Part shown: piece after piece, positions 1-64,000 of the stretch
Layout of the letters: the number at the start of each line of letters is the position of its first letter
Numbering within the stretch: the stretch's first letter is position 1
DNA from: an uncultured Pelagibacteraceae bacterium
Lineage (GTDB): Bacteria > Pseudomonadota > Alphaproteobacteria > Pelagibacterales > Pelagibacteraceae
DNA: 64,000 bases
Direction: 5' to 3'
Assembly (NCBI GenBank): GCA_902515185.1
Contig: CABXTN010000003.1
Coordinates: 1 to 64,000, forward strand
Made by a program: the position numbers and the translations under genes
The notes under the pieces: model-generated
What the model was told of the DNA's origin: nothing
The model's database searches: none
Seen by the model: only the letters and a program-made list of their open reading frames with translations

Positions 1-274
1 CTTATTATTATATCGCCGAGATAAAATTTATTATTATCAACTACTTTATTAATAGGAAAAGCTAACACATCAGTTGGTTTATTTTTTTTTCTAAACTTAT
101 TATTTAATTCTTTAATTTTTTTATTATCAGATAACAATAAAGAAAAAATTATTTTTTTTTTTTTGAATTTATACTTTTCTGGAAAAAAATTTAAAATATT
201 ATTAAAAAAAATATTTGCCTCTTTAATCTTTTTTTTCCATTGAAAATTATCTATGACAACTTCAACCTTAATCA
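1..274 (-). CDS. ybeY: Endoribonuclease YbeY (rRNA maturation), partial at window edge
   Basis: Reverse-strand reading MIKVEVVIDNFQWKKKIKEANIFFNNIL...KPTDVLAFP...LGDIII; TDVLAFP is a YbeY motif; lies directly downstream of phoH-like gene. Confidence 0.85.
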
Positions 275-1272
275 TTATTGTTATGATCTGAATAAGCCTT
301 AACTATCTTTGAAACTAATGGATGCCTGACAACATCACTGTGATCAAAATCTACTACCGATATTTCTTTAAGGTGTTGCAAAAGCTTTTTTGATCTATTT
401 AATCCAGATAATGATTTGTTTGGCAAATCTATTTGAGATGGATCACCATTAATTACTATTTTTGAGTTTTCACCTATACGAGTTAGAAACATTTTAATTT
501 GCGTGTCAGTAGCATTTTGAGCTTCATCTAAAATTGCAAAAGAATTTTTTAAAGTCCTTCCTCTCATAAATGCTAGTGGTGCAATTTCAATATCACCAAC
601 TTCTATCTTCTTTTGTATTTTTTCAAAGTCTAATAAATCATAAAGAGAGTCATATAATGGTCTTAAATATGGATCTACTTTCTCGCGCATATCTCCAGGT
701 AAAAAACCAAGTCTCTCTCCAGCTTCTACTGCTGGTCTAGATAAAATTATTCTTTCGATTTTTTTTTCGAGAAGCATCGTTAAAGCAACTGCAACCGACA
801 AAAAAGTTTTTCCGGTTCCTGCAGGTCCAGCTGATATTATTATGTCACTATTTTTTAAAGCTGAAACATATTCTTTTTGTTTTTCCGATCTTGGTATAAC
901 AGATTTTTTTGGGGTTTTGATAATATATTCAATTTTTTTGTTTAAATTACTATTCTCATCAATCATAAATTTATTTACAGAAGAGATTATATCTTTTTTA
1001 TCAATTGATCCATTAATTATAAATTGATCACATAAAAACTGAATGGCATTTTTTATAATTTCGTTCTTTTTATTATCGCTTTTTATTATTATTGAATTTC
1101 CTCTAAAGTATAGATTTGTGTCTGTAAGATTTTCTAAATCTTTTAAGTTCTTATTAAACTCACCAACAACACCCATTAAAAGATCATTATCAGGAAAAAT
1201 AATACTTATAGAATTATTGTCAGAATAAACAAATTTAAGATCTGTATTTACTTTGTTTTGAATATTACTCAA
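268..1272 (-). CDS. ybeZ: PhoH-like ATPase (YbeZ)
   Basis: ORF with GPAGTGKT Walker A, LSRPAVEAGERLGFLPGD, FAILDEAQNAT; next to ybeY and miaB. Confidence 0.93.
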   Translation of the reverse strand: MSNIQNKVNTDLKFVYSDNNSISIIFPDNDLLMGVVGEFNKNLKDLENLTDTNLYFRGNSIIIKSDNKKNEIIKNAIQFLCDQFIINGSIDKKDIISSVNKFMIDENSNLNKKIEYIIKTPKKSVIPRSEKQKEYVSALKNSDIIISAGPAGTGKTFLSVAVALTMLLEKKIERIILSRPAVEAGERLGFLPGDMREKVDPYLRPLYDSLYDLLDFEKIQKKIEVGDIEIAPLAFMRGRTLKNSFAILDEAQNATDTQIKMFLTRIGENSKIVINGDPSQIDLPNKSLSGLNRSKKLLQHLKEISVVDFDHSDVVRHPLVSKIVKAYSDHNNND

Positions 1273-1274
1273 TT

Positions 1275-2615
1275 TTAAGCTGCCTCAATTTTATTTATAT
1301 CTATTTCACCAGATAAACTATTTTGATTACTGTTATTTATCTTAACTTTAACGACTTTTCCAATCAAATCTTGATGTCCATTTAATATTACAGATGTCAT
1401 ATATTCATTTCTTCCAAATAACTTTTCACCATCTTTCATTAAATTTTCAATTAAAACATTAGTATAATTGTTTTCAAAACTTTTATTTTTTAGTTTCTGA
1501 TTATGAAATAATTCTGCTTGGAGAATTTTTAATCTTTCTTTAGATATTTTTTCATCTATTTGCTCATAACTAGATGCGGTCGTTCCAGGTCGTGGGCTAA
1601 ATATAAATGAGTATGAATTAAAAAATTTAATATTTTTTACTAAGTTAAGTGTATCCTCAAAATCTTTTTCGGTTTCACCCGGGTATCCAATAATAAAATC
1701 ACTTGAAAATTCTATATCACTATTTATTTTTTTTAATTCATGGTAAATAGAAATATAATCTTCAACCTTGTGTTTTCTATTCATCAGTCTTAAAATTTTA
1801 TTAGAACCTGATTGAATAGGTAAATGAATAAAAGGCATTAATTTTTTCGAATTAGCATAACATTCTATCAAATCACTGCTCATATCTCTTGGATGTGAAG
1901 TTATATATCTTATCCTTTTAAGTCCGTAGATATTTTCTAAACACATAATTAAATCTGATAATTTATATTGTCTTCCATTTTCATTACTACAATATGCATT
2001 TACATTTTGGCCTAATAAAATTATTTCTCTAGAGCCTTTCTCTACTAATTCTTTAGCCTCATTAATAACTTGATTAAATGGTCTTGAATACTCTGGACCT
2101 CTTGTATATGGAACTACGCAAAAATGACAAAATTTATCACAACCTTCTTGAATTGTGAGAAAAGAGGAAATCTTACTTGAATCATTTTTAATTTTTCTTA
2201 AATATTCAAATTTGGATTCCGATTCAAAATCAGTAATTTCAAATCTTGACTTATTTTTTTCAAAATTTTGAATTGTATTATTTAGTTTATGATACGATTG
2301 AGGCCCAATAATAAAATCGATATACGGTTCTCTTTTTAACATTTCTGTATTTTCGGCTTGCGCTACACATCCGGCAATTATTACAAGTGGTTTTTTTTTG
2401 CCCTCAAAATTTTGTTTAACACGACCTATCTCGTGATAAACTTTTTCCTTCGCTCTATCTCTAATATGACAAGTATTTAAAATGAAACAATCACTTTCAT
2501 CTAAAGATTTGCTCCTTATAAAACCTATTTTTTTAATTGTATCAAGTATACGATTTGAATCGTATTCGTTCATTTGACAACCAAAAGTTTTAATAAATAC
2601 TTTTTTTGCCATCAA
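1275..2615 (-). CDS. miaB: tRNA-2-methylthio-N6-dimethylallyladenosine synthase MiaB
   Basis: FIKTFGCQMNEYDS N-terminus, radical SAM CDKFCHFCVVPYTRG, TRAM-like C-terminus. Confidence 0.95.
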   Translation of the reverse strand: MMAKKVFIKTFGCQMNEYDSNRILDTIKKIGFIRSKSLDESDCFILNTCHIRDRAKEKVYHEIGRVKQNFEGKKKPLVIIAGCVAQAENTEMLKREPYIDFIIGPQSYHKLNNTIQNFEKNKSRFEITDFESESKFEYLRKIKNDSSKISSFLTIQEGCDKFCHFCVVPYTRGPEYSRPFNQVINEAKELVEKGSREIILLGQNVNAYCSNENGRQYKLSDLIMCLENIYGLKRIRYITSHPRDMSSDLIECYANSKKLMPFIHLPIQSGSNKILRLMNRKHKVEDYISIYHELKKINSDIEFSSDFIIGYPGETEKDFEDTLNLVKNIKFFNSYSFIFSPRPGTTASSYEQIDEKISKERLKILQAELFHNQKLKNKSFENNYTNVLIENLMKDGEKLFGRNEYMTSVILNGHQDLIGKVVKVKINNSNQNSLSGEIDINKIEAA

Positions 2616-3043
2616 TTATTTTTTTTCTTAACTCCATAAAGTTCTAACTTATGATCGACCAATTCATAACCGTATTTTTCAGCAACTTTTTTCTGAAGTT
2701 CTTCAATATCGTTGTCTACAAATTCTATTATTTCCCCCGTTTTAACATCAATTAGATGGTCATGGTGACTTTCTCGCATTTCTTCATATCTAGCCTTTCC
2801 ACCTCTAAAATCATGTTTAGTCAAAATACCAGCCTCCTCAAATAATTTTACAGTTCTATAAACTGTTGCAATACTAATTTTTGGATCAATTTTAGATACT
2901 CTGTTGTAAAGTTCATCAACATCAGGATGGTCTGACTCTCCGTAGGTATCTTTTGACTCTGAAATTACTCTAGCAATTATTTTTCTTTGCTCTGTGAGTT
3001 TAACACCTTTTTTTAAACATTTTTTTTCTATTGTTTCTGACAT
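2612..3043 (-). CDS. fur: Fur family transcriptional regulator
   Basis: RKIIARVISES...ISIATVYRTVKLFEEAGI...HHDHLIDVKTGEIIEF. Confidence 0.92.
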   Translation of the reverse strand: MSETIEKKCLKKGVKLTEQRKIIARVISESKDTYGESDHPDVDELYNRVSKIDPKISIATVYRTVKLFEEAGILTKHDFRGGKARYEEMRESHHDHLIDVKTGEIIEFVDNDIEELQKKVAEKYGYELVDHKLELYGVKKKNN

Positions 3044-3057
3044 AATATAATTTAACT

Positions 3058-3447
3058 CTAATAAATAGGATTAATCAAATTTTTTTTAATTTTATATTTT
3101 TTACATAAATTTGGCAACTCTTTCCAATTGCTTAATTTATTTTCATTTTCTTTTGAGAAATCTGAAAAACTAAAACAAAAATAGTCGATATTTTTTGCTA
3201 AATGAATACCTTTAACAATAGAAAGGGCATTTCGAATGCCCGCAAAACTACCAGGGCCTCGATTTACATAAATTTCATCAATTTCATTTAAAGATATTTT
3301 ATTTTTCCTTAAAAAATTATTGATTAAAATTATAATTTTATCAAAATTACTTTTACTATTTACAGCACTACTAGTATAAATATTTTTATCTTTTATTATG
3401 GCTAAAAAAAAAATTTTTCCTGTCAAATCAATTATAAGTTTTTTCAT
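3058..3447 (-). CDS. tsaB: Short TsaB-like tRNA threonylcarbamoyladenosine biosynthesis protein (N-terminal domain)
   Basis: MKKLIIDLTG start, VNRGPGSFAGIRNALSIVKGI motif; only 129 aa. Confidence 0.82.
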   Translation of the reverse strand: MKKLIIDLTGKIFFLAIIKDKNIYTSSAVNSKSNFDKIIILINNFLRKNKISLNEIDEIYVNRGPGSFAGIRNALSIVKGIHLAKNIDYFCFSFSDFSKENENKLSNWKELPNLCKKYKIKKNLINPIY

Positions 3448-4447
3448 GTTTTTTTTAATTCTTGATAATTCTATTGCAGAGGAAAATAATAGTAAATATT
3501 ATTCTACTGAATCTGGAACACTTTCCTTAATGTATCATAGATTTAATGAAGACAAATATCCTTCTACGAACATAAAAATGGATATTTTTGAGAAACAAAT
3601 TCAAATTATAAAACAAAAAAATTATCAATTTGAAAGCCCCGAAATTTTTCAAAAAAATTTTTATACTCCAAAAAATGAAAAAAAAATTTTAATAACTATA
3701 GATGATGCTTTCTCATCCTTTTATGAACATGCATGGCCTTTTTTAAAAAAAAATAAAATACCTTTTATCTTGTTTGTTTCTACTGAACCCGTAGGTAAAA
3801 ATGGCTATATGACATGGGAACAAATAAGAGAAATTGAAAAAGAAGAATTTGCTTTTATAGGAAACCATTCACATTCTCATGAATATTTATTAAATTTAAG
3901 TTTTAAAGAATTTAAAGAAGATATTAATAGATCGATTGATATATTCAGTAAACAATTAGGTTATAATCCAATTTTTTATTCACATCCATTCGGTGAATAT
4001 AGTTTAAATCAAATCAATTTTTTAAAAAAAAAATTTGAGTTCGCGTTTGGTCAACATTCAGGTGTAATTGATATTAATAAAGATAAATATCAATTACCAA
4101 GATTTCCAATAAACGAAAAATATGGAGATTTAGACAGATTTAAATTTGTTGTTGATTTACTACCTCTTCAATTCAAAAAAATAACGCCAATTGATATGTA
4201 TTTAACAGATAATAATCCACCAGAGCTCACAATTGAATTTTTTGAAGATCAAAAAAATATAGAAAGTATAAATTGTTTTTCTGATGAAGGGAACAGGTGG
4301 GATAAATCAGAAATAATTTTATCTGATAAAAAAATTATTATTAAATTCAGAGATAAATTTTTGTTTAGAAGAGGTAGAGTTAATTGTTCCTTAAATGATA
4401 ATGGTTGGCATTGGTTTGGAATTCAATTCTCAGTAAAAAATAGTTAA
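3398..4447 (+). CDS. Polysaccharide deacetylase family protein with signal peptide
   Basis: LMYHRF, ITIDDAF, GNHSHSHEYL, SHPFGEYS (NodB-homology motifs); K-rich then hydrophobic N-terminus. Confidence 0.85.
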   Translation: MAKKKIFPVKSIISFFMFFLILDNSIAEENNSKYYSTESGTLSLMYHRFNEDKYPSTNIKMDIFEKQIQIIKQKNYQFESPEIFQKNFYTPKNEKKILITIDDAFSSFYEHAWPFLKKNKIPFILFVSTEPVGKNGYMTWEQIREIEKEEFAFIGNHSHSHEYLLNLSFKEFKEDINRSIDIFSKQLGYNPIFYSHPFGEYSLNQINFLKKKFEFAFGQHSGVIDINKDKYQLPRFPINEKYGDLDRFKFVVDLLPLQFKKITPIDMYLTDNNPPELTIEFFEDQKNIESINCFSDEGNRWDKSEIILSDKKIIIKFRDKFLFRRGRVNCSLNDNGWHWFGIQFSVKNS

Positions 4448-5661
4448 ATTAAATTTTTCAACTGTATACTTGTAGGTAGCAATTTGACTTTATCAAAATC
4501 CGTTAAAGAGTTTTGATTAATTATTTTTTTTATAATTTCAGTATAGCTTTTTCCAGTTGCTGCGTACTTATCCAAATAATCTGCAAGCTTTAAACTGTCT
4601 AAATCTTTGTTTCTATCTCGCATGATTGCCCTATTTAGTCTAAATTCTCTGTAACTATTATGTGTATTAAGATTTCTTTGATAAGCTCTAACTGAAGCTT
4701 TCAGAATTTTAAACTTCATTACTTTATGATTGCCATCATCTGAGTCAGCACCAGCTGGCTTGATTCCTTCTCCAGTAAACGTCCATTGACCAAATAATGC
4801 ATTTCCTTCGATTGCAAACCTCGAGGTTCCCCATCCAGTTTCTTTTGCAGCTTGAGCCAATGCTAATGATACTGGTATTTCGTCCATTCGAATCTTTAAG
4901 GTTGATAAATCTTTTTTAACAACTCCATATTGTTTAAATTTTGAATTTAACCAATTTATTTCAGATCTAGTGTTATTATTTTTGTTTAATATTGTAAATA
5001 ACTTAATTCTATCCAATTTAATTCTATCATTTTCTTCTAAAATTAAAGGTAATATTATTTCTATAAATAATTTTTTTTTCTCCTGAGTGCTTTGAATTTT
5101 TTTCATTTCACCAGGTAAAACTGAAAGTTTTACTGGTTTTACTACTTTAGTTTTTCTAATTTCATCTAAATCATAATTTGTGTCTTTAAATAATTCTTTT
5201 ACAGTGGAGGCGCTTAATCTTACAGTGTCCGTTGGCATTTCTTCAAAAGAAAATATATCCTCAAATAAATCTTTTGTATTCAATGCACTATCTACGTCCT
5301 CGCTAATTGACTTGCCATCTAGTACTTTTTGAAAATCAATACTAGAATTATTGTCTATTGTAAGTTTACTTAAATTAATATCTTCTTTAATATCGACCGA
5401 TAAGGGTATTAGAAAGGATGCAAAAACCAAAATAAAGCTACAAAAGATTGTGTAATAAAAACTTTTTAATTCATTAAAATTAAAGAAATTACTTTTTTTT
5501 TTAAGAACAAACCCTTTTTGGTTAATAATCTTTTTAATTATTTTTAAGTTAATTTTAGGTTCACTAAATTTAAATAAATTTTTTCTTTTTTTTAAAATAA
5601 AACCTTTTTCAGCTAGTATTTGTTTAATTTCTTTAAAATTTATTTTTGATTTTTTAAACAT
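4444..5661 (-). CDS. Membrane-anchored glucosaminidase-domain protein (Bax/FlgJ-like)
   Basis: ALAQAAKETGWGTSRFAIEGNALFGQWTF motif; single TM segment near residue 80; N-terminal internal duplication. Confidence 0.82.
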   Translation of the reverse strand: MFKKSKINFKEIKQILAEKGFILKKRKNLFKFSEPKINLKIIKKIINQKGFVLKKKSNFFNFNELKSFYYTIFCSFILVFASFLIPLSVDIKEDINLSKLTIDNNSSIDFQKVLDGKSISEDVDSALNTKDLFEDIFSFEEMPTDTVRLSASTVKELFKDTNYDLDEIRKTKVVKPVKLSVLPGEMKKIQSTQEKKKLFIEIILPLILEENDRIKLDRIKLFTILNKNNNTRSEINWLNSKFKQYGVVKKDLSTLKIRMDEIPVSLALAQAAKETGWGTSRFAIEGNALFGQWTFTGEGIKPAGADSDDGNHKVMKFKILKASVRAYQRNLNTHNSYREFRLNRAIMRDRNKDLDSLKLADYLDKYAATGKSYTEIIKKIINQNSLTDFDKVKLLPTSIQLKNLI

Positions 5662-6210
5662 TTAATTTGAAATCGCTATGACTTCTTTAACATCTGGAAT
5701 ATAATGCGTCAAAAGGTTTTGAACTCCCTGTTTTAGGGTAATTACCGAACTTGGGCATCCAGAGCAACTCCCTCGTAATTGTACTTTAACAATACCATTG
5801 GTAAATTCTATAAATTTTATGTCGCCTCCATCTCTTGCTACTGCTGGTTTTATTTTAGTTTCTAAAATTTTAATTATTTGTTTTTCTACTTCTTCATAGT
5901 CTCTTTTTTCCTGTTTTGAAGGTTTTGTTTTAAGGATTATATCATTTCCCTCAGAGTAATACTCATTTAAAAAAGCTAAAATAATATGTTTAATATCTTC
6001 CCAGCTAACACTTTCGTTCTTGTTTACTGTTAAAAAATTCTCATCTAAAAATAAACTTTCTACACCGTCTACTGTTAAAATATTTTTTAGTAAATCATTG
6101 TTAGTATCTTCCTTTTTAAAAATTTCAAAGGGTCCAATAATAGATACCGTTTTACCTGGTAAAAATTTAAGTGAATTAGGGTTCGGTGTTTCTTGTGTTT
6201 GTATGTACAT
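5662..6210 (-). CDS. NifU/NfuA family Fe-S scaffold protein
   Basis: MYIQTQETPNPNSLKFLPG (Nfu N) and VKVQLRGSCSGCPSSVITLKQGVQNLL (CxxC). Confidence 0.92.
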   Translation of the reverse strand: MYIQTQETPNPNSLKFLPGKTVSIIGPFEIFKKEDTNNDLLKNILTVDGVESLFLDENFLTVNKNESVSWEDIKHIILAFLNEYYSEGNDIILKTKPSKQEKRDYEEVEKQIIKILETKIKPAVARDGGDIKFIEFTNGIVKVQLRGSCSGCPSSVITLKQGVQNLLTHYIPDVKEVIAISN

Positions 6211-6254
6211 ACAATTTATATAAACACTTTTAATTAATTTTAAATACTTAAAGT

Positions 6255-7256
6255 TTAGAAACCTACAATTTTTTTCAGTTCTTTAACTTTGTTTTTGGCA
6301 ATTTTCTCAGCTTTTTCAGCTCCAGACCTAAGAACATTATCAATAAATTCTGGATCTTTATCAAGTTTTCTAATCTCACTAGATATTGGAGAAATTTTAC
6401 CCACAATAACTTCGGCTAATTTATTTTTAAAAACTGAAAAATTTTTATTTGAAAAATCGTTTATTGTATTTTTTAAACTTTGATTTGATAAACTTGAATA
6501 AATACCAAAAAGATTTTCTATTTCTGGTCTTTTTTTTAAATGCTCTTCATCTGATGGCATTGGGTCTGTGTCAGTTTTAGCTTTTTTAATTTTATTTACA
6601 ATAATATCTTTTTCGTCTCTCATATTAATTCTACTAAAATCAGATGGATCTGATTTACTCATTTTTTTTTTACCATCTTTCAAACTCATTATTCTTGAAA
6701 AATTTTTTTGAATAAGAGGTTCGGGAACTTTTAAAAAATTATTTGACCTAAAATCTAAATTAAATTTTTGCGCTATGTCTCTAGATAGCTCAAGATGCTG
6801 TTTTTGATCTTCCCCAACTGGTACATGGGTAGCATCATACAACAATATATCTGCAGCCATTAATACAGGATAAATATAGAGACCTACGCTAGCTTTTTCT
6901 TTATCCTTACCTGCTTTTTCTTTAAATTGTGTCATTCTATTTAACCAACCCATTCTAGCGACACATCCCAAAATCCAAGATCCTTCACAGTGCGCCGGTA
7001 CTAAGGACTGATTAAAAATTATACTTTTTTCTGAATTTATTCCGCTAGCTAAAAAAGTTGCCGTTGTTTCTCGAATATTTTTTTTTAATTCATGAGGATC
7101 TTGTTTGACTGTTATAGCGTGCAAATCAACAACACAAAAAATACATTCATTTTCTTTTTGATTTTGTAAATCAACAAAATTTTTAATTGCACCTATATAG
7201 TTTCCTAAATGCAAATTGCCTGTTGGCTGAACTCCTGAAAAAATTTTTTTACTCAT
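6255..7256 (-). CDS. trpS: Tryptophanyl-tRNA synthetase
   Basis: [17 protein letters not shown] (HIGH region) and KKMSKSD (KMSKS). Confidence 0.96.
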
Positions 7257-7260
7257 TAAT

Positions 7261-8790
7261 TTAGTACTTTAATTTAATATCTGATATTTTAAAAGCTTTA
7301 GTAATTATTGATAATAATGCATAAAATATAAATGTTAAGATTACCAAGATAACCATACAAATTAATTTATAATTACTCTCAAATTCTAAATATTCATGAA
7401 AAAAATTAATTAAAAAGTAGAAAAAAAAAGATGAAATTAACGAGGTTAATAAAATTTTAACAAATGAATAAAAAAAGTTATTTTCAAATTTAAAAAAATT
7501 TTTATTCGTTAAATAAATAAGTAACAATAAAGTGTTAAACCAAGAGGATATAGATGTGGCTATAGGTATTATTATAAAACCTACTGTTTGAAAAAACGAT
7601 AAGCTAATTACGATATTTAATACTACAGAATATAGAGAAAAATAAAATGGGATTTTTGTATTTTGTCTTGCAAAGATAAAACTAGAAAAAACTTTAATAA
7701 ATGCAAAAGCTGGTAAACCTAGAGCAAAATAAAATAGAGCATTTGCTGAATTCTCTACACTCAGTTTGTCAAAGGACCCATAACCAAACAAAGATGATAC
7801 AATTTCACTAGCACCGACAGCAAGAGCAAAAGTAGCTGGAAGACTAAGCAATAAACTGAATTCCAAAGACTTATTTTGTAAAAAATCTATTTTCTTATTT
7901 TTTTTCTCTTTGATATATTTACTTAAGTTTGGGAGTAATACTGTACCGATTGCTATGCCAGCAATTGCTAAATTAATTTGATAAATTCTGTCAGCATAAT
8001 AAAGATAAGAAACAGCGCTTGTCTGGAATGATGCAATAATTGTTCCAACCAAAATATTTATTTGGGTTACTCCTGAGGAGAAAATACTTGGTAATAATTT
8101 TTTGAAAAAAAGCTTTACTTTTGAGCCTGTATTAAATTCAAATAAAAAAGTTAATTTAAAATATTTTTTTGTAAAAAAAAATAATATTATTAGTTGTAAT
8201 AAGCCAGATACAGTCACAGCATAGGATAAATAGATAACCAGCTGATCATCTAGATAACGACCGAAAAGTAAAAGTAAAATTAAAAGTAAATTTAAAATTA
8301 TTGGCGCTGCTGCGGGAATGGCAAATTTATTATGTGAGTTTAGTATTGCCCCAAAAAATGATGACAAGCTAACGAATAATAAAAAGGGGAAAGTTATTCT
8401 AGTAAGATTTATTGTCAATTCTAATTTTTCTGAATTTTCTGAAAAACCTGGGGCTATCAATAATACAAACCATGGCATTAAAATTTGAATTACTAACACA
8501 ATGCCTAAAAGCCAAATAAGTAATAGATTTAATACATCGTTTGCAAACTTTTGACTTTTTTTTTTCCCATTTATTAACTCAGATGAATAAATTGGCACAA
8601 AAGCAGCATTAAAAGTACCTTCTGAAAATAACCTTCTAAATGTATTTGGAATTCTAAACGCAACAAAAAAAGCATCTGCAACAGGACCTGACCCTAAATA
8701 TATTGCTATTAATAAATCTCTAATATATCCAAAAACTCTACTAATTAGAGTGAAGAAGCTAAATGTGCTGGTTGACTTAATTAGATTCAT
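7261..8790 (-). CDS. murJ: Lipid II flippase MurJ
   Basis: [15 protein letters not shown]...[28 protein letters not shown]; polytopic. Confidence 0.94.
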
Positions 8791-8840
8791 AAATCATATT
8801 AGTCTTAATTTAGGCCTATTTGTATATTTAATTAAAAAAA

Positions 8841-11132
8841 ATGAAAAAAAGTAAAATTGAACACTACTCAGATAAAGAAGCTTTAGATTTCCATAATAAT
8901 AATAAATCAGGAAAAATTGAAATTATATCATCTAAGCCTATGACTACTAAAAGAGACTTGGCTTTAGCTTATTCACCTGGTGTTGCGGCGCCTGTAAAAG
9001 CTATATACAAAAATCCTGACCTTGCATATGATTATACCACCAAAGGCAATTTGGTTGCCGTTATAAGTAATGGATCAGCAATATTAGGCTTGGGAAATTT
9101 AGGAGCAATTGCTTCAAAGCCTGTAATGGAGGGAAAAGCTGTACTATTTAAAAGGTTTGCTGATATAGATTCTATTGATCTAGAGATCGATTCTAATGAT
9201 CCAGAAGAAATTATAAACTCAATTAAAAATTTTTCAAAAAGTTTTGGGGGTATAAACTTAGAGGATATAGCTGCTCCAGATTGTTTTATAATTGAAAAAA
9301 AACTTAAACAAATTTTAGATATTCCTGTATTTCATGATGATCAACATGGCACTGCAATTATTACATGTGCAGCTCTGCTTAATGCAATTGATATTGCTAA
9401 AAAAGACATAAGAAAAATTAAAGTTGTTGTAAATGGAGCTGGTGCTTCTGCAATGGCTTGTACTGAACTTTTTATAAAAACTGGTGTTTTGAAAAAAAAT
9501 ATAACAATGTTAGATAGAAAAGGTGTCATTTACAAAGGTAGAAAAAACTTAAATGAATGGAAGGCTGCGTTTGCAATAAATACAAAGGATAGGACTCTAA
9601 ATGATGCATTAAAAAATACTGATGTATTTTTAGGACTTTCATCTGCAGGCGCTCTTAAAAAAGAAATGGTAAAAATTATGTCAAAAAATCCAATCATCTT
9701 TGCGTGTGCTAACCCGGATCCTGAAATTACACCTGAAGAAATTGAAGAAGTTAGAAATGATGCAATAATCGCAACTGGAAGGTCTGATTATCCAAATCAA
9801 GTTAATAATTTAATTGGTTTTCCATATATATTTAGAGGAGCTCTTGATGTACGAGCTAAAACTATAAATGAAGATATGAAAGTAGCTGCAGTTAAAGCGA
9901 TTGCATCGTTAGCTCGTGAAAGAGTTCCTGATGAAGTTGTTGCTGCAATGGGAGGTGATAGACCTAAGTATGGTAAAGATTATATAATACCTTCAACTTT
10001 CGATCCTAGACTTATTAGTGTAATACCTTTGGCTGTTGCAAAAGCTGCCATTAAATCAGGTGTGGCAAGAAAAAAAATAGAAAATTTTAATTTATACGCT
10101 GAACAACTTAAACAAAGGTTAGATCCAACTGTTACAATTTTACAAGGTATAAATAACCAAATTAAAAAAAACCCTAAAAGAGTTGTATTTGCCGATGGAG
10201 AAGATGAAGAAACTTTAAAAGCTGCAATAGCTTTTAAAAATTCGGGGCTTGGTATACCAATAATATTGGCTAAAGAAGAAATCATAAAAAAAAAATTAAA
10301 AGAAATTGGTTATTCTGAAAATTTTAACATTGAAATTGTTAATGCTAAAAAAAATAGAGAGCTGAGAGAAAAATATATAAATTTTTTATTTAGTAAACTT
10401 CATAGAAAAGAAGGTTTGCTAGAAAGAGATTGTGATAAAATGGCAAGAAATGATAGGGTGATTTGGGCTTCATGTATGGTTGAATGTGGAGATGCAGATG
10501 CAATGGTTACAGGAAATACAAGAAGGTACTCGTCATCATTAAAGAAAATTACAAAAGTTATAGATCCTAGACCTGGTGAAATTATGTTTGGCCTCAATAT
10601 GCTAGTGAACAAAGGAAAAACTGTTTTTATAGCTGATACAACTGTTCACGAATATCCAACTTCAGAACAAATGGCAGAAATAGCAAAATCAGCAGCAAGA
10701 GTGGTTAGATTATTTGGTTTTGATCCTAAGATTGCTTTCTTATCTCATTCAACTTTTGGACAGCCTATTACAAGTCGGACAAAACATATAAGAGATGCGG
10801 TAGATATTTTAAAAAAAATGAATGTAGATTTTAAATTTGATGGTGACATGCAGCCTGATGTTGCGCTAAGTGAAGAATATAAAGAATTATATCCCATGTC
10901 AGAGATTGTAGGCAGGGCAAATGTCTTAATTATGCCTGGACAACATAGTGCTGCTATCTCATATAAAATAATGAAAACTTTAGGTGATGTAAAGGGTATA
11001 GGCCCTTTGCTAGTAGGATTAGGTAGAGCTATAGAGGTTGCGCCATTGAGATCTTCCACATCAGATATTCTTAACCTTGCCTCTGTTGCGGCTTATTCAG
11101 CAGGAGTTATAAATTACGGAAAAATAAATTAG
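8841..11132 (+). CDS. maeB: NADP-dependent malic enzyme (malic domain fused to phosphotransacetylase-like domain)
   Basis: YSPGVAAPVKAI, HDDQHGTAII, C-terminal Pta-like region; 763 aa. Confidence 0.95.
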   Translation: MKKSKIEHYSDKEALDFHNNNKSGKIEIISSKPMTTKRDLALAYSPGVAAPVKAIYKNPDLAYDYTTKGNLVAVISNGSAILGLGNLGAIASKPVMEGKAVLFKRFADIDSIDLEIDSNDPEEIINSIKNFSKSFGGINLEDIAAPDCFIIEKKLKQILDIPVFHDDQHGTAIITCAALLNAIDIAKKDIRKIKVVVNGAGASAMACTELFIKTGVLKKNITMLDRKGVIYKGRKNLNEWKAAFAINTKDRTLNDALKNTDVFLGLSSAGALKKEMVKIMSKNPIIFACANPDPEITPEEIEEVRNDAIIATGRSDYPNQVNNLIGFPYIFRGALDVRAKTINEDMKVAAVKAIASLARERVPDEVVAAMGGDRPKYGKDYIIPSTFDPRLISVIPLAVAKAAIKSGVARKKIENFNLYAEQLKQRLDPTVTILQGINNQIKKNPKRVVFADGEDEETLKAAIAFKNSGLGIPIILAKEEIIKKKLKEIGYSENFNIEIVNAKKNRELREKYINFLFSKLHRKEGLLERDCDKMARNDRVIWASCMVECGDADAMVTGNTRRYSSSLKKITKVIDPRPGEIMFGLNMLVNKGKTVFIADTTVHEYPTSEQMAEIAKSAARVVRLFGFDPKIAFLSHSTFGQPITSRTKHIRDAVDILKKMNVDFKFDGDMQPDVALSEEYKELYPMSEIVGRANVLIMPGQHSAAISYKIMKTLGDVKGIGPLLVGLGRAIEVAPLRSSTSDILNLASVAAYSAGVINYGKIN

Positions 11133-11136
11133 GAAA

Positions 11137-11430
11137 ATGTTAACAGAGTTTTTACTGTTAATTATACTTTTTTTTTCATTTCTTTGGATCACAGCCTGGA
11201 TAAAATATTTTAATAATTTAGATGAAAGACTCGGAGACACAATTTGGAGGTGGAGTTACGATTATCCAGTCAAAGGTAAAAGGGATATATCAAATCTAGA
11301 TGATAAAGATTTTGTTCTGTTGAGAAGAAAAAGAAATAAAGCTGTAACGATAATGTATTGGATATTTTTTTTAAGCTTTATAATACTGATGTCTTTTATA
11401 AGTAAAGTACTTCTTAAAATTTTAAACTAA
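11137..11430 (+). CDS. Small membrane protein of unknown function (two predicted TM segments)
   Basis: 97-aa ORF, hydrophobic segments at both ends, 4 bp after maeB stop. Confidence 0.7.
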   Translation: MLTEFLLLIILFFSFLWITAWIKYFNNLDERLGDTIWRWSYDYPVKGKRDISNLDDKDFVLLRRKRNKAVTIMYWIFFLSFIILMSFISKVLLKILN

Positions 11431-12020
11431 TTTTTTTGTATTCTTAAATCTTCTACAAGTAAAATACTTGTAATAACTCTTTCTACGTCAATAATCGCTT
11501 TTGCCTCTTTTATAACTTCATTTTGCTCATCTTTATCCTGGGCAATACCATATACATATATTTTCTTTTGATAAGTATCTATATTGTAATTAGTAGATTT
11601 TATATTTTTATTAATAATCATAGCTGTTCTTAATTGACTCGTAATCAAAATATCTTTAGCGGATTGTTTAAAATTAAATTCCTCCTTTATAATTATGTTA
11701 TTTTTAACAGATCGCACACCTTTTGTTTCCCATGCCATTTTTGTAATTTGTAGTTTTTCCTCTGGGTCGTCAACTTTTCCTGAAATAAAAATTCTGCCAT
11801 CTAGTACCTTTGTATTGATAGATAATAGATATTTTTTATCTTTCAGTAATAACCTCGAAGATAGATTTTTTTGCATAATATTATCATCTATTTGGGTTCC
11901 TATAGATCTTGGATCTAAAGCTATACTAACTCCAGTTCCAAAAATACCTTGGGATGATGTACCGACACAACCTGCAAGTAAAAATATAAAAAAAATAGAT
12001 AATATTAGTTTATTTTTCAT
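11427..12020 (-). CDS. BON-domain lipoprotein
   Basis: Lipobox LLAGC; repeated BON-like segments (LSINTKVLDGRIFISGKVDDPEEK; YNIDTYQKKIYVYGIAQDKDEQ). Confidence 0.82.
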   Translation of the reverse strand: MKNKLILSIFFIFLLAGCVGTSSQGIFGTGVSIALDPRSIGTQIDDNIMQKNLSSRLLLKDKKYLLSINTKVLDGRIFISGKVDDPEEKLQITKMAWETKGVRSVKNNIIIKEEFNFKQSAKDILITSQLRTAMIINKNIKSTNYNIDTYQKKIYVYGIAQDKDEQNEVIKEAKAIIDVERVITSILLVEDLRIQKN

Positions 12021-12867
12021 TTTTTAATTTTAAGCAAAAATTGTAAATTTCTTTTTTAGAAATTTTTTTATTTTTACTTATTACTTCCACAATATCCTTA
12101 ATAGTTAATTTTTTAATCAATTTTTTTATCTTTTTTTTATCACTTTCTAGAAGTTTATTACTCTCGTTCGAAATAATTGGGGAAAAAACTAATGTAATTT
12201 CCCCTCTCAAATTAATATCAATCTCATTAATTTCACTAACATTAATAATAAAATAATCTTCATAAAGTTTAGTAATTTCTTTACAGATAATTAATTTCCT
12301 TTTCGAAAAATATTTTTTAATTATATTTCTTTTTTTATCAAACTTCTTAGCTGATATGAAAAATATAACTGAACTATTTAAATTTGTTAAATAACTAAGG
12401 TCGTTCTCTAAGTCTTTTTTTTTTTCAGGAAAAAAACCGTAAAAAAAATATTTTCCCTCGAAACCACTTACTGAAAAAGCTGAAGTCACAGAGCAAGCCC
12501 CAGGTATTGAAAAAATTTTAATTTTATTATTAATTGCCTCTTTAACAATTATTGAGCCAGGATCTGAAATACAAGGGGTGCCTGCATCCGAAATTAAAGA
12601 AATAATTTTTCCAGATTTAATTAAATCAATGACTTTGTTTAAATTGCTTTTTTCATTAAATTTATGATTAGATATTAACTTACTTTTTATTTCATATTTA
12701 TCTAAAAGCTTTTTTGATACTCTGGTATCTTCACAAAGAATATAATCAGATTTATTTAAGACCTCGATTGCTCTAAAAGTAATATCTGATAGGTTTCCAA
12801 TTGGTGTAGAAACAACATATAAGCCAATTTCTAACTTATTTTTGCTTAAATCAGTGAATGAAATCAT
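12010..12867 (-). CDS. rsmI: 16S rRNA 2'-O-ribose C1402 methyltransferase RsmI
   Basis: GLYVVSTPIGNLSDITFRA, EDTRVSKKLLDKYEI, SDAGTPCISDPG. Confidence 0.95.
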   Translation of the reverse strand: MISFTDLSKNKLEIGLYVVSTPIGNLSDITFRAIEVLNKSDYILCEDTRVSKKLLDKYEIKSKLISNHKFNEKSNLNKVIDLIKSGKIISLISDAGTPCISDPGSIIVKEAINNKIKIFSIPGACSVTSAFSVSGFEGKYFFYGFFPEKKKDLENDLSYLTNLNSSVIFFISAKKFDKKRNIIKKYFSKRKLIICKEITKLYEDYFIINVSEINEIDINLRGEITLVFSPIISNESNKLLESDKKKIKKLIKKLTIKDIVEVISKNKKISKKEIYNFCLKLKNEK

Positions 12868-12898
12868 GTTTTAATATAATTATAATAAAGATGATAAA

Positions 12899-14050
12899 AT
12901 GAAAGAATTTTATAAAATTTTTATAAGAATTATTTTTGTATTTTTACTTGGTATTAATTACGTTTGTGCACAAGAAAATATAAAAGTTGGCCTTTTAGTA
13001 CCATTCACGGGTGAATTTTCCGATATTGGAAAATCGATTACTCAGTCTATTAGGATGGGATTAAACAAAATAGATAATAAGAATTTAATAATTTTACCAA
13101 GAGATACGAAATCGAATCCCGCAGTTACTTTTTCAGCTGTAGAAGAGCTTTATGATGAGGGCGTTAGAATTTATATTGGACCTGTTTTTAATGAGAATTT
13201 GAAGGATTTAAATAAATTTCAAGATGCAATCTTTTTGTCATTCACAAATAAAACAATAGGGAATCCAAAAAATATTATCAGTTGTGGAATAAATGCTAAA
13301 TCTCAATTTGATACTATTAAGAAATATTTGGAAAAAAATAACCTTAAAAAAACTTTGGTTTTAATTCCAAAAAAAGATTTTAAAGAAGAAATTGAGCAAG
13401 CAATTTTAAAATCAAAAATAAAAACAAAAAAAATTTTTTATTACGATGCTGAACCAACAAAGCTAACAAAACAAATTGAAAAAGTCACAAAGTACGGAAT
13501 TCGTAAAAATAATCTTAAAGATGAGATAAAAAGAGTGGAGAATTCAGAAGATAGTAATAAGGAAAAAAAATTAGAGATACTTAATAAAAAAGATACCCTT
13601 GGTAAAATTGGATATGATTCGGTTATAATTGCTGATTTTCGTGAAAGCCTTAAAAGTGTTACTACCTCATTACTATATACAGATGTGTCCCCAAAAAAAA
13701 TTACCTTTATATCTTTAAATCAGTGGTTCGATGAAACTTTGTTTAAAGAGAAAACTTCTCAACCGATTAGTTTTCCATCAATTAATAAAAAGAATTATGA
13801 AAATTTTAACATTGAATATAAGAAAATTTTTAAAGAAGATCCTAGTCAAATATCAATATTAGCTTATGACTTGGTTGGATTAGTTTATTATTTATTGTTA
13901 AAAAATGATTTTCAAGTCGATAATAAATTATTTTCTAAAGAAAATAAATTTAAAGGAATGACTGGAATTTTCGAAATTAAAAATCAGAGAATTAATCATA
14001 TTCTTCCTTTTTACAAAGTTGAGGATGGAAAATTTAAAAAAATTTTTTAA
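12899..14050 (+). CDS. Penicillin-binding protein activator (LppC-like) / periplasmic substrate-binding fold protein
   Basis: Signal peptide; KVGLLVPFTGEFSDIGKSITQSIRMGL; located next to rsmI, as LppC genes often are. Confidence 0.78.
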   Translation: MKEFYKIFIRIIFVFLLGINYVCAQENIKVGLLVPFTGEFSDIGKSITQSIRMGLNKIDNKNLIILPRDTKSNPAVTFSAVEELYDEGVRIYIGPVFNENLKDLNKFQDAIFLSFTNKTIGNPKNIISCGINAKSQFDTIKKYLEKNNLKKTLVLIPKKDFKEEIEQAILKSKIKTKKIFYYDAEPTKLTKQIEKVTKYGIRKNNLKDEIKRVENSEDSNKEKKLEILNKKDTLGKIGYDSVIIADFRESLKSVTTSLLYTDVSPKKITFISLNQWFDETLFKEKTSQPISFPSINKKNYENFNIEYKKIFKEDPSQISILAYDLVGLVYYLLLKNDFQVDNKLFSKENKFKGMTGIFEIKNQRINHILPFYKVEDGKFKKIF

Positions 14051-14636
14051 TTTTTTTAAAGGCTTTAGATCTATGATCAATTTTAAATTTTTTTGAATTT
14101 GTCATTTGTCCAAAGGTGATTTTTTTTCCTTTAGGTATAAATATTGGATCATACCCAAATCCATTTTTACCTTTCTTTGAGCTGGAGATAGTTCCTTCAA
14201 TTTTACCAAGAGATTGTTTAATTTTAAATTTTGGTCCATATATTGTTATGGCACAGATAAATCTTGCACTAATATTCTTTTTTTTCCAATTTTTGTCTGC
14301 CTGATCTAATTTTCTAAAAACTTTTTTTATAGCCAAATTAAAATTATTTTTTTTACCACTCCATCTGGCAGAAAAGATTCCAGGTGCTTTATTTAAAATA
14401 TCAATCTCGAGACCTGAATCGTCAGCTATACAAATTTTTCCAGTTTTTCTTGAAAAGTATCTAGCTTTTATCAATGAGTTTTGTAAGAAAGTCTTTCCTG
14501 TTTCTCTTGGACTTGACAACTTAAAATGCTTAGTTGTATAAATTTTAACAGTTTTAGGAAGTAAATCTCTTATTTCTCTTACTTTTCCACTGTTATTTGA
14601 GCCAATTAATATTTGTGAAATTTTTGTATTTTTCAT
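14034..14636 (-). CDS. rdgB: RdgB/HAM1 non-canonical purine NTP pyrophosphatase
   Basis: MKNTKISQILIGSNNSGKVREI start (ORF track start at 14705 is too long); ADDSGLEIDILNKAPGIFSARW; GFGYDPIF. Confidence 0.92.
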   Translation of the reverse strand: MKNTKISQILIGSNNSGKVREIRDLLPKTVKIYTTKHFKLSSPRETGKTFLQNSLIKARYFSRKTGKICIADDSGLEIDILNKAPGIFSARWSGKKNNFNLAIKKVFRKLDQADKNWKKKNISARFICAITIYGPKFKIKQSLGKIEGTISSSKKGKNGFGYDPIFIPKGKKITFGQMTNSKKFKIDHRSKAFKKIKKFF

Positions 14637-14672
14637 CTGGAAATTTATCAATTTCTTACCATATAGAACAAT

Positions 14673-15302
14673 ATGGAAAAAGAGGAAATAAAAAAAGAAA
14701 ACCAAAGCAATCCTGATGAAAATAATAAGGATGATAAGATTGAAGAGGACAAAGTTAAAGGAGAGGAGATAAAAAAAGATTTTACTCCAGAAGAAAAAAT
14801 TAAAGAGCTAGAAGATAAGGTTGCTAGATCGTATGCAGAGATGGAAAATCAAAGAAGAAGATATGAAAAAGAAAGAGATGATGCTTTTGATTATGGGGGT
14901 TTCACTTTTGCTAGAGAGTCTTTAAATTTAATTGATAATTTGGAGAGGTCGAAATTATCTTTAGAAAATGAGGAAAAGTTAAAAAATACTGAGGCTTTAA
15001 AACAAATTATTGGGCATTTAGATATTATTTATAAAGATATGCTATCTATATTAAAAAAAAATAACATAGAGCCTATTAAATCAGTTAATGAAAAGTTAGA
15101 TCCAAATCTACATCAAGCTATGATGGAAATAGAAGATGATAAAAAAGAAGCGGGTACAATTGTAAAGGAAATCCAAAAGGGATTCATGATGAAAGATAGG
15201 CTCTTAAGACCATCGCTAGTTGCTGTATCCAAAAATACTCCTAAAGATGATGAAAAATTAACAAAAACTGATGAAATTAAGCAAAATAAAGAGAAAAATT
15301 AA
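14673..15302 (+). CDS. grpE: Nucleotide exchange factor GrpE
   Basis: RSYAEMENQRRRYEKER, NLIDNLERS, HQAMMEIEDD, GFMMKDRLLRPSLVAVSK; upstream of dnaK. Confidence 0.93.
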   Translation: MEKEEIKKENQSNPDENNKDDKIEEDKVKGEEIKKDFTPEEKIKELEDKVARSYAEMENQRRRYEKERDDAFDYGGFTFARESLNLIDNLERSKLSLENEEKLKNTEALKQIIGHLDIIYKDMLSILKKNNIEPIKSVNEKLDPNLHQAMMEIEDDKKEAGTIVKEIQKGFMMKDRLLRPSLVAVSKNTPKDDEKLTKTDEIKQNKEKN

Positions 15303-15313
15303 TATGTTAACAA

Positions 15314-15341
15314 CTTGTACATTGAAAAATAACCCCTATAT
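15314..15341 (+). promoter_or_regulatory. Putative RpoH (sigma32-type) promoter of dnaK
   Basis: CTTG-N17-CCTATAT (cttgtacattgaaaaataacccctatat) starting 47 bp before dnaK ATG. Confidence 0.65.
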
Positions 15342-15360
15342 GAACAAATATATATAAATT

Positions 15361-17286
15361 ATGAGTAAAGTAATAGGAATAGATTTAGGAACTACAAATT
15401 CTTGTGTAGCAATAATGGATGGTACACAAGCCAAGGTATTAGAAAATACTGAGGGAGCAAGAACGACTCCTTCCGTTGTTGCTTTTACTGATGGTGATGA
15501 AAAGTTAATTGGCCAGCCAGCAAAACGACAAGCTGTAACAAACCCTGAAAATACAATATTTGCAGTCAAAAGACTAATTGGAAGAAATTTTAACGACCCA
15601 ACTGTAAAAAAAGATTTAGAAACAGCTCCGTTTAAAATAATTAACTCTGATAAAGGAGATGCTTGGATAGAAGCTAAAGGAAAAAAATATTCTCCTTCAC
15701 AAATTTCTGCATTCATTTTACAAAAAATGAAAGAAACAGCAGAAAAATATTTAGGACAAGAAGTTTCAAAAGCAGTAATAACTGTACCAGCTTACTTTAA
15801 TGATGCTCAAAGACAAGCAACTAAAGATGCCGGAAAAATAGCCGGTCTCGAGGTTTTAAGAATTATTAATGAACCTACTGCTGCTTCACTTGCATATGGT
15901 TTAGATAAAAAAAAACAGAACAAAAAAATAGCTGTTTATGATTTAGGTGGTGGAACTTTTGATGTATCTATTTTAGAATTAGGTGATGGTGTATTTGAAG
16001 TTAAATCAACTAACGGAGATACTTTTTTAGGTGGTGAAGATTTTGATAACACAATCGTAGAATACTTGTTAGATGAATTTAAAAAAGAAAATGGCATTGA
16101 CTTAAAGTCAGATAAACTTGCTTTACAAAGACTTAAGGAAGCTTCAGAAAAAGCTAAAATTGAACTATCATCTGCAGCTCAAACAGAAATAAATTTACCT
16201 TTCATTACCGCAGATAAAACTGGTCCAAAACATATTAATTTAAAAATGACTAGAGCAAAACTTGAAGCTCTAGTTGAGGACTTAATTACCAGAACAATTC
16301 CACCATGTAAAACAGCCTTGAAAGATGCAGGGTTATCAGCAGGTGAGATTGATGAAATTGTTCTTGTTGGTGGAATGACGAGAATGCCAAAAGTTATTGA
16401 TGAGGTTAAAAATTTTTTTGGGAAAGATCCTAACAAATCAGTTAATCCAGACGAAGTAGTGGCTATGGGCGCTGCTATACAAGCAGGTGTGCTTCAAGGT
16501 GATGTTAAAGATGTTCTTTTATTAGATGTAACTCCATTATCATTAGGTATTGAAACTCTTGGAGGTGTATCAACAAAATTAATAGACAAAAACACAACTA
16601 TACCCACAAAAAAAAGTCAAGTTTTTTCAACTGCAGAAGATAACCAGCCAGCTGTTTCAATTAGAGTTTTACAGGGCGAGAGAGAGATGGCAGTAGATAA
16701 TAAAATTTTAGGAAACTTTGAGCTTGTTGGAATCGCGCCAGCACAAAGAGGAATTCCTCAAATAGAAGTTACTTTTGATATTGATGCTAACGGAATAGTC
16801 AATGTGTCCGCAAAAGATAAGGGTACTGGCAAAGAGCAAAAAATTCAAATTCAGGCGTCTGGTGGTTTAAGCGATGAAGAAATTAATAAAATGGTTAAAG
16901 AAGCAGAAGCTAATAAAGAAGCAGATAAAACAAAAAGAGAAGCTGTTGATGCAAGAAATCAGGCAGATACGTTAATTCATTCTACAGAAAAAAATTTAAA
17001 AGAGCATGGTAGCAAAGTTTCAGAGGCAGACAAAAAAGCAATAGAAACTGCAGCTTCAAATTTAAGAAATGCATTAAAAGGAACAGATATTGAAGAAATT
17101 AAAAAGAAAACACAAGAATTAGTACAGTCTTCGATGAAGTTAGGTGAAGCAATCTATAAATCTCAACAAAGTGCTAAGCCTGGTGATGCACCAAAAGATA
17201 ATAAAAAAGAGGGAGATAAAGACGATAACGTTGTTGATGCAGACTTTGAAGAAGTAAAAGACGAAAATAAAGAAAAAAGCGCGTAA
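15361..17286 (+). CDS. dnaK: Chaperone DnaK
   Basis: [16 protein letters not shown], full-length Hsp70 with acidic C-terminus. Confidence 0.98.
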
Positions 17287-17316
17287 GTTATTACAACTAT
17301 TTGTCTATAATTAATT

Positions 17317-18441
17317 ATGGCAAAAAGAGATTACTACGAAGTCTTAGGTGTAAATAAAGGCGCAACCCCAGACCAAATCAAATCAGCCTACAGAAAACTT
17401 GCAGTAAAGCATCATCCTGACAAAAATAAAGGCGATAAAGCTTCTGAGGAAAAATTTAAAGAAGCATCTGAAGCTTACCACGTTTTATCAAACGAAGAGA
17501 GAAAACAGAGTTATGATAACTTTGGACATGCAGCGTTTGAAAATGGTGGCGGTGGAAGAGGTGGGTTTGGAAATTTTGATTTTTCGGGTAGTTTTTCAGA
17601 CATTTTTGAGGATTTTTTTGGTGAAGGTTTTGGTGGCGGTAGAAGATCAAGAAAATCAAATTATAGAGGATCTGACTTAAGATATGATTTATCTATTACT
17701 TTGGAAGAAGCTTATTCAGGAAAAAAACAAGATATTAAATTTTCTACATCGGATAAATGTAATATTTGTAAAGGCTCTGGATCAAAACCAGGAAGTGAAG
17801 CTAGTTCATGTTCAATGTGCGGAGGCCAAGGCCAAGTAAGATCAAGCCAAGGATTTTTTACTGTTCAACAAACATGTCCTCAATGCTCAGGATCAGGTGA
17901 GCAAATAACAAATCCATGTACAGATTGTGGAGGACAAGGAAAAAAACAAGCTTCTAAAAGATTGTCTGTTACAATACCAAAAGGAGTTGATGACGGAACA
18001 AGAATAAGACTTTCTGGAAAAGGCGAAGCAGGAACAAAAGGTGCTGGCAGTGGTGACTTGTATTTATTTATCAATGTTTATTCCCATGAATTATTTAAAA
18101 GATCAGATGAAAATTTATTTTTTGAGTGCCCGATCTCGATTGCTGACGCAGCTCTTGGAACATCAATTGAAATACCAACTATAGATGGTGGCAAAGCAAA
18201 AATAAAAATACCTTCTGGAACTCAAAGCGGTAAACAATTCAGACTAAAAGGTAAAGGAATGCCTTATATGAGAGGTAATGGCAATGGAGATCTTTATATC
18301 CAAGTTAACACTGAAGTTCCAATATCATTAAATAAAGAGCAAAAAGAATTACTTGAAAAATTTAGAGAGATTGAAAACGAAAAATCAAATCCTAGTATTA
18401 AAAAATTCTTCCAAAAAGCAAAAAGTTTCTGGAAAAATTAA
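17317..18441 (+). CDS. dnaJ: Chaperone DnaJ
   Basis: J domain with HHPDKN, G/F region, four CxxCxGxG-type zinc motifs. Confidence 0.98.
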   Translation: MAKRDYYEVLGVNKGATPDQIKSAYRKLAVKHHPDKNKGDKASEEKFKEASEAYHVLSNEERKQSYDNFGHAAFENGGGGRGGFGNFDFSGSFSDIFEDFFGEGFGGGRRSRKSNYRGSDLRYDLSITLEEAYSGKKQDIKFSTSDKCNICKGSGSKPGSEASSCSMCGGQGQVRSSQGFFTVQQTCPQCSGSGEQITNPCTDCGGQGKKQASKRLSVTIPKGVDDGTRIRLSGKGEAGTKGAGSGDLYLFINVYSHELFKRSDENLFFECPISIADAALGTSIEIPTIDGGKAKIKIPSGTQSGKQFRLKGKGMPYMRGNGNGDLYIQVNTEVPISLNKEQKELLEKFREIENEKSNPSIKKFFQKAKSFWKN

Positions 18442-18444
18442 ATT

Positions 18445-18615
18445 ATGGGTTTAGAAGAAATAGTTCCAGCAATAGCTTTAATTGCAGTTTTATTCCTTGT
18501 TCTGCCAGGTTTCATAAGCTCTAATTCAAAAAAAAAGTTAATTTTTAAAAACTTTAGCATTTGGGGTATAATTGTTTTATCAGTTGTGATACTTTCGTAT
18601 CTTATCTTCAAATGA
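18445..18615 (+). CDS. Small two-TM membrane protein (56 aa), not in ORF track as its own frame
   Basis: MGLEEIVPAIALIAVLFLVLPGFISSNSKKKLIFKNFSIWGIIVLSVVILSYLIFK*; starts 3 bp after dnaJ and ends in an ATGA overlap with dapB. Confidence 0.65.
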   Translation: MGLEEIVPAIALIAVLFLVLPGFISSNSKKKLIFKNFSIWGIIVLSVVILSYLIFK

Positions 18616-19388
18616 AAAAAATTAATTTAGCTATCACTGGGTGTTTAGGTAGAATGGGTCAGCAGCTCATTAAATCTGCTAAATCTGACAAAAATTTTAA
18701 ACTTATTACCCTTACTGAAAATCACTTAATTAATAAAAAAATCTCAGGAATTCAACCAGGCTTGAATAATTTAGACTCATTTAAAAAAGTTAGTTTAATA
18801 ATTGATTTTACTGTTCCCAGATGTACTTTTGAAATTCTTAAGATAGCACAAAAGCTAAAAAAAAGAGTAGTTATAGGAACTACAGGATTTAGTAAAAAAG
18901 AAGAAGAGCAAATAAAGAAATACTCAAAAAAAATACCTATTTTAAAAGCTGGCAATATGAGTTTGGGAATAAATCTATTAATGTATTTAACTGAAATTAC
19001 ATCAAAATCCCTAGGTAATAATTTTCTTAGTAAAGTTTTTGAAGTACATCATAAGCACAAAAAAGATCATCCATCTGGCACAGCATTAATGCTTGGAAAA
19101 GGTATTGCTAATGGAAAGAATAAAAATTTATATAAACTTATGGGAAAAAAATTTTTAAATAAAAAAAAATTCCCTTATTCACAAAAAATTAATTTTAATT
19201 CTATGAGAAAAGGTGAGGTTATTGGAGAACATGAAGTAAAGTTCTCAAGTGGAAAAGAGATCATTACTTTAAATCATGAGGCTTTTGATAGAGCGCTGTA
19301 CTCTGAAGGTGCGCTAGCTGCAGCAAAATGGTTGATAAATAAGAAGTCAGGTCTTTACTCAATGAGAGATGTTTTAAATTTTAAATAA
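18612..19388 (+). CDS. dapB: 4-hydroxy-tetrahydrodipicolinate reductase DapB
   Basis: MKKINLAITGCLGRMGQQLIKS start; EVHHKHKKDHPSGTAL motif; ORF track start 18561 is too early. Confidence 0.95.
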   Translation: MKKINLAITGCLGRMGQQLIKSAKSDKNFKLITLTENHLINKKISGIQPGLNNLDSFKKVSLIIDFTVPRCTFEILKIAQKLKKRVVIGTTGFSKKEEEQIKKYSKKIPILKAGNMSLGINLLMYLTEITSKSLGNNFLSKVFEVHHKHKKDHPSGTALMLGKGIANGKNKNLYKLMGKKFLNKKKFPYSQKINFNSMRKGEVIGEHEVKFSSGKEIITLNHEAFDRALYSEGALAAAKWLINKKSGLYSMRDVLNFK

Positions 19389-19391
19389 GTA

Positions 19392-20045
19392 ATGAGTGAA
19401 GCTGAGAAAGTTAAGATAATTTTAAAAACTTTAAATAAAATTTATCCAAAACCACCTATTCCATTAAAACATAGAAATACTTTTACATTACTAATTTCAG
19501 TGCTACTTTCGGCTCAGTGTACCGATGTTAATGTTAATAATGTTACTAAAAATATATATCCAAAATATAATAGACCAGAACATTTTGTAAGTTTGGGAAG
19601 AAAAAAAATCGAAAGATTAATTAAAAGTATAGGTATATTTAGAGTAAAAGCTAAGAGTGTTTATAATCTTTCAAAAACTTTAGTTGAAAAATATAAAGGA
19701 AAGGTTCCTAAATCTTTTGAAGAACTTGAGGCTTTACCGGGTGTTGGTCATAAAACTGCTAGCGTAGTAATGGCCCAAGGATTTGGGCATCCATCTTTCC
19801 CTGTCGATACACATATTCACCGACTAGCACAAAGGTGGGGATTAACCAGCGGCAAAAATGTTATCCAAACTGAAAAAGATTTAAAGAGAGTTTTTCCTAT
19901 TAAATATTGGAATAAATTACATCTACAGATAATTTTTTATGGAAGAGAATATTGTAAAGCGAGAGAATGTTACGGAATATCTTGTAAAATTTGTACTACT
20001 TGTTATCCTAGCAGAAAAAAACCAATCATAACCAAAAAGGCTTAA
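19392..20045 (+). CDS. nth: Endonuclease III
   Basis: LLSAQCTDVNVN, LPGVGHKTASVV, VDTHIHR, C-terminal 4Fe-4S cysteines. Confidence 0.95.
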   Translation: MSEAEKVKIILKTLNKIYPKPPIPLKHRNTFTLLISVLLSAQCTDVNVNNVTKNIYPKYNRPEHFVSLGRKKIERLIKSIGIFRVKAKSVYNLSKTLVEKYKGKVPKSFEELEALPGVGHKTASVVMAQGFGHPSFPVDTHIHRLAQRWGLTSGKNVIQTEKDLKRVFPIKYWNKLHLQIIFYGREYCKARECYGISCKICTTCYPSRKKPIITKKA

Positions 20046-20046
20046 C

Positions 20047-20976
20047 ATGAATATTTTAGGATTAGGAAACGCAATTGTAGACGTAATTTGTAAAGTTGAT
20101 GAAAATTTTATTAAAGAAAATGGTTTAACAAAAAGTACTATGAAACTTATTTTTGACGAAGCAGAATTTAAAAATCTTTTATCTAATCTTAAAATTGAAA
20201 AAACAGTATCTGGGGGATCTGTTGCAAACTCTATTGTTGGTTTATCTCAACTTGGAAGTAAAGTTGGATTTATAGGAAAAGTTTGTGACGATAATTTAGG
20301 TACTAAATATGAAGAAGGTCTTAAGTCTGAAAATGTAAAATATTTTTACTCCAAAAAAAAAGAGGAGCTTCCTACTGGAACTTGTTTAATTTTAATAACA
20401 CCTGATTCTGAAAGAACAATGTGTACCTTTCTTGGAACAGCTGGTAAAATTAATGAAAGCGATGTAAGCGCAGACGCTGTGAAAAAAAGTGAAATATTAC
20501 TTTTAGAGGGTTATCTTTGGGATGAAGGTGACCCAAAAAAAGCTTTTGATAAAGCAATTAATAATGCAAATAAAGTTGCAATGTCTTTATCTGATCAATT
20601 TTGTGTCGATAGACATAAAACACACTTTCTTAAATTAGTTAAAGAAAAACTTGATATTACTTTTGCAAACGAACAGGAAATGATTTCACTTATAGATGCT
20701 AAAGATTTTAATGATGTAATAACTTTTGCAAAACAAATTAATAAATTAATTGTTGTTACCAGAGGAGAAAAGGGTGCGGTAGCAATAAATGGAAGTGAAG
20801 TGATCGAATGTGATGTTAAAAAAAATCTTAAAATTGTAGACCTGACTGGTGCTGGCGATTTATTTGCAGCAGGTTTCTTACACGGTCATATTAATAATTT
20901 ATCTTTAAAACAATGTTTAGAAAAAGGAACTGAAATGTCTTCAAAGATTATCCAACAAATAGGGGCTAGATTATAA
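20047..20976 (+). CDS. PfkB-family sugar/adenosine kinase
   Basis: GLGNAIVDVICKV, GGSVANSI, DLTGAGDLFAAGFL. Confidence 0.9.
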   Translation: MNILGLGNAIVDVICKVDENFIKENGLTKSTMKLIFDEAEFKNLLSNLKIEKTVSGGSVANSIVGLSQLGSKVGFIGKVCDDNLGTKYEEGLKSENVKYFYSKKKEELPTGTCLILITPDSERTMCTFLGTAGKINESDVSADAVKKSEILLLEGYLWDEGDPKKAFDKAINNANKVAMSLSDQFCVDRHKTHFLKLVKEKLDITFANEQEMISLIDAKDFNDVITFAKQINKLIVVTRGEKGAVAINGSEVIECDVKKNLKIVDLTGAGDLFAAGFLHGHINNLSLKQCLEKGTEMSSKIIQQIGARL

Positions 20977-20978
20977 TT

Positions 20979-21086
20979 TTATTTTTTTTTTCTTTCAAAA
21001 CTTCCTTTTCCTTTTTTTGGCTTTACAATTTTAGGCTTATAACGTTTCGACATAAGATTTTTAGCAACTAAATTTTTTTTTTTCAT
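20979..21086 (-). CDS. Putative ArfA-like alternative ribosome-rescue peptide (35 aa), absent from ORF track
   Basis: Reverse strand reads MKKKNLVAKNLMSKRYKPKIVKPKKGKGSFERKKK*; KxKKGKGSYxRK is the hallmark C-terminal motif of ArfA. Confidence 0.65.
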   Translation of the reverse strand: MKKKNLVAKNLMSKRYKPKIVKPKKGKGSFERKKK

Positions 21087-21668
21087 TTATATTAAATATC
21101 CATCTTTTGTACTTTTTAAGAATTTATCATCATTAAATTTTTCATTAATTTTTTTTCTTAATCTATAGACATGAGTTTCTACTGTATGAGTTTCTAAATT
21201 TTCAGAATAACCCCATACTTCTTTTTGTAAAATTTCAATTTTCTGTGGATATTTTTGATTTGCTAAATATAATATGATTTCAATTTCTCTTTCTGTTAAT
21301 TTTAAATTCTTTTTTTGATTAGATATGACCCTCGAATTTAAATCTACTTTATAATTTTTTACATTAAAATTTGCTTGAGAATTATATTTTTCCTTAAGTA
21401 AACTAATATTTACTTGGTCAATTAATGTCATAATATTAATAGGAAAATCTTTTAAAATAACAAGATTTTTAATATTTAAATTTGAATCGTTAATATTTTC
21501 TTTTGACAATACTATCGAATTTTTTTGGATCTTATTTTCTTTATATTGTTTAAGTAACTCTTCCTTTGCATCATAGTTAATCACTTCAAATTTAAGGAAG
21601 TCTTTAATTTCAAAAAGAATATTATATAAAGTTTTAAAATTTAATATATTAACTTGTGATTTAAACAT
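21087..21668 (-). CDS. Winged-helix (OmpR/PhoB-type) DNA-binding protein with degenerate receiver-like N-terminus
   Basis: C-terminal LKLTEREIEIILYLA...VWGYSENLETHTVETHVYRLRKKI; N-terminus lacks phospho-acceptor motifs. Confidence 0.8.
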   Translation of the reverse strand: MFKSQVNILNFKTLYNILFEIKDFLKFEVINYDAKEELLKQYKENKIQKNSIVLSKENINDSNLNIKNLVILKDFPINIMTLIDQVNISLLKEKYNSQANFNVKNYKVDLNSRVISNQKKNLKLTEREIEIILYLANQKYPQKIEILQKEVWGYSENLETHTVETHVYRLRKKINEKFNDDKFLKSTKDGYLI

Positions 21669-21679
21669 ATAAGTAATTT

Positions 21680-22171
21680 ATGCTAATACGTTTGAAAAAT
21701 AAAGACACATTGATTGCTGATGATTTCAGTTTTCAATGCTCAATTGGTAAAAATCTCATAAGTTCTAAAAAAAAGGAAGGAGATCTTTGTACTCCTAAGG
21801 GCATATTTTCAATCAAACAATTGTTTTATAGAGTAGATAAAATAAAAAAAATTGAAACTTCTATTCAATCTATAAAAATTAAAAAAAATATGGGATGGTG
21901 TAATGATCCCAAACATAAAAAATATAATTCATTAATTAATAATAAAAAAAATATTAAACACGAAAAATTATACAGGACTGATAGAAAATACGATTTACTT
22001 TTAACGATTGATTATAACTTAAAAAAACCAATTCCCTATAAAGGAAGTGCAATTTTTATTCATTTAACTAAAAATTATAAACCAACTGCAGGATGTATTG
22101 CTTTAAAAAAAAACGATATGTTGGTTTTATTAAAATTATTAAAAAAAAATTCAAAAATAAAAATTACTTAA
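21680..22171 (+). CDS. L,D-transpeptidase (YkuD) family protein without signal peptide
   Basis: CTPKGIFSI...IFIHLTKNYKPTAGCIALKKNDM (YkuD catalytic Cys region). Confidence 0.82.
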   Translation: MLIRLKNKDTLIADDFSFQCSIGKNLISSKKKEGDLCTPKGIFSIKQLFYRVDKIKKIETSIQSIKIKKNMGWCNDPKHKKYNSLINNKKNIKHEKLYRTDRKYDLLLTIDYNLKKPIPYKGSAIFIHLTKNYKPTAGCIALKKNDMLVLLKLLKKNSKIKIT

Positions 22172-22812
22172 TACCTCTGACCCATTATTCTGGATCCAAC
22201 CCTAACAAAAGTAGAGGAATTTTTAATTGCCTCCAAATAATCATTTGACATACCCATGCTAAGTTCGTTTAGGTTAATTTTTTTTGATAGAAAACTCATT
22301 TTTTTATAAAAACTTGAAGTATCTTTAATAAAAGGTGGAATACACATTAGTCCAATAATATCTAGATTATATTCCACTTTAAGTCTTTCATAGAAAGTAA
22401 TGAGATCATTAACGTTAATTCCATTTTTTTGAGACTCTTCACCAATATTTACTTGAATAAATAATTTTGGTCTAAAATTTTTTTTGATTTGTTCATTTGC
22501 AATTTTATCAGCTAATTTTATGCTATCTAAACCATGAATATAATCAAATAAAGGTAAACAAAATTTAACCTTGTTGGTTTGAAGTTTGCCTATTAAATGA
22601 AGCTTAATATTCTTATTTTTTTCTTTAATAGTAGTCCACTTCTCCATTGACTCTTGGACTTTATTTTCACCAAAATGATTGTGACCAAACTTTATTAAAG
22701 GTTCAATTTTTTCAATACCAAAAGTTTTGGTGACTACGATTAGCTCACAATTTGAATTGAGTTCTTGAATTTCTTTTTTTATTGATATTAAATTGTTTAT
22801 TGGATTATGCAT
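22168..22812 (-). CDS. yggS: YggS/PROSC-family PLP homeostasis protein
   Basis: LIVVTKTF, FGENKVQE, HLIGKLQTNK, GLMCIPP, LSMGMSNDY. Confidence 0.93.
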   Translation of the reverse strand: MHNPINNLISIKKEIQELNSNCELIVVTKTFGIEKIEPLIKFGHNHFGENKVQESMEKWTTIKEKNKNIKLHLIGKLQTNKVKFCLPLFDYIHGLDSIKLADKIANEQIKKNFRPKLFIQVNIGEESQKNGINVNDLITFYERLKVEYNLDIIGLMCIPPFIKDTSSFYKKMSFLSKKINLNELSMGMSNDYLEAIKNSSTFVRVGSRIMGQRY

Positions 22813-23370
22813 AATTATTACGATATTTATTATTTCATAGATGAATTTAATTTAAAAGAGTTATCAGCTATAAAAAAACAGATAACCGTAATATATAGAA
22901 ATTATAGTCATAAAAATAATTATAATGATATTTTAAAAACAAAGTTTTTTTGCAAAAAAAAGGGATTTAAATTTTTTTTATCTAATAATATTAGATTGGC
23001 CATGAGGCTCGATTTAGATGGTGTATATTTACCCGCCTTCAATAAAAAACTAAACTATTTAAATATTTCAAAAAAAAAAAGATTTTCGATAATAGGGTCT
23101 GCACATAATTTAATAGAAATTAGAATAAAAGAATCTCAAAAATGTCAAAAAATTTTTATTAGTCCGCTATTCAAAAATGAAAAAAGTAAAAAGTTTCTCG
23201 GTGTAATTAGGTTTAATTTATTAGCTAATAATACCAAAAAAAGTATTGTCTGCCTAGGAGGTATTCAGTCTAAAAATTTAAGAAAAGTTCGTCTTACAAA
23301 ATCGATTGGTATTGCATCTATATCTTGGATAAAAAAAAACGGCCTAAACAAAAATTTAGGCCGTTTTTAA
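22807..23370 (+). CDS. Divergent thiamine-phosphate synthase/TenI-fold protein
   Basis: DGVYLPAF, IIGSAHNLIEI, KIFISPLFKNEKSKKFLG, VCLGGI match ThiE/TenI barrel landmarks. Confidence 0.7.
   Translation: MHNYYDIYYFIDEFNLKELSAIKKQITVIYRNYSHKNNYNDILKTKFFCKKKGFKFFLSNNIRLAMRLDLDGVYLPAFNKKLNYLNISKKKRFSIIGSAHNLIEIRIKESQKCQKIFISPLFKNEKSKKFLGVIRFNLLANNTKKSIVCLGGIQSKNLRKVRLTKSIGIASISWIKKNGLNKNLGRF
23335..23368. terminator. Bidirectional intrinsic terminator overlapping the 3' end of the ThiE-like ORF
   Basis: aaaaacggcctaaa-caaaaa-tttaggccgttttt: 14-bp perfect stem, 6-nt loop, T-runs on both strands; between convergent ThiE-like gene and porin. Confidence 0.88.
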
Positions 23371-23390
23371 ATTATATTCTATCGAAATAA

Positions 23391-24473
23391 TTAGAATGCA
23401 AAATTAACTGCTAATTCTGTTACTTCGTCAGAAGCTGCATCTGAGTCCCAACCTGGATTATCAGTGTCAGTCATGTAACCTGCAACTTTCATTGATCCCA
23501 TAGTGTATGCGAACTGAATTGAAGTAGACTTCATTTCAACATCAGAAATTGCAGTTGATGCATTGTCCTGTGCGTCGTAAGTCTCTTTCAATTGTCCCCA
23601 AGAAACTGAGAAGTTATCATTCACGTTTGCTGCGATAGATAGTTTCTCAAATTCAAAGATACCACCAGCTGCTGCTAAAGTTTTAGCTGCTGTTGCTGCT
23701 GTTGCTGCTGCTGCAACACCCATGTCAGCTCCACCAGTTTGGTAACCAATAGATACTGGACCTGCAGAGTAGCTAACATGCCAAGTAGCATCGAAAGCAT
23801 CACCTGAAGGTGAACCTGAAGCACTTGCGTTCTCAACTGAATTCTCAGCTGTTCTTTCGTTAGCATAAGCACCTGCAGAGATAGATCCCATTGATAGTTT
23901 AACACCAAGACCTTGTCCTGATGACCATTTAGATGATGAACCATCTACAGCACCGTCTGTAATTGCAACGTCTGAAGCTTCTGGAGCGTACTCAGCCATA
24001 ATTGTTGCAGACACACCCATCATATCAATTGATGGAGATGTATACATAATTTGACCATTGTCCATTGTAGATCCTAAGCTGTCAATAACAGTAGTAGTCG
24101 CCATACCGTCGTGGTTTTCTTCGTAAGCTCTAGGCGTTACGTCGTCAAATGCTTGACCAACACCACCGTAACCGTTACCAACAAGAATTGTACCCATTGA
24201 TCCCATAGTTAGTGAAGTCCAAGAAGATGAAAGAGTAGCGCTTTCAGTTAATAGTAAGCTACCAGTAGTAGTCCAACCATTGTCTAGTTCTCCGCTTACA
24301 ACCATATTAAAATCAGCCTCATAACCGATACCATCAGTTGTTTGAGTTCCAATTTCTTCAGATGACCAAGTGTAACCAACATTACCAGTTAAACTTGCAT
24401 CAGCTGCGATTGCTGAACTTGCAACTAAAGATGTTCCTAAAGCTGTAAGTCCGATTTTTCTAAGTTTATTCAT
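23391..24473 (-). CDS. Outer-membrane porin (beta-barrel)
   Basis: Signal peptide MNKLRKIGLTALGTSLVASSAIAA; C-terminal phenylalanine (VNFAF*); strong Shine-Dalgarno AAAGGAG upstream of ATG at 24473; ORF track start 24500 is upstream of the SD. Confidence 0.9.
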   Translation of the reverse strand: MNKLRKIGLTALGTSLVASSAIAADASLTGNVGYTWSSEEIGTQTTDGIGYEADFNMVVSGELDNGWTTTGSLLLTESATLSSSWTSLTMGSMGTILVGNGYGGVGQAFDDVTPRAYEENHDGMATTTVIDSLGSTMDNGQIMYTSPSIDMMGVSATIMAEYAPEASDVAITDGAVDGSSSKWSSGQGLGVKLSMGSISAGAYANERTAENSVENASASGSPSGDAFDATWHVSYSAGPVSIGYQTGGADMGVAAAATAATAAKTLAAAGGIFEFEKLSIAANVNDNFSVSWGQLKETYDAQDNASTAISDVEMKSTSIQFAYTMGSMKVAGYMTDTDNPGWDSDAASDEVTELAVNFAF

Positions 24474-24722
24474 ATTAACTCCTTTGTTTAAATTATTCAT
24501 ATATGAATGGACGTTTTATAAACCCAATTAATGTACAATGTTCTAAAAAGTAACAAAAAATCACGTTTTTTGTACAACTGTTGCAATTTTACAACAAAAA
24601 ATTGCTTAATTTTCTGTATTTTTTGTACTTAAAAATTATTATCTAAAAAACTATAAAATAACTAATTAATAAGTGTTTTTTTCAATTTAGAAGTTAAAAA
24701 CCATAATTATAATTTATTACAA

Positions 24723-25298
24723 ATGCAAAAAAAAATCTCAATTTGTTTACTCACATTTTTACTTTTTTTAAATAACTGCGGTGGAAGGGATATGTTTACA
24801 TTTCCCTCTTCTAAAGATGTTCCTGTTGACTCATCTAAAAGAGTTGAAAAAAATATAGAGGAAGGCAGAGGTTTTTCACTTGGAAACTCTGGTAATCAAG
24901 GTGGAGTATTTGATTTTGCTTCATCAAATGAAATGTGGAGATCATCAATTGAAGTTTTAGATTTTGTTAGTTTTACTAACGCAAGTTATTCGGGTGGTAT
25001 TATAATTACTGACTGGTTTTCAGGAAATACAGAAAATGATGGAACGAATTCAAGAGAATTAAAAATTACAGTAAGATTCTTTAGCAATGAAGTAAGGGCA
25101 GATGGAATTAAAGTCACTTTACATGAAAAAATATGCAGCTCATCAAGCCAGAGTGACTGTAAAATTCAAAAAATCCAGTCGGAAATAACTAATCAAATTA
25201 AATTAGCAATCCTTAAAAAAGCTTCAATTTACCAAAAGGAAAGTGAAAAAAATTCAAAAAACAAAAAGAAAAATAAAAGAAAAGCTTTTAATAAATAA
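24723..25298 (+). CDS. DUF3576-type lipoprotein
   Basis: Lipoprotein signal LLFLNNCGG; VDSSKRVEKNIEEGRGFSL and WRSSIEVLDFVSFTNASYSGGIIITDW; adjacent to leuS. Confidence 0.8.
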   Translation: MQKKISICLLTFLLFLNNCGGRDMFTFPSSKDVPVDSSKRVEKNIEEGRGFSLGNSGNQGGVFDFASSNEMWRSSIEVLDFVSFTNASYSGGIIITDWFSGNTENDGTNSRELKITVRFFSNEVRADGIKVTLHEKICSSSSQSDCKIQKIQSEITNQIKLAILKKASIYQKESEKNSKNKKKNKRKAFNK

Positions 25299-25337
25299 AA
25301 TTGATAAGATTTAAGTTTAGTTTTTTCTTCAAAAAAA

Positions 25338-27890
25338 ATGGAAAGATATAATTTTAAAACTATAGAAAAAAAATGGCAAAAATACTGGGATGAAAAAAGA
25401 TCCTTTAAGGCAGAGGTTGATTTAAATAAAGAAAAATTTTACTGCTTAGAAATGTTCCCTTATCCATCGGGCAAAATACACATGGGACATGTAAGAAATT
25501 ACACCATTGGAGATGTGCTTTCTAGATATAAGTTTATGCAGGGTTTTAATGTTCTACATCCAATGGGCTGGGACTCATTTGGTATGCCAGCTGAAAATGC
25601 TGCAAGAGAAAATAATTTACACCCTAAAGATTGGACTGAAAAGAATATTTCTGTAATGAAAGAACAGTTAAAAAAACTTGGTCTTTCTATTGATTGGGAT
25701 AGAGAAATTTCCACATGTTCTAAAGAATATTATAAACACCAACAACTTTTTTTTATTGAAATGTATAAAAAAGACCTAGTTTATAGAAAAGAAAATTATG
25801 TTAACTGGGACCCAGTGGATGAAACCGTTTTAGCTAATGAACAAGTAATAGATGGAAAGGGCTGGAGATCTGGAGCTGTTGTTGAAAGAAAAAAATTGAA
25901 CCAATGGTTTTTTAATATCTCTAAATTTTCAGAAGAGTTGTTGAAAGGTTTGGATAATTTAGAAAATTGGCCAAATAAAGTGAAAGTTATGCAGAAGAAT
26001 TGGATAGGCAAGTCTTTTGGATGTGAAATTGATTTTAATATTGAAGGTAATTCAACAGTAAAGAATATAAAATGCTTTACTACTCGTCCTGATACACTGT
26101 TTGGTTTTTCTTTTTTAGCAGTATCGGTAGATCATCCTATATCAGAACTTTTTAAAAATAATAAAGATTTTATTAATTTTAAAAATGAATGTTCAAAAAC
26201 TGGAACAACGGAAGAGTCAATTGCTCAAGGTGAAAAAATTGGTTTTCAAACAAATCTTAAAGCTATAAACCCGTTTAATACAAGTCAAAAAGTGCCTGTT
26301 TATTTTGCAAATTTTGTTTTAATGGATTATGGATTTGGCGCTGTTTTTGGATGTCCCGCCCATGATCAAAGGGATCTTGACTTCGCGATAAAATATAAAA
26401 TTCCTTTCAAAACTGTAGTAAAGCCATTGCAAGAAGATGATAAATTTGATGTTGACGATACTGCTTTTACAAGACCTGGAATAATTTTTAACTCAGAATT
26501 TTTAAATGGTTTAAGAGCTCCTGAAGAATCTATTGTAAAAACCATAGAGATTTTAGAAGAAAAAAAATTAGGAAAAAAAAAAATTAATTTTAGACTAAAA
26601 GATTGGGGCATTTCTAGGCAAAGATACTGGGGATGTCCAATTCCTATAGCCTATAATACAAAAGGTGAGGCTTTAACAATACCACCAGAAAATTTGCCAG
26701 TTGAACTGCCAGAAAAAATAAATCTGAATGAAAAAGGGAATCCTTTAGATAAAGTTGATAAATGGAGATCGATCAAAATTAATGGTCAAGAATGCATTAG
26801 AGAAACTGATACTTTGGATACATTTGTGGACTCATCCTGGTATTTTTTGAGATTCTGTTCCCCAAAGAATGAAAAATATGGTTTTACAGATAATGAAATT
26901 AAATATTGGATGCCTGTTGATCAATACATAGGAGGGGTCGAGCACGCAATTTTACATTTACTATATTCAAGGTTTTTTATGCATGCATTGAGTTATCAAA
27001 ATAATAAATTTGATTTAACGGAACCGTTTCAAAGTCTTTTTACTCAAGGTATGGTTTGTCATGAAACTTACCAAGATGAAAATAAAAAATGGTTTTCACC
27101 TGACGAGGTTGAAACAAAAGATGGTAAAAATTTTTACTTAAAAGGTAATCCAAAAATAAAAATTTTTGTTGGTCAGTCAGAGTCTATGTCTAAATCAAAA
27201 AAAAATACAATCGATCCTGAAGAAATGATAAAAAATTATGGTGCAGATGCTGTAAGACTTTTTATTTTGTCTGATAGTCCACCTGAAAAAGATGTTCAAT
27301 GGTCTGAACAAGGAATGATTGCTTCTTATAAATTTATTCAAAAATTTTGGCTTTTACATAATAAAATTTTAGAAAAAATTAAACTATCATCTGAAAAACA
27401 GAAAAATAATGATAATTTAAATTTAGAAAAATTTACTAATCAATTAATAAATAAACTAAACAACCATCTATCTAAATTTAATTATAATGTAATTATAGCA
27501 AATATGCATGAAACATATAATTTTCTAATCAAAATAGTTGATAAAGATATTGAGAAAAGTGTTTTATTAAATAATTATAAAAAAATACTTGCAATCTTCT
27601 CACCTGTGATACCACATATAATTTTTGAATGCCTCCAAAGTCTAAATTTAGAAGTCTTTCAGAGTTGGCCAAAAATAGATAACAAGATGCTAGAGGTGGA
27701 GTCTATCGATTATGTTGTACAATTTGCTGGAAAAAAGAAAGGTACTATTAGGGCTCCTAAGGATATAAATGAAAAAACATTAATGGAACTTCTTTTAAAA
27801 GACGATAAAATCAAAAAAAATTTAACTGAAAAAAAAATTAATAAAACATTTTTTGTTAAAAATAGGTTAATAAATATTTTATTAAAATGA
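25338..27890 (+). CDS. leuS: Leucyl-tRNA synthetase
   Basis: [33 protein letters not shown]; 850 aa. Confidence 0.98.
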
Positions 27891-28420
27891 TTTATAGAAT
27901 AATAATAATTCCTCTTCTAATAACTTTTTTAAATCAATGCGGATATCAAACGATTTATTCGGATCAAAATATTAATTTTCATATATCAGAAATATTAATT
28001 CAAGGTGATTTAGAAATTGGAAGACAAATAAAAAGAAGACTCAGTTCATTTGAAAAAACTGAAAAATCTGGTGAAATATTTAAAATTAAAATTAACTCAG
28101 TAGTAGATAAAAAAATATCTTCAAAAGATAAGGAAGGAAATCCTAAAACGTTTACTTTAAGCGTTTTTATAACGATGACAACCATTGATCAGAATAATTC
28201 TGAAGAGAATATAAAATTTTCTGAAAGCATTAATTATAATAATGATAATGATAAATTTAGTTTAAAAAGATATGAAAACTCCTCACAAGAAAATTTAACA
28301 GAAAATATTATTGAAGATATACTGGTTTATCTTCAAAATATTTCATCTCAAACAAAATCAAATGCGATTTTGACTGGAAGTATTGGTTTTACAAATAAAT
28401 CCATAAAGAATGATAATTAA
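27887..28420 (+). CDS. lptE: LPS-assembly lipoprotein LptE-like
   Basis: Lipobox-like [11 protein letters not shown]; synteny leuS-lptE-holA. Confidence 0.82.
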
Positions 28421-29399
28421 AACTTTTCAAATCGGTAAGTTAAAAGAAATAAAATCTAATTTTTACCTATTTTATGGTGAAAATGAAGGATTTAAAAACC
28501 AAGTTATAAGTCAAATAACTGCAAAATCTGAAACTAAAATTTTAAGATATGAAGAGAACGAAATCTTAAAAAATGCTGATAATTTTTATTCAGAAATTAA
28601 TAACAAATCTTTTTTCGAAAATGATAAGACTATAATTATATCAAGATCTTCGGATAAAATTTTAAAAATTATAGAAGATATTGTTGATAAAAATTTAGAA
28701 AGTATCAAAGTTATTATTAATTCAAAAACTCTAGATAAAAAATCAAAATTGAGAAGTGTATTTGAAAAACACAAAAAATTAATTTGCATACCATTTTATG
28801 AAGATGATAACTTAACTCTTAGCAAAATCGCAAATAATTTTTTTAAAAATAAAAATATTCCAATTTCACAAGAAAATATAAATCTCATAGTTGAAAGGTG
28901 TAGAGGTGACAGAAATAATTTAACTAATGAACTATCCAAAATTGATAATTTTTCTTCAAGAAGTAAAAAAATATCCTATGATGACATTTTAAAACTCACT
29001 AACCTGGCAGAAAACTTTACATATTCTGAATTAAGTGATCATTGCCTGAATAAAAATTTAAAGAAAATAATAAATATATTAAATGAAAATAATTATGCAC
29101 AGGAAGACTGTATAGCTATAATTAGAACACTACTTTTAAAAGTAAAGCGTCTTGTAAAATTAAAAGAAGAAAATATCCAAGAAAATAATATTGATAATAT
29201 AATAAGTAATTACAAACCTCCAATTTTTTGGAAAGAGAAAGAAATTGTTAAATCTCAAATGAAAATTTGGACTTTAGATAAAGCAAGACAATTAATGTTT
29301 CTTTTAAATGATATTGAATTTTTGTTAAAAACAAAAAATGAAAGTGCAGTTAATATTCTTTATGATTTTATTTTAACACAAGCAAAACCTAGTAGTTAG
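28410..29399 (+). CDS. holA: DNA polymerase III subunit delta
   Basis: NFYLFYGENEGFKNQVI; synteny with leuS-lptE; HolA length. Confidence 0.88.
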   Translation: MIIKTFQIGKLKEIKSNFYLFYGENEGFKNQVISQITAKSETKILRYEENEILKNADNFYSEINNKSFFENDKTIIISRSSDKILKIIEDIVDKNLESIKVIINSKTLDKKSKLRSVFEKHKKLICIPFYEDDNLTLSKIANNFFKNKNIPISQENINLIVERCRGDRNNLTNELSKIDNFSSRSKKISYDDILKLTNLAENFTYSELSDHCLNKNLKKIINILNENNYAQEDCIAIIRTLLLKVKRLVKLKEENIQENNIDNIISNYKPPIFWKEKEIVKSQMKIWTLDKARQLMFLLNDIEFLLKTKNESAVNILYDFILTQAKPSS

Positions 29400-30237
29400 A
29401 TTTAAGAACCTCTATAATTCTATTTAACTGATCTAAATCCTTATATTCAAAAGAAATTATACCTCTATTATTTTTTTTATTATTTATAGAGACTTTTATT
29501 CCTAACTTACTTTTGAGAATGTTTTCTAAATCGTTAATATCGGCAGACTTAGAAGAAATTATTCCCTTACGTGGTGTTTTAAATAATCTAACTAAGTTTT
29601 CAGCTTGTCTGACTGATAGTTTTTTATTAATTATTTTTTTTGCCAACAAGAAGGAATTATTTAAACCAACTAGTATTTTTGCATGTCCTTGTGATAACTT
29701 ATTCGTCTCTATAAGCTCTATTACATTTTCTGGAAGAGATAATAGCCTTAAACAATTTGCTATGTGAGCTCTACTTTTACCTATGAATTTAGCAACCTTA
29801 TCTTGATCATATCCAAAATCGTTCATTAATTTTTTATAGCCTTTTGCCTCCTCTATTGGATTTAAATCATGCCGTTGAACGTTCTCAACAATTGCAAACT
29901 CAAGCGATTTTAAATCGTCAGCCTCAATGATAACTACAGGAATTTCATTGAGACCTGCTTTTTGTGAAGCAAGCCACCTTCTTTCACCAGCTACAATCTC
30001 AAACTTATTATTATCATTTTGGGATTTTCTTACAATTATTGGCTGGACTACACCTCTTTCTTTAATAGAATTTGTTAAATCATCTAAATATTCTTTATCA
30101 AAGTTTTTTCTTGGTTGTAATTTACTTCGTACGATATCACTAATTGAAAGTTTATTTTTAGTGGACGTATTTTTAACATCACCAATTAAAGATGACAAAC
30201 CTCTTCCCAATCCTTTTTTTGACTTAAATGGATTCAT
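29389..30237 (-). CDS. parB: Chromosome partitioning protein ParB
   Basis: KKGLGRGLSSLIGD, LQPRKNFD, VAGERRWLASQKAG, ENVQRHDLNPIEEA, KSRAHIANCLRLL. Confidence 0.97.
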   Translation of the reverse strand: MNPFKSKKGLGRGLSSLIGDVKNTSTKNKLSISDIVRSKLQPRKNFDKEYLDDLTNSIKERGVVQPIIVRKSQNDNNKFEIVAGERRWLASQKAGLNEIPVVIIEADDLKSLEFAIVENVQRHDLNPIEEAKGYKKLMNDFGYDQDKVAKFIGKSRAHIANCLRLLSLPENVIELIETNKLSQGHAKILVGLNNSFLLAKKIINKKLSVRQAENLVRLFKTPRKGIISSKSADINDLENILKSKLGIKVSINNKKNNRGIISFEYKDLDQLNRIIEVLKSNY

Positions 30238-31037
30238 TATGCTGCACTCTCGAATTTATTATCCTGATCAAGAAATTCTTCCGTAAATAAAAAATATGAT
30301 TTACTACCTAAACAAGTTTTATCATATATTAAAACTGGAATCCCATGTGAGGGTGCCTCTGACAGCCTTACATTTCTTGGAACAATAGTTTGATAAACTT
30401 TATCTTTAAAATAGTCTCTTGCTTCCTTTTCTACCTGAGCTGAAAGTTTGTTCCTCTTATCAAACATAGTTAATAAAATTCCTCTAATTGAAAGCTCTGG
30501 ATTTAGATTGCTTTTTATACGTTCAATTGTCTTAATTAGTTGGGTTATGCCCTCTAAAGCGAAAAACTCTGTCTGCAGAGGCACTATTAATGAGTTAGAT
30601 GCAACTAATGCCATAACGGTGAGTAAACTGAGAGAAGGTGGGCAGTCAATGAGTATATGCGAATAATCTGCTCTAGAATCATTTAAATATGCGGTTAATT
30701 GATCCTTCAAGATAAATGCTCTTCTGCTATCTCCTGCAGTCTCTACTTCCAAACCTGAGAGATCAACGTTTGAGGTAATAATTTCTAGATTTTCAAAATT
30801 TGTTTTCTTAATTACGTCAGATATATTTTTTGAACCATTGAGTACGCTATAAATTGTATCCTCAGAACTTTCAATATTTGACAAGCCTAGTCCAGTAGTT
30901 GCGTTACCTTGTGGGTCAAGATCTATTACTAAAATTTTTTTTTTCTGAAGCGACAATCCTGCTGCTAAATTAATTACAGTAGTGGTTTTGCCAACCCCAC
31001 CCTTTTGATTAATTACAGAAATTATTTTTGTCTTCAT
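30237..31037 (-). CDS. parA: Chromosome partitioning ATPase ParA
   Basis: INQKGGVGKTTTVINLAAGL, DLDPQGNATTGLG. Confidence 0.97.
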   Translation of the reverse strand: MKTKIISVINQKGGVGKTTTVINLAAGLSLQKKKILVIDLDPQGNATTGLGLSNIESSEDTIYSVLNGSKNISDVIKKTNFENLEIITSNVDLSGLEVETAGDSRRAFILKDQLTAYLNDSRADYSHILIDCPPSLSLLTVMALVASNSLIVPLQTEFFALEGITQLIKTIERIKSNLNPELSIRGILLTMFDKRNKLSAQVEKEARDYFKDKVYQTIVPRNVRLSEAPSHGIPVLIYDKTCLGSKSYFLFTEEFLDQDNKFESAA

Positions 31038-31672
31038 TTTTTTTTTACAAAATTATAAATTTTAATTATTTTTGATTCTGAACTTGTTAAACTTTGCTTT
31101 TCCTTAAATTCAAAATTCCATTTTTTCGAACACTCGCTTAAATGATATTTCCCACTTTTACCTAGGAACAAGATTAAACTCTTAAAATTTTTAAAATTGT
31201 TATTTGCTAATTCCAAAATTGTTGGTAAGGGCTTAAAAGCCCTTGCAACTATTATGTCTGTATTTAATTTTTTTTCTTCAAAGATATTTTTTTGAAAAAC
31301 CTCAGCATTTAGTTTTAATTTTTTTATAACGTCTTTAAGGAATTGACTTTTCCGAAAACTTTTTTCATATAAATTAAACTTCATTGAATTTTTTTTATGC
31401 TTCATTATGATAGCAAGAACAATTCCTGGAAGGCCCGGCCCAGAGCCTATATCCGTACAATAATTTTCATTTTTATCAATAAATTCAATTATTTGCGCAC
31501 TATCTATAATATGCCTTTCTTTTAGTATGTTCTCGGTTTTTGGGCTTATTAAATTTATTTTCCTATTACCGGAAATTATTAATGACCTATACTCCTCAAA
31601 ATCATCAAATGTTTCACGTGAAACATTTAGTGTTTCTAATACAGAATATTGCAATGTGTTCGAACTAATCAA
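31034..31672 (-). CDS. rsmG: 16S rRNA (guanine527-N7)-methyltransferase RsmG
   Basis: [28 protein letters not shown]. Confidence 0.95.
31610..31625. promoter_or_regulatory. parS centromere site
   Basis: Exact 16-bp palindrome TGTTTCACGTGAAACA inside rsmG, next to parAB. Confidence 0.96.
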
Positions 31673-33540
31673 GCTATATGTTTAATAGACTTTCTTTTGA
31701 CATGTGACAACAAAATATATACAGCAGCTGGAGTTATACCGTCTATTCTGAGTGCTTGCCCCATTGTTTGAGGCTTTATTTGGTTAAATTTAGTTTTAAC
31801 TTCATTAGATAAACCTGATAATTTCTCATAATCTATGTTATTTGGTATTTTAAGATTTTCATCCTTTTTAAATGCCAAAATATCTGCATTTTGCTTAGTT
31901 AAATATCCTTTATAGTGAGCTTCGATTTCGAGAGATTCATCTAATTCTTTTGATATAAATGGTATTTCAGGCCATATTTCCCTAATTTTAGGCATATCAA
32001 CACCTATTTGACTCAGAACTTGGCTTGATGATCTGTAGATTCCATCTTTTGCAATTTTGACATTAAATTTTTGGATTTTTGATGGTGATATACTTAGTTT
32101 TTCCATTCTAGCTTTGATTTTAGAAAAATTATCCATTTTTTCATTAAAAATCTGCTTTCTTTCAAAAGAAACCAAACCCAAATTTATTCCTCTTTGAGTC
32201 AATCTGATATCGGCATTATCAGATCTAAGAGTAAGTCTATACTCTGCTCTAGACGTAAACATTCTATATGGCTCGGCCACACCTTTGGTGACCAAATCAT
32301 CTATCATTACTCCAATATAAGCATCAGATCTATCTAATATGAAAGGTTCCATTTTCTTAAATGACAATGCAGCATTAATTCCTGCTATAAGTCCTTGAGC
32401 AGCTGCCTCCTCATAACCTGTAGTACCATTAATTTGACCTGCAAAGTAAAGATTACTAATTTTTTTAGTCTCTAATGTCAAAAAAAGCTCCCTTGGGTCA
32501 ACATAATCGTACTCAATTGCATAACCTGGACGTAATATTTTTACATTCTCTAAACCATTGATATTACGCAATATTTCAAGCTGAACACTTTCTGGAAGTG
32601 AAGTTGAAATCCCGTTTGGATACACTGTGTTATCATTTAAACCTTCTGGTTCTAAAAAAATTTGATGTCTTTCCTTATCACTAAATTTCACAACCTTATC
32701 TTCAATAGAAGGACAATATCTAGGTCCTATACCCTTAATGTTACCAGAGTACATTGCGCTCTTATTTATGTTTTTGGATATTATGTCATGAACTTTTTTA
32801 TTTGTATAAGTCATGTGACATGCAATTTGTTCATTTAAATTTTTTTTGGTTAAGAATGAAAAAAAATAAGGATCACTATCTGCATCCTGCTTATCTAAAT
32901 TCTCAAAATTTATACTTAAGCTATCCAACCTAGGAGGTGTTCCAGTCTTTAGCCTGCCTAAAGTAAAATTATATTTCTTTAATTGCGTACTCAATCCAAC
33001 CGTCGGTTTTTCATTATATCGACCAGCTGGAAACTTATTCTCGCCTATATGTATCAAACCATTTAAAAAAGTGCCTGTTGTTAGTATTATCTTACTAGAT
33101 TTAATTCTTTTTCCTGATTGCGTATTAAAACCATTTATAGCATTATTATTAAAATTAAATCCAATTACAGTATCAGAAAAAAGTGTTAAATTACAATAGT
33201 TTGCAAGTTTTTCTTGCATAAATTTTTTATATAGCGATCTATCAGATTGAGTACGAGGACCACGGACAGCAGGCCCTCTACTTCTATTTAGAAGCCTAAA
33301 CTGTATACCTGATTTATCTGCAACCTCTCCCATTACTCCATCTAGAGCATCTATCTCTCGCACAAGATGTCCCTTACCAAGACCACCTATAGCTGGGTTA
33401 CATGACATCTCACCTATTGTTTCAATGCTGTTAGTAAACAAAGCAGTGTTAACTCCTAATCTCGCAGATGCAGCAGCTGCCTCACACCCTGCGTGTCCTC
33501 CGCCAATTACCACAACATCAAATGATAAATCTTTTTCCAT
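31669..33540 (-). CDS. mnmG: tRNA uridine 5-carboxymethylaminomethyl modification enzyme MnmG
   Basis: [42 protein letters not shown]. Confidence 0.98.
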
Positions 33541-33656
33541 AAATTGAATTTACATATGAAATGATTATTTACAAGAATAGGCTTAAAAATGTCTAATAAG
33601 TGGCTATTACCAACGAAAAACTAATAAAAGTATCAAAAAAAGCAGCAAAATGATGA

Positions 33657-34988
33657 CTATTTTCCAATACAAAAATCGTTGAAAATACTATCTAATATCT
33701 CCTCAACGTCAAATTTTCCAGTTATTTTACCTAAACTTCTACATGCAAGCCTTAAGTCCTCTGCGGCTTTATCAAAATCTTCAGCATCTTTTTTTTGTTT
33801 AAATTCTTTAAGGCTGTTCAAACAATCCTCCAAATTTTGCCTGTGCCTAGCTCTAGTAATTAAAATATTCTCACTTCCTAAAAATCGATTTTTAATTTTA
33901 TTTTTAATTGAATTAATTAAGAGATCAATATTTTTTTGGTTCCTTATAGAGATTAAAATAGGGTCTAGCTTTTTTATATCAAAAGATATTTTATCAGAAA
34001 TTTTATCAATTTTATTTATAACCAACAATGTCTTTTCATTAATGTATTTATCTAAAAACCGTTGATTTTCCTCATTTTTAGCATCAATTATAATGATATT
34101 TAAATCGGCTTCTTCTGCCTTTTTTAAAGAAAGTTTAATACCTTTTTTCTCTATTTCATCTTCAGCTTCTCTAATTCCAGCAGTATCTGAAATTATAACC
34201 GGGTAACCATCTATGTTTAAGTGAGCCTCAATAACATCTCTTGTAGTCCCAGCAATTTCAGAAACAATTGCAACGTCCCTATCCGAAAGGTGGTTAAGCA
34301 ATGAAGATTTTCCAACATTTGGTGGTCCTATTATTGCTATTCTAAACCCCTCCCTAATAAGTTCCCCAACCTTGTTATCTTTTAAACTTTTTTCTATTTC
34401 ATTAATCATAGATTCTGTTTTGTTTTTAGTTTTGTTCAAAATATCTTTTGGCAAATCTTCATCGGGAAAATCTATTTTTGCCTCTATATTTGAAAGAATT
34501 TTTAAAAGATCTGCTCGCCACGTTTCAAATTTTTTTAAATTATTACCCGCAATTACCTTTAGAGCTTGTTGCATTTGTAAGTCAGTTTCTGAGGATATGA
34601 GATCTCCAATACTTTCGGCTTTGAGTAAATCTATTTTCCCATTTTTAAATGCAAGCTTTGTAAATTCCCCTGGCTCAGCCAATCTACAGTTTTTTATCCT
34701 TGAAATTGCTTCTAGAAGTGCTTTTACTACTGCTCTGCTACCGTGGACTTGGATTTCGGCCATATCCTCACCTGTGTAGCTATTTGGCCCTGGATACCAT
34801 ATTATTATGCCTTGATCTATCATTCCAGTTTTGTTGTTATTGTTCACTTTTTTAAGGGTTGCCATTCTTGGTTGAGGAAAGGGTTCGCTTGTTAAGTCCA
34901 TAATCACTTTTTTTGTTTCAGGACCTGATATTCTCAAAACTGCAATTCCTGATACACCAATTCCAGATGATAATGCGTAAATTGTCAT
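33657..34988 (-). CDS. mnmE: tRNA modification GTPase MnmE
   Basis: MTIYALSSGIGVSGIAVLRISG, IGPPNVGKSSLLN, DTAGIREAEDEIE, C-terminal CIGK. Confidence 0.98.
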   Translation of the reverse strand: MTIYALSSGIGVSGIAVLRISGPETKKVIMDLTSEPFPQPRMATLKKVNNNNKTGMIDQGIIIWYPGPNSYTGEDMAEIQVHGSRAVVKALLEAISRIKNCRLAEPGEFTKLAFKNGKIDLLKAESIGDLISSETDLQMQQALKVIAGNNLKKFETWRADLLKILSNIEAKIDFPDEDLPKDILNKTKNKTESMINEIEKSLKDNKVGELIREGFRIAIIGPPNVGKSSLLNHLSDRDVAIVSEIAGTTRDVIEAHLNIDGYPVIISDTAGIREAEDEIEKKGIKLSLKKAEEADLNIIIIDAKNEENQRFLDKYINEKTLLVINKIDKISDKISFDIKKLDPILISIRNQKNIDLLINSIKNKIKNRFLGSENILITRARHRQNLEDCLNSLKEFKQKKDAEDFDKAAEDLRLACRSLGKITGKFDVEEILDSIFNDFCIGK

Positions 34989-35036
34989 TTAAATATTATA
35001 ACTTGAAAATATCGAATAGATATCGATAAATATCGT

Positions 35037-35873
35037 ATGATCATTTGGTTGGCATCATATCCAAAAAGTGGAAATACCTGGTTAAGACTATTTCTTCGAG
35101 CTTATTTTTTAACTAGCGATAAAAATTTTTCTATCAATGAAGAGGGGGCAAGTGATTATGAAGCAAAAACATTTCCAAACTATAATTTACTTATTGATAA
35201 TAAAATTGAGCTCCAAAAGTTTGAAGAAATTGTTAAAAATTGGTTAACGCTCCAAGAATACATAAATTTAAATAATAAAATAAACTTTTTAAAAACACAT
35301 AATGGAAACTTTAATATTAATGGTTTTCCTTTTACTAATTCTGAGAATACTATTGGTGGGATATATATAGTCAGAGATCCTAGAGATGTTGCTTTATCTT
35401 TAACCAACCATTTTAGCATGACAAAAGAAGAGGCAGTTAAAAACATGACAAATATGGAACATTATGAATTAGACGATAAAAATGTCTCTAAAGGTTTTAA
35501 GAGAAGCATACTGGGTACCTGGTCTAGTAATTATAGTTCTTGGAGATATTATCAAGCTAGAAATATTCATTTGGTTAAATATGAAGATATGGTTAAAAAC
35601 CCCACAACAACATTTAAAAATATACTGTTTTATTTAAGTAAATTTTTACCTTTAAAAATAGAGGAAAAAAAAATTCAATTAGCTTTAGAACAAACATCAT
35701 TTAACAATTTAAGTAAAATGGAAATGAGTAGTGGTTTTATAGAAGTTGGAAGTGGAGATAAATTTTTTCGTAAAGGGATAGTGGGCGAATGGAAAAATAA
35801 ACTAGAGCCAGACTTGGTCAATAAAATTGAAGAAGCATTCAAAAAAGAAATGGTTGAGTTAAATTATTTATAA
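35037..35873 (+). CDS. PAPS-dependent sulfotransferase-domain protein
   Basis: WLASYPKSGNTWLRLFL (5'-PSB loop), YIVRDPRDVALSL (3'-PB motif), FRKGIVGEWKN. Confidence 0.9.
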   Translation: MIIWLASYPKSGNTWLRLFLRAYFLTSDKNFSINEEGASDYEAKTFPNYNLLIDNKIELQKFEEIVKNWLTLQEYINLNNKINFLKTHNGNFNINGFPFTNSENTIGGIYIVRDPRDVALSLTNHFSMTKEEAVKNMTNMEHYELDDKNVSKGFKRSILGTWSSNYSSWRYYQARNIHLVKYEDMVKNPTTTFKNILFYLSKFLPLKIEEKKIQLALEQTSFNNLSKMEMSSGFIEVGSGDKFFRKGIVGEWKNKLEPDLVNKIEEAFKKEMVELNYL

Positions 35874-35876
35874 AAT

Positions 35877-37148
35877 TTAACCCGGTTTATTCATTGAATT
35901 AAAAAATTCGCTATTACTTTTAGTATTCTTTAATTTAGAATTGATAAATTCTATAGCATCCATCGATCCCATTGGAGCAATAATTCTTCTAAGTACGTTC
36001 ATTTTTTGTAAGTCTGCTTTTTCGAATAGAAGTTCTTCTCTCCTTGTTCCGGACTTGGTAATATCGATTGCAGGGAATATTCTTTTTTCTGATATTTTTC
36101 TATCTAAAATAGTTTCACTGTTTCCTGTTCCTTTAAATTCCTCAAAAATTACTTCATCCATCCTGCTTCCTGTATCAATTAAAGCTGTAGCTATAATTGT
36201 TAATGAGCCACCTTCTTCAATATTCCTTGCGGCTCCAAAAAACCTTTTTGGCCTTTGTAGAGCATTTGCATCAACTCCTCCGGTTAATACTTTTCCAGAG
36301 CTTGGCACTACTGCGTTATAAGCTCTACCTAGTCTTGTTATTGAGTCTAGAAGAATTACTACGTCTTTTTTATGTTCTGTTAATCTTTTCGCTTTTTCTA
36401 TAACCATTTCAGCAACCGCAACATGTCTTTGTGCAGGCTCATCAAAAGTGGAGCTTATCACTTCACCTTTAACAGTTCTTTGCATATCCGTTACTTCCTC
36501 GGGTCTCTCATCAATTAGAAGAACCATTAAGTAGCACTCGGGGTGGTTTGCGGTAATTGAGTTTGCTATACTTTGAAGTATCATTGTCTTTCCTGCTTTT
36601 GGTGGTGAAATTATAAGAGATCTCTGACCTTTCCCTATTGGACTAACTAAATCTATTAATCTTGGAGTTAAATCAGGTTTTTTTTCGATTTTACTACTTT
36701 CCACTTCCATTACTAATTGTTTATTCGGATACAAAGGGGTTAAGTTATCAAAAGCAATTTTGTGTCTTGCTTTTTCAGGGTCTTCAAAATTTATTTTACT
36801 AACTTGCAAAAGGGCAAAATATCTTTCTCCATCTTTAGGTGCTCTAACGGGTCCTTCAACTGTATCTCCAGTTCTTAAACCAAATCTTCTTATTTGACTT
36901 GGGCTTATATATATATCATCAGGACCTGGTAAATAATTTGACTCCATGGCTCTTAAAAATCCGAAACCATCTTGTAACAGTTGCAAAACACCACCTCCCG
37001 TTATTTCTTCTCCTTTTTCAGCTAATTTTTTTAAAATAGCAAATAAGATCTCTTGTTTTCTTAATGTACTTGCATTTTCAATACCCAACTCTTCTGCTTG
37101 AGTTATAAGATTTTCTGATGATTTTTTTTTAAGTTCTTGGATATTCAT
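35877..37148 (-). CDS. rho: Transcription termination factor Rho
   Basis: [47 protein letters not shown]. Confidence 0.98.
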
Positions 37149-37207
37149 AGTGAGGGAATTTTTTTTAAGATATTTTTAATATATATAGTTTTTATTATTT
37201 TTCAAGC

Positions 37208-37642
37208 CTAGATAGGCTTAAATATTACAACAAATATTATCAAAATAAGTAGAATTGTTGGCACTTCATTGAAAAATCTAAAAAATTTAGAAGATTTAGT
37301 ATTATCATTCATTTTAAATTTTTGAAGAAAATGACCCAAATAAAAATGATATATAGTTAATAAGATGACTAAAACCAATTTAGATTTAAGCCAATAAGTA
37401 GATAGTTGATCAAATCCAATACTCACGATCAACAATAAACCAAAAATCCAAGAAATTATCATTGCGGGTGTCATTATGTAAAAATATAGTTTTCTCTCCA
37501 TAATTTTAAAAACATTACATATATTCTCATCAAATTGATTTTCTGTATGATAAACAAATATTCTAGGTAAATATAATAAACCAGCCATCCAAGATATTAT
37601 TGCAATTAAATGGAGAGCTTTGAAAATGAGATAAGTGTTCAT
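37208..37642 (-). CDS. hemJ: HemJ-like protoporphyrinogen IX oxidase (UPF0093)
   Basis: KALHLIAIISWMAGLLYLPRIFVYH; adjacent to hemH/hemE. Confidence 0.92.
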   Translation of the reverse strand: MNTYLIFKALHLIAIISWMAGLLYLPRIFVYHTENQFDENICNVFKIMERKLYFYIMTPAMIISWIFGLLLIVSIGFDQLSTYWLKSKLVLVILLTIYHFYLGHFLQKFKMNDNTKSSKFFRFFNEVPTILLILIIFVVIFKPI

Positions 37643-38640
37643 TAATTTACCAAATAACTAGAGACTAAACTATTAAGTAAATTTATATGATCTGAATTGT
37701 CATTTAAACAGGGAATTAAATCAAAATTTTCACCCCCTGATTTGATAAAGCTTTCTTTGCCCTGAATAAGTATTTCTTCTAAAGTTTCCACACAATCAGA
37801 TGAGAAGCCAGGACATATAACGAGTATATTTTTTTTACCTTCGTCTGGAAGTTTTTCAAAAGTTTTGTCTGTATAAGGTTGGAGCCATTCCTGGGGGCCA
37901 AATCGAGATTGAAATGTAGTTTTAATAGGAACATTATTAAACTTTTCTGAAATTAAACGAGATGTTTTTTGACAATAACAATGGTAAGGATCGCCTTTTT
38001 CAAAATATTTTTTTGGTATACCATGGTATGATGCTATTATTAAATCTGGCTTCCAACTAATTTCTGATATTTTTTTATTAATGCTATTTACTAAAGCATC
38101 AATATATAATGGATTAGATTCATAATGCGGAATTATCTGCAAACTGGGTTGCCATCTCATGCTCATTAAACATCTATATACCTCATCACAGACGGTTGCT
38201 GTAGTAGCGGCTGCATATTGGGGATACAAAGGTAGTATTATTAAATTTTCACAACCATATTCATATAATTTCTTTATCTTATTTTTAATGCTTGGATTTC
38301 CATATCTCATAGCATAATCGACAAATATCTTCTCATCTTCCATTTTAGTTTTGAGTTTTTTTGTTTGCATTTCGGTAAAGTACTTAAGAGGAGACATGTT
38401 AATATCTTTCATCCAAATTTCCTTATAAGCCTTTGCTGTTTTTGATGGTCTAAAAGTCAAAATAAATAAATTGAGTATTATTTGCCAAATAATTGGATTT
38501 ACTTCTATCACTCTTCTATCAGATAAAAATTCCTTTAAGTATTTCCTTATATCCAACCAACTTGTTGAATCTGGTGTGCCCAGGTTAATTAAAAGGATTC
38601 CTGTTTTGCCAAATTTTACTTTTGGATGATTTGGGTCCAT
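37642..38640 (-). CDS. hemH: Ferrochelatase
   Basis: GILLINLGTPDS, SYHGIPKKYFEKGDPY, FQSRFGPQEWLQPYTD. Confidence 0.97.
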   Translation of the reverse strand: MDPNHPKVKFGKTGILLINLGTPDSTSWLDIRKYLKEFLSDRRVIEVNPIIWQIILNLFILTFRPSKTAKAYKEIWMKDINMSPLKYFTEMQTKKLKTKMEDEKIFVDYAMRYGNPSIKNKIKKLYEYGCENLIILPLYPQYAAATTATVCDEVYRCLMSMRWQPSLQIIPHYESNPLYIDALVNSINKKISEISWKPDLIIASYHGIPKKYFEKGDPYHCYCQKTSRLISEKFNNVPIKTTFQSRFGPQEWLQPYTDKTFEKLPDEGKKNILVICPGFSSDCVETLEEILIQGKESFIKSGGENFDLIPCLNDNSDHINLLNSLVSSYLVN

Positions 38641-38657
38641 AATTTAAAAATACCTTA

Positions 38658-39659
38658 TTAGTTATCTTTTACAAACTTTATTAAATATTCTACCATATTA
38701 GGATCAGTTTGTGGTAAAACACCATGACCCAAATTAAATATATATGGGTGATCTTTGAAAACTTCTTTATACTTTTTCACCTCATTCTTAAGTGATTGTT
38801 TGTCAACAAGTAAAGCTCTTGGATCTATTCCACCTTGTACAGGTATATGAATATCTTTTACAATCTTTTTAGGTTCGATATTATAGTCAATACTGATTAC
38901 ATCTGGGTTGACTTTTTCGACAAATTTTTTAAAATTTTTAATATTTCTGGGAAAACAAATAACGGGTACATCTAAACTTTTGGTAAAATCAACTATTTCC
39001 TTAGTTGGCTGATATACATATTTTTCTAAGTCTTTTTCGCTAAGCAACCCTGCCCAACTATCAAAAATTTGAATTACTGTTGCACCATTTCTAACTTGAT
39101 ATTTTATATGAATTTTAAGATATTCTTTTAATATACTTAAAATATTATTATTTAAATTTTTATCTTTAAAAAAATTTTTTTTAAGATTTTTTTTTGGTGA
39201 AATTCTATTAATCATATAAACCAATAATGTCCAAGGGGCGCCAACAAATCCTATGAGGTCTTTTTTTTCTAAGATTTTATTATTTGATGTTTTTTTAATT
39301 GACTCATAAACTGGTTTTAATTTATTTATAAAATTACTCTTTTTAATAATTAAACTTGATTTGTCATTAAAGTCTCCTAATTGAGGCCCTAATCCTTTTG
39401 TAAAATTTAATTTTTGACCTAACCCATATGGAACCATTAATATATCTGAAAATATGATAGCAGCGTCGAAATCAAACCTTTTGATAGGTTGTAGTGTTAT
39501 TTCTGGTACAAGTTTATTATTTAAACATAGTTTAACAAAATTTTTATTTTTTTTTCTAATTTTTCTAAATTCAGGAAGGTATCTACCAGCCTGTCTCATT
39601 AACCATATAGGTTTATAAGATATATCCTTTTTCAAAATGCATTTTTTAATAGGAGTCAT
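38658..39659 (-). CDS. hemE: Uroporphyrinogen decarboxylase
   Basis: KPIWLMRQAGRYLPEFR, GFVGAPWTLLVYM, FNLGHGVLPQTDP. Confidence 0.97.
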   Translation of the reverse strand: MTPIKKCILKKDISYKPIWLMRQAGRYLPEFRKIRKKNKNFVKLCLNNKLVPEITLQPIKRFDFDAAIIFSDILMVPYGLGQKLNFTKGLGPQLGDFNDKSSLIIKKSNFINKLKPVYESIKKTSNNKILEKKDLIGFVGAPWTLLVYMINRISPKKNLKKNFFKDKNLNNNILSILKEYLKIHIKYQVRNGATVIQIFDSWAGLLSEKDLEKYVYQPTKEIVDFTKSLDVPVICFPRNIKNFKKFVEKVNPDVISIDYNIEPKKIVKDIHIPVQGGIDPRALLVDKQSLKNEVKKYKEVFKDHPYIFNLGHGVLPQTDPNMVEYLIKFVKDN

Positions 39660-39940
39660 AATATATAATTATATAACCTTAGTATTAGTTTATTGTGTTG
39701 TTAATAACGTTAATTAATTTTTATTAACCTTTTTTCCAATAACTATCCACAGGCATGTTTTCTAAAAAACTAATAATAAAAGGAAAAAAACATATTTTTA
39801 ATACTTATATTTATAGTTAAAAACTCTTATAAACATGTTTAAATTTGTTAATTAAATTAGTTTTTTTCACTTTTATAACAATAATATTCAAATTTTACTT
39901 AAATACGTTTATTATTAAATGCTTATAAACATATTTATAC
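39660..39940. other. oriC: Putative chromosomal replication origin (oriC)
   Basis: 281-bp very AT-rich gap between hemE and ppsR/CC0001-type gene, the position of oriC in Caulobacter and Rickettsia; one near-consensus DnaA box (ctatccaca at 39743-39751), AT-rich repeats, transcription diverges from it. Confidence 0.8.
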
Positions 39941-40765
39941 ATGAATAATCCATATCAAATTTACCTTATTTCTGATTCCACTGGTGAAACTCTAGATAGA
40001 ATTTTTTTAGCTCTCAAAGCTCAATTTAAAAATTTTTTATATGAAACAAATCATTTTTCTTTTACAAGAACCGAAAATCAAATTCTAAAAATATTAGAAA
40101 ATACAGAAAAAGATAAAAAAGTTATTATACTCTACACAATTGTAGATAATAATTTATCAAAATTTCTTGAGGTAGAGACAAAAAAAAAAAGAATTCCTTG
40201 TTTTGGTGTTCTGGGAGACTTAATTCTAAGCTTTTCTAAATTATTAAACCAAGAGGCATCATTTAAACCTAGTGGGCAACATGCTTTGGACGACGAATAT
40301 TATAAAAGAATTGAGGCTATACAATTTACTATGAACCATGATGATGGAAATCTTTCTAGTGATGTAATTAAGTCAGACATAATTCTTCTCGGAGTTAGTA
40401 GAACAAGTAAAACACCAACCTCTATTTATTTGGCAAATAAAGGTTTTAAGGTTTCAAATATCCCTTTAGTTAACGAAAATTCTATACCTAGTAATATTAG
40501 AGAGGGAAATAATAAAAATTGTATAATAGGCTTAACGGCGGAACCAGATAGATTGGTAGAAATTAGAAAAAATAGAATGAATTCTTTAAGAGATAATTCA
40601 AGCACGAATTATACAAGTTTAGATAAAATTTCAAAAGAAGTGGAACAAGCTAAGAAAACTTTCCAAAAATATAAATGGCCAGTTATCGATGTAACTAGAA
40701 AGTCAGTAGAGGAAACTGCTGCATCCGTTATAAAAATTTACGAAATAAGTAAGAAAAATGTTTGA
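39941..40765 (+). CDS. Pyruvate,phosphate dikinase / PEP synthase regulatory kinase-pyrophosphorylase (DUF299)
   Basis: YLISDSTGETLDRI, LLGVSRTSKTPTSIYLANKGFKVSNIPLV. Confidence 0.95.
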   Translation: MNNPYQIYLISDSTGETLDRIFLALKAQFKNFLYETNHFSFTRTENQILKILENTEKDKKVIILYTIVDNNLSKFLEVETKKKRIPCFGVLGDLILSFSKLLNQEASFKPSGQHALDDEYYKRIEAIQFTMNHDDGNLSSDVIKSDIILLGVSRTSKTPTSIYLANKGFKVSNIPLVNENSIPSNIREGNNKNCIIGLTAEPDRLVEIRKNRMNSLRDNSSTNYTSLDKISKEVEQAKKTFQKYKWPVIDVTRKSVEETAASVIKIYEISKKNV

Positions 40766-41339
40766 AGTTATTTTAGCGTCTAAAAGCAAGGTAAGATTAG
40801 ATATATTAAATAAAAATAATATTAGTTGTAAACCAGAGCCATCAAATGTAGATGAAGATGAGATTAAACTATCGATGTTAAAAGAGGGAGCCACACCAGA
40901 AGATGTGTCAAAAAATTTAGCAGAAATTAAAGCAAATAAAATTAGTCAAAGAAATATGGATAAACTGGTAATTGGCGCAGATAGTGTAATTGATTTAAAT
41001 AACAATATAATTTCTAAACCAAAAAATAGAGATGAAGCATTACAGATATTAAAAAGTCTTAATGGCAGAAGTCATTTTTTAATTAGTTCGGTTTGTATTT
41101 CAAAAAACGGTTCTATGATATGGAACTACACTGACAAAGCAGAGCTTACGATGAAAAAAATGACTGAAAATCAACTAAAAGTATATTTATCTAAAATAAA
41201 TGATGAAAAATTATATGCATATAACGTTTACCAAATAGAGGGTGAAGGAAAAAAATTGTTTTCAAATATAAAGGGAGACTTGAATACTATAATGGGATTA
41301 CCAATTAAAAAGATTAAAGAATATCTAGAAAGATTGTAA
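40758..41339 (+). CDS. maf: Maf-family nucleotide pyrophosphatase
   Basis: VILASKSKVRLDIL, VIGADSVIDLN; overlaps upstream gene. Confidence 0.93.
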   Translation: MFEVILASKSKVRLDILNKNNISCKPEPSNVDEDEIKLSMLKEGATPEDVSKNLAEIKANKISQRNMDKLVIGADSVIDLNNNIISKPKNRDEALQILKSLNGRSHFLISSVCISKNGSMIWNYTDKAELTMKKMTENQLKVYLSKINDEKLYAYNVYQIEGEGKKLFSNIKGDLNTIMGLPIKKIKEYLERL

Positions 41340-42136
41340 TGAAAAAATTTTTTGTAGTAGGCAACCCAATTGAACATTCTTTATCTCCAGTAATCCATAA
41401 TTATTGGCTAGAAAAAAATAATATAAATGCAAAATATGAAAAAAAACTTTTAACAAAAGAAAATATACCAGAAATTATTTCTAGTCTTAAGAGCGGCAAA
41501 ATAAATGGAATTAATGTTACTGTGCCTTTCAAGGGAGATTTTATCTCATTTATGGATGATTTAAGTGATGAAGCTAAACAAACAAATTCAGTTAACACAA
41601 TATACAATTTAGGGGAAAAATTAATAGGTCATAATACAGATATTGCAGGTTTTGAGCTAGCTATTAGACATTGTAAGTATGATATTAATAAAAAAAAAAT
41701 TCTTATAATAGGAGCTGGTGGAGTTGTTCCATCTATTCTTGTAGCTTTAAAAAGAATGGGTGTTGGAAAAATTTTTTTACAAAATAGAACTGTCGATAAA
41801 GCAAAAAAATTAATAGAATTTTTCCCAGAAACAACTTTGATTGAATGGGGTACAAAAATAGAAGTTGATATGATTATAAATGCAACCAGCGTGGGGCTTA
41901 AAGAGAATGATAATTTAAATATTGATATTAATGGTTTTGAAGGGAATAAATTTTTTTATGACGTTATTTACAATCCAAAAGAAACAAAATTTTTAAAAGA
42001 TGCAAAAAGTCAAGGAAATATTACAGAAAATGGAAAAATGATGTTCATATACCAAGCTCATCAAGCTTTTTCAGTTTGGCATAAGATTTTACCCAAGATA
42101 GACAGTGAATTAATTAAATTGATTGAAAATGATTAA
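41339..42136 (+). CDS. aroE: Shikimate dehydrogenase
   Basis: VVGNPIEHSLSPVIHNYW, GINVTVPFKGDF, GHNTDIAGF. Confidence 0.97.
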   Translation: MKKFFVVGNPIEHSLSPVIHNYWLEKNNINAKYEKKLLTKENIPEIISSLKSGKINGINVTVPFKGDFISFMDDLSDEAKQTNSVNTIYNLGEKLIGHNTDIAGFELAIRHCKYDINKKKILIIGAGGVVPSILVALKRMGVGKIFLQNRTVDKAKKLIEFFPETTLIEWGTKIEVDMIINATSVGLKENDNLNIDINGFEGNKFFYDVIYNPKETKFLKDAKSQGNITENGKMMFIYQAHQAFSVWHKILPKIDSELIKLIEND

Positions 42137-42698
42137 AATAGCTATTGTTGGTAAAATTGGTTCAGGCAAGAGTCGTGTAGCATCATTGTTTAAAATTCCA
42201 ATATTTAATGCAGATTATCAAGTTGCTAGAGTCTACAAGGAAGATAAAAGTTTTTATGAAAAACTTAAAAAAAAAATACCTAAATTCATAAGTTCGTTTC
42301 CAATTAAAAAAAACGAGTTAGTAAAAGCAATATTGTCAAATAAAAGTAATTTAAAAAAAATAACAAAAATAATCCATCCAATTATCAGAAAAAAATTACT
42401 GCTTTTCTTAAAAAAAAATAAGAAAAAAAGAGCAGTTGTTTTGGACATACCACTTTATCTTGAAAATAAATTGAATAAAAAAAAAGATATAATAATTTTT
42501 ATAGAAGCAAAAAATGCAGACATAAATAAAAAACTTAGGAAAAGGCCCAATTTTAATAAAAGATTAATTAATCAATTTAAAAAAATACAACTTAAAAGCA
42601 ATTTAAAGAAAAAAAAATCCGATTATATAATTAAAAATAATTTTGTTTCTAATAAGTTAAAAAATGATGTTAAAAATTTAAAGGCTAAAATTTTATAA
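42123..42698 (+). CDS. coaE: Dephospho-CoA kinase
   Basis: KIAIVGKIGSGKSRVASLF, FNADYQVARVY, VVLDIPLYLE. Confidence 0.92.
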   Translation: MKMIKIAIVGKIGSGKSRVASLFKIPIFNADYQVARVYKEDKSFYEKLKKKIPKFISSFPIKKNELVKAILSNKSNLKKITKIIHPIIRKKLLLFLKKNKKKRAVVLDIPLYLENKLNKKKDIIIFIEAKNADINKKLRKRPNFNKRLINQFKKIQLKSNLKKKKSDYIIKNNFVSNKLKNDVKNLKAKIL

Positions 42699-42699
42699 T

Positions 42700-43374
42700 A
42701 TGTCTATTAAAGAAGTTGTTCTTGATACTGAAACTACTGGACTAGAAATAAGAGATGGTCACAGAATAGTAGAAATTGGATGTGTAGAATTAGAGAATTA
42801 CACACCTACAAAGAAAAAATTTCATTATTATTTGAACCCTGAAAGAAAAGTTTCACCAGAGGCTTTCAAAGTTCATGGCTATTCTGATGAATTCCTTTCA
42901 ACTAAAAAAAAATTTATAGATATAGCAGATGAATTTCTCAATTTTATTGCTGGTAAAAAATTAGTTATCCATAATGCTAAGTTTGACATTTCTCATTTGA
43001 ATAATGAATTATCATTAATTAATAAAAAAAAAATTGATCTTAATCAGGTAACTGACACACTTCAAATTGCTAAAGTAAAATTTCCAGGATCTCCAGTAAG
43101 TTTAGATGCTTTGTGTAAAAGATATAAAATAGATAATTCAAAAAGAACTAAGCATACAGCAATTATAGACTGTGAGTTGTTAACAAAAGTATATGTAAAT
43201 TTAATCGACCAAAAAGAACCATTTTTAAATTTTGATCAGGAACAGTTGTCAAAAAATATGTTTGATGAACAAATTATTTCTTATTGTAAAAGAGTAATTA
43301 AACCAAGCGACAAAGACATTAATTTACATAAATCTTTTTTAAAAACTACCTTAAAAAAAAATTTTTTTAATTAA
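42700..43374 (+). CDS. dnaQ: DNA polymerase III epsilon subunit (3'-5' exonuclease)
   Basis: EVVLDTETTGLEIRDGHRIVEIGCVE, HNAKFDISHLNNEL. Confidence 0.96.
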   Translation: MSIKEVVLDTETTGLEIRDGHRIVEIGCVELENYTPTKKKFHYYLNPERKVSPEAFKVHGYSDEFLSTKKKFIDIADEFLNFIAGKKLVIHNAKFDISHLNNELSLINKKKIDLNQVTDTLQIAKVKFPGSPVSLDALCKRYKIDNSKRTKHTAIIDCELLTKVYVNLIDQKEPFLNFDQEQLSKNMFDEQIISYCKRVIKPSDKDINLHKSFLKTTLKKNFFN

Positions 43375-43789
43375 ATTTTTCACTAAATAATTTATTAAAA
43401 TCAACTTTTTTCTCAAATTTTACTTCTGGATATCCAGAGTCTTTTAATAAGTTTAGTAAAATTTTTTCTAATTTTGGATAAATTTCGTTTTGTACATCGC
43501 AAAGTATAATTTTTTGCAGTTCTTTTTTTTCTTTGACATCATCTTCTATCTTAATTATTGAAGCATAAACAATTTCGAAATAAGACTTTTTATCTGGTTT
43601 CAATTTATTTTGAAATTTTAAAGAAGTATTAACTTCAATCAATTTATTTTTTAATGGTTTAGAGGTAATATCAATATCCATCTCATATTTATTTATATTA
43701 CTTTTTGTGAATAAAAAACTCTCAACATCTGGAGTCTCACTAGACATGTCTTTTATATAGTTTGATAAAATTTTATATTGTTCAGTCAT
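43367..43789 (-). CDS. secB: Protein-export chaperone SecB
   Basis: YIKDMSSETPDVESFLF...EIVYASIIKIE; synteny with dnaQ. Confidence 0.88.
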   Translation of the reverse strand: MTEQYKILSNYIKDMSSETPDVESFLFTKSNINKYEMDIDITSKPLKNKLIEVNTSLKFQNKLKPDKKSYFEIVYASIIKIEDDVKEKKELQKIILCDVQNEIYPKLEKILLNLLKDSGYPEVKFEKKVDFNKLFSEKFN

Positions 43790-44199
43790 TTTTTATCATC
43801 GATTTCTTCAGCATCACCCTCTATCAAATCATCTTTAACATATTTTTTTCTTGTTTGTTTATTTTTATATTTTCTCAATAAAATTTTTCTAGTCGGAGGG
43901 AAAATAATTAAAATACCAATTAGATCAGTTGCAAATCCTGGTAGTATTAATAATATTGCCGCAAAAGCTAATGCAGCCCCTGAAAGCATTTCATAAAAAG
44001 GTATTTCGTTTTTAACAATTTGTGCAATCCCAGATTTTAGCGTATTAAATCCTTCGTACCTTGCATATATCACACCCATAAAGGCTGTTATAAAAATTAA
44101 AGAAATTGTATTGAAAGCTCCAATTTTGCCTCCAATCTCAATAAATAGGTAAATCTCAACAATTGGAATTAAAATAATTGATAATATTATAGCGTTCAT
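43786..44199 (-). CDS. FxsA-family membrane protein
   Basis: MNAIILSIILIPIVEIYLFIEIGGKIG start at 44199; LILPGFATDLIGILIIFPPTRKIL. Confidence 0.88.
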   Translation of the reverse strand: MNAIILSIILIPIVEIYLFIEIGGKIGAFNTISLIFITAFMGVIYARYEGFNTLKSGIAQIVKNEIPFYEMLSGAALAFAAILLILPGFATDLIGILIIFPPTRKILLRKYKNKQTRKKYVKDDLIEGDAEEIDDKK

Positions 44200-44257
44200 T
44201 TGTCTATAGTCTAATTTGCTAGTTGAAATTAAGCAACATAGTAAATACAATTTAATT

Positions 44258-44845
44258 ATGAATTATAGTTTTGAATATATTGATATTATATTGCTTGCGA
44301 TGATTGCTGGATTTATTTTTTTGAGATTGCGGGGAATTTTAGGTAAGAAATCAGGATATGAGGAAGAAATGGCATCTGGCTTTACACGAGATTTCGCAAA
44401 AGAAACAATTAAAAAAAACACAAATGAAATTGTTTTTGACGATAAAGCTCAAAGCGATTTTATAAAAGGAGCCAAAATTGCTTATGAAAATATTGTAGTA
44501 AGCTTTTCATCTGGAAATTTAAGTGGAGTGAAACAAATTTTAAGCAAAAAAGTTTATGATCAATTTGACTCGGCTATTAAGGACAGAAATTCCAATGGGC
44601 AAATATCTGAAACAACATTTATAGGCATAAGTTCTGCAGAAATTAAAAATCATGAAAACAACAAGGGTTTATTGAGAGTAACGGTTGATTTTGCAAGTGA
44701 AATAATTTCTTGTATTAAAGATAAAGACGGTAAAATTCTTTCAGGAGATCCAAAAAAAGTCAAAAAAGTTTACGATACATGGGTCTTTTCAAAAGAAACC
44801 TCATCTAATAATCCAAACTGGTCATTAATTGGAACAGAGAGTTGA
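44258..44845 (+). CDS. Tim44/TimA-like protein
   Basis: MNYSFEYIDIILLAMIAGFIFLRLRGILGKKSG start; Tim44-like core YDTWVFSKETSSNNPNWSLIGTE. Confidence 0.9.
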   Translation: MNYSFEYIDIILLAMIAGFIFLRLRGILGKKSGYEEEMASGFTRDFAKETIKKNTNEIVFDDKAQSDFIKGAKIAYENIVVSFSSGNLSGVKQILSKKVYDQFDSAIKDRNSNGQISETTFIGISSAEIKNHENNKGLLRVTVDFASEIISCIKDKDGKILSGDPKKVKKVYDTWVFSKETSSNNPNWSLIGTES

Positions 44846-45256
44846 TTGAGCAAAATAAGTGATAAAGATAAAAAAGACTGGAATAATTTTATTAACAGTA
44901 GTCAAAGAGTTGAGAATAAGGACAAAGATTTAGTTAGTAAAGAAAATACACAATCCTACATTTCTATAGATCTTCATGGTTATACTTTAGATCAAGCAAA
45001 TAAAAAAGTTAGTGAGTTAATATTAAATAGCTACGAAAAAGGTATTAGAAATATTAATATAATAACTGGCAAAGGAAACAGATCGAATAATCAGCAAGAT
45101 CCATATCAATCAAAAAATTTGTCTATTTTAAAATATGCAATACCAGATTTTATTACAAACAATTTAGATTTGATGAACAAAATTATTAAAATTGATTATC
45201 AGGCAGTAAACGACCCTACAAGTGGAAGTTTTAGTATTTTGCTTAAAAAAAACTAA
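44846..45256 (+). CDS. Smr-domain protein
   Basis: SIDLHGYTLDQANKKVSELIL, NIITGKGNRS; TTG start. Confidence 0.88.
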   Translation: MSKISDKDKKDWNNFINSSQRVENKDKDLVSKENTQSYISIDLHGYTLDQANKKVSELILNSYEKGIRNINIITGKGNRSNNQQDPYQSKNLSILKYAIPDFITNNLDLMNKIIKIDYQAVNDPTSGSFSILLKKN

Positions 45257-46627
45257 TTATAAAATAAATTTTGAAAGATCGGTATCTTTTACCAATTCAC
45301 CTATATTGTCTTTAATATATTTAGAGTTGACAATAATTTTCTCGCCAGATCTGTCAGTTGCTGTAAAACTAATTTCATCTAGAACTCTCTCAATAATAGT
45401 ATGAAGTCTTCTTGCACCAATATTTTCGACAGTTGAATTCACTTCAGTTGCTATATTTGCGATTGCATCAATACCATCTTCTGAAAATTCTAGATCTACA
45501 TTTTCAGTTTTTAGTAAAGCTTTGTATTGCTTTATTAAACTATTATCTGGCTCTCTTAAAATTTTTTTAAAGTCTTCGCTTGTTAAAGCCTCAAGCTCAA
45601 CTCTAATAGGCAATCTACCTTGCAATTCTGGGAGTAGATCGGATGGTTTCGCAAGTTGAAAAGCACCTGATGCAATAAATAGGATATGATCAGTTTTAAT
45701 TGGACCATACTTAGTACTAACAGTTGTACCTTCAATTAAAGGCAATAAATCTCTTTGAACACCTTCCCTTGAAACATCACCACCTACACGATCAGTTCGT
45801 GCTGAAATTTTATCTATCTCATCTAAAAAAACTATACCGTTATTTTCTGTTGAATTTTTTGCGGATTTAATAATTTTATCCTGCTCTATTAATTTATCAG
45901 ATTCTTCATTTATTAAAATTTCATGAGATTCTTTAACAGTCATTTTTTTCTTCTTTTGGTGTTTGCCCATTCCTTTACCAAGCATTTCTCCAATATTAAT
46001 CATACCAACATTTGCCCCAGGCATACCTGGTATTTCAAATGATGGCATAGAAGAGTTACTTTCGTTTACAGCAATTTCAATTTCATTCTCATCCAGATCA
46101 CCATTTCTTAATCTTTTTCTAAAACTTTCTCTTGTTGCTACACTTGCTTTGTTTCCAACAATTGCATCTAAAACTTTTTCTTCTGCCTGTTTTTGTGCTT
46201 GTGCATGAACTTCTTTCCTTTTTTTAACTTTTTCCATTGCTATGGCAATCTCTAAAAGATCTCTAACTATTTGTTCGACGTCTCTGCCCACATAACCAAC
46301 CTCAGTGAATCTAGTTGCTTCAACTTTAACAAATGGTGCTTCTGCAAGTTTTGATAGTCTTCTGGAAATTTCTGTTTTTCCAACTCCTGTTGGTCCAATC
46401 ATAAGGATATTCTTTGGAAGAACTTCGTCTTTCATCTCGTCTTTTAATGCTTGCCTTCTCCATCTATTTCTTAAAGCAATAGCTACAGCCCTTTTTGCTT
46501 TATTTTGCCCAATAACAAATCTATCTAATTCTGAAACTATCTCTCTTGGAGAAAGAGAGCTTATAAAGGTTTCATTCCCTTTTTTTTCTCCTTTAGGAAC
46601 TAGTGGAGTTACATTAGATTTTTCCAT
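45257..46627 (-). CDS. hslU: ATP-dependent protease ATPase subunit HslU
   Basis: [50 protein letters not shown]. Confidence 0.98.
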
Positions 46628-47142
46628 TATATTTTTTCCATATTTATATTGTCATTTGTAAATACACAAATTTCGGAAGCAACTTTTATTGCTTTTTTTG
46701 CAATTTCTTCCGCAGATAAATCCGTATCCATTAATACTTTTGCCGAAGCTAAAGCATAATTTCCGCCCGAGCCAATTCCTATTACATCACCTTCTGGTTC
46801 TAGAACATCACCAGTTCCAGAAATTATAAAACTTTTTTCTTTATCTCCTATTGCCATTAATGCCTCAAGTCTTCTTAAATATTTGTCTGTTCTCCAATCT
46901 TTTGCAAGTTCTACAGCAGCCCTAGTTAAATTCCCGGCATGTTTTTCTAATTTAGACTCTAATCTTTCAAATAAAGTTAAGGCATCCGCTGTTGATCCAG
47001 CAAATCCAGCGATCACATTTCTTTTCTCAATTTTTCTGACTTTGTTTGCAGTTCTCTTAATCACAGTATTTCCCATGCTCACCTGTCCATCACTAGCAAC
47101 TACAACATTATTATCTTTTCTTACTAATACAATTGTTGTCAT
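46627..47142 (-). CDS. hslV: ATP-dependent protease subunit HslV
   Basis: [29 protein letters not shown] (catalytic Thr2). Confidence 0.98.
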
Positions 47143-47148
47143 AGTTAT

Positions 47149-47177
47149 TAAATGGATATTAATTTGAAGAGTTCAAG
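47149..47177 (-). promoter_or_regulatory. Putative RpoH promoter of hslVU
   Basis: Reverse strand CTTGAAC-N15-CCATTTA, -10 element 7 bp from hslV ATG. Confidence 0.45.
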
Positions 47178-47232
47178 GTCTTGATTACTTTTATTGATAT
47201 AAGCAAATAATGAATATATACGTATTAAAATA

Positions 47233-47823
47233 ATGAAAAGAAAAGCTGATATTACTAGAAAAACAAAAGAAACATCAATAAAGGTAGAGCTTAACATTGA
47301 TGGTAAGGGCCAATACAAAATTGACACAGGAATTGGTTTCTTGGATCACATGTTAGAACAACTATCAAAACATTCATCAATTGATCTTAAAGTTAAAGCA
47401 AAAGGAGACACCCATATTGATTTACATCATACAACTGAGGATACAGGTATTGCCATTGGTGAATGCTTAAAAAAAGCATCAAAAAATTTTGTTGGAATAA
47501 AAAGATATGCACACGCACTGCTGCCAATGGACGAGACTCTTACAAGAGTAGCACTAGATGTATCTAACAGACCATATTTAATTTGGAATGTTAAATTAAA
47601 AGTTGAGAAATTAGGTGAAATGGATACAGAATTATTTAAAGAATGGTTTCAAGCTTTTGCCCAATCTGCAGGAATTACTCTTCACGTGGAAAATATTTAT
47701 GGTGACAATAGTCACCACATCATTGAATCTTGTTATAAGGGACTCGCTAGATCACTTAGAGCTGCACTTGAATTAGATCCTAAAAATAAAAATACGGTGC
47801 CCTCTACAAAAGGTTCTTTATAA
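47233..47823 (+). CDS. hisB: Imidazoleglycerol-phosphate dehydratase
   Basis: [33 protein letters not shown]. Confidence 0.97.
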
Positions 47824-47834
47824 AAAAAGAATTA

Positions 47835-48461
47835 ATGAAAGTCACAATTGTTGATTATAGCTCTGGCAATATAAGCTCTGTAATAAACTCCTTTAAGGAA
47901 GTTGCTAAAGACAAAGTAAATATAGAGGTAACTTCAGATCTAAATAAAATTAAATTAAGTGATAAAGTAGTTTTGCCAGGGCAGGGTTCTTTTAAAAGTT
48001 GCGTGGACGCTCTGAAAAATATTAATGGTTTGGTAGATACACTTAATGAATTTGCAATTAAAAATAAAAAGCCACTACTTGGAATATGTGTTGGGTTACA
48101 AATGTTTGCAGATGTTGGCTATGAGGAAACTAAAACAAAAGGGCTAGGATGGATTTCGGGCAAAGTATCAAAAATTGATAATCAAAATGGTAAATATAAA
48201 CTTCCTCACATTGGCTGGAACCAAATTAATATTATTAAGGATAGCAAGATTTTTCAAAGTATAGAAAATAATTCTCACATGTATTTTGTTCATAGTTATG
48301 AGATTATTCCTAATGATAAAAATGTAATTTCAGCAACTACAGATTATTCTTCAAATATTGTATGTTCGATCGAAAAAGAAAATATATTTGGAACACAATT
48401 TCATCCAGAAAAAAGTGATAAAATTGGACTTAAAATAATTGATAACTTTATAAATTTATAA
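47835..48461 (+). CDS. hisH: Imidazole glycerol phosphate synthase subunit HisH
   Basis: IVDYSSGNISSV, LPGQGSF, GICVGLQMF, GTQFHPEKS. Confidence 0.97.
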   Translation: MKVTIVDYSSGNISSVINSFKEVAKDKVNIEVTSDLNKIKLSDKVVLPGQGSFKSCVDALKNINGLVDTLNEFAIKNKKPLLGICVGLQMFADVGYEETKTKGLGWISGKVSKIDNQNGKYKLPHIGWNQINIIKDSKIFQSIENNSHMYFVHSYEIIPNDKNVISATTDYSSNIVCSIEKENIFGTQFHPEKSDKIGLKIIDNFINL

Positions 48462-48463
48462 AA

Positions 48464-49180
48464 ATGAAAGTATTTCCCGCAATAGATATTAAAGATAAAA
48501 AATGCGTAAGGCTAGTAAAAGGGGATTTTAATAATAAAACTGAATATGAAATGTCTCCTATTGAACAAGCAGGCAAATATAAAGATCATGGTTTTAAAAA
48601 TTTGCACATTGTAGATTTAGATGGAGCTTTAGTTGGTGAAACAGTAAATCTAACTATTATAAAAGATATTATTAATAAATTTGATCTTAAAGTCGAGATA
48701 GGTGGTGGTATAAGAAATTTTGAAAGTATTCAAAAATATACTGATGCTGGAGTTGATAAAGTAATTTTAGGTAGTGCAGCAATCAAAGATAAAAATCTTT
48801 TAAAAGAAGCGTGTAAAAAATTTCCAAACAAAATTGCATTAGGTTTAGATGCTAAAGACGGATATTTATTAGTATCTGGATGGACAGAAGCATCTAATCA
48901 ATTGACTTTAGATTACTTAAAAGAAATAAATGATTATGGTGTTAGTAGACTAATTTATACTGATATAAATCGAGATGGTATGAAGCAAAGTCCAAATTTT
49001 ACTGAAACATTGAAAGTTGCTGAAATATCAAATTGTCCTGTGATTGTATCAGGCGGCGTTTCATCAATAAGTGATATTCAAAAAGCCAAAACTTTGAAAA
49101 ATATCGAAGGTATAATAGTTGGTAAAGCTATTTATGATGGTGATATTGATTTAAACGAGTTGGTAAAAGAAGATGCTTAA
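48464..49180 (+). CDS. hisA: ProFAR isomerase HisA
   Basis: [28 protein letters not shown]. Confidence 0.97.
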
Positions 49181-49928
49181 AAATAGAATAATACCTTGCC
49201 TAGATGTTAAAAATGGAAGAGTAGTTAAGGGTATAAACTTTGTTGATTTAAAAGATGCAGGTGATCCGGTTGAACAAGCAAAAATTTATAGCGATGGTGG
49301 GGCTGATGAAATATGTTTTTTAGATATAACAGCATCAAATGAAAACAGAAACACTATTTATGATGTTGTTGAAAAAACATCTAAGAAATGCTTCGTTCCC
49401 TTGACTGTAGGTGGAGGGATAAGAAACATCAACGATATTAGTAAATTACTTAATTGTGGGGCGGATAAAGTTTCAATTAACACAGCTGCTGTTAATGATT
49501 CAAAAGTTGTTCTTGAAAGTTCTAAAAAATTTGGATCCCAATGTATTGTTGTTGCAATTGATGCAAAAAAAAATGGTAACATTTGGGAGATCTATACACA
49601 CGGTGGAAGAAATAAAACTGGAATTGATGCAATTAAGTTTGCTAAAGAAATGGAAAGAAGTGGAGCAGGAGAATTGTTAGTAACCTCAATGGATAGGGAC
49701 GGAACTCAAGTTGGATACGATATTGATTTAATGTCAAGAATTTCATCTATTGTAAATATTCCTATTATAGCTTCAGGTGGTGTTGGCTCCCTTGATCATT
49801 TAGTAGATGGTATAAAATTAGGAAATGCAAGCGCAGTACTAGCAGCTTCAATTTTTCATTATGGAAAGTACTCTATTAAAGAAGCTAAAGATTATTTAAA
49901 TTTAAAAGGAATACCTATCAGAGTTTAA
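49173..49928 (+). CDS. hisF: Imidazole glycerol phosphate synthase subunit HisF
   Basis: [36 protein letters not shown]. Confidence 0.98.
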
Positions 49929-49933
49929 AAATT

Positions 49934-51871
49934 GTGAAAAAAAACTATAGAAAAGATATAGATGGATTAAGAGCCTTAGCAGTTTTGGGCGTAATTTTTT
50001 ATCACGCAGAGTTAGTTTTCAAAGATAATATTATTGTGTCAGGTGGTTTTCTTGGAGTTGATATTTTTTTTGTAATTTCTGGTTATTTAATAACAAAAAT
50101 TATTTACAATGAAGTAAAACTTAATAATTCTTTTTCTTTTTTTAACTTTTATCAAAGACGAATAAGAAGAATTATACCAGCTTTATTATTAGTTATTTTA
50201 TTTAGCTCTATTATGGCTTATTTTTTTTTATTGCCAATTGAGTTCCAAGCCTATCTAAAATCAATAGTTTCATCAGTTTTTTTTTATTCCAACTTTCATT
50301 TTCATTATTCAGGTCAAGCCTATGGTGAGAATATTTTATCCGCCAAACCTTTGCTTCATACTTGGTCTTTAGCAATCGAAGAGCAATTTTATATTATATA
50401 TCCAATTTTATTAATTGGATGTATTAAATTTTTTAAAAAAAATATTAAAACTGTTTTAGCAACTTTAATACTTTTATCTATTTTGTTTGCCACATTTATA
50501 AGTAATGACCATCAATCATTTAACTTTTATATGTTAACCTCAAGGGCTTGGGAGCTATTATTTGGGGGATTGATAGCAATAAAACATTTAAATAGTTCGA
50601 GTAATAAAGAAGATAATAGTTTATTTGCAGTTTTGGGCTTTATTGCAATTTTTTTTTCTTTCTTTTTTTTTGATGATGTTAATGAGCATCCCACTCTTTT
50701 AACATTATTACCAGTTATAGGTTGTTGCTTAATAATAAATAATACTAATAACAATAATATAATTGGGCACATTTTAAGCAGTAAAGTTCTTAGTAATATG
50801 GGACTTATATCGTATTCCCTTTATCTTTGGCATCACCCAATTCTGTCTTTTGGTAAAATTTCAGGAATTACAAATGATAATATAAGTATGAAATTTTTTT
50901 TAATTTTAGTTTCTATTATTTTATCAATATTAACATATGTTTATGTTGAAAGAATATTTAGGGATAAAAAAAAAATAAAGATAAAAAATTTAATTTCAAT
51001 AATTACTGTTTCAATTATTTTAATAATTTCAATTAGCTATATTAGCAGTAAGAGTCAAAGTGAAAGATATCCAAAAATTGTTCGAAACTTACACGAGAAA
51101 ACTTGGTTTAAAACAAAACAGTTTTTTATTCCTTGTTTTCAAAGAGATAAATTTTTTTGCTCTTTTAATAGGGGTGTCGACAAACAAAAAGCTTTTTTAG
51201 TTGGAGACTCAGTTCTTGCGTCTATGCAGGAAGAGCTAAAAAAAAATTTAATTAAAAAAAATATTAATTTCATACCAATGACAAATGCAGGTTGTGATTT
51301 TATTAACATTAAATTGAAGGAAATTAAAAATATAAACTGCACTTCTGATGTTTTTAATTATAGAAATAAAAAAATTATAGAAAGTAAAAACTCTTTAATT
51401 ATAATTCATTTAAATTATTTAAATAGTGATCAATATAATAATTTAGAAACTAGAAATAAATTTACTAAAAATATCAATTTTTTACTTACGCAAAATAATA
51501 AAATCATTTTTCTATATCCTATTCCTCAATGGCAAATAAATGTTTCTAAATATTTTGATAATAAATTTCAAAAAGAAAAAAATAATATTCAAAGTAAATT
51601 AAAATTGGAAAAAGATTTTGTTACTATTAAGTACGACGATTTTAAAAAAGATAGTTCAGTGGTATTTAATATACTTGATAATATTAATAACGAAAATATT
51701 TACAGGCTTTATCCTCACAAAATTTTTTGTAATACTTTAATTAAAGGTAAATGTGTTGCTAATTCAACAGATGACATCTATTTTATTGATAATTCACATT
51801 TATCTAAAGCGGGGTCAGAAATTATCAATATAGATTTAATTAAATTAATAGATAATATTCAAAAAAAATAA
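49934..51871 (+). CDS. OafA/YrhL-type membrane acyltransferase with C-terminal SGNH-like domain
   Basis: YRKDIDGLRALAVLGVIFYHA, GGFLGVDIFFVISGYLI, TWSLAIEEQFYIIYP; SGNH-like VGDSVLASMQEEL and DNSHLSKAGSE; GTG start. Confidence 0.93.
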   Translation: MKKNYRKDIDGLRALAVLGVIFYHAELVFKDNIIVSGGFLGVDIFFVISGYLITKIIYNEVKLNNSFSFFNFYQRRIRRIIPALLLVILFSSIMAYFFLLPIEFQAYLKSIVSSVFFYSNFHFHYSGQAYGENILSAKPLLHTWSLAIEEQFYIIYPILLIGCIKFFKKNIKTVLATLILLSILFATFISNDHQSFNFYMLTSRAWELLFGGLIAIKHLNSSSNKEDNSLFAVLGFIAIFFSFFFFDDVNEHPTLLTLLPVIGCCLIINNTNNNNIIGHILSSKVLSNMGLISYSLYLWHHPILSFGKISGITNDNISMKFFLILVSIILSILTYVYVERIFRDKKKIKIKNLISIITVSIILIISISYISSKSQSERYPKIVRNLHEKTWFKTKQFFIPCFQRDKFFCSFNRGVDKQKAFLVGDSVLASMQEELKKNLIKKNINFIPMTNAGCDFINIKLKEIKNINCTSDVFNYRNKKIIESKNSLIIIHLNYLNSDQYNNLETRNKFTKNINFLLTQNNKIIFLYPIPQWQINVSKYFDNKFQKEKNNIQSKLKLEKDFVTIKYDDFKKDSSVVFNILDNINNENIYRLYPHKIFCNTLIKGKCVANSTDDIYFIDNSHLSKAGSEIINIDLIKLIDNIQKK

Positions 51872-51872
51872 A

Positions 51873-52157
51873 ATGCTAAAAACACTAGAAAATCTAATTA
51901 ACTTAATAAGAGAAAGAAAATCATCATCAGATGAGACTTCTTACACATCAAAATTACTTAAAAACAAGTCATTATCTGTAGAAAAAGTCAAAGAGGAGAT
52001 TGGTGAACTCATAGAAGCAGTAGAAAATAATTCAAACAAGATTCACGAGGCAGCTGATGTCCTTTATCATTTACTGGTCTATTTAGAGGGAAATGGGGTC
52101 CGTATTGAGGATATTATGGATGAATTAGAAAAAAGAGAGAAAAAAAAAGAGTCTTAA
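51873..52157 (+). CDS. hisE: Phosphoribosyl-ATP pyrophosphatase
   Basis: LENLINLIRERK...EKVKEEIGELIEAVE...HEAADVLYHLLVYLE. Confidence 0.92.
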   Translation: MLKTLENLINLIRERKSSSDETSYTSKLLKNKSLSVEKVKEEIGELIEAVENNSNKIHEAADVLYHLLVYLEGNGVRIEDIMDELEKREKKKES

Positions 52158-52200
52158 AAAGATTAAATTAGTGTTAGCTTCCTAAAATTTTAAATTCATT

Positions 52201-53139
52201 ATGAGCCACAAATTTTATAAACCTGCAAGAGCACGACTTCACAGAAGTGAATTAGCAGTTCCGGGGTCATCTCCAAAAATGTTTGAGAAAGCACTAAATT
52301 CAGCTGCTGATGTTATATTTTTAGATTTAGAAGATGCAGTGTCGCCGAATGATAAAATAACAGCAAGAAAAAATACCATTAAGGCTTTAAATGAAATGAA
52401 TTGGAGAGAGAAGGGCAAAACTATTTCTGTGAGAATAAATAGTTTAGATACTCATTATATGTATAGCGATTTAATTGAAATAGTTGAGCAAGCTGGAGAA
52501 AATGTTGATACTATTTTAGTTCCAAAAGCAGGAACATCAAGCGATGTATATATGGTCGATTGTCTTTTAACACAAATTGAAACTCATAAAAAAATTAAAA
52601 ATAAAATTGGGATTGAGTGTTTAATAGAGACTGCTTTAGGTATGGCAAATATTAAAGACATTGCACAATCAAGTTCCAGATTAGAGGCTCTACATTTTGG
52701 TGTTGCAGATTATGCAGCAAGTTTAAGAGCTAGAACTGTTGTTATAGGAGGATTAAATCCTGATTATCCAGGGGACCAGTGGCATCATGGTTTGTCGGAA
52801 TTAGTCGTTGCTTGTAGAGCTTATGGTCTAAGAGCTATTGATGGGCCATTTGGAGATTTTAACGATGCAGATGCATACATAATGTCTGCAAAAAGAGGTG
52901 CAGCTATTGGAATTGAAGGTAAATGGGCAATCCACCCATCTCAAATAGAGCTTGCTAATAAAGTATTTACTCCTCCAGAATCAGAAGTTTCAAAAGCAAA
53001 AAGGATTATTGATGAACTTGATAAAGCAGCCAAAGAAGGAAAAGGAGCAGCTCAACTTGACGGTCGAATGATTGATGCGGCTTCAGCAAGAATGGCTGAA
53101 AATATTGTAAACATTGATAAATTAATAAATAATAAATAA
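52201..53139 (+). CDS. HpcH/HpaI-family CoA-ester lyase, malyl-CoA lyase-like
   Basis: ADVIFLDLEDAVSPNDK, FGVADYAASL, GPFGDF, GKWAIHPSQIELANKVFTP; upstream of mtkAB-like genes. Confidence 0.85.
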   Translation: MSHKFYKPARARLHRSELAVPGSSPKMFEKALNSAADVIFLDLEDAVSPNDKITARKNTIKALNEMNWREKGKTISVRINSLDTHYMYSDLIEIVEQAGENVDTILVPKAGTSSDVYMVDCLLTQIETHKKIKNKIGIECLIETALGMANIKDIAQSSSRLEALHFGVADYAASLRARTVVIGGLNPDYPGDQWHHGLSELVVACRAYGLRAIDGPFGDFNDADAYIMSAKRGAAIGIEGKWAIHPSQIELANKVFTPPESEVSKAKRIIDELDKAAKEGKGAAQLDGRMIDAASARMAENIVNIDKLINNK

Positions 53140-53147
53140 TAAAAATT

Positions 53148-54311
53148 ATGGATATTCACGAATACCAAGCAAAAAAAATATTATCAAGTTTTGGAGTATC
53201 AATTCCAAGGGGTGGGATTGTTTATAGTCCTGAGAATGCAGAAAATAAAGCTAGAGAAATTGGTGGATCTAAATGGGTTGTTAAAGCACAGATTCATTCA
53301 GGTGCACGTGGGAAAGCTGGTGGAATAATATTATGTAACACCCCTTTAGAAGTTGCTCAGGCAACAGATAAGTTGTTAGGAAAAAAATTGGTTACAAACC
53401 AAACAGGACCTGAGGGAAAAATTGTAAATAGAATTTATATTGAAGAAGCAACTGACATTGAAAAAGAATTATACTTAGGATTAGTTTTTGATAGAAGTTC
53501 AGAGAGCATTATGATTGTAGCTTCAACAGAAGGAGGAATGAGTGTTGAGGAGATTTCTAAAGAAAAACCAGAAACTATTATAAGATCAAAAATAGAAGTT
53601 GCAGTTGGTATACAGAGTTTCCAAGCAAGAGAACTTGCCTTTGGGTTAGGTATAGAACCAGCTTTAATTTCAAGGGTGTCAGATACTATCGTCGGATGTT
53701 ATAAAGCTTTTAGTGAATTAGATGCAACTATGGTTGAAGTAAATCCATTGGTTATATCAAAACAGAAACAAATATTAGCTTTAGATTGTAAAATGAGTTT
53801 TGATAACAATGCTATGTTTAGACGAAGTCAAGTTTCAGAACTCAGAGATAAAACTCAAGAGGAATCAAAAGAGGTTTATGCATCTGATAGAGGTTTAAAT
53901 TATGTAAGTTTAGATGGAAATATTGGGAATATTATTAATGGAGCTGGTCTTGCAATGGCTTCAATGGATATGATTAAATTAGCAGGGGGGTCACCTGCTA
54001 ATTTTTTAGACGTTGGAGGAGGCGCTACACCAGAAAAAATTGTAAAGGCTTTTAAGCTTATAACTATGGATGAGAAGGTCAGAGTAATTTTGGTAAATAT
54101 ATTTGCAGGAATTAATAGATGTGATTGGGTAGCAGAAGGAATTGTACAAGCTTTAGATAAAATTGAAGTAAAAGTTCCAATTGTTATTAGACTAGCTGGA
54201 ACAAATGTTGAAAAAGGTAATGAGATACTTAAAAAAAGTAAAATAGAATATATAGAGGCTAATACTTTAGAGGATGCAGCAAACAAAGCTGTAAAAGCCT
54301 TAGGTAAATAA
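53148..54311 (+). CDS. Malate-CoA ligase beta subunit-like (MtkA; SucC family)
   Basis: MDIHEYQAKKILSSFGVSIPRG, VKAQIHSGARGKAGGI, NIFAGINRCDWVAEGIV; operon with CoA-ester lyase. Confidence 0.83.
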   Translation: MDIHEYQAKKILSSFGVSIPRGGIVYSPENAENKAREIGGSKWVVKAQIHSGARGKAGGIILCNTPLEVAQATDKLLGKKLVTNQTGPEGKIVNRIYIEEATDIEKELYLGLVFDRSSESIMIVASTEGGMSVEEISKEKPETIIRSKIEVAVGIQSFQARELAFGLGIEPALISRVSDTIVGCYKAFSELDATMVEVNPLVISKQKQILALDCKMSFDNNAMFRRSQVSELRDKTQEESKEVYASDRGLNYVSLDGNIGNIINGAGLAMASMDMIKLAGGSPANFLDVGGGATPEKIVKAFKLITMDEKVRVILVNIFAGINRCDWVAEGIVQALDKIEVKVPIVIRLAGTNVEKGNEILKKSKIEYIEANTLEDAANKAVKALGK

Positions 54312-54314
54312 TTT

Positions 54315-55202
54315 ATGGCAGTTATAATTGATAAAAATTCAAAAATAATAATTCAGGGTTTTACTGGAAAAATGGGAACTTTTCATGCAGATGAAATGAT
54401 AAAATATGGATCTAATATTGTTGGAGGAGTAACCCCAGGTAAAGGTGGTACAAAACATTTAGAACGTCCAGTATTTAATACAGTCAAGGAGGCTGTAAAA
54501 AAAACAGGAGCTACAGCCTCGATATTATTTGTGCCCCCAGCATTTGCAGCAGATTCAGCTATGGAAGCAGCAGACGCAGGTATAAAAACTTGCGTTGCTA
54601 TCGTAGATGGGATTCCTTCTCATGATATGATTAAAATTAAAAGGTATATGAGAAGATATACCAAAAGTGGAAAGATGACCTTAGTTGGTCCTAATTGTGC
54701 CGGTATTATAAGTCCAGGTAAATCGATGCTAGGCATTATGCCAGGCCATATTTATAAAGAAGGAAGAGTTGGAATAATAAGTAGATCTGGAACATTAGGT
54801 TATGAAGCAGCTCAACAGCTTAAAAATTTAAATATAGGAGTTTCTACGAGTGTTGGAATTGGTGGCGATCCAATAAATGGAAGTTCGTTCAGAGATATTA
54901 TTGAAAAATTTGAAACAGATGATGAGACCGACGCAATTTTAATGATAGGTGAAATTGGAGGACCGCAAGAAGTGGCAGCTGGACATTTTGCAAAAGAAAA
55001 TATGAAAAAACCAGTGATTGCTTATATAGCTGGTTTAACCGCTCCAAAAGGTAGAGTTATGGGACATGCGGGGGCAATTGTTTCTGCGTATGGAGAAAGT
55101 GCAATTGAAAAAGTAGAAATTTTAAAAGAATGTGGAATTACAATATCAAAAAATCCTTCAGTTATGGGAGATACTGTAAAGTCGGTTTTAGATAAAAGCT
55201 AG
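54315..55202 (+). CDS. Malate-CoA ligase alpha subunit-like (MtkB; SucD family)
   Basis: IIIQGFTGKMGTFHADEMIKYGSNIVGGVTPGKGG, MLGIMPGHIYKEGRVGIISRSGTLGYE. Confidence 0.83.
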   Translation: MAVIIDKNSKIIIQGFTGKMGTFHADEMIKYGSNIVGGVTPGKGGTKHLERPVFNTVKEAVKKTGATASILFVPPAFAADSAMEAADAGIKTCVAIVDGIPSHDMIKIKRYMRRYTKSGKMTLVGPNCAGIISPGKSMLGIMPGHIYKEGRVGIISRSGTLGYEAAQQLKNLNIGVSTSVGIGGDPINGSSFRDIIEKFETDDETDAILMIGEIGGPQEVAAGHFAKENMKKPVIAYIAGLTAPKGRVMGHAGAIVSAYGESAIEKVEILKECGITISKNPSVMGDTVKSVLDKS

Positions 55203-55203
55203 T

Positions 55204-55572
55204 ATGAGCTACGATAATAATAATATTTTTGCAAAAATACTCAGAGGGGAAATTCCTTGTAAAAAAATTTACGAGGATGAATTTGTTTTATCTTTTTTTG
55301 ATATAAATCCTCAAAAAAAAATTCATGCACTTGTTATACCTAAAGGCAAGTATATAGATTTAGATGATTTCAATAACAAAGCTTCAAAAGAAGAAATAAT
55401 CGGCCTTATGAAAGGAATCACAACAGTTGCTAAAAAGCTTGGTATTTCTATTAATAACAAAGGTGATGGATATAGGACTCTTACCAATATTGGTAATCAT
55501 GGAGGTCAAGAGGTACCTCATTTACATTTCCATATATTTGGTGGTGAAAAAGTTGGAAGAATGGTTCAATGA
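55204..55572 (+). CDS. HIT-family protein (HinT-like)
   Basis: NIFAKILRGEIPCKKIYEDE, EVPHLHFHIFGG. Confidence 0.94.
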   Translation: MSYDNNNIFAKILRGEIPCKKIYEDEFVLSFFDINPQKKIHALVIPKGKYIDLDDFNNKASKEEIIGLMKGITTVAKKLGISINNKGDGYRTLTNIGNHGGQEVPHLHFHIFGGEKVGRMVQ

Positions 55573-56081
55573 TAGAAAAAATTGACCGTTTTTATCTTGA
55601 AATCTTATCTATTAAAGCATTAAAAGAAAAAGCTAAACCACTCGAAAATTTAAATATCGAATTAATAAAAAAAGAAAACTTTGCACTAAATAAATTTTTT
55701 TACAAACAGATTGGTAAAAAATATCAATGGGTTGATAGACTTGTGTGGAGTGATTCAACTTGGCAAAAGTATACATCTAATAGAAACTTACAAACATATA
55801 TTTTAAAAAAAGATGATGATTTAGTTGGATATTTTGAATTGATTAAAAATTTAGAGTCAAATGATTGTGAAATTGCTTATTTTGGACTTTTAGAGGAGTT
55901 TTTTAATAAAGGCTATGGAGGTTATCTATTATCACAGGCAATAAAATTGGGTTTTAGTTTTAACGTTAATAGAATTTGGGTCCATACATGTTCTTTAGAC
56001 CATCCTAATGCAATCTTAAATTATAAGTCTAGAGGCATGCAAGTCTTTCGAAATGAGATTTTAGAAAGAAAAGCCATTTAA
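55569..56081 (+). CDS. GNAT-family N-acetyltransferase
   Basis: IAYFGLLEEFFNKGYGGYLLSQAIKLGF, HTCSLDHPNAILNYKSRGM. Confidence 0.85.
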   Translation: MIEKIDRFYLEILSIKALKEKAKPLENLNIELIKKENFALNKFFYKQIGKKYQWVDRLVWSDSTWQKYTSNRNLQTYILKKDDDLVGYFELIKNLESNDCEIAYFGLLEEFFNKGYGGYLLSQAIKLGFSFNVNRIWVHTCSLDHPNAILNYKSRGMQVFRNEILERKAI

Positions 56082-56638
56082 TCAATTGAGGGTAATCTAA
56101 ATTGATTTTTATCTAAAAGAAGATTTATTTTTAGGTTAAATAAATATGTAATGACTAAATTTTGATATATATCAATATTTTGCCAACCAATAAGATTTAA
56201 AGTTTTTCTATCAAAAAAAATATTAATTTGATTATCTTTTTCAATAAATTTAAATCTATAAAACTTGTTTTCAATAAGATCCATGTTTGAATTTTTTATT
56301 TTTGATATTAAAAATTTTTTGTCCAATATCAGGTTTAAAGCGGTTTTTTCAATTGGATAAATATAGTATTGATTACTTGTTTGATTTTTTATAACTAGAT
56401 TTTTACCATTTGATACAAGTAATTTTTTATTATAATTATCATACAAACAGTATATTTTTTTTGGATATTTTATCACACAATATCCTTTCTCTTCTTTGTC
56501 GTTAATGTTTTGTTTAAATGAAAACGATAAATTTTCTGTTTTTTCGAACTTATCTATAATTCTATTTATTTCAGATGCGTTTAAATTTTTAAATAATAAA
56601 ATAAAAATTATTGTATAAAAAATTTTTTTCTTTATCAT
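56078..56638 (-). CDS. lolA: LolA-like outer-membrane lipoprotein carrier protein
   Basis: Signal peptide, FSFKQNINDKEEKGYCVIKYPKKIYCLYD; adjacent to ftsK. Confidence 0.82.
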   Translation of the reverse strand: MIKKKIFYTIIFILLFKNLNASEINRIIDKFEKTENLSFSFKQNINDKEEKGYCVIKYPKKIYCLYDNYNKKLLVSNGKNLVIKNQTSNQYYIYPIEKTALNLILDKKFLISKIKNSNMDLIENKFYRFKFIEKDNQINIFFDRKTLNLIGWQNIDIYQNLVITYLFNLKINLLLDKNQFRLPSID

Positions 56639-58722
56639 GATTTTAAGACATCTCTTTTACCAACATGGTTAGCTTTACTAACAATACCTTCTTGCTCCAT
56701 CATATCAATTATTCTTGCTGCTCTGTTGTAGCCAATTTGTAGCTTTCTTTGCAAGAAGGATGTCGATGCTTTTCCTTCTGTTTTAATTATATCAACAGCA
56801 GTGTTGTATAGTTCATCTTTACTATCGCTAGATAATTTTTCTACATCTTTCTCATCTGCAAAATTTAAAATTTCATCAACATAATCTGGTTCTGCTTGTG
56901 ATCTTAGAAAATTATTAATTTTTTCTATTTCATTCTCAGAAACAAAAGGAGCATGTATTCTTATTATTCTATTTGCAGAAGACATATAAAGCATATCTCC
57001 TTTTCCAAGTAATTGTTCAGCCCCTTGTTCTCCTAATATAGTTCTACTATCAATCTTTGATGTTACCTGAAAAGATATTCTTGTGGGAAAATTTGCTTTA
57101 ATTGTTCCAGTTATTACATCAACACTTGGTCTTTGTGTGGCCATGATAATATGAATACCAGCAGCTCTAGCCATTTGAGATAGTTTTTGAATATAATTCT
57201 CTATTTCTTTTCCTGCCACTAGCATTAAGTCTGACATTTCATCAACGATAACAATAATATATGGCATGGACCGCACATGCTTTGAGTTGTATCCATCAAT
57301 ATTTTTAACCCCTTTTCTAGTCATCAATTTGTATCGATTTTCCATTTCTTTTACTACCCAACCTAAAACTGATGCTGCTCTTTTTGCTTCTGTAATAACA
57401 GGGCACAATAAATGTGGAATACCTTCATAGGTAGACAGTTCTAACATTTTTGGATCAATTAATATAAATTTACATTTATCAGGAGAATGTTTGTAAAGAA
57501 TTGATAATATAATAGTGTTGATGCAAACAGATTTTCCAGAACCTGTTGTTCCGGCAATTAATAAATGAGGCATAGAAGATAGATCACCAGTAATTGGAAC
57601 CCCAGAAATACTCTTTCCTAAAGCTATAGGTAAGTTAATATCTTTATTTTTGAAATTTGGAGATGAAATAATCTCACTTAAGTAAACATTTTCTCTTGAG
57701 GTATTAGGTAACTCAATCCCAATTGTGCTTTGTCCAGGGATAGTAGAAATTCTAGCAGACTCTGAACTTGTATTTCGCGCAATATCCTCAGAAAGATTAA
57801 TAACTTTAGAAACTTTTACTCCTGCTGCTGGCTCAAACTCATTGAGAGTGACTACAGGACCATGGCTAATTTTCTTTATTTTTCCTTGAACACCAAAATC
57901 TAAAAGAATTTTCTCTAAAGAATTTTCATCCAGGTTTTGACTGAAATTTTTTTTTGATTTTTCTTTTTTATTTGGAATATTAAGAAATTCTAATTTTGGA
58001 AGTTTATATTTAATCTTATTATCTTTGGATTGTTCACGACTAGTATCAAAAGAAAAATTTTCTTGTATAGGTAATGAGTAATTATTATTTTCTATTTTAT
58101 TAGCTGATTCATTATCAACTTCTTTTGCAGAAGTTTTATCTAAGCTTTTATAAGAAAGTATTTTACTAAAAAAATTAGTTAATGCTTTTAGGTTAAAATT
58201 AATACTAATTAAAAAAAATAAAATTAATAACGTTAATGATAAAAAATAAGACACATTTTGATTATTTTGAATAATGCTGCTTGTAAAATCGTTAGATAAA
58301 ATATTACCTATAAAACCTCCATTACCATTAATGGGTAACCAAAAAGAATCTTGATAAAATTCATCTAAAAAGAAACAGGTTAAAATTATATATAAAATTG
58401 AGAAGAAAAAATTTTCCAAAATAATTAATAATTTTTTTTTCATAATTAAAGTAGAGCCTGTAAAAATTACGGTTATACAAAACAAAAAGGACGTAAGTCC
58501 GATCGATTGTAAAAAAAAATCTGAAATAATACTTCCTTGACGACCAAAGATGTTTTTTATTTGATTATCATTAGAAAAAATAAAATTTGGATCCTCAGCA
58601 GAATATGTAAATATAGACAATAGTAAAAAAAGCCCAAAAATGATTAATAAAAGTCCCAATAAATCAATTAGCCTATTTATTATAAAATCAGATATATTTT
58701 TGATAATAGATTTAATTTGCAT
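56635..58722 (-). CDS. ftsK: DNA translocase FtsK
   Basis: LLIAGTTGSGKSVCINTII, GKGDMLYMSS, C-terminal winged-helix gamma domain STSFLQRKLQIGYNRAARIIDMMEQEGIV. Confidence 0.97.
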   Translation of the reverse strand: MQIKSIIKNISDFIINRLIDLLGLLLIIFGLFLLLSIFTYSAEDPNFIFSNDNQIKNIFGRQGSIISDFFLQSIGLTSFLFCITVIFTGSTLIMKKKLLIILENFFFSILYIILTCFFLDEFYQDSFWLPINGNGGFIGNILSNDFTSSIIQNNQNVSYFLSLTLLILFFLISINFNLKALTNFFSKILSYKSLDKTSAKEVDNESANKIENNNYSLPIQENFSFDTSREQSKDNKIKYKLPKLEFLNIPNKKEKSKKNFSQNLDENSLEKILLDFGVQGKIKKISHGPVVTLNEFEPAAGVKVSKVINLSEDIARNTSSESARISTIPGQSTIGIELPNTSRENVYLSEIISSPNFKNKDINLPIALGKSISGVPITGDLSSMPHLLIAGTTGSGKSVCINTIILSILYKHSPDKCKFILIDPKMLELSTYEGIPHLLCPVITEAKRAASVLGWVVKEMENRYKLMTRKGVKNIDGYNSKHVRSMPYIIVIVDEMSDLMLVAGKEIENYIQKLSQMARAAGIHIIMATQRPSVDVITGTIKANFPTRISFQVTSKIDSRTILGEQGAEQLLGKGDMLYMSSANRIIRIHAPFVSENEIEKINNFLRSQAEPDYVDEILNFADEKDVEKLSSDSKDELYNTAVDIIKTEGKASTSFLQRKLQIGYNRAARIIDMMEQEGIVSKANHVGKRDVLKS

Positions 58723-58789
58723 AAAACTTATAAAGTAACCAATTTACACTTTGTATCATTTAATGTTTGTTGTTAAAATTATTTCTTTT

Positions 58790-59887
58790 ATGAAAATAAG
58801 TATAATAGGAAATAATTTAACTGGTTTAATTTTATCAAAAGCTCTGGTTAATAAAAACATTAATGTTAAACTTTTCTACAATCCAAAAAAAAATACAAAA
58901 AAAACCAATAGAACCATTGGAATCGCAAAGAAAAATATGGATTTTATACAGTCAAAATTGCTTAAAGTCCCAAAATTTTTTTTTAACACAATAAATGAAA
59001 TAGGCATCTTTACAGAAAATTCAAAAAAATCAGAGATTTTGAATTTTAATAATGAACACGAATTGTTTTATTTAGTGAAGTATGAGAGTTTTTTAAATTT
59101 AATAAATAAAAGTTTAAAAAAGTCTAAGAATTTTAAATTTCACAAAATAAAAAGTTATAACTCATTTAAAAGTATGATCAATAATTGTGACGAGAAAATT
59201 ATAATTAACTGTGAAAATAATAATTTCATAAACACCAATTTTTTCTCAAGCAACTTTTCTAAAGATTATAAAAGTGAGGCCTTTACTTTTATTTTTCAAC
59301 ATAAATCAATTAAAAATAATAAAGCTATTCAAATCTTTACTAAATATGGTCCACTAGCTTTTTTACCATTGTCTAAAACTCAGACATCTGTCGTATTTTC
59401 CGTATATAAAAGTAAATATAAACTTGATGAAAAAAAAATTATTACTTTGGTAAAATATTATAATAAAAAATATACAATAAATAAGTTTTCAAACATTGAA
59501 AAAGTAAATTTAAAATTTAAGTCAGCTAGAAAGTATTTTTATAAAAACATTCTTCTTTTTGGGGATAATCTTCATCAAGTACATCCATTGGCTGGACAGG
59601 GTTTTAATATGACTCTAAGAGATTTAGAAATTTTAATGACTGAAATAGATAAATTAAAAAAACTAGGTCTACCTTTAAACAAAAATATTTTAAAAAATTT
59701 TGAAAATAAAACAAAATCAAATAATTTTTTATATATAAGTGGGATAAATATTATTGAGAGTTTTTTTAAATTAGACTCACAATTTAAAAATAGTATTTCA
59801 AACTTAATTCCTAAGCTAACAAAAAAAAATAAGTACGTAAAAAATCTTTTTATTCAAATTGCTGATAAAGGATTAAGATTTCTTTAA
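58790..59887 (+). CDS. UbiH/COQ6-family FAD-dependent hydroxylase
   Basis: MKISIIGNNLTGLILSKAL dinucleotide fold, LLFGDNLHQVHPLAGQGFNMTLRDLEIL. Confidence 0.83.
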   Translation: MKISIIGNNLTGLILSKALVNKNINVKLFYNPKKNTKKTNRTIGIAKKNMDFIQSKLLKVPKFFFNTINEIGIFTENSKKSEILNFNNEHELFYLVKYESFLNLINKSLKKSKNFKFHKIKSYNSFKSMINNCDEKIIINCENNNFINTNFFSSNFSKDYKSEAFTFIFQHKSIKNNKAIQIFTKYGPLAFLPLSKTQTSVVFSVYKSKYKLDEKKIITLVKYYNKKYTINKFSNIEKVNLKFKSARKYFYKNILLFGDNLHQVHPLAGQGFNMTLRDLEILMTEIDKLKKLGLPLNKNILKNFENKTKSNNFLYISGINIIESFFKLDSQFKNSISNLIPKLTKKNKYVKNLFIQIADKGLRFL

Positions 59888-60532
59888 TTATTGAAGAGTA
59901 CTATTGCCAAAATCATCTAAGATATAAGTTTTGAGTATTTTTTCTAATTTTGTTTTTCGATCATTTATATTTGAGCTCTCAAGCAATGTTTGCTTCTCTT
60001 CTAAGGAAATTGGCGATGCCATTGCGAGAGTATTAATTGTGTTATAAAGATCTTGTTTTTTTAACTCAGACCAATTTATCGCATAACCCTTTTTACTGAA
60101 AAGATTTTTTAAATCCTTAAGAATTATTTCCAAATTTGAAAATTCAATCTTTTCTTTTAAATTATCTGAGTCTGTAGAAAATTTTTCATAATTTACATTA
60201 CAGATTCTATATTGTTTATTTGAAGTTATTTCGTTTATAATTTTAAACCTACTTACTCCATTTAAAACAATTAAATATCTCCCATCTTCTGTTTCATTAA
60301 AACTTGTAATTTTTCCTAGGCAACCAACATCAAAAAGGTCTGGTTTTTTTAAATCTCCTGTTTTTTTCGGTTGTATCATTCCGATCATTCTATGTGTTTT
60401 CATACAATCATCTATCATTTGGATATAGCGTGGCTCAAAAATATTTAGAGGAACAGTGGTCTCTGGAAAAATTATAAAATTTGAAAGAGGAAAAACAGGT
60501 ATTTCTGATGGTAATTTTTTTATATTTTTCAT
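59888..60532 (-). CDS. LON N-terminal (peptidase S16 substrate-binding) domain protein
   Basis: IPVFPLSNFIIFPETTVPLNIFEPRYIQMIDDC, GCLGKI. Confidence 0.9.
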   Translation of the reverse strand: MKNIKKLPSEIPVFPLSNFIIFPETTVPLNIFEPRYIQMIDDCMKTHRMIGMIQPKKTGDLKKPDLFDVGCLGKITSFNETEDGRYLIVLNGVSRFKIINEITSNKQYRICNVNYEKFSTDSDNLKEKIEFSNLEIILKDLKNLFSKKGYAINWSELKKQDLYNTINTLAMASPISLEEKQTLLESSNINDRKTKLEKILKTYILDDFGNSTLQ

Positions 60533-60600
60533 ATTTTTAAATTTAATTGATAAAATTTATAACAAAACAAGGTTAGTTGTCACATAAATTATAATAAAGC

Positions 60601-60628
60601 TTGATGAATAATATTTGTCAAATATAAT
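60601..60628 (+). promoter_or_regulatory. Putative sigma70-type promoter for tRNA-Gly
   Basis: TTGATG-N16-TATAAT, 9 bp before tRNA 5' end. Confidence 0.65.
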
Positions 60629-60637
60629 AATTCTTGT

Positions 60638-60712
60638 GCGGGCGTAGCTCAGTGGTAGAGCGTCTCGTTGCCAACGAGAAGGTCGTGGGTTCGAGTCCCA
60701 TTGCCCGCTCCA
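60638..60712 (+). tRNA. tRNA-Gly (anticodon GCC), CCA encoded
   Basis: Acceptor GCGGGCG/TGCCCGC, anticodon stem-loop TCTCG-TTGCCAA-CGAGA, GGTTCGAGTCC T-arm, TCCA 3' end. Confidence 0.97.
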
Positions 60713-60718
60713 AAAATT

Positions 60719-61057
60719 ATGACTGATTTAGCAAATAAAAAATGTATTCCTTGTGAAGGTGGCATACCAGCCTTTGATAAAAGTGAAATTCATAAATATT
60801 TGAAAAAAATTGATGGATGGGACGTTAAAGAGGATGAAAAAAATAATTTTTATTTAATAAAAGAGTTTAAATTTGAAAATTTTTTAGAAAGTCAAAGCTT
60901 TGTTAATAAAGTCGGCCAGATTGCAGAAACTGAAAGTCACCATCCGGATATTATTTTTGGGTGGGGTTACGCTAAAATTAAAATATTTACTCATGCGATC
61001 CAAGGTTTGGCTGAAAGCGACTTCATTCTTGCAGCAAAAGTTGATAAAATTGATTAA
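60719..61057 (+). CDS. phhB: Pterin-4a-carbinolamine dehydratase
   Basis: GWDVKEDEKNNFYLIKEFKFENFLESQSFVNKVGQIAETESHHPDIIFGWGYAKIKIFTH; start set at 60719, after tRNA. Confidence 0.92.
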   Translation: MTDLANKKCIPCEGGIPAFDKSEIHKYLKKIDGWDVKEDEKNNFYLIKEFKFENFLESQSFVNKVGQIAETESHHPDIIFGWGYAKIKIFTHAIQGLAESDFILAAKVDKID

Positions 61058-62589
61058 TGTTTAAAATGTCTAGTTTTAGAAAAAACTAATTTAGTTCCTG
61101 TATCGTTTGCAAATTTAATTATTTCTTTATCACGAATAGATCCAGAGGGTTGAATAATTGCCGTTACTCCAGCCTGAACCAATTCCTCAAATCCATCAAC
61201 AAAAGGGAAAAAAGCATCAGAAGCTGCCAAGATTTCACCGTTTAAATTATTTTGAAATTTTTTATATTTATTAATAGCAATTCTGCAGCTATCTAATCTA
61301 CTAGGTTGCCCAGAACCAATACCTATCGTTGAATTTTCATTAGCAAGAATAATAGCATTTGATTTAACAAATCTACACACATTAAATGCAAAAATTAAAT
61401 TTTTAAGAGTTTTTGTACTCGGCTTTGCTTTTGACACTATTTTAAAATCTTTTAAAGAAAATTTCTTATTATCCGATGATTGAAGCATTAATGTATTAAA
61501 ATTTGAAACTATATCCAAATTATTATTTGTTGTTACCTTGCTTGAGTCAATTAGTCTAAGATTTTTCTTTTTCTTTAAAATTTTTAAAGCATCTTTATCA
61601 AAGCCATTTCCAATAATAACCTCAAAGAAAATATTACTAATTTCTTTCGCTACTTTTTTATTAATTTTAAAATTACATGAAACAATTCCACCAAATGCAC
61701 TTAATGGATCGCACTTTAAAGCTAACTTAAAACTTTGGATTTTTGAATTACTTGCAGAAACACCACAAGGATTAGCATGCTTAACAATTACTGTGCCTTT
61801 ATTTCTTGGTAAAGTTTTAGATATATTTAGTGCTGCAAAAATATCATTATAATTATTATAACTTAACTTCTTTCCATTTAATTTTATTAATTCTAAACTA
61901 TTTTTTGAATAAATTGATGCCTCCTGATGTGGATTTTCCCCATATCTTAATTTCTCAACTAAATTTGCATAAAATAATTTTTTTTTTGGGAATTTATTTT
62001 TTTGAAGTGAGTTAAAATAATTTGAAATTAAACTATCATAATATCCAGTTTCAGTAAAAGCTTCTGAGGAAAGCTTTTCCCTTAGGTCCAAAGAGGTTGA
62101 GCCATTATGTTTTAATAATTGAAAAATTACTTCATCATACTGATTTGGATTTGTTACCACTGTAACATCTTTGAAATTTTTTGCTGCAGCTCTAACCAAA
62201 GTTGGACCACCGATATCAATATTTTCAATAATTTTATTCTGATTATTAGTTTTTTTTAAAACTTTTTGGAAAGGGTAAAAATTTACTACAACTAAATCAA
62301 TCTCTGAAAAAGCATTCATCCTAGACTCTAACTTATGTTTCTTATCAGCTCGTTTCATTAAAATTCCCCCATGGATTTTGGGATGAAGTGTTTTAACTCT
62401 ACCGCCTAATATTTCAGGATAATTGGTGTATTGTGAGATTTCTATAGACTTAAATCCTAACTTTTTAATTTCTTTAAATGTTCCCCCAGAACTAATTATT
62501 TCAATATTAAATTTATCTAATATTTTTAATAAATTTTTTATATTTTTTTTATCATAAATGGATATTAATGCTTTTTTTATTTTTCTCAT
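61054..62589 (-). CDS. purH: Bifunctional AICAR formyltransferase/IMP cyclohydrolase
   Basis: KKALISIYDKKNIKNLLKIL, GRVKTLHPKIHGGIL, LRYGENPHQEASIY, VKHANPCGVS. Confidence 0.98.
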   Translation of the reverse strand: MRKIKKALISIYDKKNIKNLLKILDKFNIEIISSGGTFKEIKKLGFKSIEISQYTNYPEILGGRVKTLHPKIHGGILMKRADKKHKLESRMNAFSEIDLVVVNFYPFQKVLKKTNNQNKIIENIDIGGPTLVRAAAKNFKDVTVVTNPNQYDEVIFQLLKHNGSTSLDLREKLSSEAFTETGYYDSLISNYFNSLQKNKFPKKKLFYANLVEKLRYGENPHQEASIYSKNSLELIKLNGKKLSYNNYNDIFAALNISKTLPRNKGTVIVKHANPCGVSASNSKIQSFKLALKCDPLSAFGGIVSCNFKINKKVAKEISNIFFEVIIGNGFDKDALKILKKKKNLRLIDSSKVTTNNNLDIVSNFNTLMLQSSDNKKFSLKDFKIVSKAKPSTKTLKNLIFAFNVCRFVKSNAIILANENSTIGIGSGQPSRLDSCRIAINKYKKFQNNLNGEILAASDAFFPFVDGFEELVQAGVTAIIQPSGSIRDKEIIKFANDTGTKLVFSKTRHFKH

Positions 62590-64000
62590 TAAATTTTCTC
62601 AATCTCCCATTTTATCTCTTTATTTTCATTTTGGATATTTCCTGAAATGACAATATTTTGATTCTCTAAAAATTGATTTTTAAAACCAAAAAATAATCCA
62701 GTTTCGAAATTCATATTATATTTGTCTGCTGTAAATTTCCAAGCTTCATTTTCGCATTCTATATATATAACTTTATTATCCTGTGTTTTCATTACTTTTG
62801 TATTAGGATCAAGATGAAACCTTATTTCAAAATTAAATTTTTTTCCTTTTTTCTTTCTAATTATTTTATCAATACCCATTATTTTTTTTGTGTCATTAAA
62901 ATATTCCAATCTTCTTTTATGGATAACTCCAAATCTTTTTAGATAGCCATCGTGAGCAGCGGATATGAACCAATAATTATCTTTTAAAATAATATTTTTA
63001 TCTAATATTTTAACCGACCCATTTAGTTCTGTCGTACCATTTGGCTTTTTAAAAAATTGAGCAGAGGAAGAATTACCTAATACAAGAGTATTTTGACATG
63101 CTGTTGTCTTAGAAATAAAGTTTAATTGGTGTTTATAATTTTGAAAATAGCCAGAGTTTGTAACTATTTTTTTCCCATTGCTTACAAATTCAAAAGATAA
63201 TGCTCCAGATTGGTAATCTTTCGAGAATCTTCTTTCAGGAGAAGGGCCAATATCCATAGCTAGTTCAAATTTTTTATTTTTAAGAAAAATATATCCTCCA
63301 GCTTCATGATCTTTACTTTTAAATTTATAACCAAGTCTAGAAATATAATTTTCAAATTCAAAACCATTTGAAATATGATTACCATTAAATAAATAATTTG
63401 TTTTGCTACTTTTATTTATTAAAAAATAAGACTGACCTAAATAATAAATTATTTCATCCAAGTATTCAGGTATTTCACTTTGAGATTCTTTTAACCATTC
63501 TCTTATTAAAATGAAATACTTTAAATAAAAATTTAATTGTCTTAAATTTCTTGATTTAGGAAAGCCTTCTTTATCAAAAGCTGACCTAATTATTTTTTTT
63601 AAAAGTTTTAAACCGTAATTTAAAAATTTAATTTTATCTTCGTATGCTAGACCTCCAAGTATTATTGCAGCACATCCTAAAATTTTGTCATCTACTCCTT
63701 TTGATCTCTCTATTTCGTTAATTAAATGATTAATTTGCTTTTTAATTAATTTATCAAATTTTTTTTTATAATCTTCCTCACTATTCTCATATGTTATTTT
63801 TGAATTTGAAATCCAAGAAATTATTCTTTTAGATAAAATATCTATTTCCCAGCTTTCATGATTATATCTATAATTTTTATTTATCCAGTTGATTATAACT
63901 TTTTGTATTTTATTTTTGGAAGATTTTAGATCTATTGTGAATAACCAAAAAAAACTATGAAGATTTTTAAAATCTTTTCTTCTTAGATTTTGTTCTGACC
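62589..64000 (-). CDS. Heparinase II/III-family protein, 5' end beyond window
   Basis: Open frame continues upstream of the ORF-track Met to the window edge (SEQNLRRKDFKNLHSFFWLFTIDLK...); HDGYLKRFGVIHKRRLEY and beta-rich C-terminal domain; next to purH. Confidence 0.82.
   Translation of the reverse strand, partial: SEQNLRRKDFKNLHSFFWLFTIDLKSSKNKIQKVIINWINKNYRYNHESWEIDILSKRIISWISNSKITYENSEEDYKKKFDKLIKKQINHLINEIERSKGVDDKILGCAAIILGGLAYEDKIKFLNYGLKLLKKIIRSAFDKEGFPKSRNLRQLNFYLKYFILIREWLKESQSEIPEYLDEIIYYLGQSYFLINKSSKTNYLFNGNHISNGFEFENYISRLGYKFKSKDHEAGGYIFLKNKKFELAMDIGPSPERRFSKDYQSGALSFEFVSNGKKIVTNSGYFQNYKHQLNFISKTTACQNTLVLGNSSSAQFFKKPNGTTELNGSVKILDKNIILKDNYWFISAAHDGYLKRFGVIHKRRLEYFNDTKKIMGIDKIIRKKKGKKFNFEIRFHLDPNTKVMKTQDNKVIYIECENEAWKFTADKYNMNFETGLFFGFKNQFLENQNIVISGNIQNENKEIKWEIEKI

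Follow-up and report, generated by a model that had tools for sequence, protein, structure and literature searches.

A near-minimal ArfA variant in SAR11 bacteria as a predicted ribosome-rescue factor

Do SAR11 bacteria, which rank among the ocean's most abundant cells, encode the ribosome-rescue factor ArfA? The question is raised by an open reading frame (ORF) of 35 codons in the window, by which is meant the whole stretch of 64,000 nucleotides that was analysed, taken from the 1.04 Mb draft assembly of an uncultured Pelagibacteraceae bacterium. The original prediction had placed this ORF between a PfkB kinase and a winged-helix regulator and had likened its product to ArfA, and the translation is exactly the one quoted there (Table 1). 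An ArfA at this place would be at odds with the published distribution of the factor. When more than 15,000 genomes were surveyed with nucleotide profiles, arfA was scored in 0 of 2,376 Alphaproteobacteria (PMC11633108), and a review confines ArfA to the beta- and gammaproteobacteria (PMC8012679). In the open papers searched, no description of ArfA from cells of SAR11 was found.

Table 1. Features of the arfA-like locus in the window
Feature	Coordinates	Strand	Description
arfA-like gene	20979..21086	-	35 codons and a TAA stop; translation MKKKNLVAKNLMSKRYKPKIVKPKKGKGSFERKKK
KKGKGSFERK segment	20988..21017	-	Equivalent of the part of E. coli ArfA that fills the vacant mRNA tunnel (role from PMC5378476)
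NLVAKNLMSKRYKPKIV segment	21024..21074	-	Placed over the N-terminal and RF2-contacting region of E. coli ArfA, residues 14-30
Winged-helix (Trans_reg_C) regulator gene	21087..21668	-	Upstream of the arfA-like gene; PF00486
PfkB-family kinase gene	20047..20976	+	Convergent neighbour, outside the function; PF00294

Judged by its sequence, the peptide belongs to the ArfA protein family, within which it is a variant in size and in gene control. The Pfam ArfA profile (PF03889) matches it with 28.1 bits (E 1.4e-6) against a curated cut-off of 25.5, and a six-frame search of the whole genome with the same profile returned this ORF as the sole match, with 27.3 bits. DUF7230 was a weak second Pfam match of the peptide (12.9 bits), and in NCBIfam no family matched the 35-aa sequence. 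When a profile of 20 SAR11 peptides was compared with the PDB, significance was reached only by chains of E. coli ArfA (E 4e-6 to 1.2e-5), with the next match at E 0.6; the KKGKGSFERK region aligns with these chains ungapped. A gammaproteobacterial ArfA profile, made from sequences extracted from genomes and including no SAR11 sequence, gave 22.1 to 34.3 bits for all 106 of the 106 distinct SAR11 core peptides, whereas 53,000 shuffles that kept the composition reached 18.1 bits at best. Since none of the shuffles reached the lowest real score, Lys-rich composition does not account for the match to ArfA, and a match by composition alone was rejected. Furthermore, comparison of the SAR11 peptides with gammaproteobacterial ArfA at the level of profiles gave a probability of 97.7% over 30 columns, and profile alignment bore out the superposition on E. 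coli ArfA, without gaps, that had been proposed at the outset. We put the probability that the ORF encodes a near-minimal ArfA working as a ribosome-rescue factor at roughly 85%.

With regard to its conservation, the ORF and its KGKGS motif recur in most Pelagibacteraceae. PF03889 at E<=0.01 has matches in 71 of the 91 genomes of the genus, the window included; three matches in a sister family (G094, G097 and G139 of f2) were judged spurious, because they lie inside long unrelated frames of 366-371 aa and match the profile in its N-terminal part alone. Profile A1, built from 20 SAR11 peptides, has matches in 249 of 297 Pelagibacteraceae genomes and in 104 of the 126 high-quality ones, in a sampling of genomes that was even but is no census. 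Genus g15 accounts for twelve of the 249, all with weak scores, and in the one case read among them (G155) the match is to a peptide of the DUF7230 type encoded at a different locus. The g15 matches are thus probably look-alikes, and about 237 is the safer count of genomes. In the 106 distinct homologues, residues N5, A8, L11, K24, K25, G26, G28, S29 and R32 (window numbering) are invariant, K27 is replaced by R in a single case, and K9, Y16, R/K19 and I/V20 are nearly invariant; the part with the strongest conservation is the tunnel-binding segment. Purifying selection on the ORF is clear, with a median dN/dS of about 0.17 (quartiles 0.12-0.24; 1,771 non-independent pairs). None of the three findings that the original prediction had named as counting against it, namely a lack of PF03889 similarity beyond Lys-rich composition, of conservation of KGKGS or the ORF in relatives, or of purifying selection, was obtained, and its ArfA reading is supported.

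The conservation in the window genome is not borrowed from an overlapping gene, because the ORF overlaps neither neighbour: the stop codon of the regulator directly abuts its ATG with no gap, and 2 nt separate its own stop codon from where the convergent kinase gene ends. Borrowed conservation was rejected on this ground, the overlaps seen elsewhere being short. The ORF is a real gene that was missed by annotation. A Lys-rich ORF arisen by chance, or a basic peptide without relation to ArfA whose composition makes it look similar, could be suspected in an AT-rich genome with Lys-rich proteins and for a product of only 35 aa, but this explanation is extremely improbable in the light of the shuffles and the low dN/dS. 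It is also opposed by the single match per genome, found at a syntenic position, and by the clean absence of the ORF from the same site in ten Pelagibacter genomes that keep both neighbours. The long A run that follows the start codon is what AAA-Lys codons give.

The gene neighbourhood is widely shared. The regulator is recognised upstream of the ORF in 94 of the 106 homologous loci, overlapping it or at most 1 nt away in 89 of them, and the PfkB gene lies downstream in 92. Co-transcription and translational coupling of the regulator and the arfA-like gene are probable. So close an arrangement might also suggest that the peptide is an accessory of the winged-helix regulator and has no part in ribosome rescue. 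However, the regulator persists without the ORF in the ten Pelagibacter genomes just mentioned, in which PfkB is in place and the regulator ends beside it with no ArfA ORF between the two, and the ORF in turn is retained behind a different upstream gene in two loci (L013 and L020). Together with a similarity that is to ArfA, including the E. coli chains solved on the ribosome, this makes an accessory role very unlikely. On the other side of the ORF, the downstream gene is a different one in L012, L014, L015 and L023.

The fit to E. coli ArfA (YhdL) bears on what such a peptide might do. Both proteins carry KKGKGS[YF]xRK, and the ungapped region of the SAR11 peptide lies against LMSKRYKPKIVKPKKGKGSFERK. 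The SAR11 peptide covers residues 14-44 of E. coli ArfA, with 35 aa against about 72; nothing in the 35-aa SAR11 forms corresponds to residues 1-9, the hydrophobic or regulatory C-terminal tail is absent, and the gene neighbourhood differs from that of E. coli arfA. ArfA needs the ribosome and RF2 to be ordered in E. coli, and the free 35-aa form is therefore expected to be disordered. In E. coli, the empty mRNA tunnel holds the C-terminus of ArfA, and RF2 is paired with residues 25-29 and opened by the N-terminal minidomain (PMC5378476). The same study found that truncation to Asn47 is tolerated while the loss of residues after Met40 is not, and that the A18T substitution abolishes release (PMC5378476). 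The last residue of the SAR11 peptide corresponds to residue 44, three short of the tolerated limit, and the peptide is richer in Lys there. In the ungapped alignment Lys9 falls on Ala18, with the invariant Ala8 one residue earlier; Pseudomonas-like ArfA has Ser at the Ala18 position. ArfA and BrfA are each specific for their own RF2 (PMC8012679).

By analogy with E. coli, the mRNA tunnel, vacant once a ribosome is at the end of a truncated mRNA, would receive the basic segment KPKKGKGSFxRK at the C-terminus, and the middle segment would hold RF2 in the A site; RF2 would then hydrolyse the peptidyl-tRNA without a stop codon. An ArfA homologue that no longer supports RF2-dependent release, and that has another ribosome-binding role such as filling the empty mRNA channel of idle ribosomes, would likewise be expected to conserve the tunnel-binding segment most strongly, and the N-terminal part, whose E. 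coli equivalent opens RF2, is short here and altered at the Ala18 position. Nevertheless, the middle region is conserved too, with three invariant positions (N5, A8 and L11) and four that are nearly so, and the SAR11 form has its NPxAxxL arrangement in common with alphaproteobacterial ArfA genes that carry terminator-like non-stop elements of the sort seen in regulated arfA genes, so that a loss of RF2-dependent release appears unlikely. RF2-dependent rescue is the preferred reading.

The genome of the window carries the RF2 gene prfB (440.9 bits against a cut-off of 370, with the SPF motif) and the RF1 gene prfA. As for the two other rescue genes that the original prediction had brought up, ssrA and arfB, an alpha-type tmRNA is present (C11:11837-12135), accompanied by SmpB (C1:64806-65225), and ArfB was not detected in Pelagibacterales. 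ArfB (YaeJ) is an alternative rescue factor with a GGQ hydrolase domain of its own, common in other Alphaproteobacteria such as Caulobacter; the SAR11 peptide itself lacks a GGQ. The search for ArfB relied on NF006718, a GGQ hydrolase domain with a basic tail, at a score of over 100 bits. No ArfB above this cut-off was found among the Pelagibacterales genomes searched, in which the only matches were to the segment shared with RF1 and RF2; the same search was positive in two genomes of other families of the class and in two control genomes. For the window genome, the lack of ArfB rests on its relatives, because the assembly is 86.6% complete. The SAR11 ArfA would act beside tmRNA and SmpB in cells without ArfB; if this is true, a second route of rescue has been retained in a streamlined lineage in which ArfB is not detectable.

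The control of the gene appears to differ from that of the arfA genes studied so far. E. coli arfA is made from a non-stop mRNA and hence repressed by trans-translation (PMC10107115), and an RNase III site lies within arfA (PMC4131195). In ten gammaproteobacterial arfA ORFs, a strong hairpin follows KGKGS, with z values of -4.7 to -10.3 and a best 50-nt window of -21.6 to -38.5 kcal/mol. Conversely, none of 40 SAR11 loci has a strong hairpin within the ORF: the median best value is -6.9 kcal/mol, with a z of -1.2 although the best of many windows was chosen. The studied genes yield a non-stop mRNA through an in-frame hairpin or terminator, whereas the SAR11 gene has no such hairpin and has its own stop codon, just past the tunnel-binding segment. 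Non-stop control seems to have been dropped in SAR11; such an origin is a regulatory trait of the studied arfA genes that stands outside the definition of the protein family. The peptide would be translated through coupling to the upstream winged-helix gene, and we infer a coupled, unregulated expression in which it is probably produced whether or not trans-translation fails. If this holds true, SAR11 offers a natural near-minimal ArfA without tmRNA-controlled feedback, which would be useful for finding the residues that are needed.

The gene is not universal in the family. Profile A1 had no match in 48 of the 297 Pelagibacteraceae genomes, 22 of which are of high quality, and about a fifth of the high-quality genomes of the family have no match. 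ArfB was searched for in 20 genomes without arfA and not found, so that it was rejected as a backup where arfA is absent; DUF7230 as a substitute was not found either in the 15 of these 20 genomes in which it was tested. As the gene can be missing without replacement by ArfB, it is dispensable in some lineages. Near-complete Pelagibacter genomes with neither arfA nor ArfB include G153, G167, G176, G185, G223 and others (L125-L134), and such genomes amount to natural knockouts in which rescue capacity could be compared.

The suggestion that an ArfA-type factor would be notable in an alphaproteobacterium stands for SAR11, where the profiles place an ArfA variant in a group from which ArfA is reported to be absent; it is not unique, since scattered Alphaproteobacteria and several phages have it as well. 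If the gene has the function that its sequence points to, published accounts of where ArfA occurs would be in error, tiny genes having been overlooked. Among 387 genomes sampled evenly across the class, the PF03889 cut-off is passed in 9, of which 6 lie outside Pelagibacteraceae. Of these six, L118-L122 read as plausible ArfA, with an altered KGKGS in some of them (KGRKV in L118, KGKGA in L119 and KGKAS in L120), and a further alphaproteobacterial case, L173, came from the search that yielded the gammaproteobacterial genomes. The NPxAxxL...KGK[GA][SA]Y arrangement of L120, L121, L122 and L173 is the closest to the SAR11 form, but these proteins have longer tails and their ORFs a strong hairpin, behind which L120, L121 and L122 have a T run; they probably follow the usual non-stop feedback. 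An in-frame terminator-like hairpin with a T run was observed in L118, L120, L121 and L122, which are apparently new alphaproteobacterial arfA genes under non-stop regulation.

With regard to phages, gp30 of pelagiphage HTVC027P carries NPVAKEVRTPKYKSQIIKPKKGRGSFKR; a SAR11-only profile gives it 53.9 bits, while its 20.2 bits with PF03889 fall under the cut-off. This protein has been named ArfA (PMC12753301); the two passages of that paper in which ArfA is mentioned deal with the phage gene and a reference, and with no host gene. Pelagiphage HTVC034P gp63 and ORFs of phages Cr30 and CRP-212 pass the PF03889 cut-off. The phage ArfA-like proteins, at 41-54 bits with the SAR11-only profile, have the same core as the SAR11 peptide, and some of them have N-terminal extensions. 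A tblastn search of phages with the SAR11 peptide gave no match, possibly owing to the low-complexity filter; with the pelagiphage gp30 as the query, phage matches were obtained. That pelagiphages have an ArfA of their own suggests that ribosome rescue matters in infection. In Caulobacter phage Cr30 (KF301602.1) the ArfA-like ORF (L178:532-696; 27.2 bits with PF03889) is unannotated and overlaps the ends of its neighbours. In Roseobacter phage CRP-212 the ORF (L177:595-732; 33.3 bits) lies within the terminal part of the annotated gene gp38 but in another frame, and either it is an overlapping gene or gp38 is misannotated.

DUF7230 (PF23876), a family of no known function, has a first half, NPVAKAxRTPxFxxxVV, that is like ArfA, but it lacks KGKGS and is about three residues shorter between the halves. 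The SAR11 ArfA profile gives 22-28 bits for small DUF7230-matching peptides, against at most 13.5 for shuffles, and a score so far above the shuffles suggests that DUF7230 may be related to ArfA and may act in ribosome rescue. Genus g15 of the Pelagibacteraceae has DUF7230, and no KGKGS-type ArfA was seen there. It is conceivable, as a tentative proposal that we hold to be rather doubtful, that Alphaproteobacteria and their phages have a larger repertoire of tiny peptides that recruit RF2, with ArfA as one member; the SAR11 form would be permanently expressed, and DUF7230 would be a second, undescribed rescue factor that replaced ArfA in g15. The small DUF7230-matching peptides MKRNPIAKALRTPKFKKKVIKDKKKYNRKK... 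and MRNKRNPVAKAVRTPAFKMQVVKDKSKYDRK... have the first half common to alphaproteobacterial ArfA and are without KGKGS; matches to DUF7230 were observed at L183 (G155:C1:922181-922273), in the ZZ1 phage (L180:589-711) and in HTVC115P (L181:589-849).

Follow-up and report, generated by a model that had tools for sequence, protein, structure and literature searches.

The chromosomal origins of Caulobacter (Cori) and Rickettsia prowazekii (384 bp, 82.5% A+T) share the boundary genes hemE and COG1806 (PMC1914354). Some origins of this hemE/COG1806 type lack CtrA sites, which are not obligatory (PMC1914354), and the Caulobacter origin uses weak DnaA sites, the G-boxes and W-boxes (PMC4468827). The published search rules for a basal unwinding system (BUS), the unwinding element built from DnaA-trios, ask for a DnaA box with at least three NAN triplets no more than 16 bp away (PMC8287927). 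For SAR11 (Pelagibacteraceae), no description of oriC was found in the open-access literature searched; DoriC may hold a prediction.

SAR11 bacteria are among the most abundant cells on Earth. Metagenomic growth estimates rely on origin-to-terminus coverage, for which a precisely placed SAR11 origin would be a fixed anchor; in one such study, SAR11 was anchored on a coverage minimum, not on a mapped origin (PMC9589681). The gap between hemE and ppsR described below is, judging from its sequence, very probably the oriC of a SAR11 genome, a placement well supported by synteny, by the skew minimum of a relative, by a unique cluster of DnaA boxes and by a conserved motif of the unwinding type. What appears to be new is that the boxes are A/T-shifted as a set and that a trio array is conserved beside them; the origin itself would be of a known kind and in the expected place.

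Gene Context of the hemE/ppsR Gap

The window, a 64,000-nucleotide stretch of DNA, represents contig C3 of a 1.04-Mb assembly in 45 contigs, to which single-cell genomes and MAGs of Pelagibacteraceae (SAR11) are the nearest named relatives. It carries rho, hemJ (UPF0093), a ferrochelatase gene and hemE on the minus strand to the left of the gap, and genes for Kinase-PPPase (COG1806/PpsR), Maf, aroE, coaE and an RNase_T/dnaQ-type exonuclease on the plus strand to its right, followed by SecB on the minus strand. These Pfam assignments bear out the gene order read in the initial annotation, which had also called the 281-bp gap A/T-rich and the longest spacer of the window. The gap spans exactly 39660–39940 and is indeed the longest spacer in the window when listed ORFs of at least 80 aa are considered; in the closed relative G012, the corresponding gap ranks 43rd of 753 genome-wide and is not extreme, the median intergenic spacer being 33 bp. 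The composition is likewise as described, at 84.0% A+T against 71.8% for the window, and only 0.24% of 281-bp windows are equally A/T-rich; among 30 tabulated relatives, the hemE/ppsR region ranges from 79 to 87% A+T.

Adjacent and divergent hemE and ppsR genes, 261–287 bp apart, border 102 distinct SAR11 gaps, and this synteny is kept in every relative with both genes readable. Lying between hemE and COG1806 and exceeding the window average in A+T, the gap is best filed as an alphaproteobacterial oriC of the hemE/COG1806 type that lacks both CtrA sites and DnaA boxes of exact spelling. The features are listed in Table 1.

Table 1. Features of the putative oriC region (positions in the window; box counts refer to the 102 SAR11 gaps).
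Feature	Positions	Strand	Description
Putative oriC (hemE/ppsR intergenic gap)	39660..39940	.	281 bp, 84% A+T
hemE, left boundary	38658..39659	-	TIGR01464 above cut-off; PF01208
ppsR (COG1806, kinase/pyrophosphorylase), right boundary	39941..40765	+	PF03618, E 1.4e-88
Very A/T-rich hemE-side flank	39660..39679	.	AATATATAATTATATAACCT, adjoins trio array
DnaA-trio array (putative)	39680..39694	+	TAG TAT TAG TTT ATT; first three are perfect TAN
Spacer, trio array to B1	39695..39698	+	GTGT; position -4 is G/A in 99% of relatives
Candidate slot B1	39699..39707	-	TTATTAACA; box (at most 2 mismatches) in 75/102 relatives, 48 as TTATTCACA
Candidate slot B2	39721..39729	+	TTATTAACC, degenerate in window genome; box in 47/102 relatives
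Candidate slot B3	39732..39740	+	TTTTCCAAT, degenerate in window genome; box in 34/102 relatives
Candidate slot B4	39743..39751	+	CTATCCACA, box of the initial annotation; 65/102 relatives, mostly TTATTAACA
Candidate slot B5	39827..39835	+	TTATAAACA; 47/102 relatives
Candidate slot B6	39846..39854	-	TAATTAACA; 82/102 relatives, 64 as TTATTAACA; most conserved slot
Candidate slot B7	39923..39931	+	TTATAAACA, directly before ppsR start; 61/102 relatives

DnaA Boxes

The only site in the gap within one mismatch of TTATCCACA is the box at B4, as had been found by eye; four more sites within two mismatches (at 39696 and 39699 on the minus strand and at 39827 and 39923 on the plus strand) had been missed. 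The 102 distinct SAR11 gaps were extracted and compared with expectations from dinucleotide shuffles. The most enriched 9-mer, TTATTAACA, occurs in 88 of the 102 gaps (8.2 expected) and TTATTCACA in 51 (0.6 expected), and exact TTATCCACA occurs in one. The SAR11 box profile is TTAT[T/A/C][A/C]ACA, mostly TTATTAACA, and the pattern TTAT[ACT][AC]ACA is present in every gap, with a mean of 3.06 per gap versus 0.16 in dinucleotide-preserving shuffles. Seven candidate box slots keep their positions across the 102 gaps; the starts of B2, B3 and B4 are spaced 11 bp apart on one strand, and B2, B3 and B6 of the window genome are three mismatches from TTATCCACA. The initial description of the DnaA-box content as strongly reduced is not borne out: candidate boxes are numerous, conserved in position and spelled TTATTAACA, TTATTCACA or TTATAAACA. 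The count made by eye is right, but the scarcity of exact boxes reflects drift in spelling rather than loss.

A profile trained on the relatives identified the gap as the densest place in the window (at threshold 8, 5 hits where 281 bp of the window hold 0.30 on average). In G012, which was left out of the box profile, the gap is the sole 281-bp region with three TTAT[ACT][AC]ACA sites, of which there are 215 genome-wide, and no other intergenic stretch among the 753 holds two or more; because the pattern was chosen after viewing the same gaps, this result is a strong ranking and not an independent test. A box cluster unmatched elsewhere in the genome is therefore seen in G012 with the SAR11 spelling but not with exact TTATCCACA. 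The genome under study contains ten exact TTATCCACA sites, none of them on the contig of the window, so that an exact search is uninformative, and origins such as that of SAR11 are missed by TTATCCACA searches. Its DnaA aligns to solved structures of this protein and has a canonical domain IV with the recognition helix RDHTTVIHS; the canonical helix suggests an unaltered recognition code and weak SAR11 boxes.

A TTGAAGCTT-type motif between slots B4 and B5 was observed in about 42 of the 102 relatives' gaps versus 0.1 expected and is absent from the window; it is possibly a candidate binding site of some further factor.

A Conserved, Putative DnaA-Trio Array

On the plus strand of the window, the trios TAG TAT TAG TTT ATT lead toward B1 through GTGT to the box TGTTAATAA, and the last two (TTT, ATT) are imperfect. 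Across the 102 relatives, T is found at -19, -16, -13, -10 and -7 from B1 at frequencies of 0.91, 0.99, 0.99, 0.95 and 0.87, respectively; A follows the trio T in 93% at -15 and 84% at -6, and G occupies the third trio place in 79% at -17 and 57% at -11. This period-3 pattern persists in 28 gaps that are less than 75% mutually identical (column-permutation p 0.0004), and an array of four trios with a box occurs in 79 of the 102 real gaps versus 17% of shuffled gaps. TAG TAT TAG at 39680–39688 and the box at 39699–39707 (2 mismatches) are 10 bp apart, in line with a BUS search that allows a box at most 2 mismatches. A coding signal was rejected as the source of the periodicity: the distance from the array to the hemE start varies from 37 to 43 bp, so that the array does not follow a coding frame, whereas the distance from trio to box is fixed. 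By their sequence, the period-3 thymines beside B1 make up a putative DnaA-trio (BUS) unwinding element.

Thirty loci were read as a sample of the class Alphaproteobacteria, and hemE and ppsR are adjacent and divergent in 29 of them. A strict BUS search, in which a near-consensus box was required, succeeded in only 6 of the 29; the trios were then tested directly, with the other strand and the rest of the gap as controls. A run of three T[AGT]G triplets, oriented as in SAR11, lies on the hemE side in 18 of these 29 diverse gaps (L243–L271); neither the other strand (0/29) nor the remainder of the gap (0/29) has one, and shuffles give 3%. In GC-rich alphaproteobacteria the array is spelled TGG/TAG/TTG. 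In f2, a sister family of the same taxonomic order, the genomes listed (L233, L235–L242) gave no ppsR match, and at the one locus examined with Pfam (L233), maf lies across the gap from hemE; the family still has the array (e.g., TAGTAGTAGTAGTTG, and TAGTAGTAG-like arrays). The occurrence of the array both in this family and in the class sample indicates that the hemE-side trio element is probably ancestral.

CtrA, IHF and Methylation Sites

The gap contains no TTAA-N7-TTAA, as was initially noted, though TTAA occurs 11 times; in the 102 gaps, this spacing is found 0.35 times per gap versus 0.30 in shuffles, i.e., at chance level. A search with the NCBIfam model for CtrA peaked at 133 bits where 350 are required, the matches being other OmpR-type regulators, and no ctrA ortholog was found in Pelagibacter by Brilli et al. 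(PMC2877005); on both grounds, the absence of CtrA sites is expected. A 193-aa protein encoded at 21087–21668 on the minus strand of the window, ~18 kb from the origin, has an OmpR-type winged helix and no Pfam receiver match, and both G012 and a second relative, G082, have a similar short OmpR-type gene at a distance of ~18 kb from ppsR; at 25 bits against the cut-off of 350, the 193-aa protein was rejected as CtrA. The exact IHF consensus WATCAANNNNTTR is absent from the gap of the window and present in 17 of the 102 relatives (0.17 per gap versus 0.09 shuffled); the genome has three HU/IHF-family genes, and GcrA is present. A CcrM homolog has been reported in SAR11 (PMC3973325), and the CcrM methylation site GANTC is depleted in the gaps (0.01 per gap versus 0.11 in shuffles; 1 of 102 gaps).

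Position on the Chromosome

The genome under study is in 45 contigs, and the skew was therefore measured in relatives. In G012, a closed relative of the same genus (1,343,202 bp), the rebuilt cumulative GC skew shows a broad minimum plateau at ~1.22–1.32 Mb (~100 kb wide) and a maximum, on the terminus side, at ~616 kb. The plateau includes the hemE/ppsR gap, whose end is at 1,262,209; the GC-skew check proposed in the initial annotation, applied to this relative, agrees with the gap at a resolution of tens of kilobases (about 50 kb). At third-position four-fold sites, strand-corrected, the T/A breakpoint fits best at 1.261–1.262 Mb, on the gap; the G/C breakpoint, a weaker fit, is best at 1.215 Mb, 47 kb off, with a log-likelihood 2.4 above that of the gap. 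Gene-strand bias has its minimum at 1.235 Mb. In G082, of which 640 of 1,438 kb were sampled, the cumulative skew reaches its lowest values at 620–880 kb; ppsR lies at 910 kb.

Proposed Mechanism and Alternative Explanations

From the anatomy of the gap and the work on B. subtilis, E. coli and H. pylori summarised in PMC8287927, we infer the following course of initiation. DnaA would occupy B1 and the inner boxes B2–B7, which are mostly A/T-rich and probably weak. From B1, ATP-DnaA would extend leftward, toward hemE, along one strand of the trio array, stretch the trios and thereby open the hemE-side flank, which is likely to be melted first; the helicase would be loaded after this opening, and CtrA would no longer take part. 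DnaA binding, the weak affinity of the variant boxes, the site and direction of melting and a start of replication here in vivo are all predicted from the DNA sequence.

The skew and strand data bear on the possibility that the origin lies elsewhere, e.g., nearer dnaA, and that the gap is no more than the promoter region of the divergent hemE and ppsR genes, carrying DnaA-regulated sites. Both the G/C breakpoint at four-fold sites and the gene-strand minimum are displaced by up to 47 kb toward dnaA, which is at 1.198 Mb in G012, ~64 kb from the gap (the dnaA–ppsR distance is 62–64 kb in both G012 and G082), and both promoters must fit in the gap. However, no TTAT[ACT][AC]ACA was found in the up to ~380 bp looked at upstream of dnaA, G012 has no second intergenic stretch with two boxes, period-3 trio arrays are not a property of promoters, and the gap has been kept at 261–287 bp in streamlined genomes (median spacer of 33 bp in G012); we consider this explanation improbable. 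That the gap is an ancestral origin in decay, initiation having moved or become partly independent of DnaA, is what a strongly reduced box content would suggest, and it would accommodate both the near absence of exact TTATCCACA from the 102 gaps and the CtrA and IHF-type sites at or near chance. Decay would, however, have erased the slots, their spacing and the trio array, all of which are far above shuffles in the 102 gaps, and the DnaA protein is intact, its DNA-binding domain being of the canonical type, so that such decay is very improbable. Short A/T motifs arise easily in a region of this composition, and the boxes might be a matter of composition only, with the period-3 thymines a coding or RNA feature such as an upstream hemE start or a leader; this is contradicted by the excess of boxes over dinucleotide-preserving shuffles, by hemE-to-B1 distances that vary by non-multiples of three while the trios stay fixed to the box, and by the recurrence of the array in GC-rich alphaproteobacteria, and we regard it as hardly credible.

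The explanation that we hold with high confidence is that the gap is oriC, inherited in place from the alphaproteobacterial ancestor; by the proposed mechanism it would be opened by DnaA through the trios, with CtrA no longer involved. The initial identification of the gap as oriC is accordingly supported as to its location and its missing CtrA sites, but not as to the reduced boxes. A more specific proposal, whose chances we judge to be evenly balanced, is that the SAR11 origin has been re-tuned to weak A/T-rich boxes (TTATTAACA) while DnaA stayed canonical and CtrA is absent, giving a minimal origin of trios and low-affinity sites, its firing set mainly by the level of DnaA-ATP and its array ancestral across the class. 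A small origin without CtrA sites is a possible test case for the DnaA-trio mechanism.

Comparison with Described Origins

In SAR11, box and trios are presumably placed on the strands in the way that R1 and the unwinding element are in E. coli. With the BUS of B. subtilis and many other bacterial origins, the gap shares conserved T-A trios and a DnaA box within 16 bp (PMC8287927); it differs in that the box is TTATTAACA or TTATTCACA, the trios are TAN and not strictly TAG, and unwinding is predicted from sequence. Like the Caulobacter origin with its G- and W-boxes (PMC4468827), it would be an alphaproteobacterial origin with weak sites, the weakness being inferred in SAR11; the Caulobacter G-boxes carry a T-to-G change tied to competition with CtrA, whereas the SAR11 boxes carry C-to-A/T changes and no CtrA was found. 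The closest likeness in boundary genes, A/T-rich gap and DnaA-box cluster is to the Caulobacter and Rickettsia oriC (PMC1914354), relative to which the SAR11 gap is shorter (281 bp), has boxes shifted to TTATTAACA-type spellings, and is without CtrA sites, a CtrA-family match over the cut-off or an exact IHF consensus.
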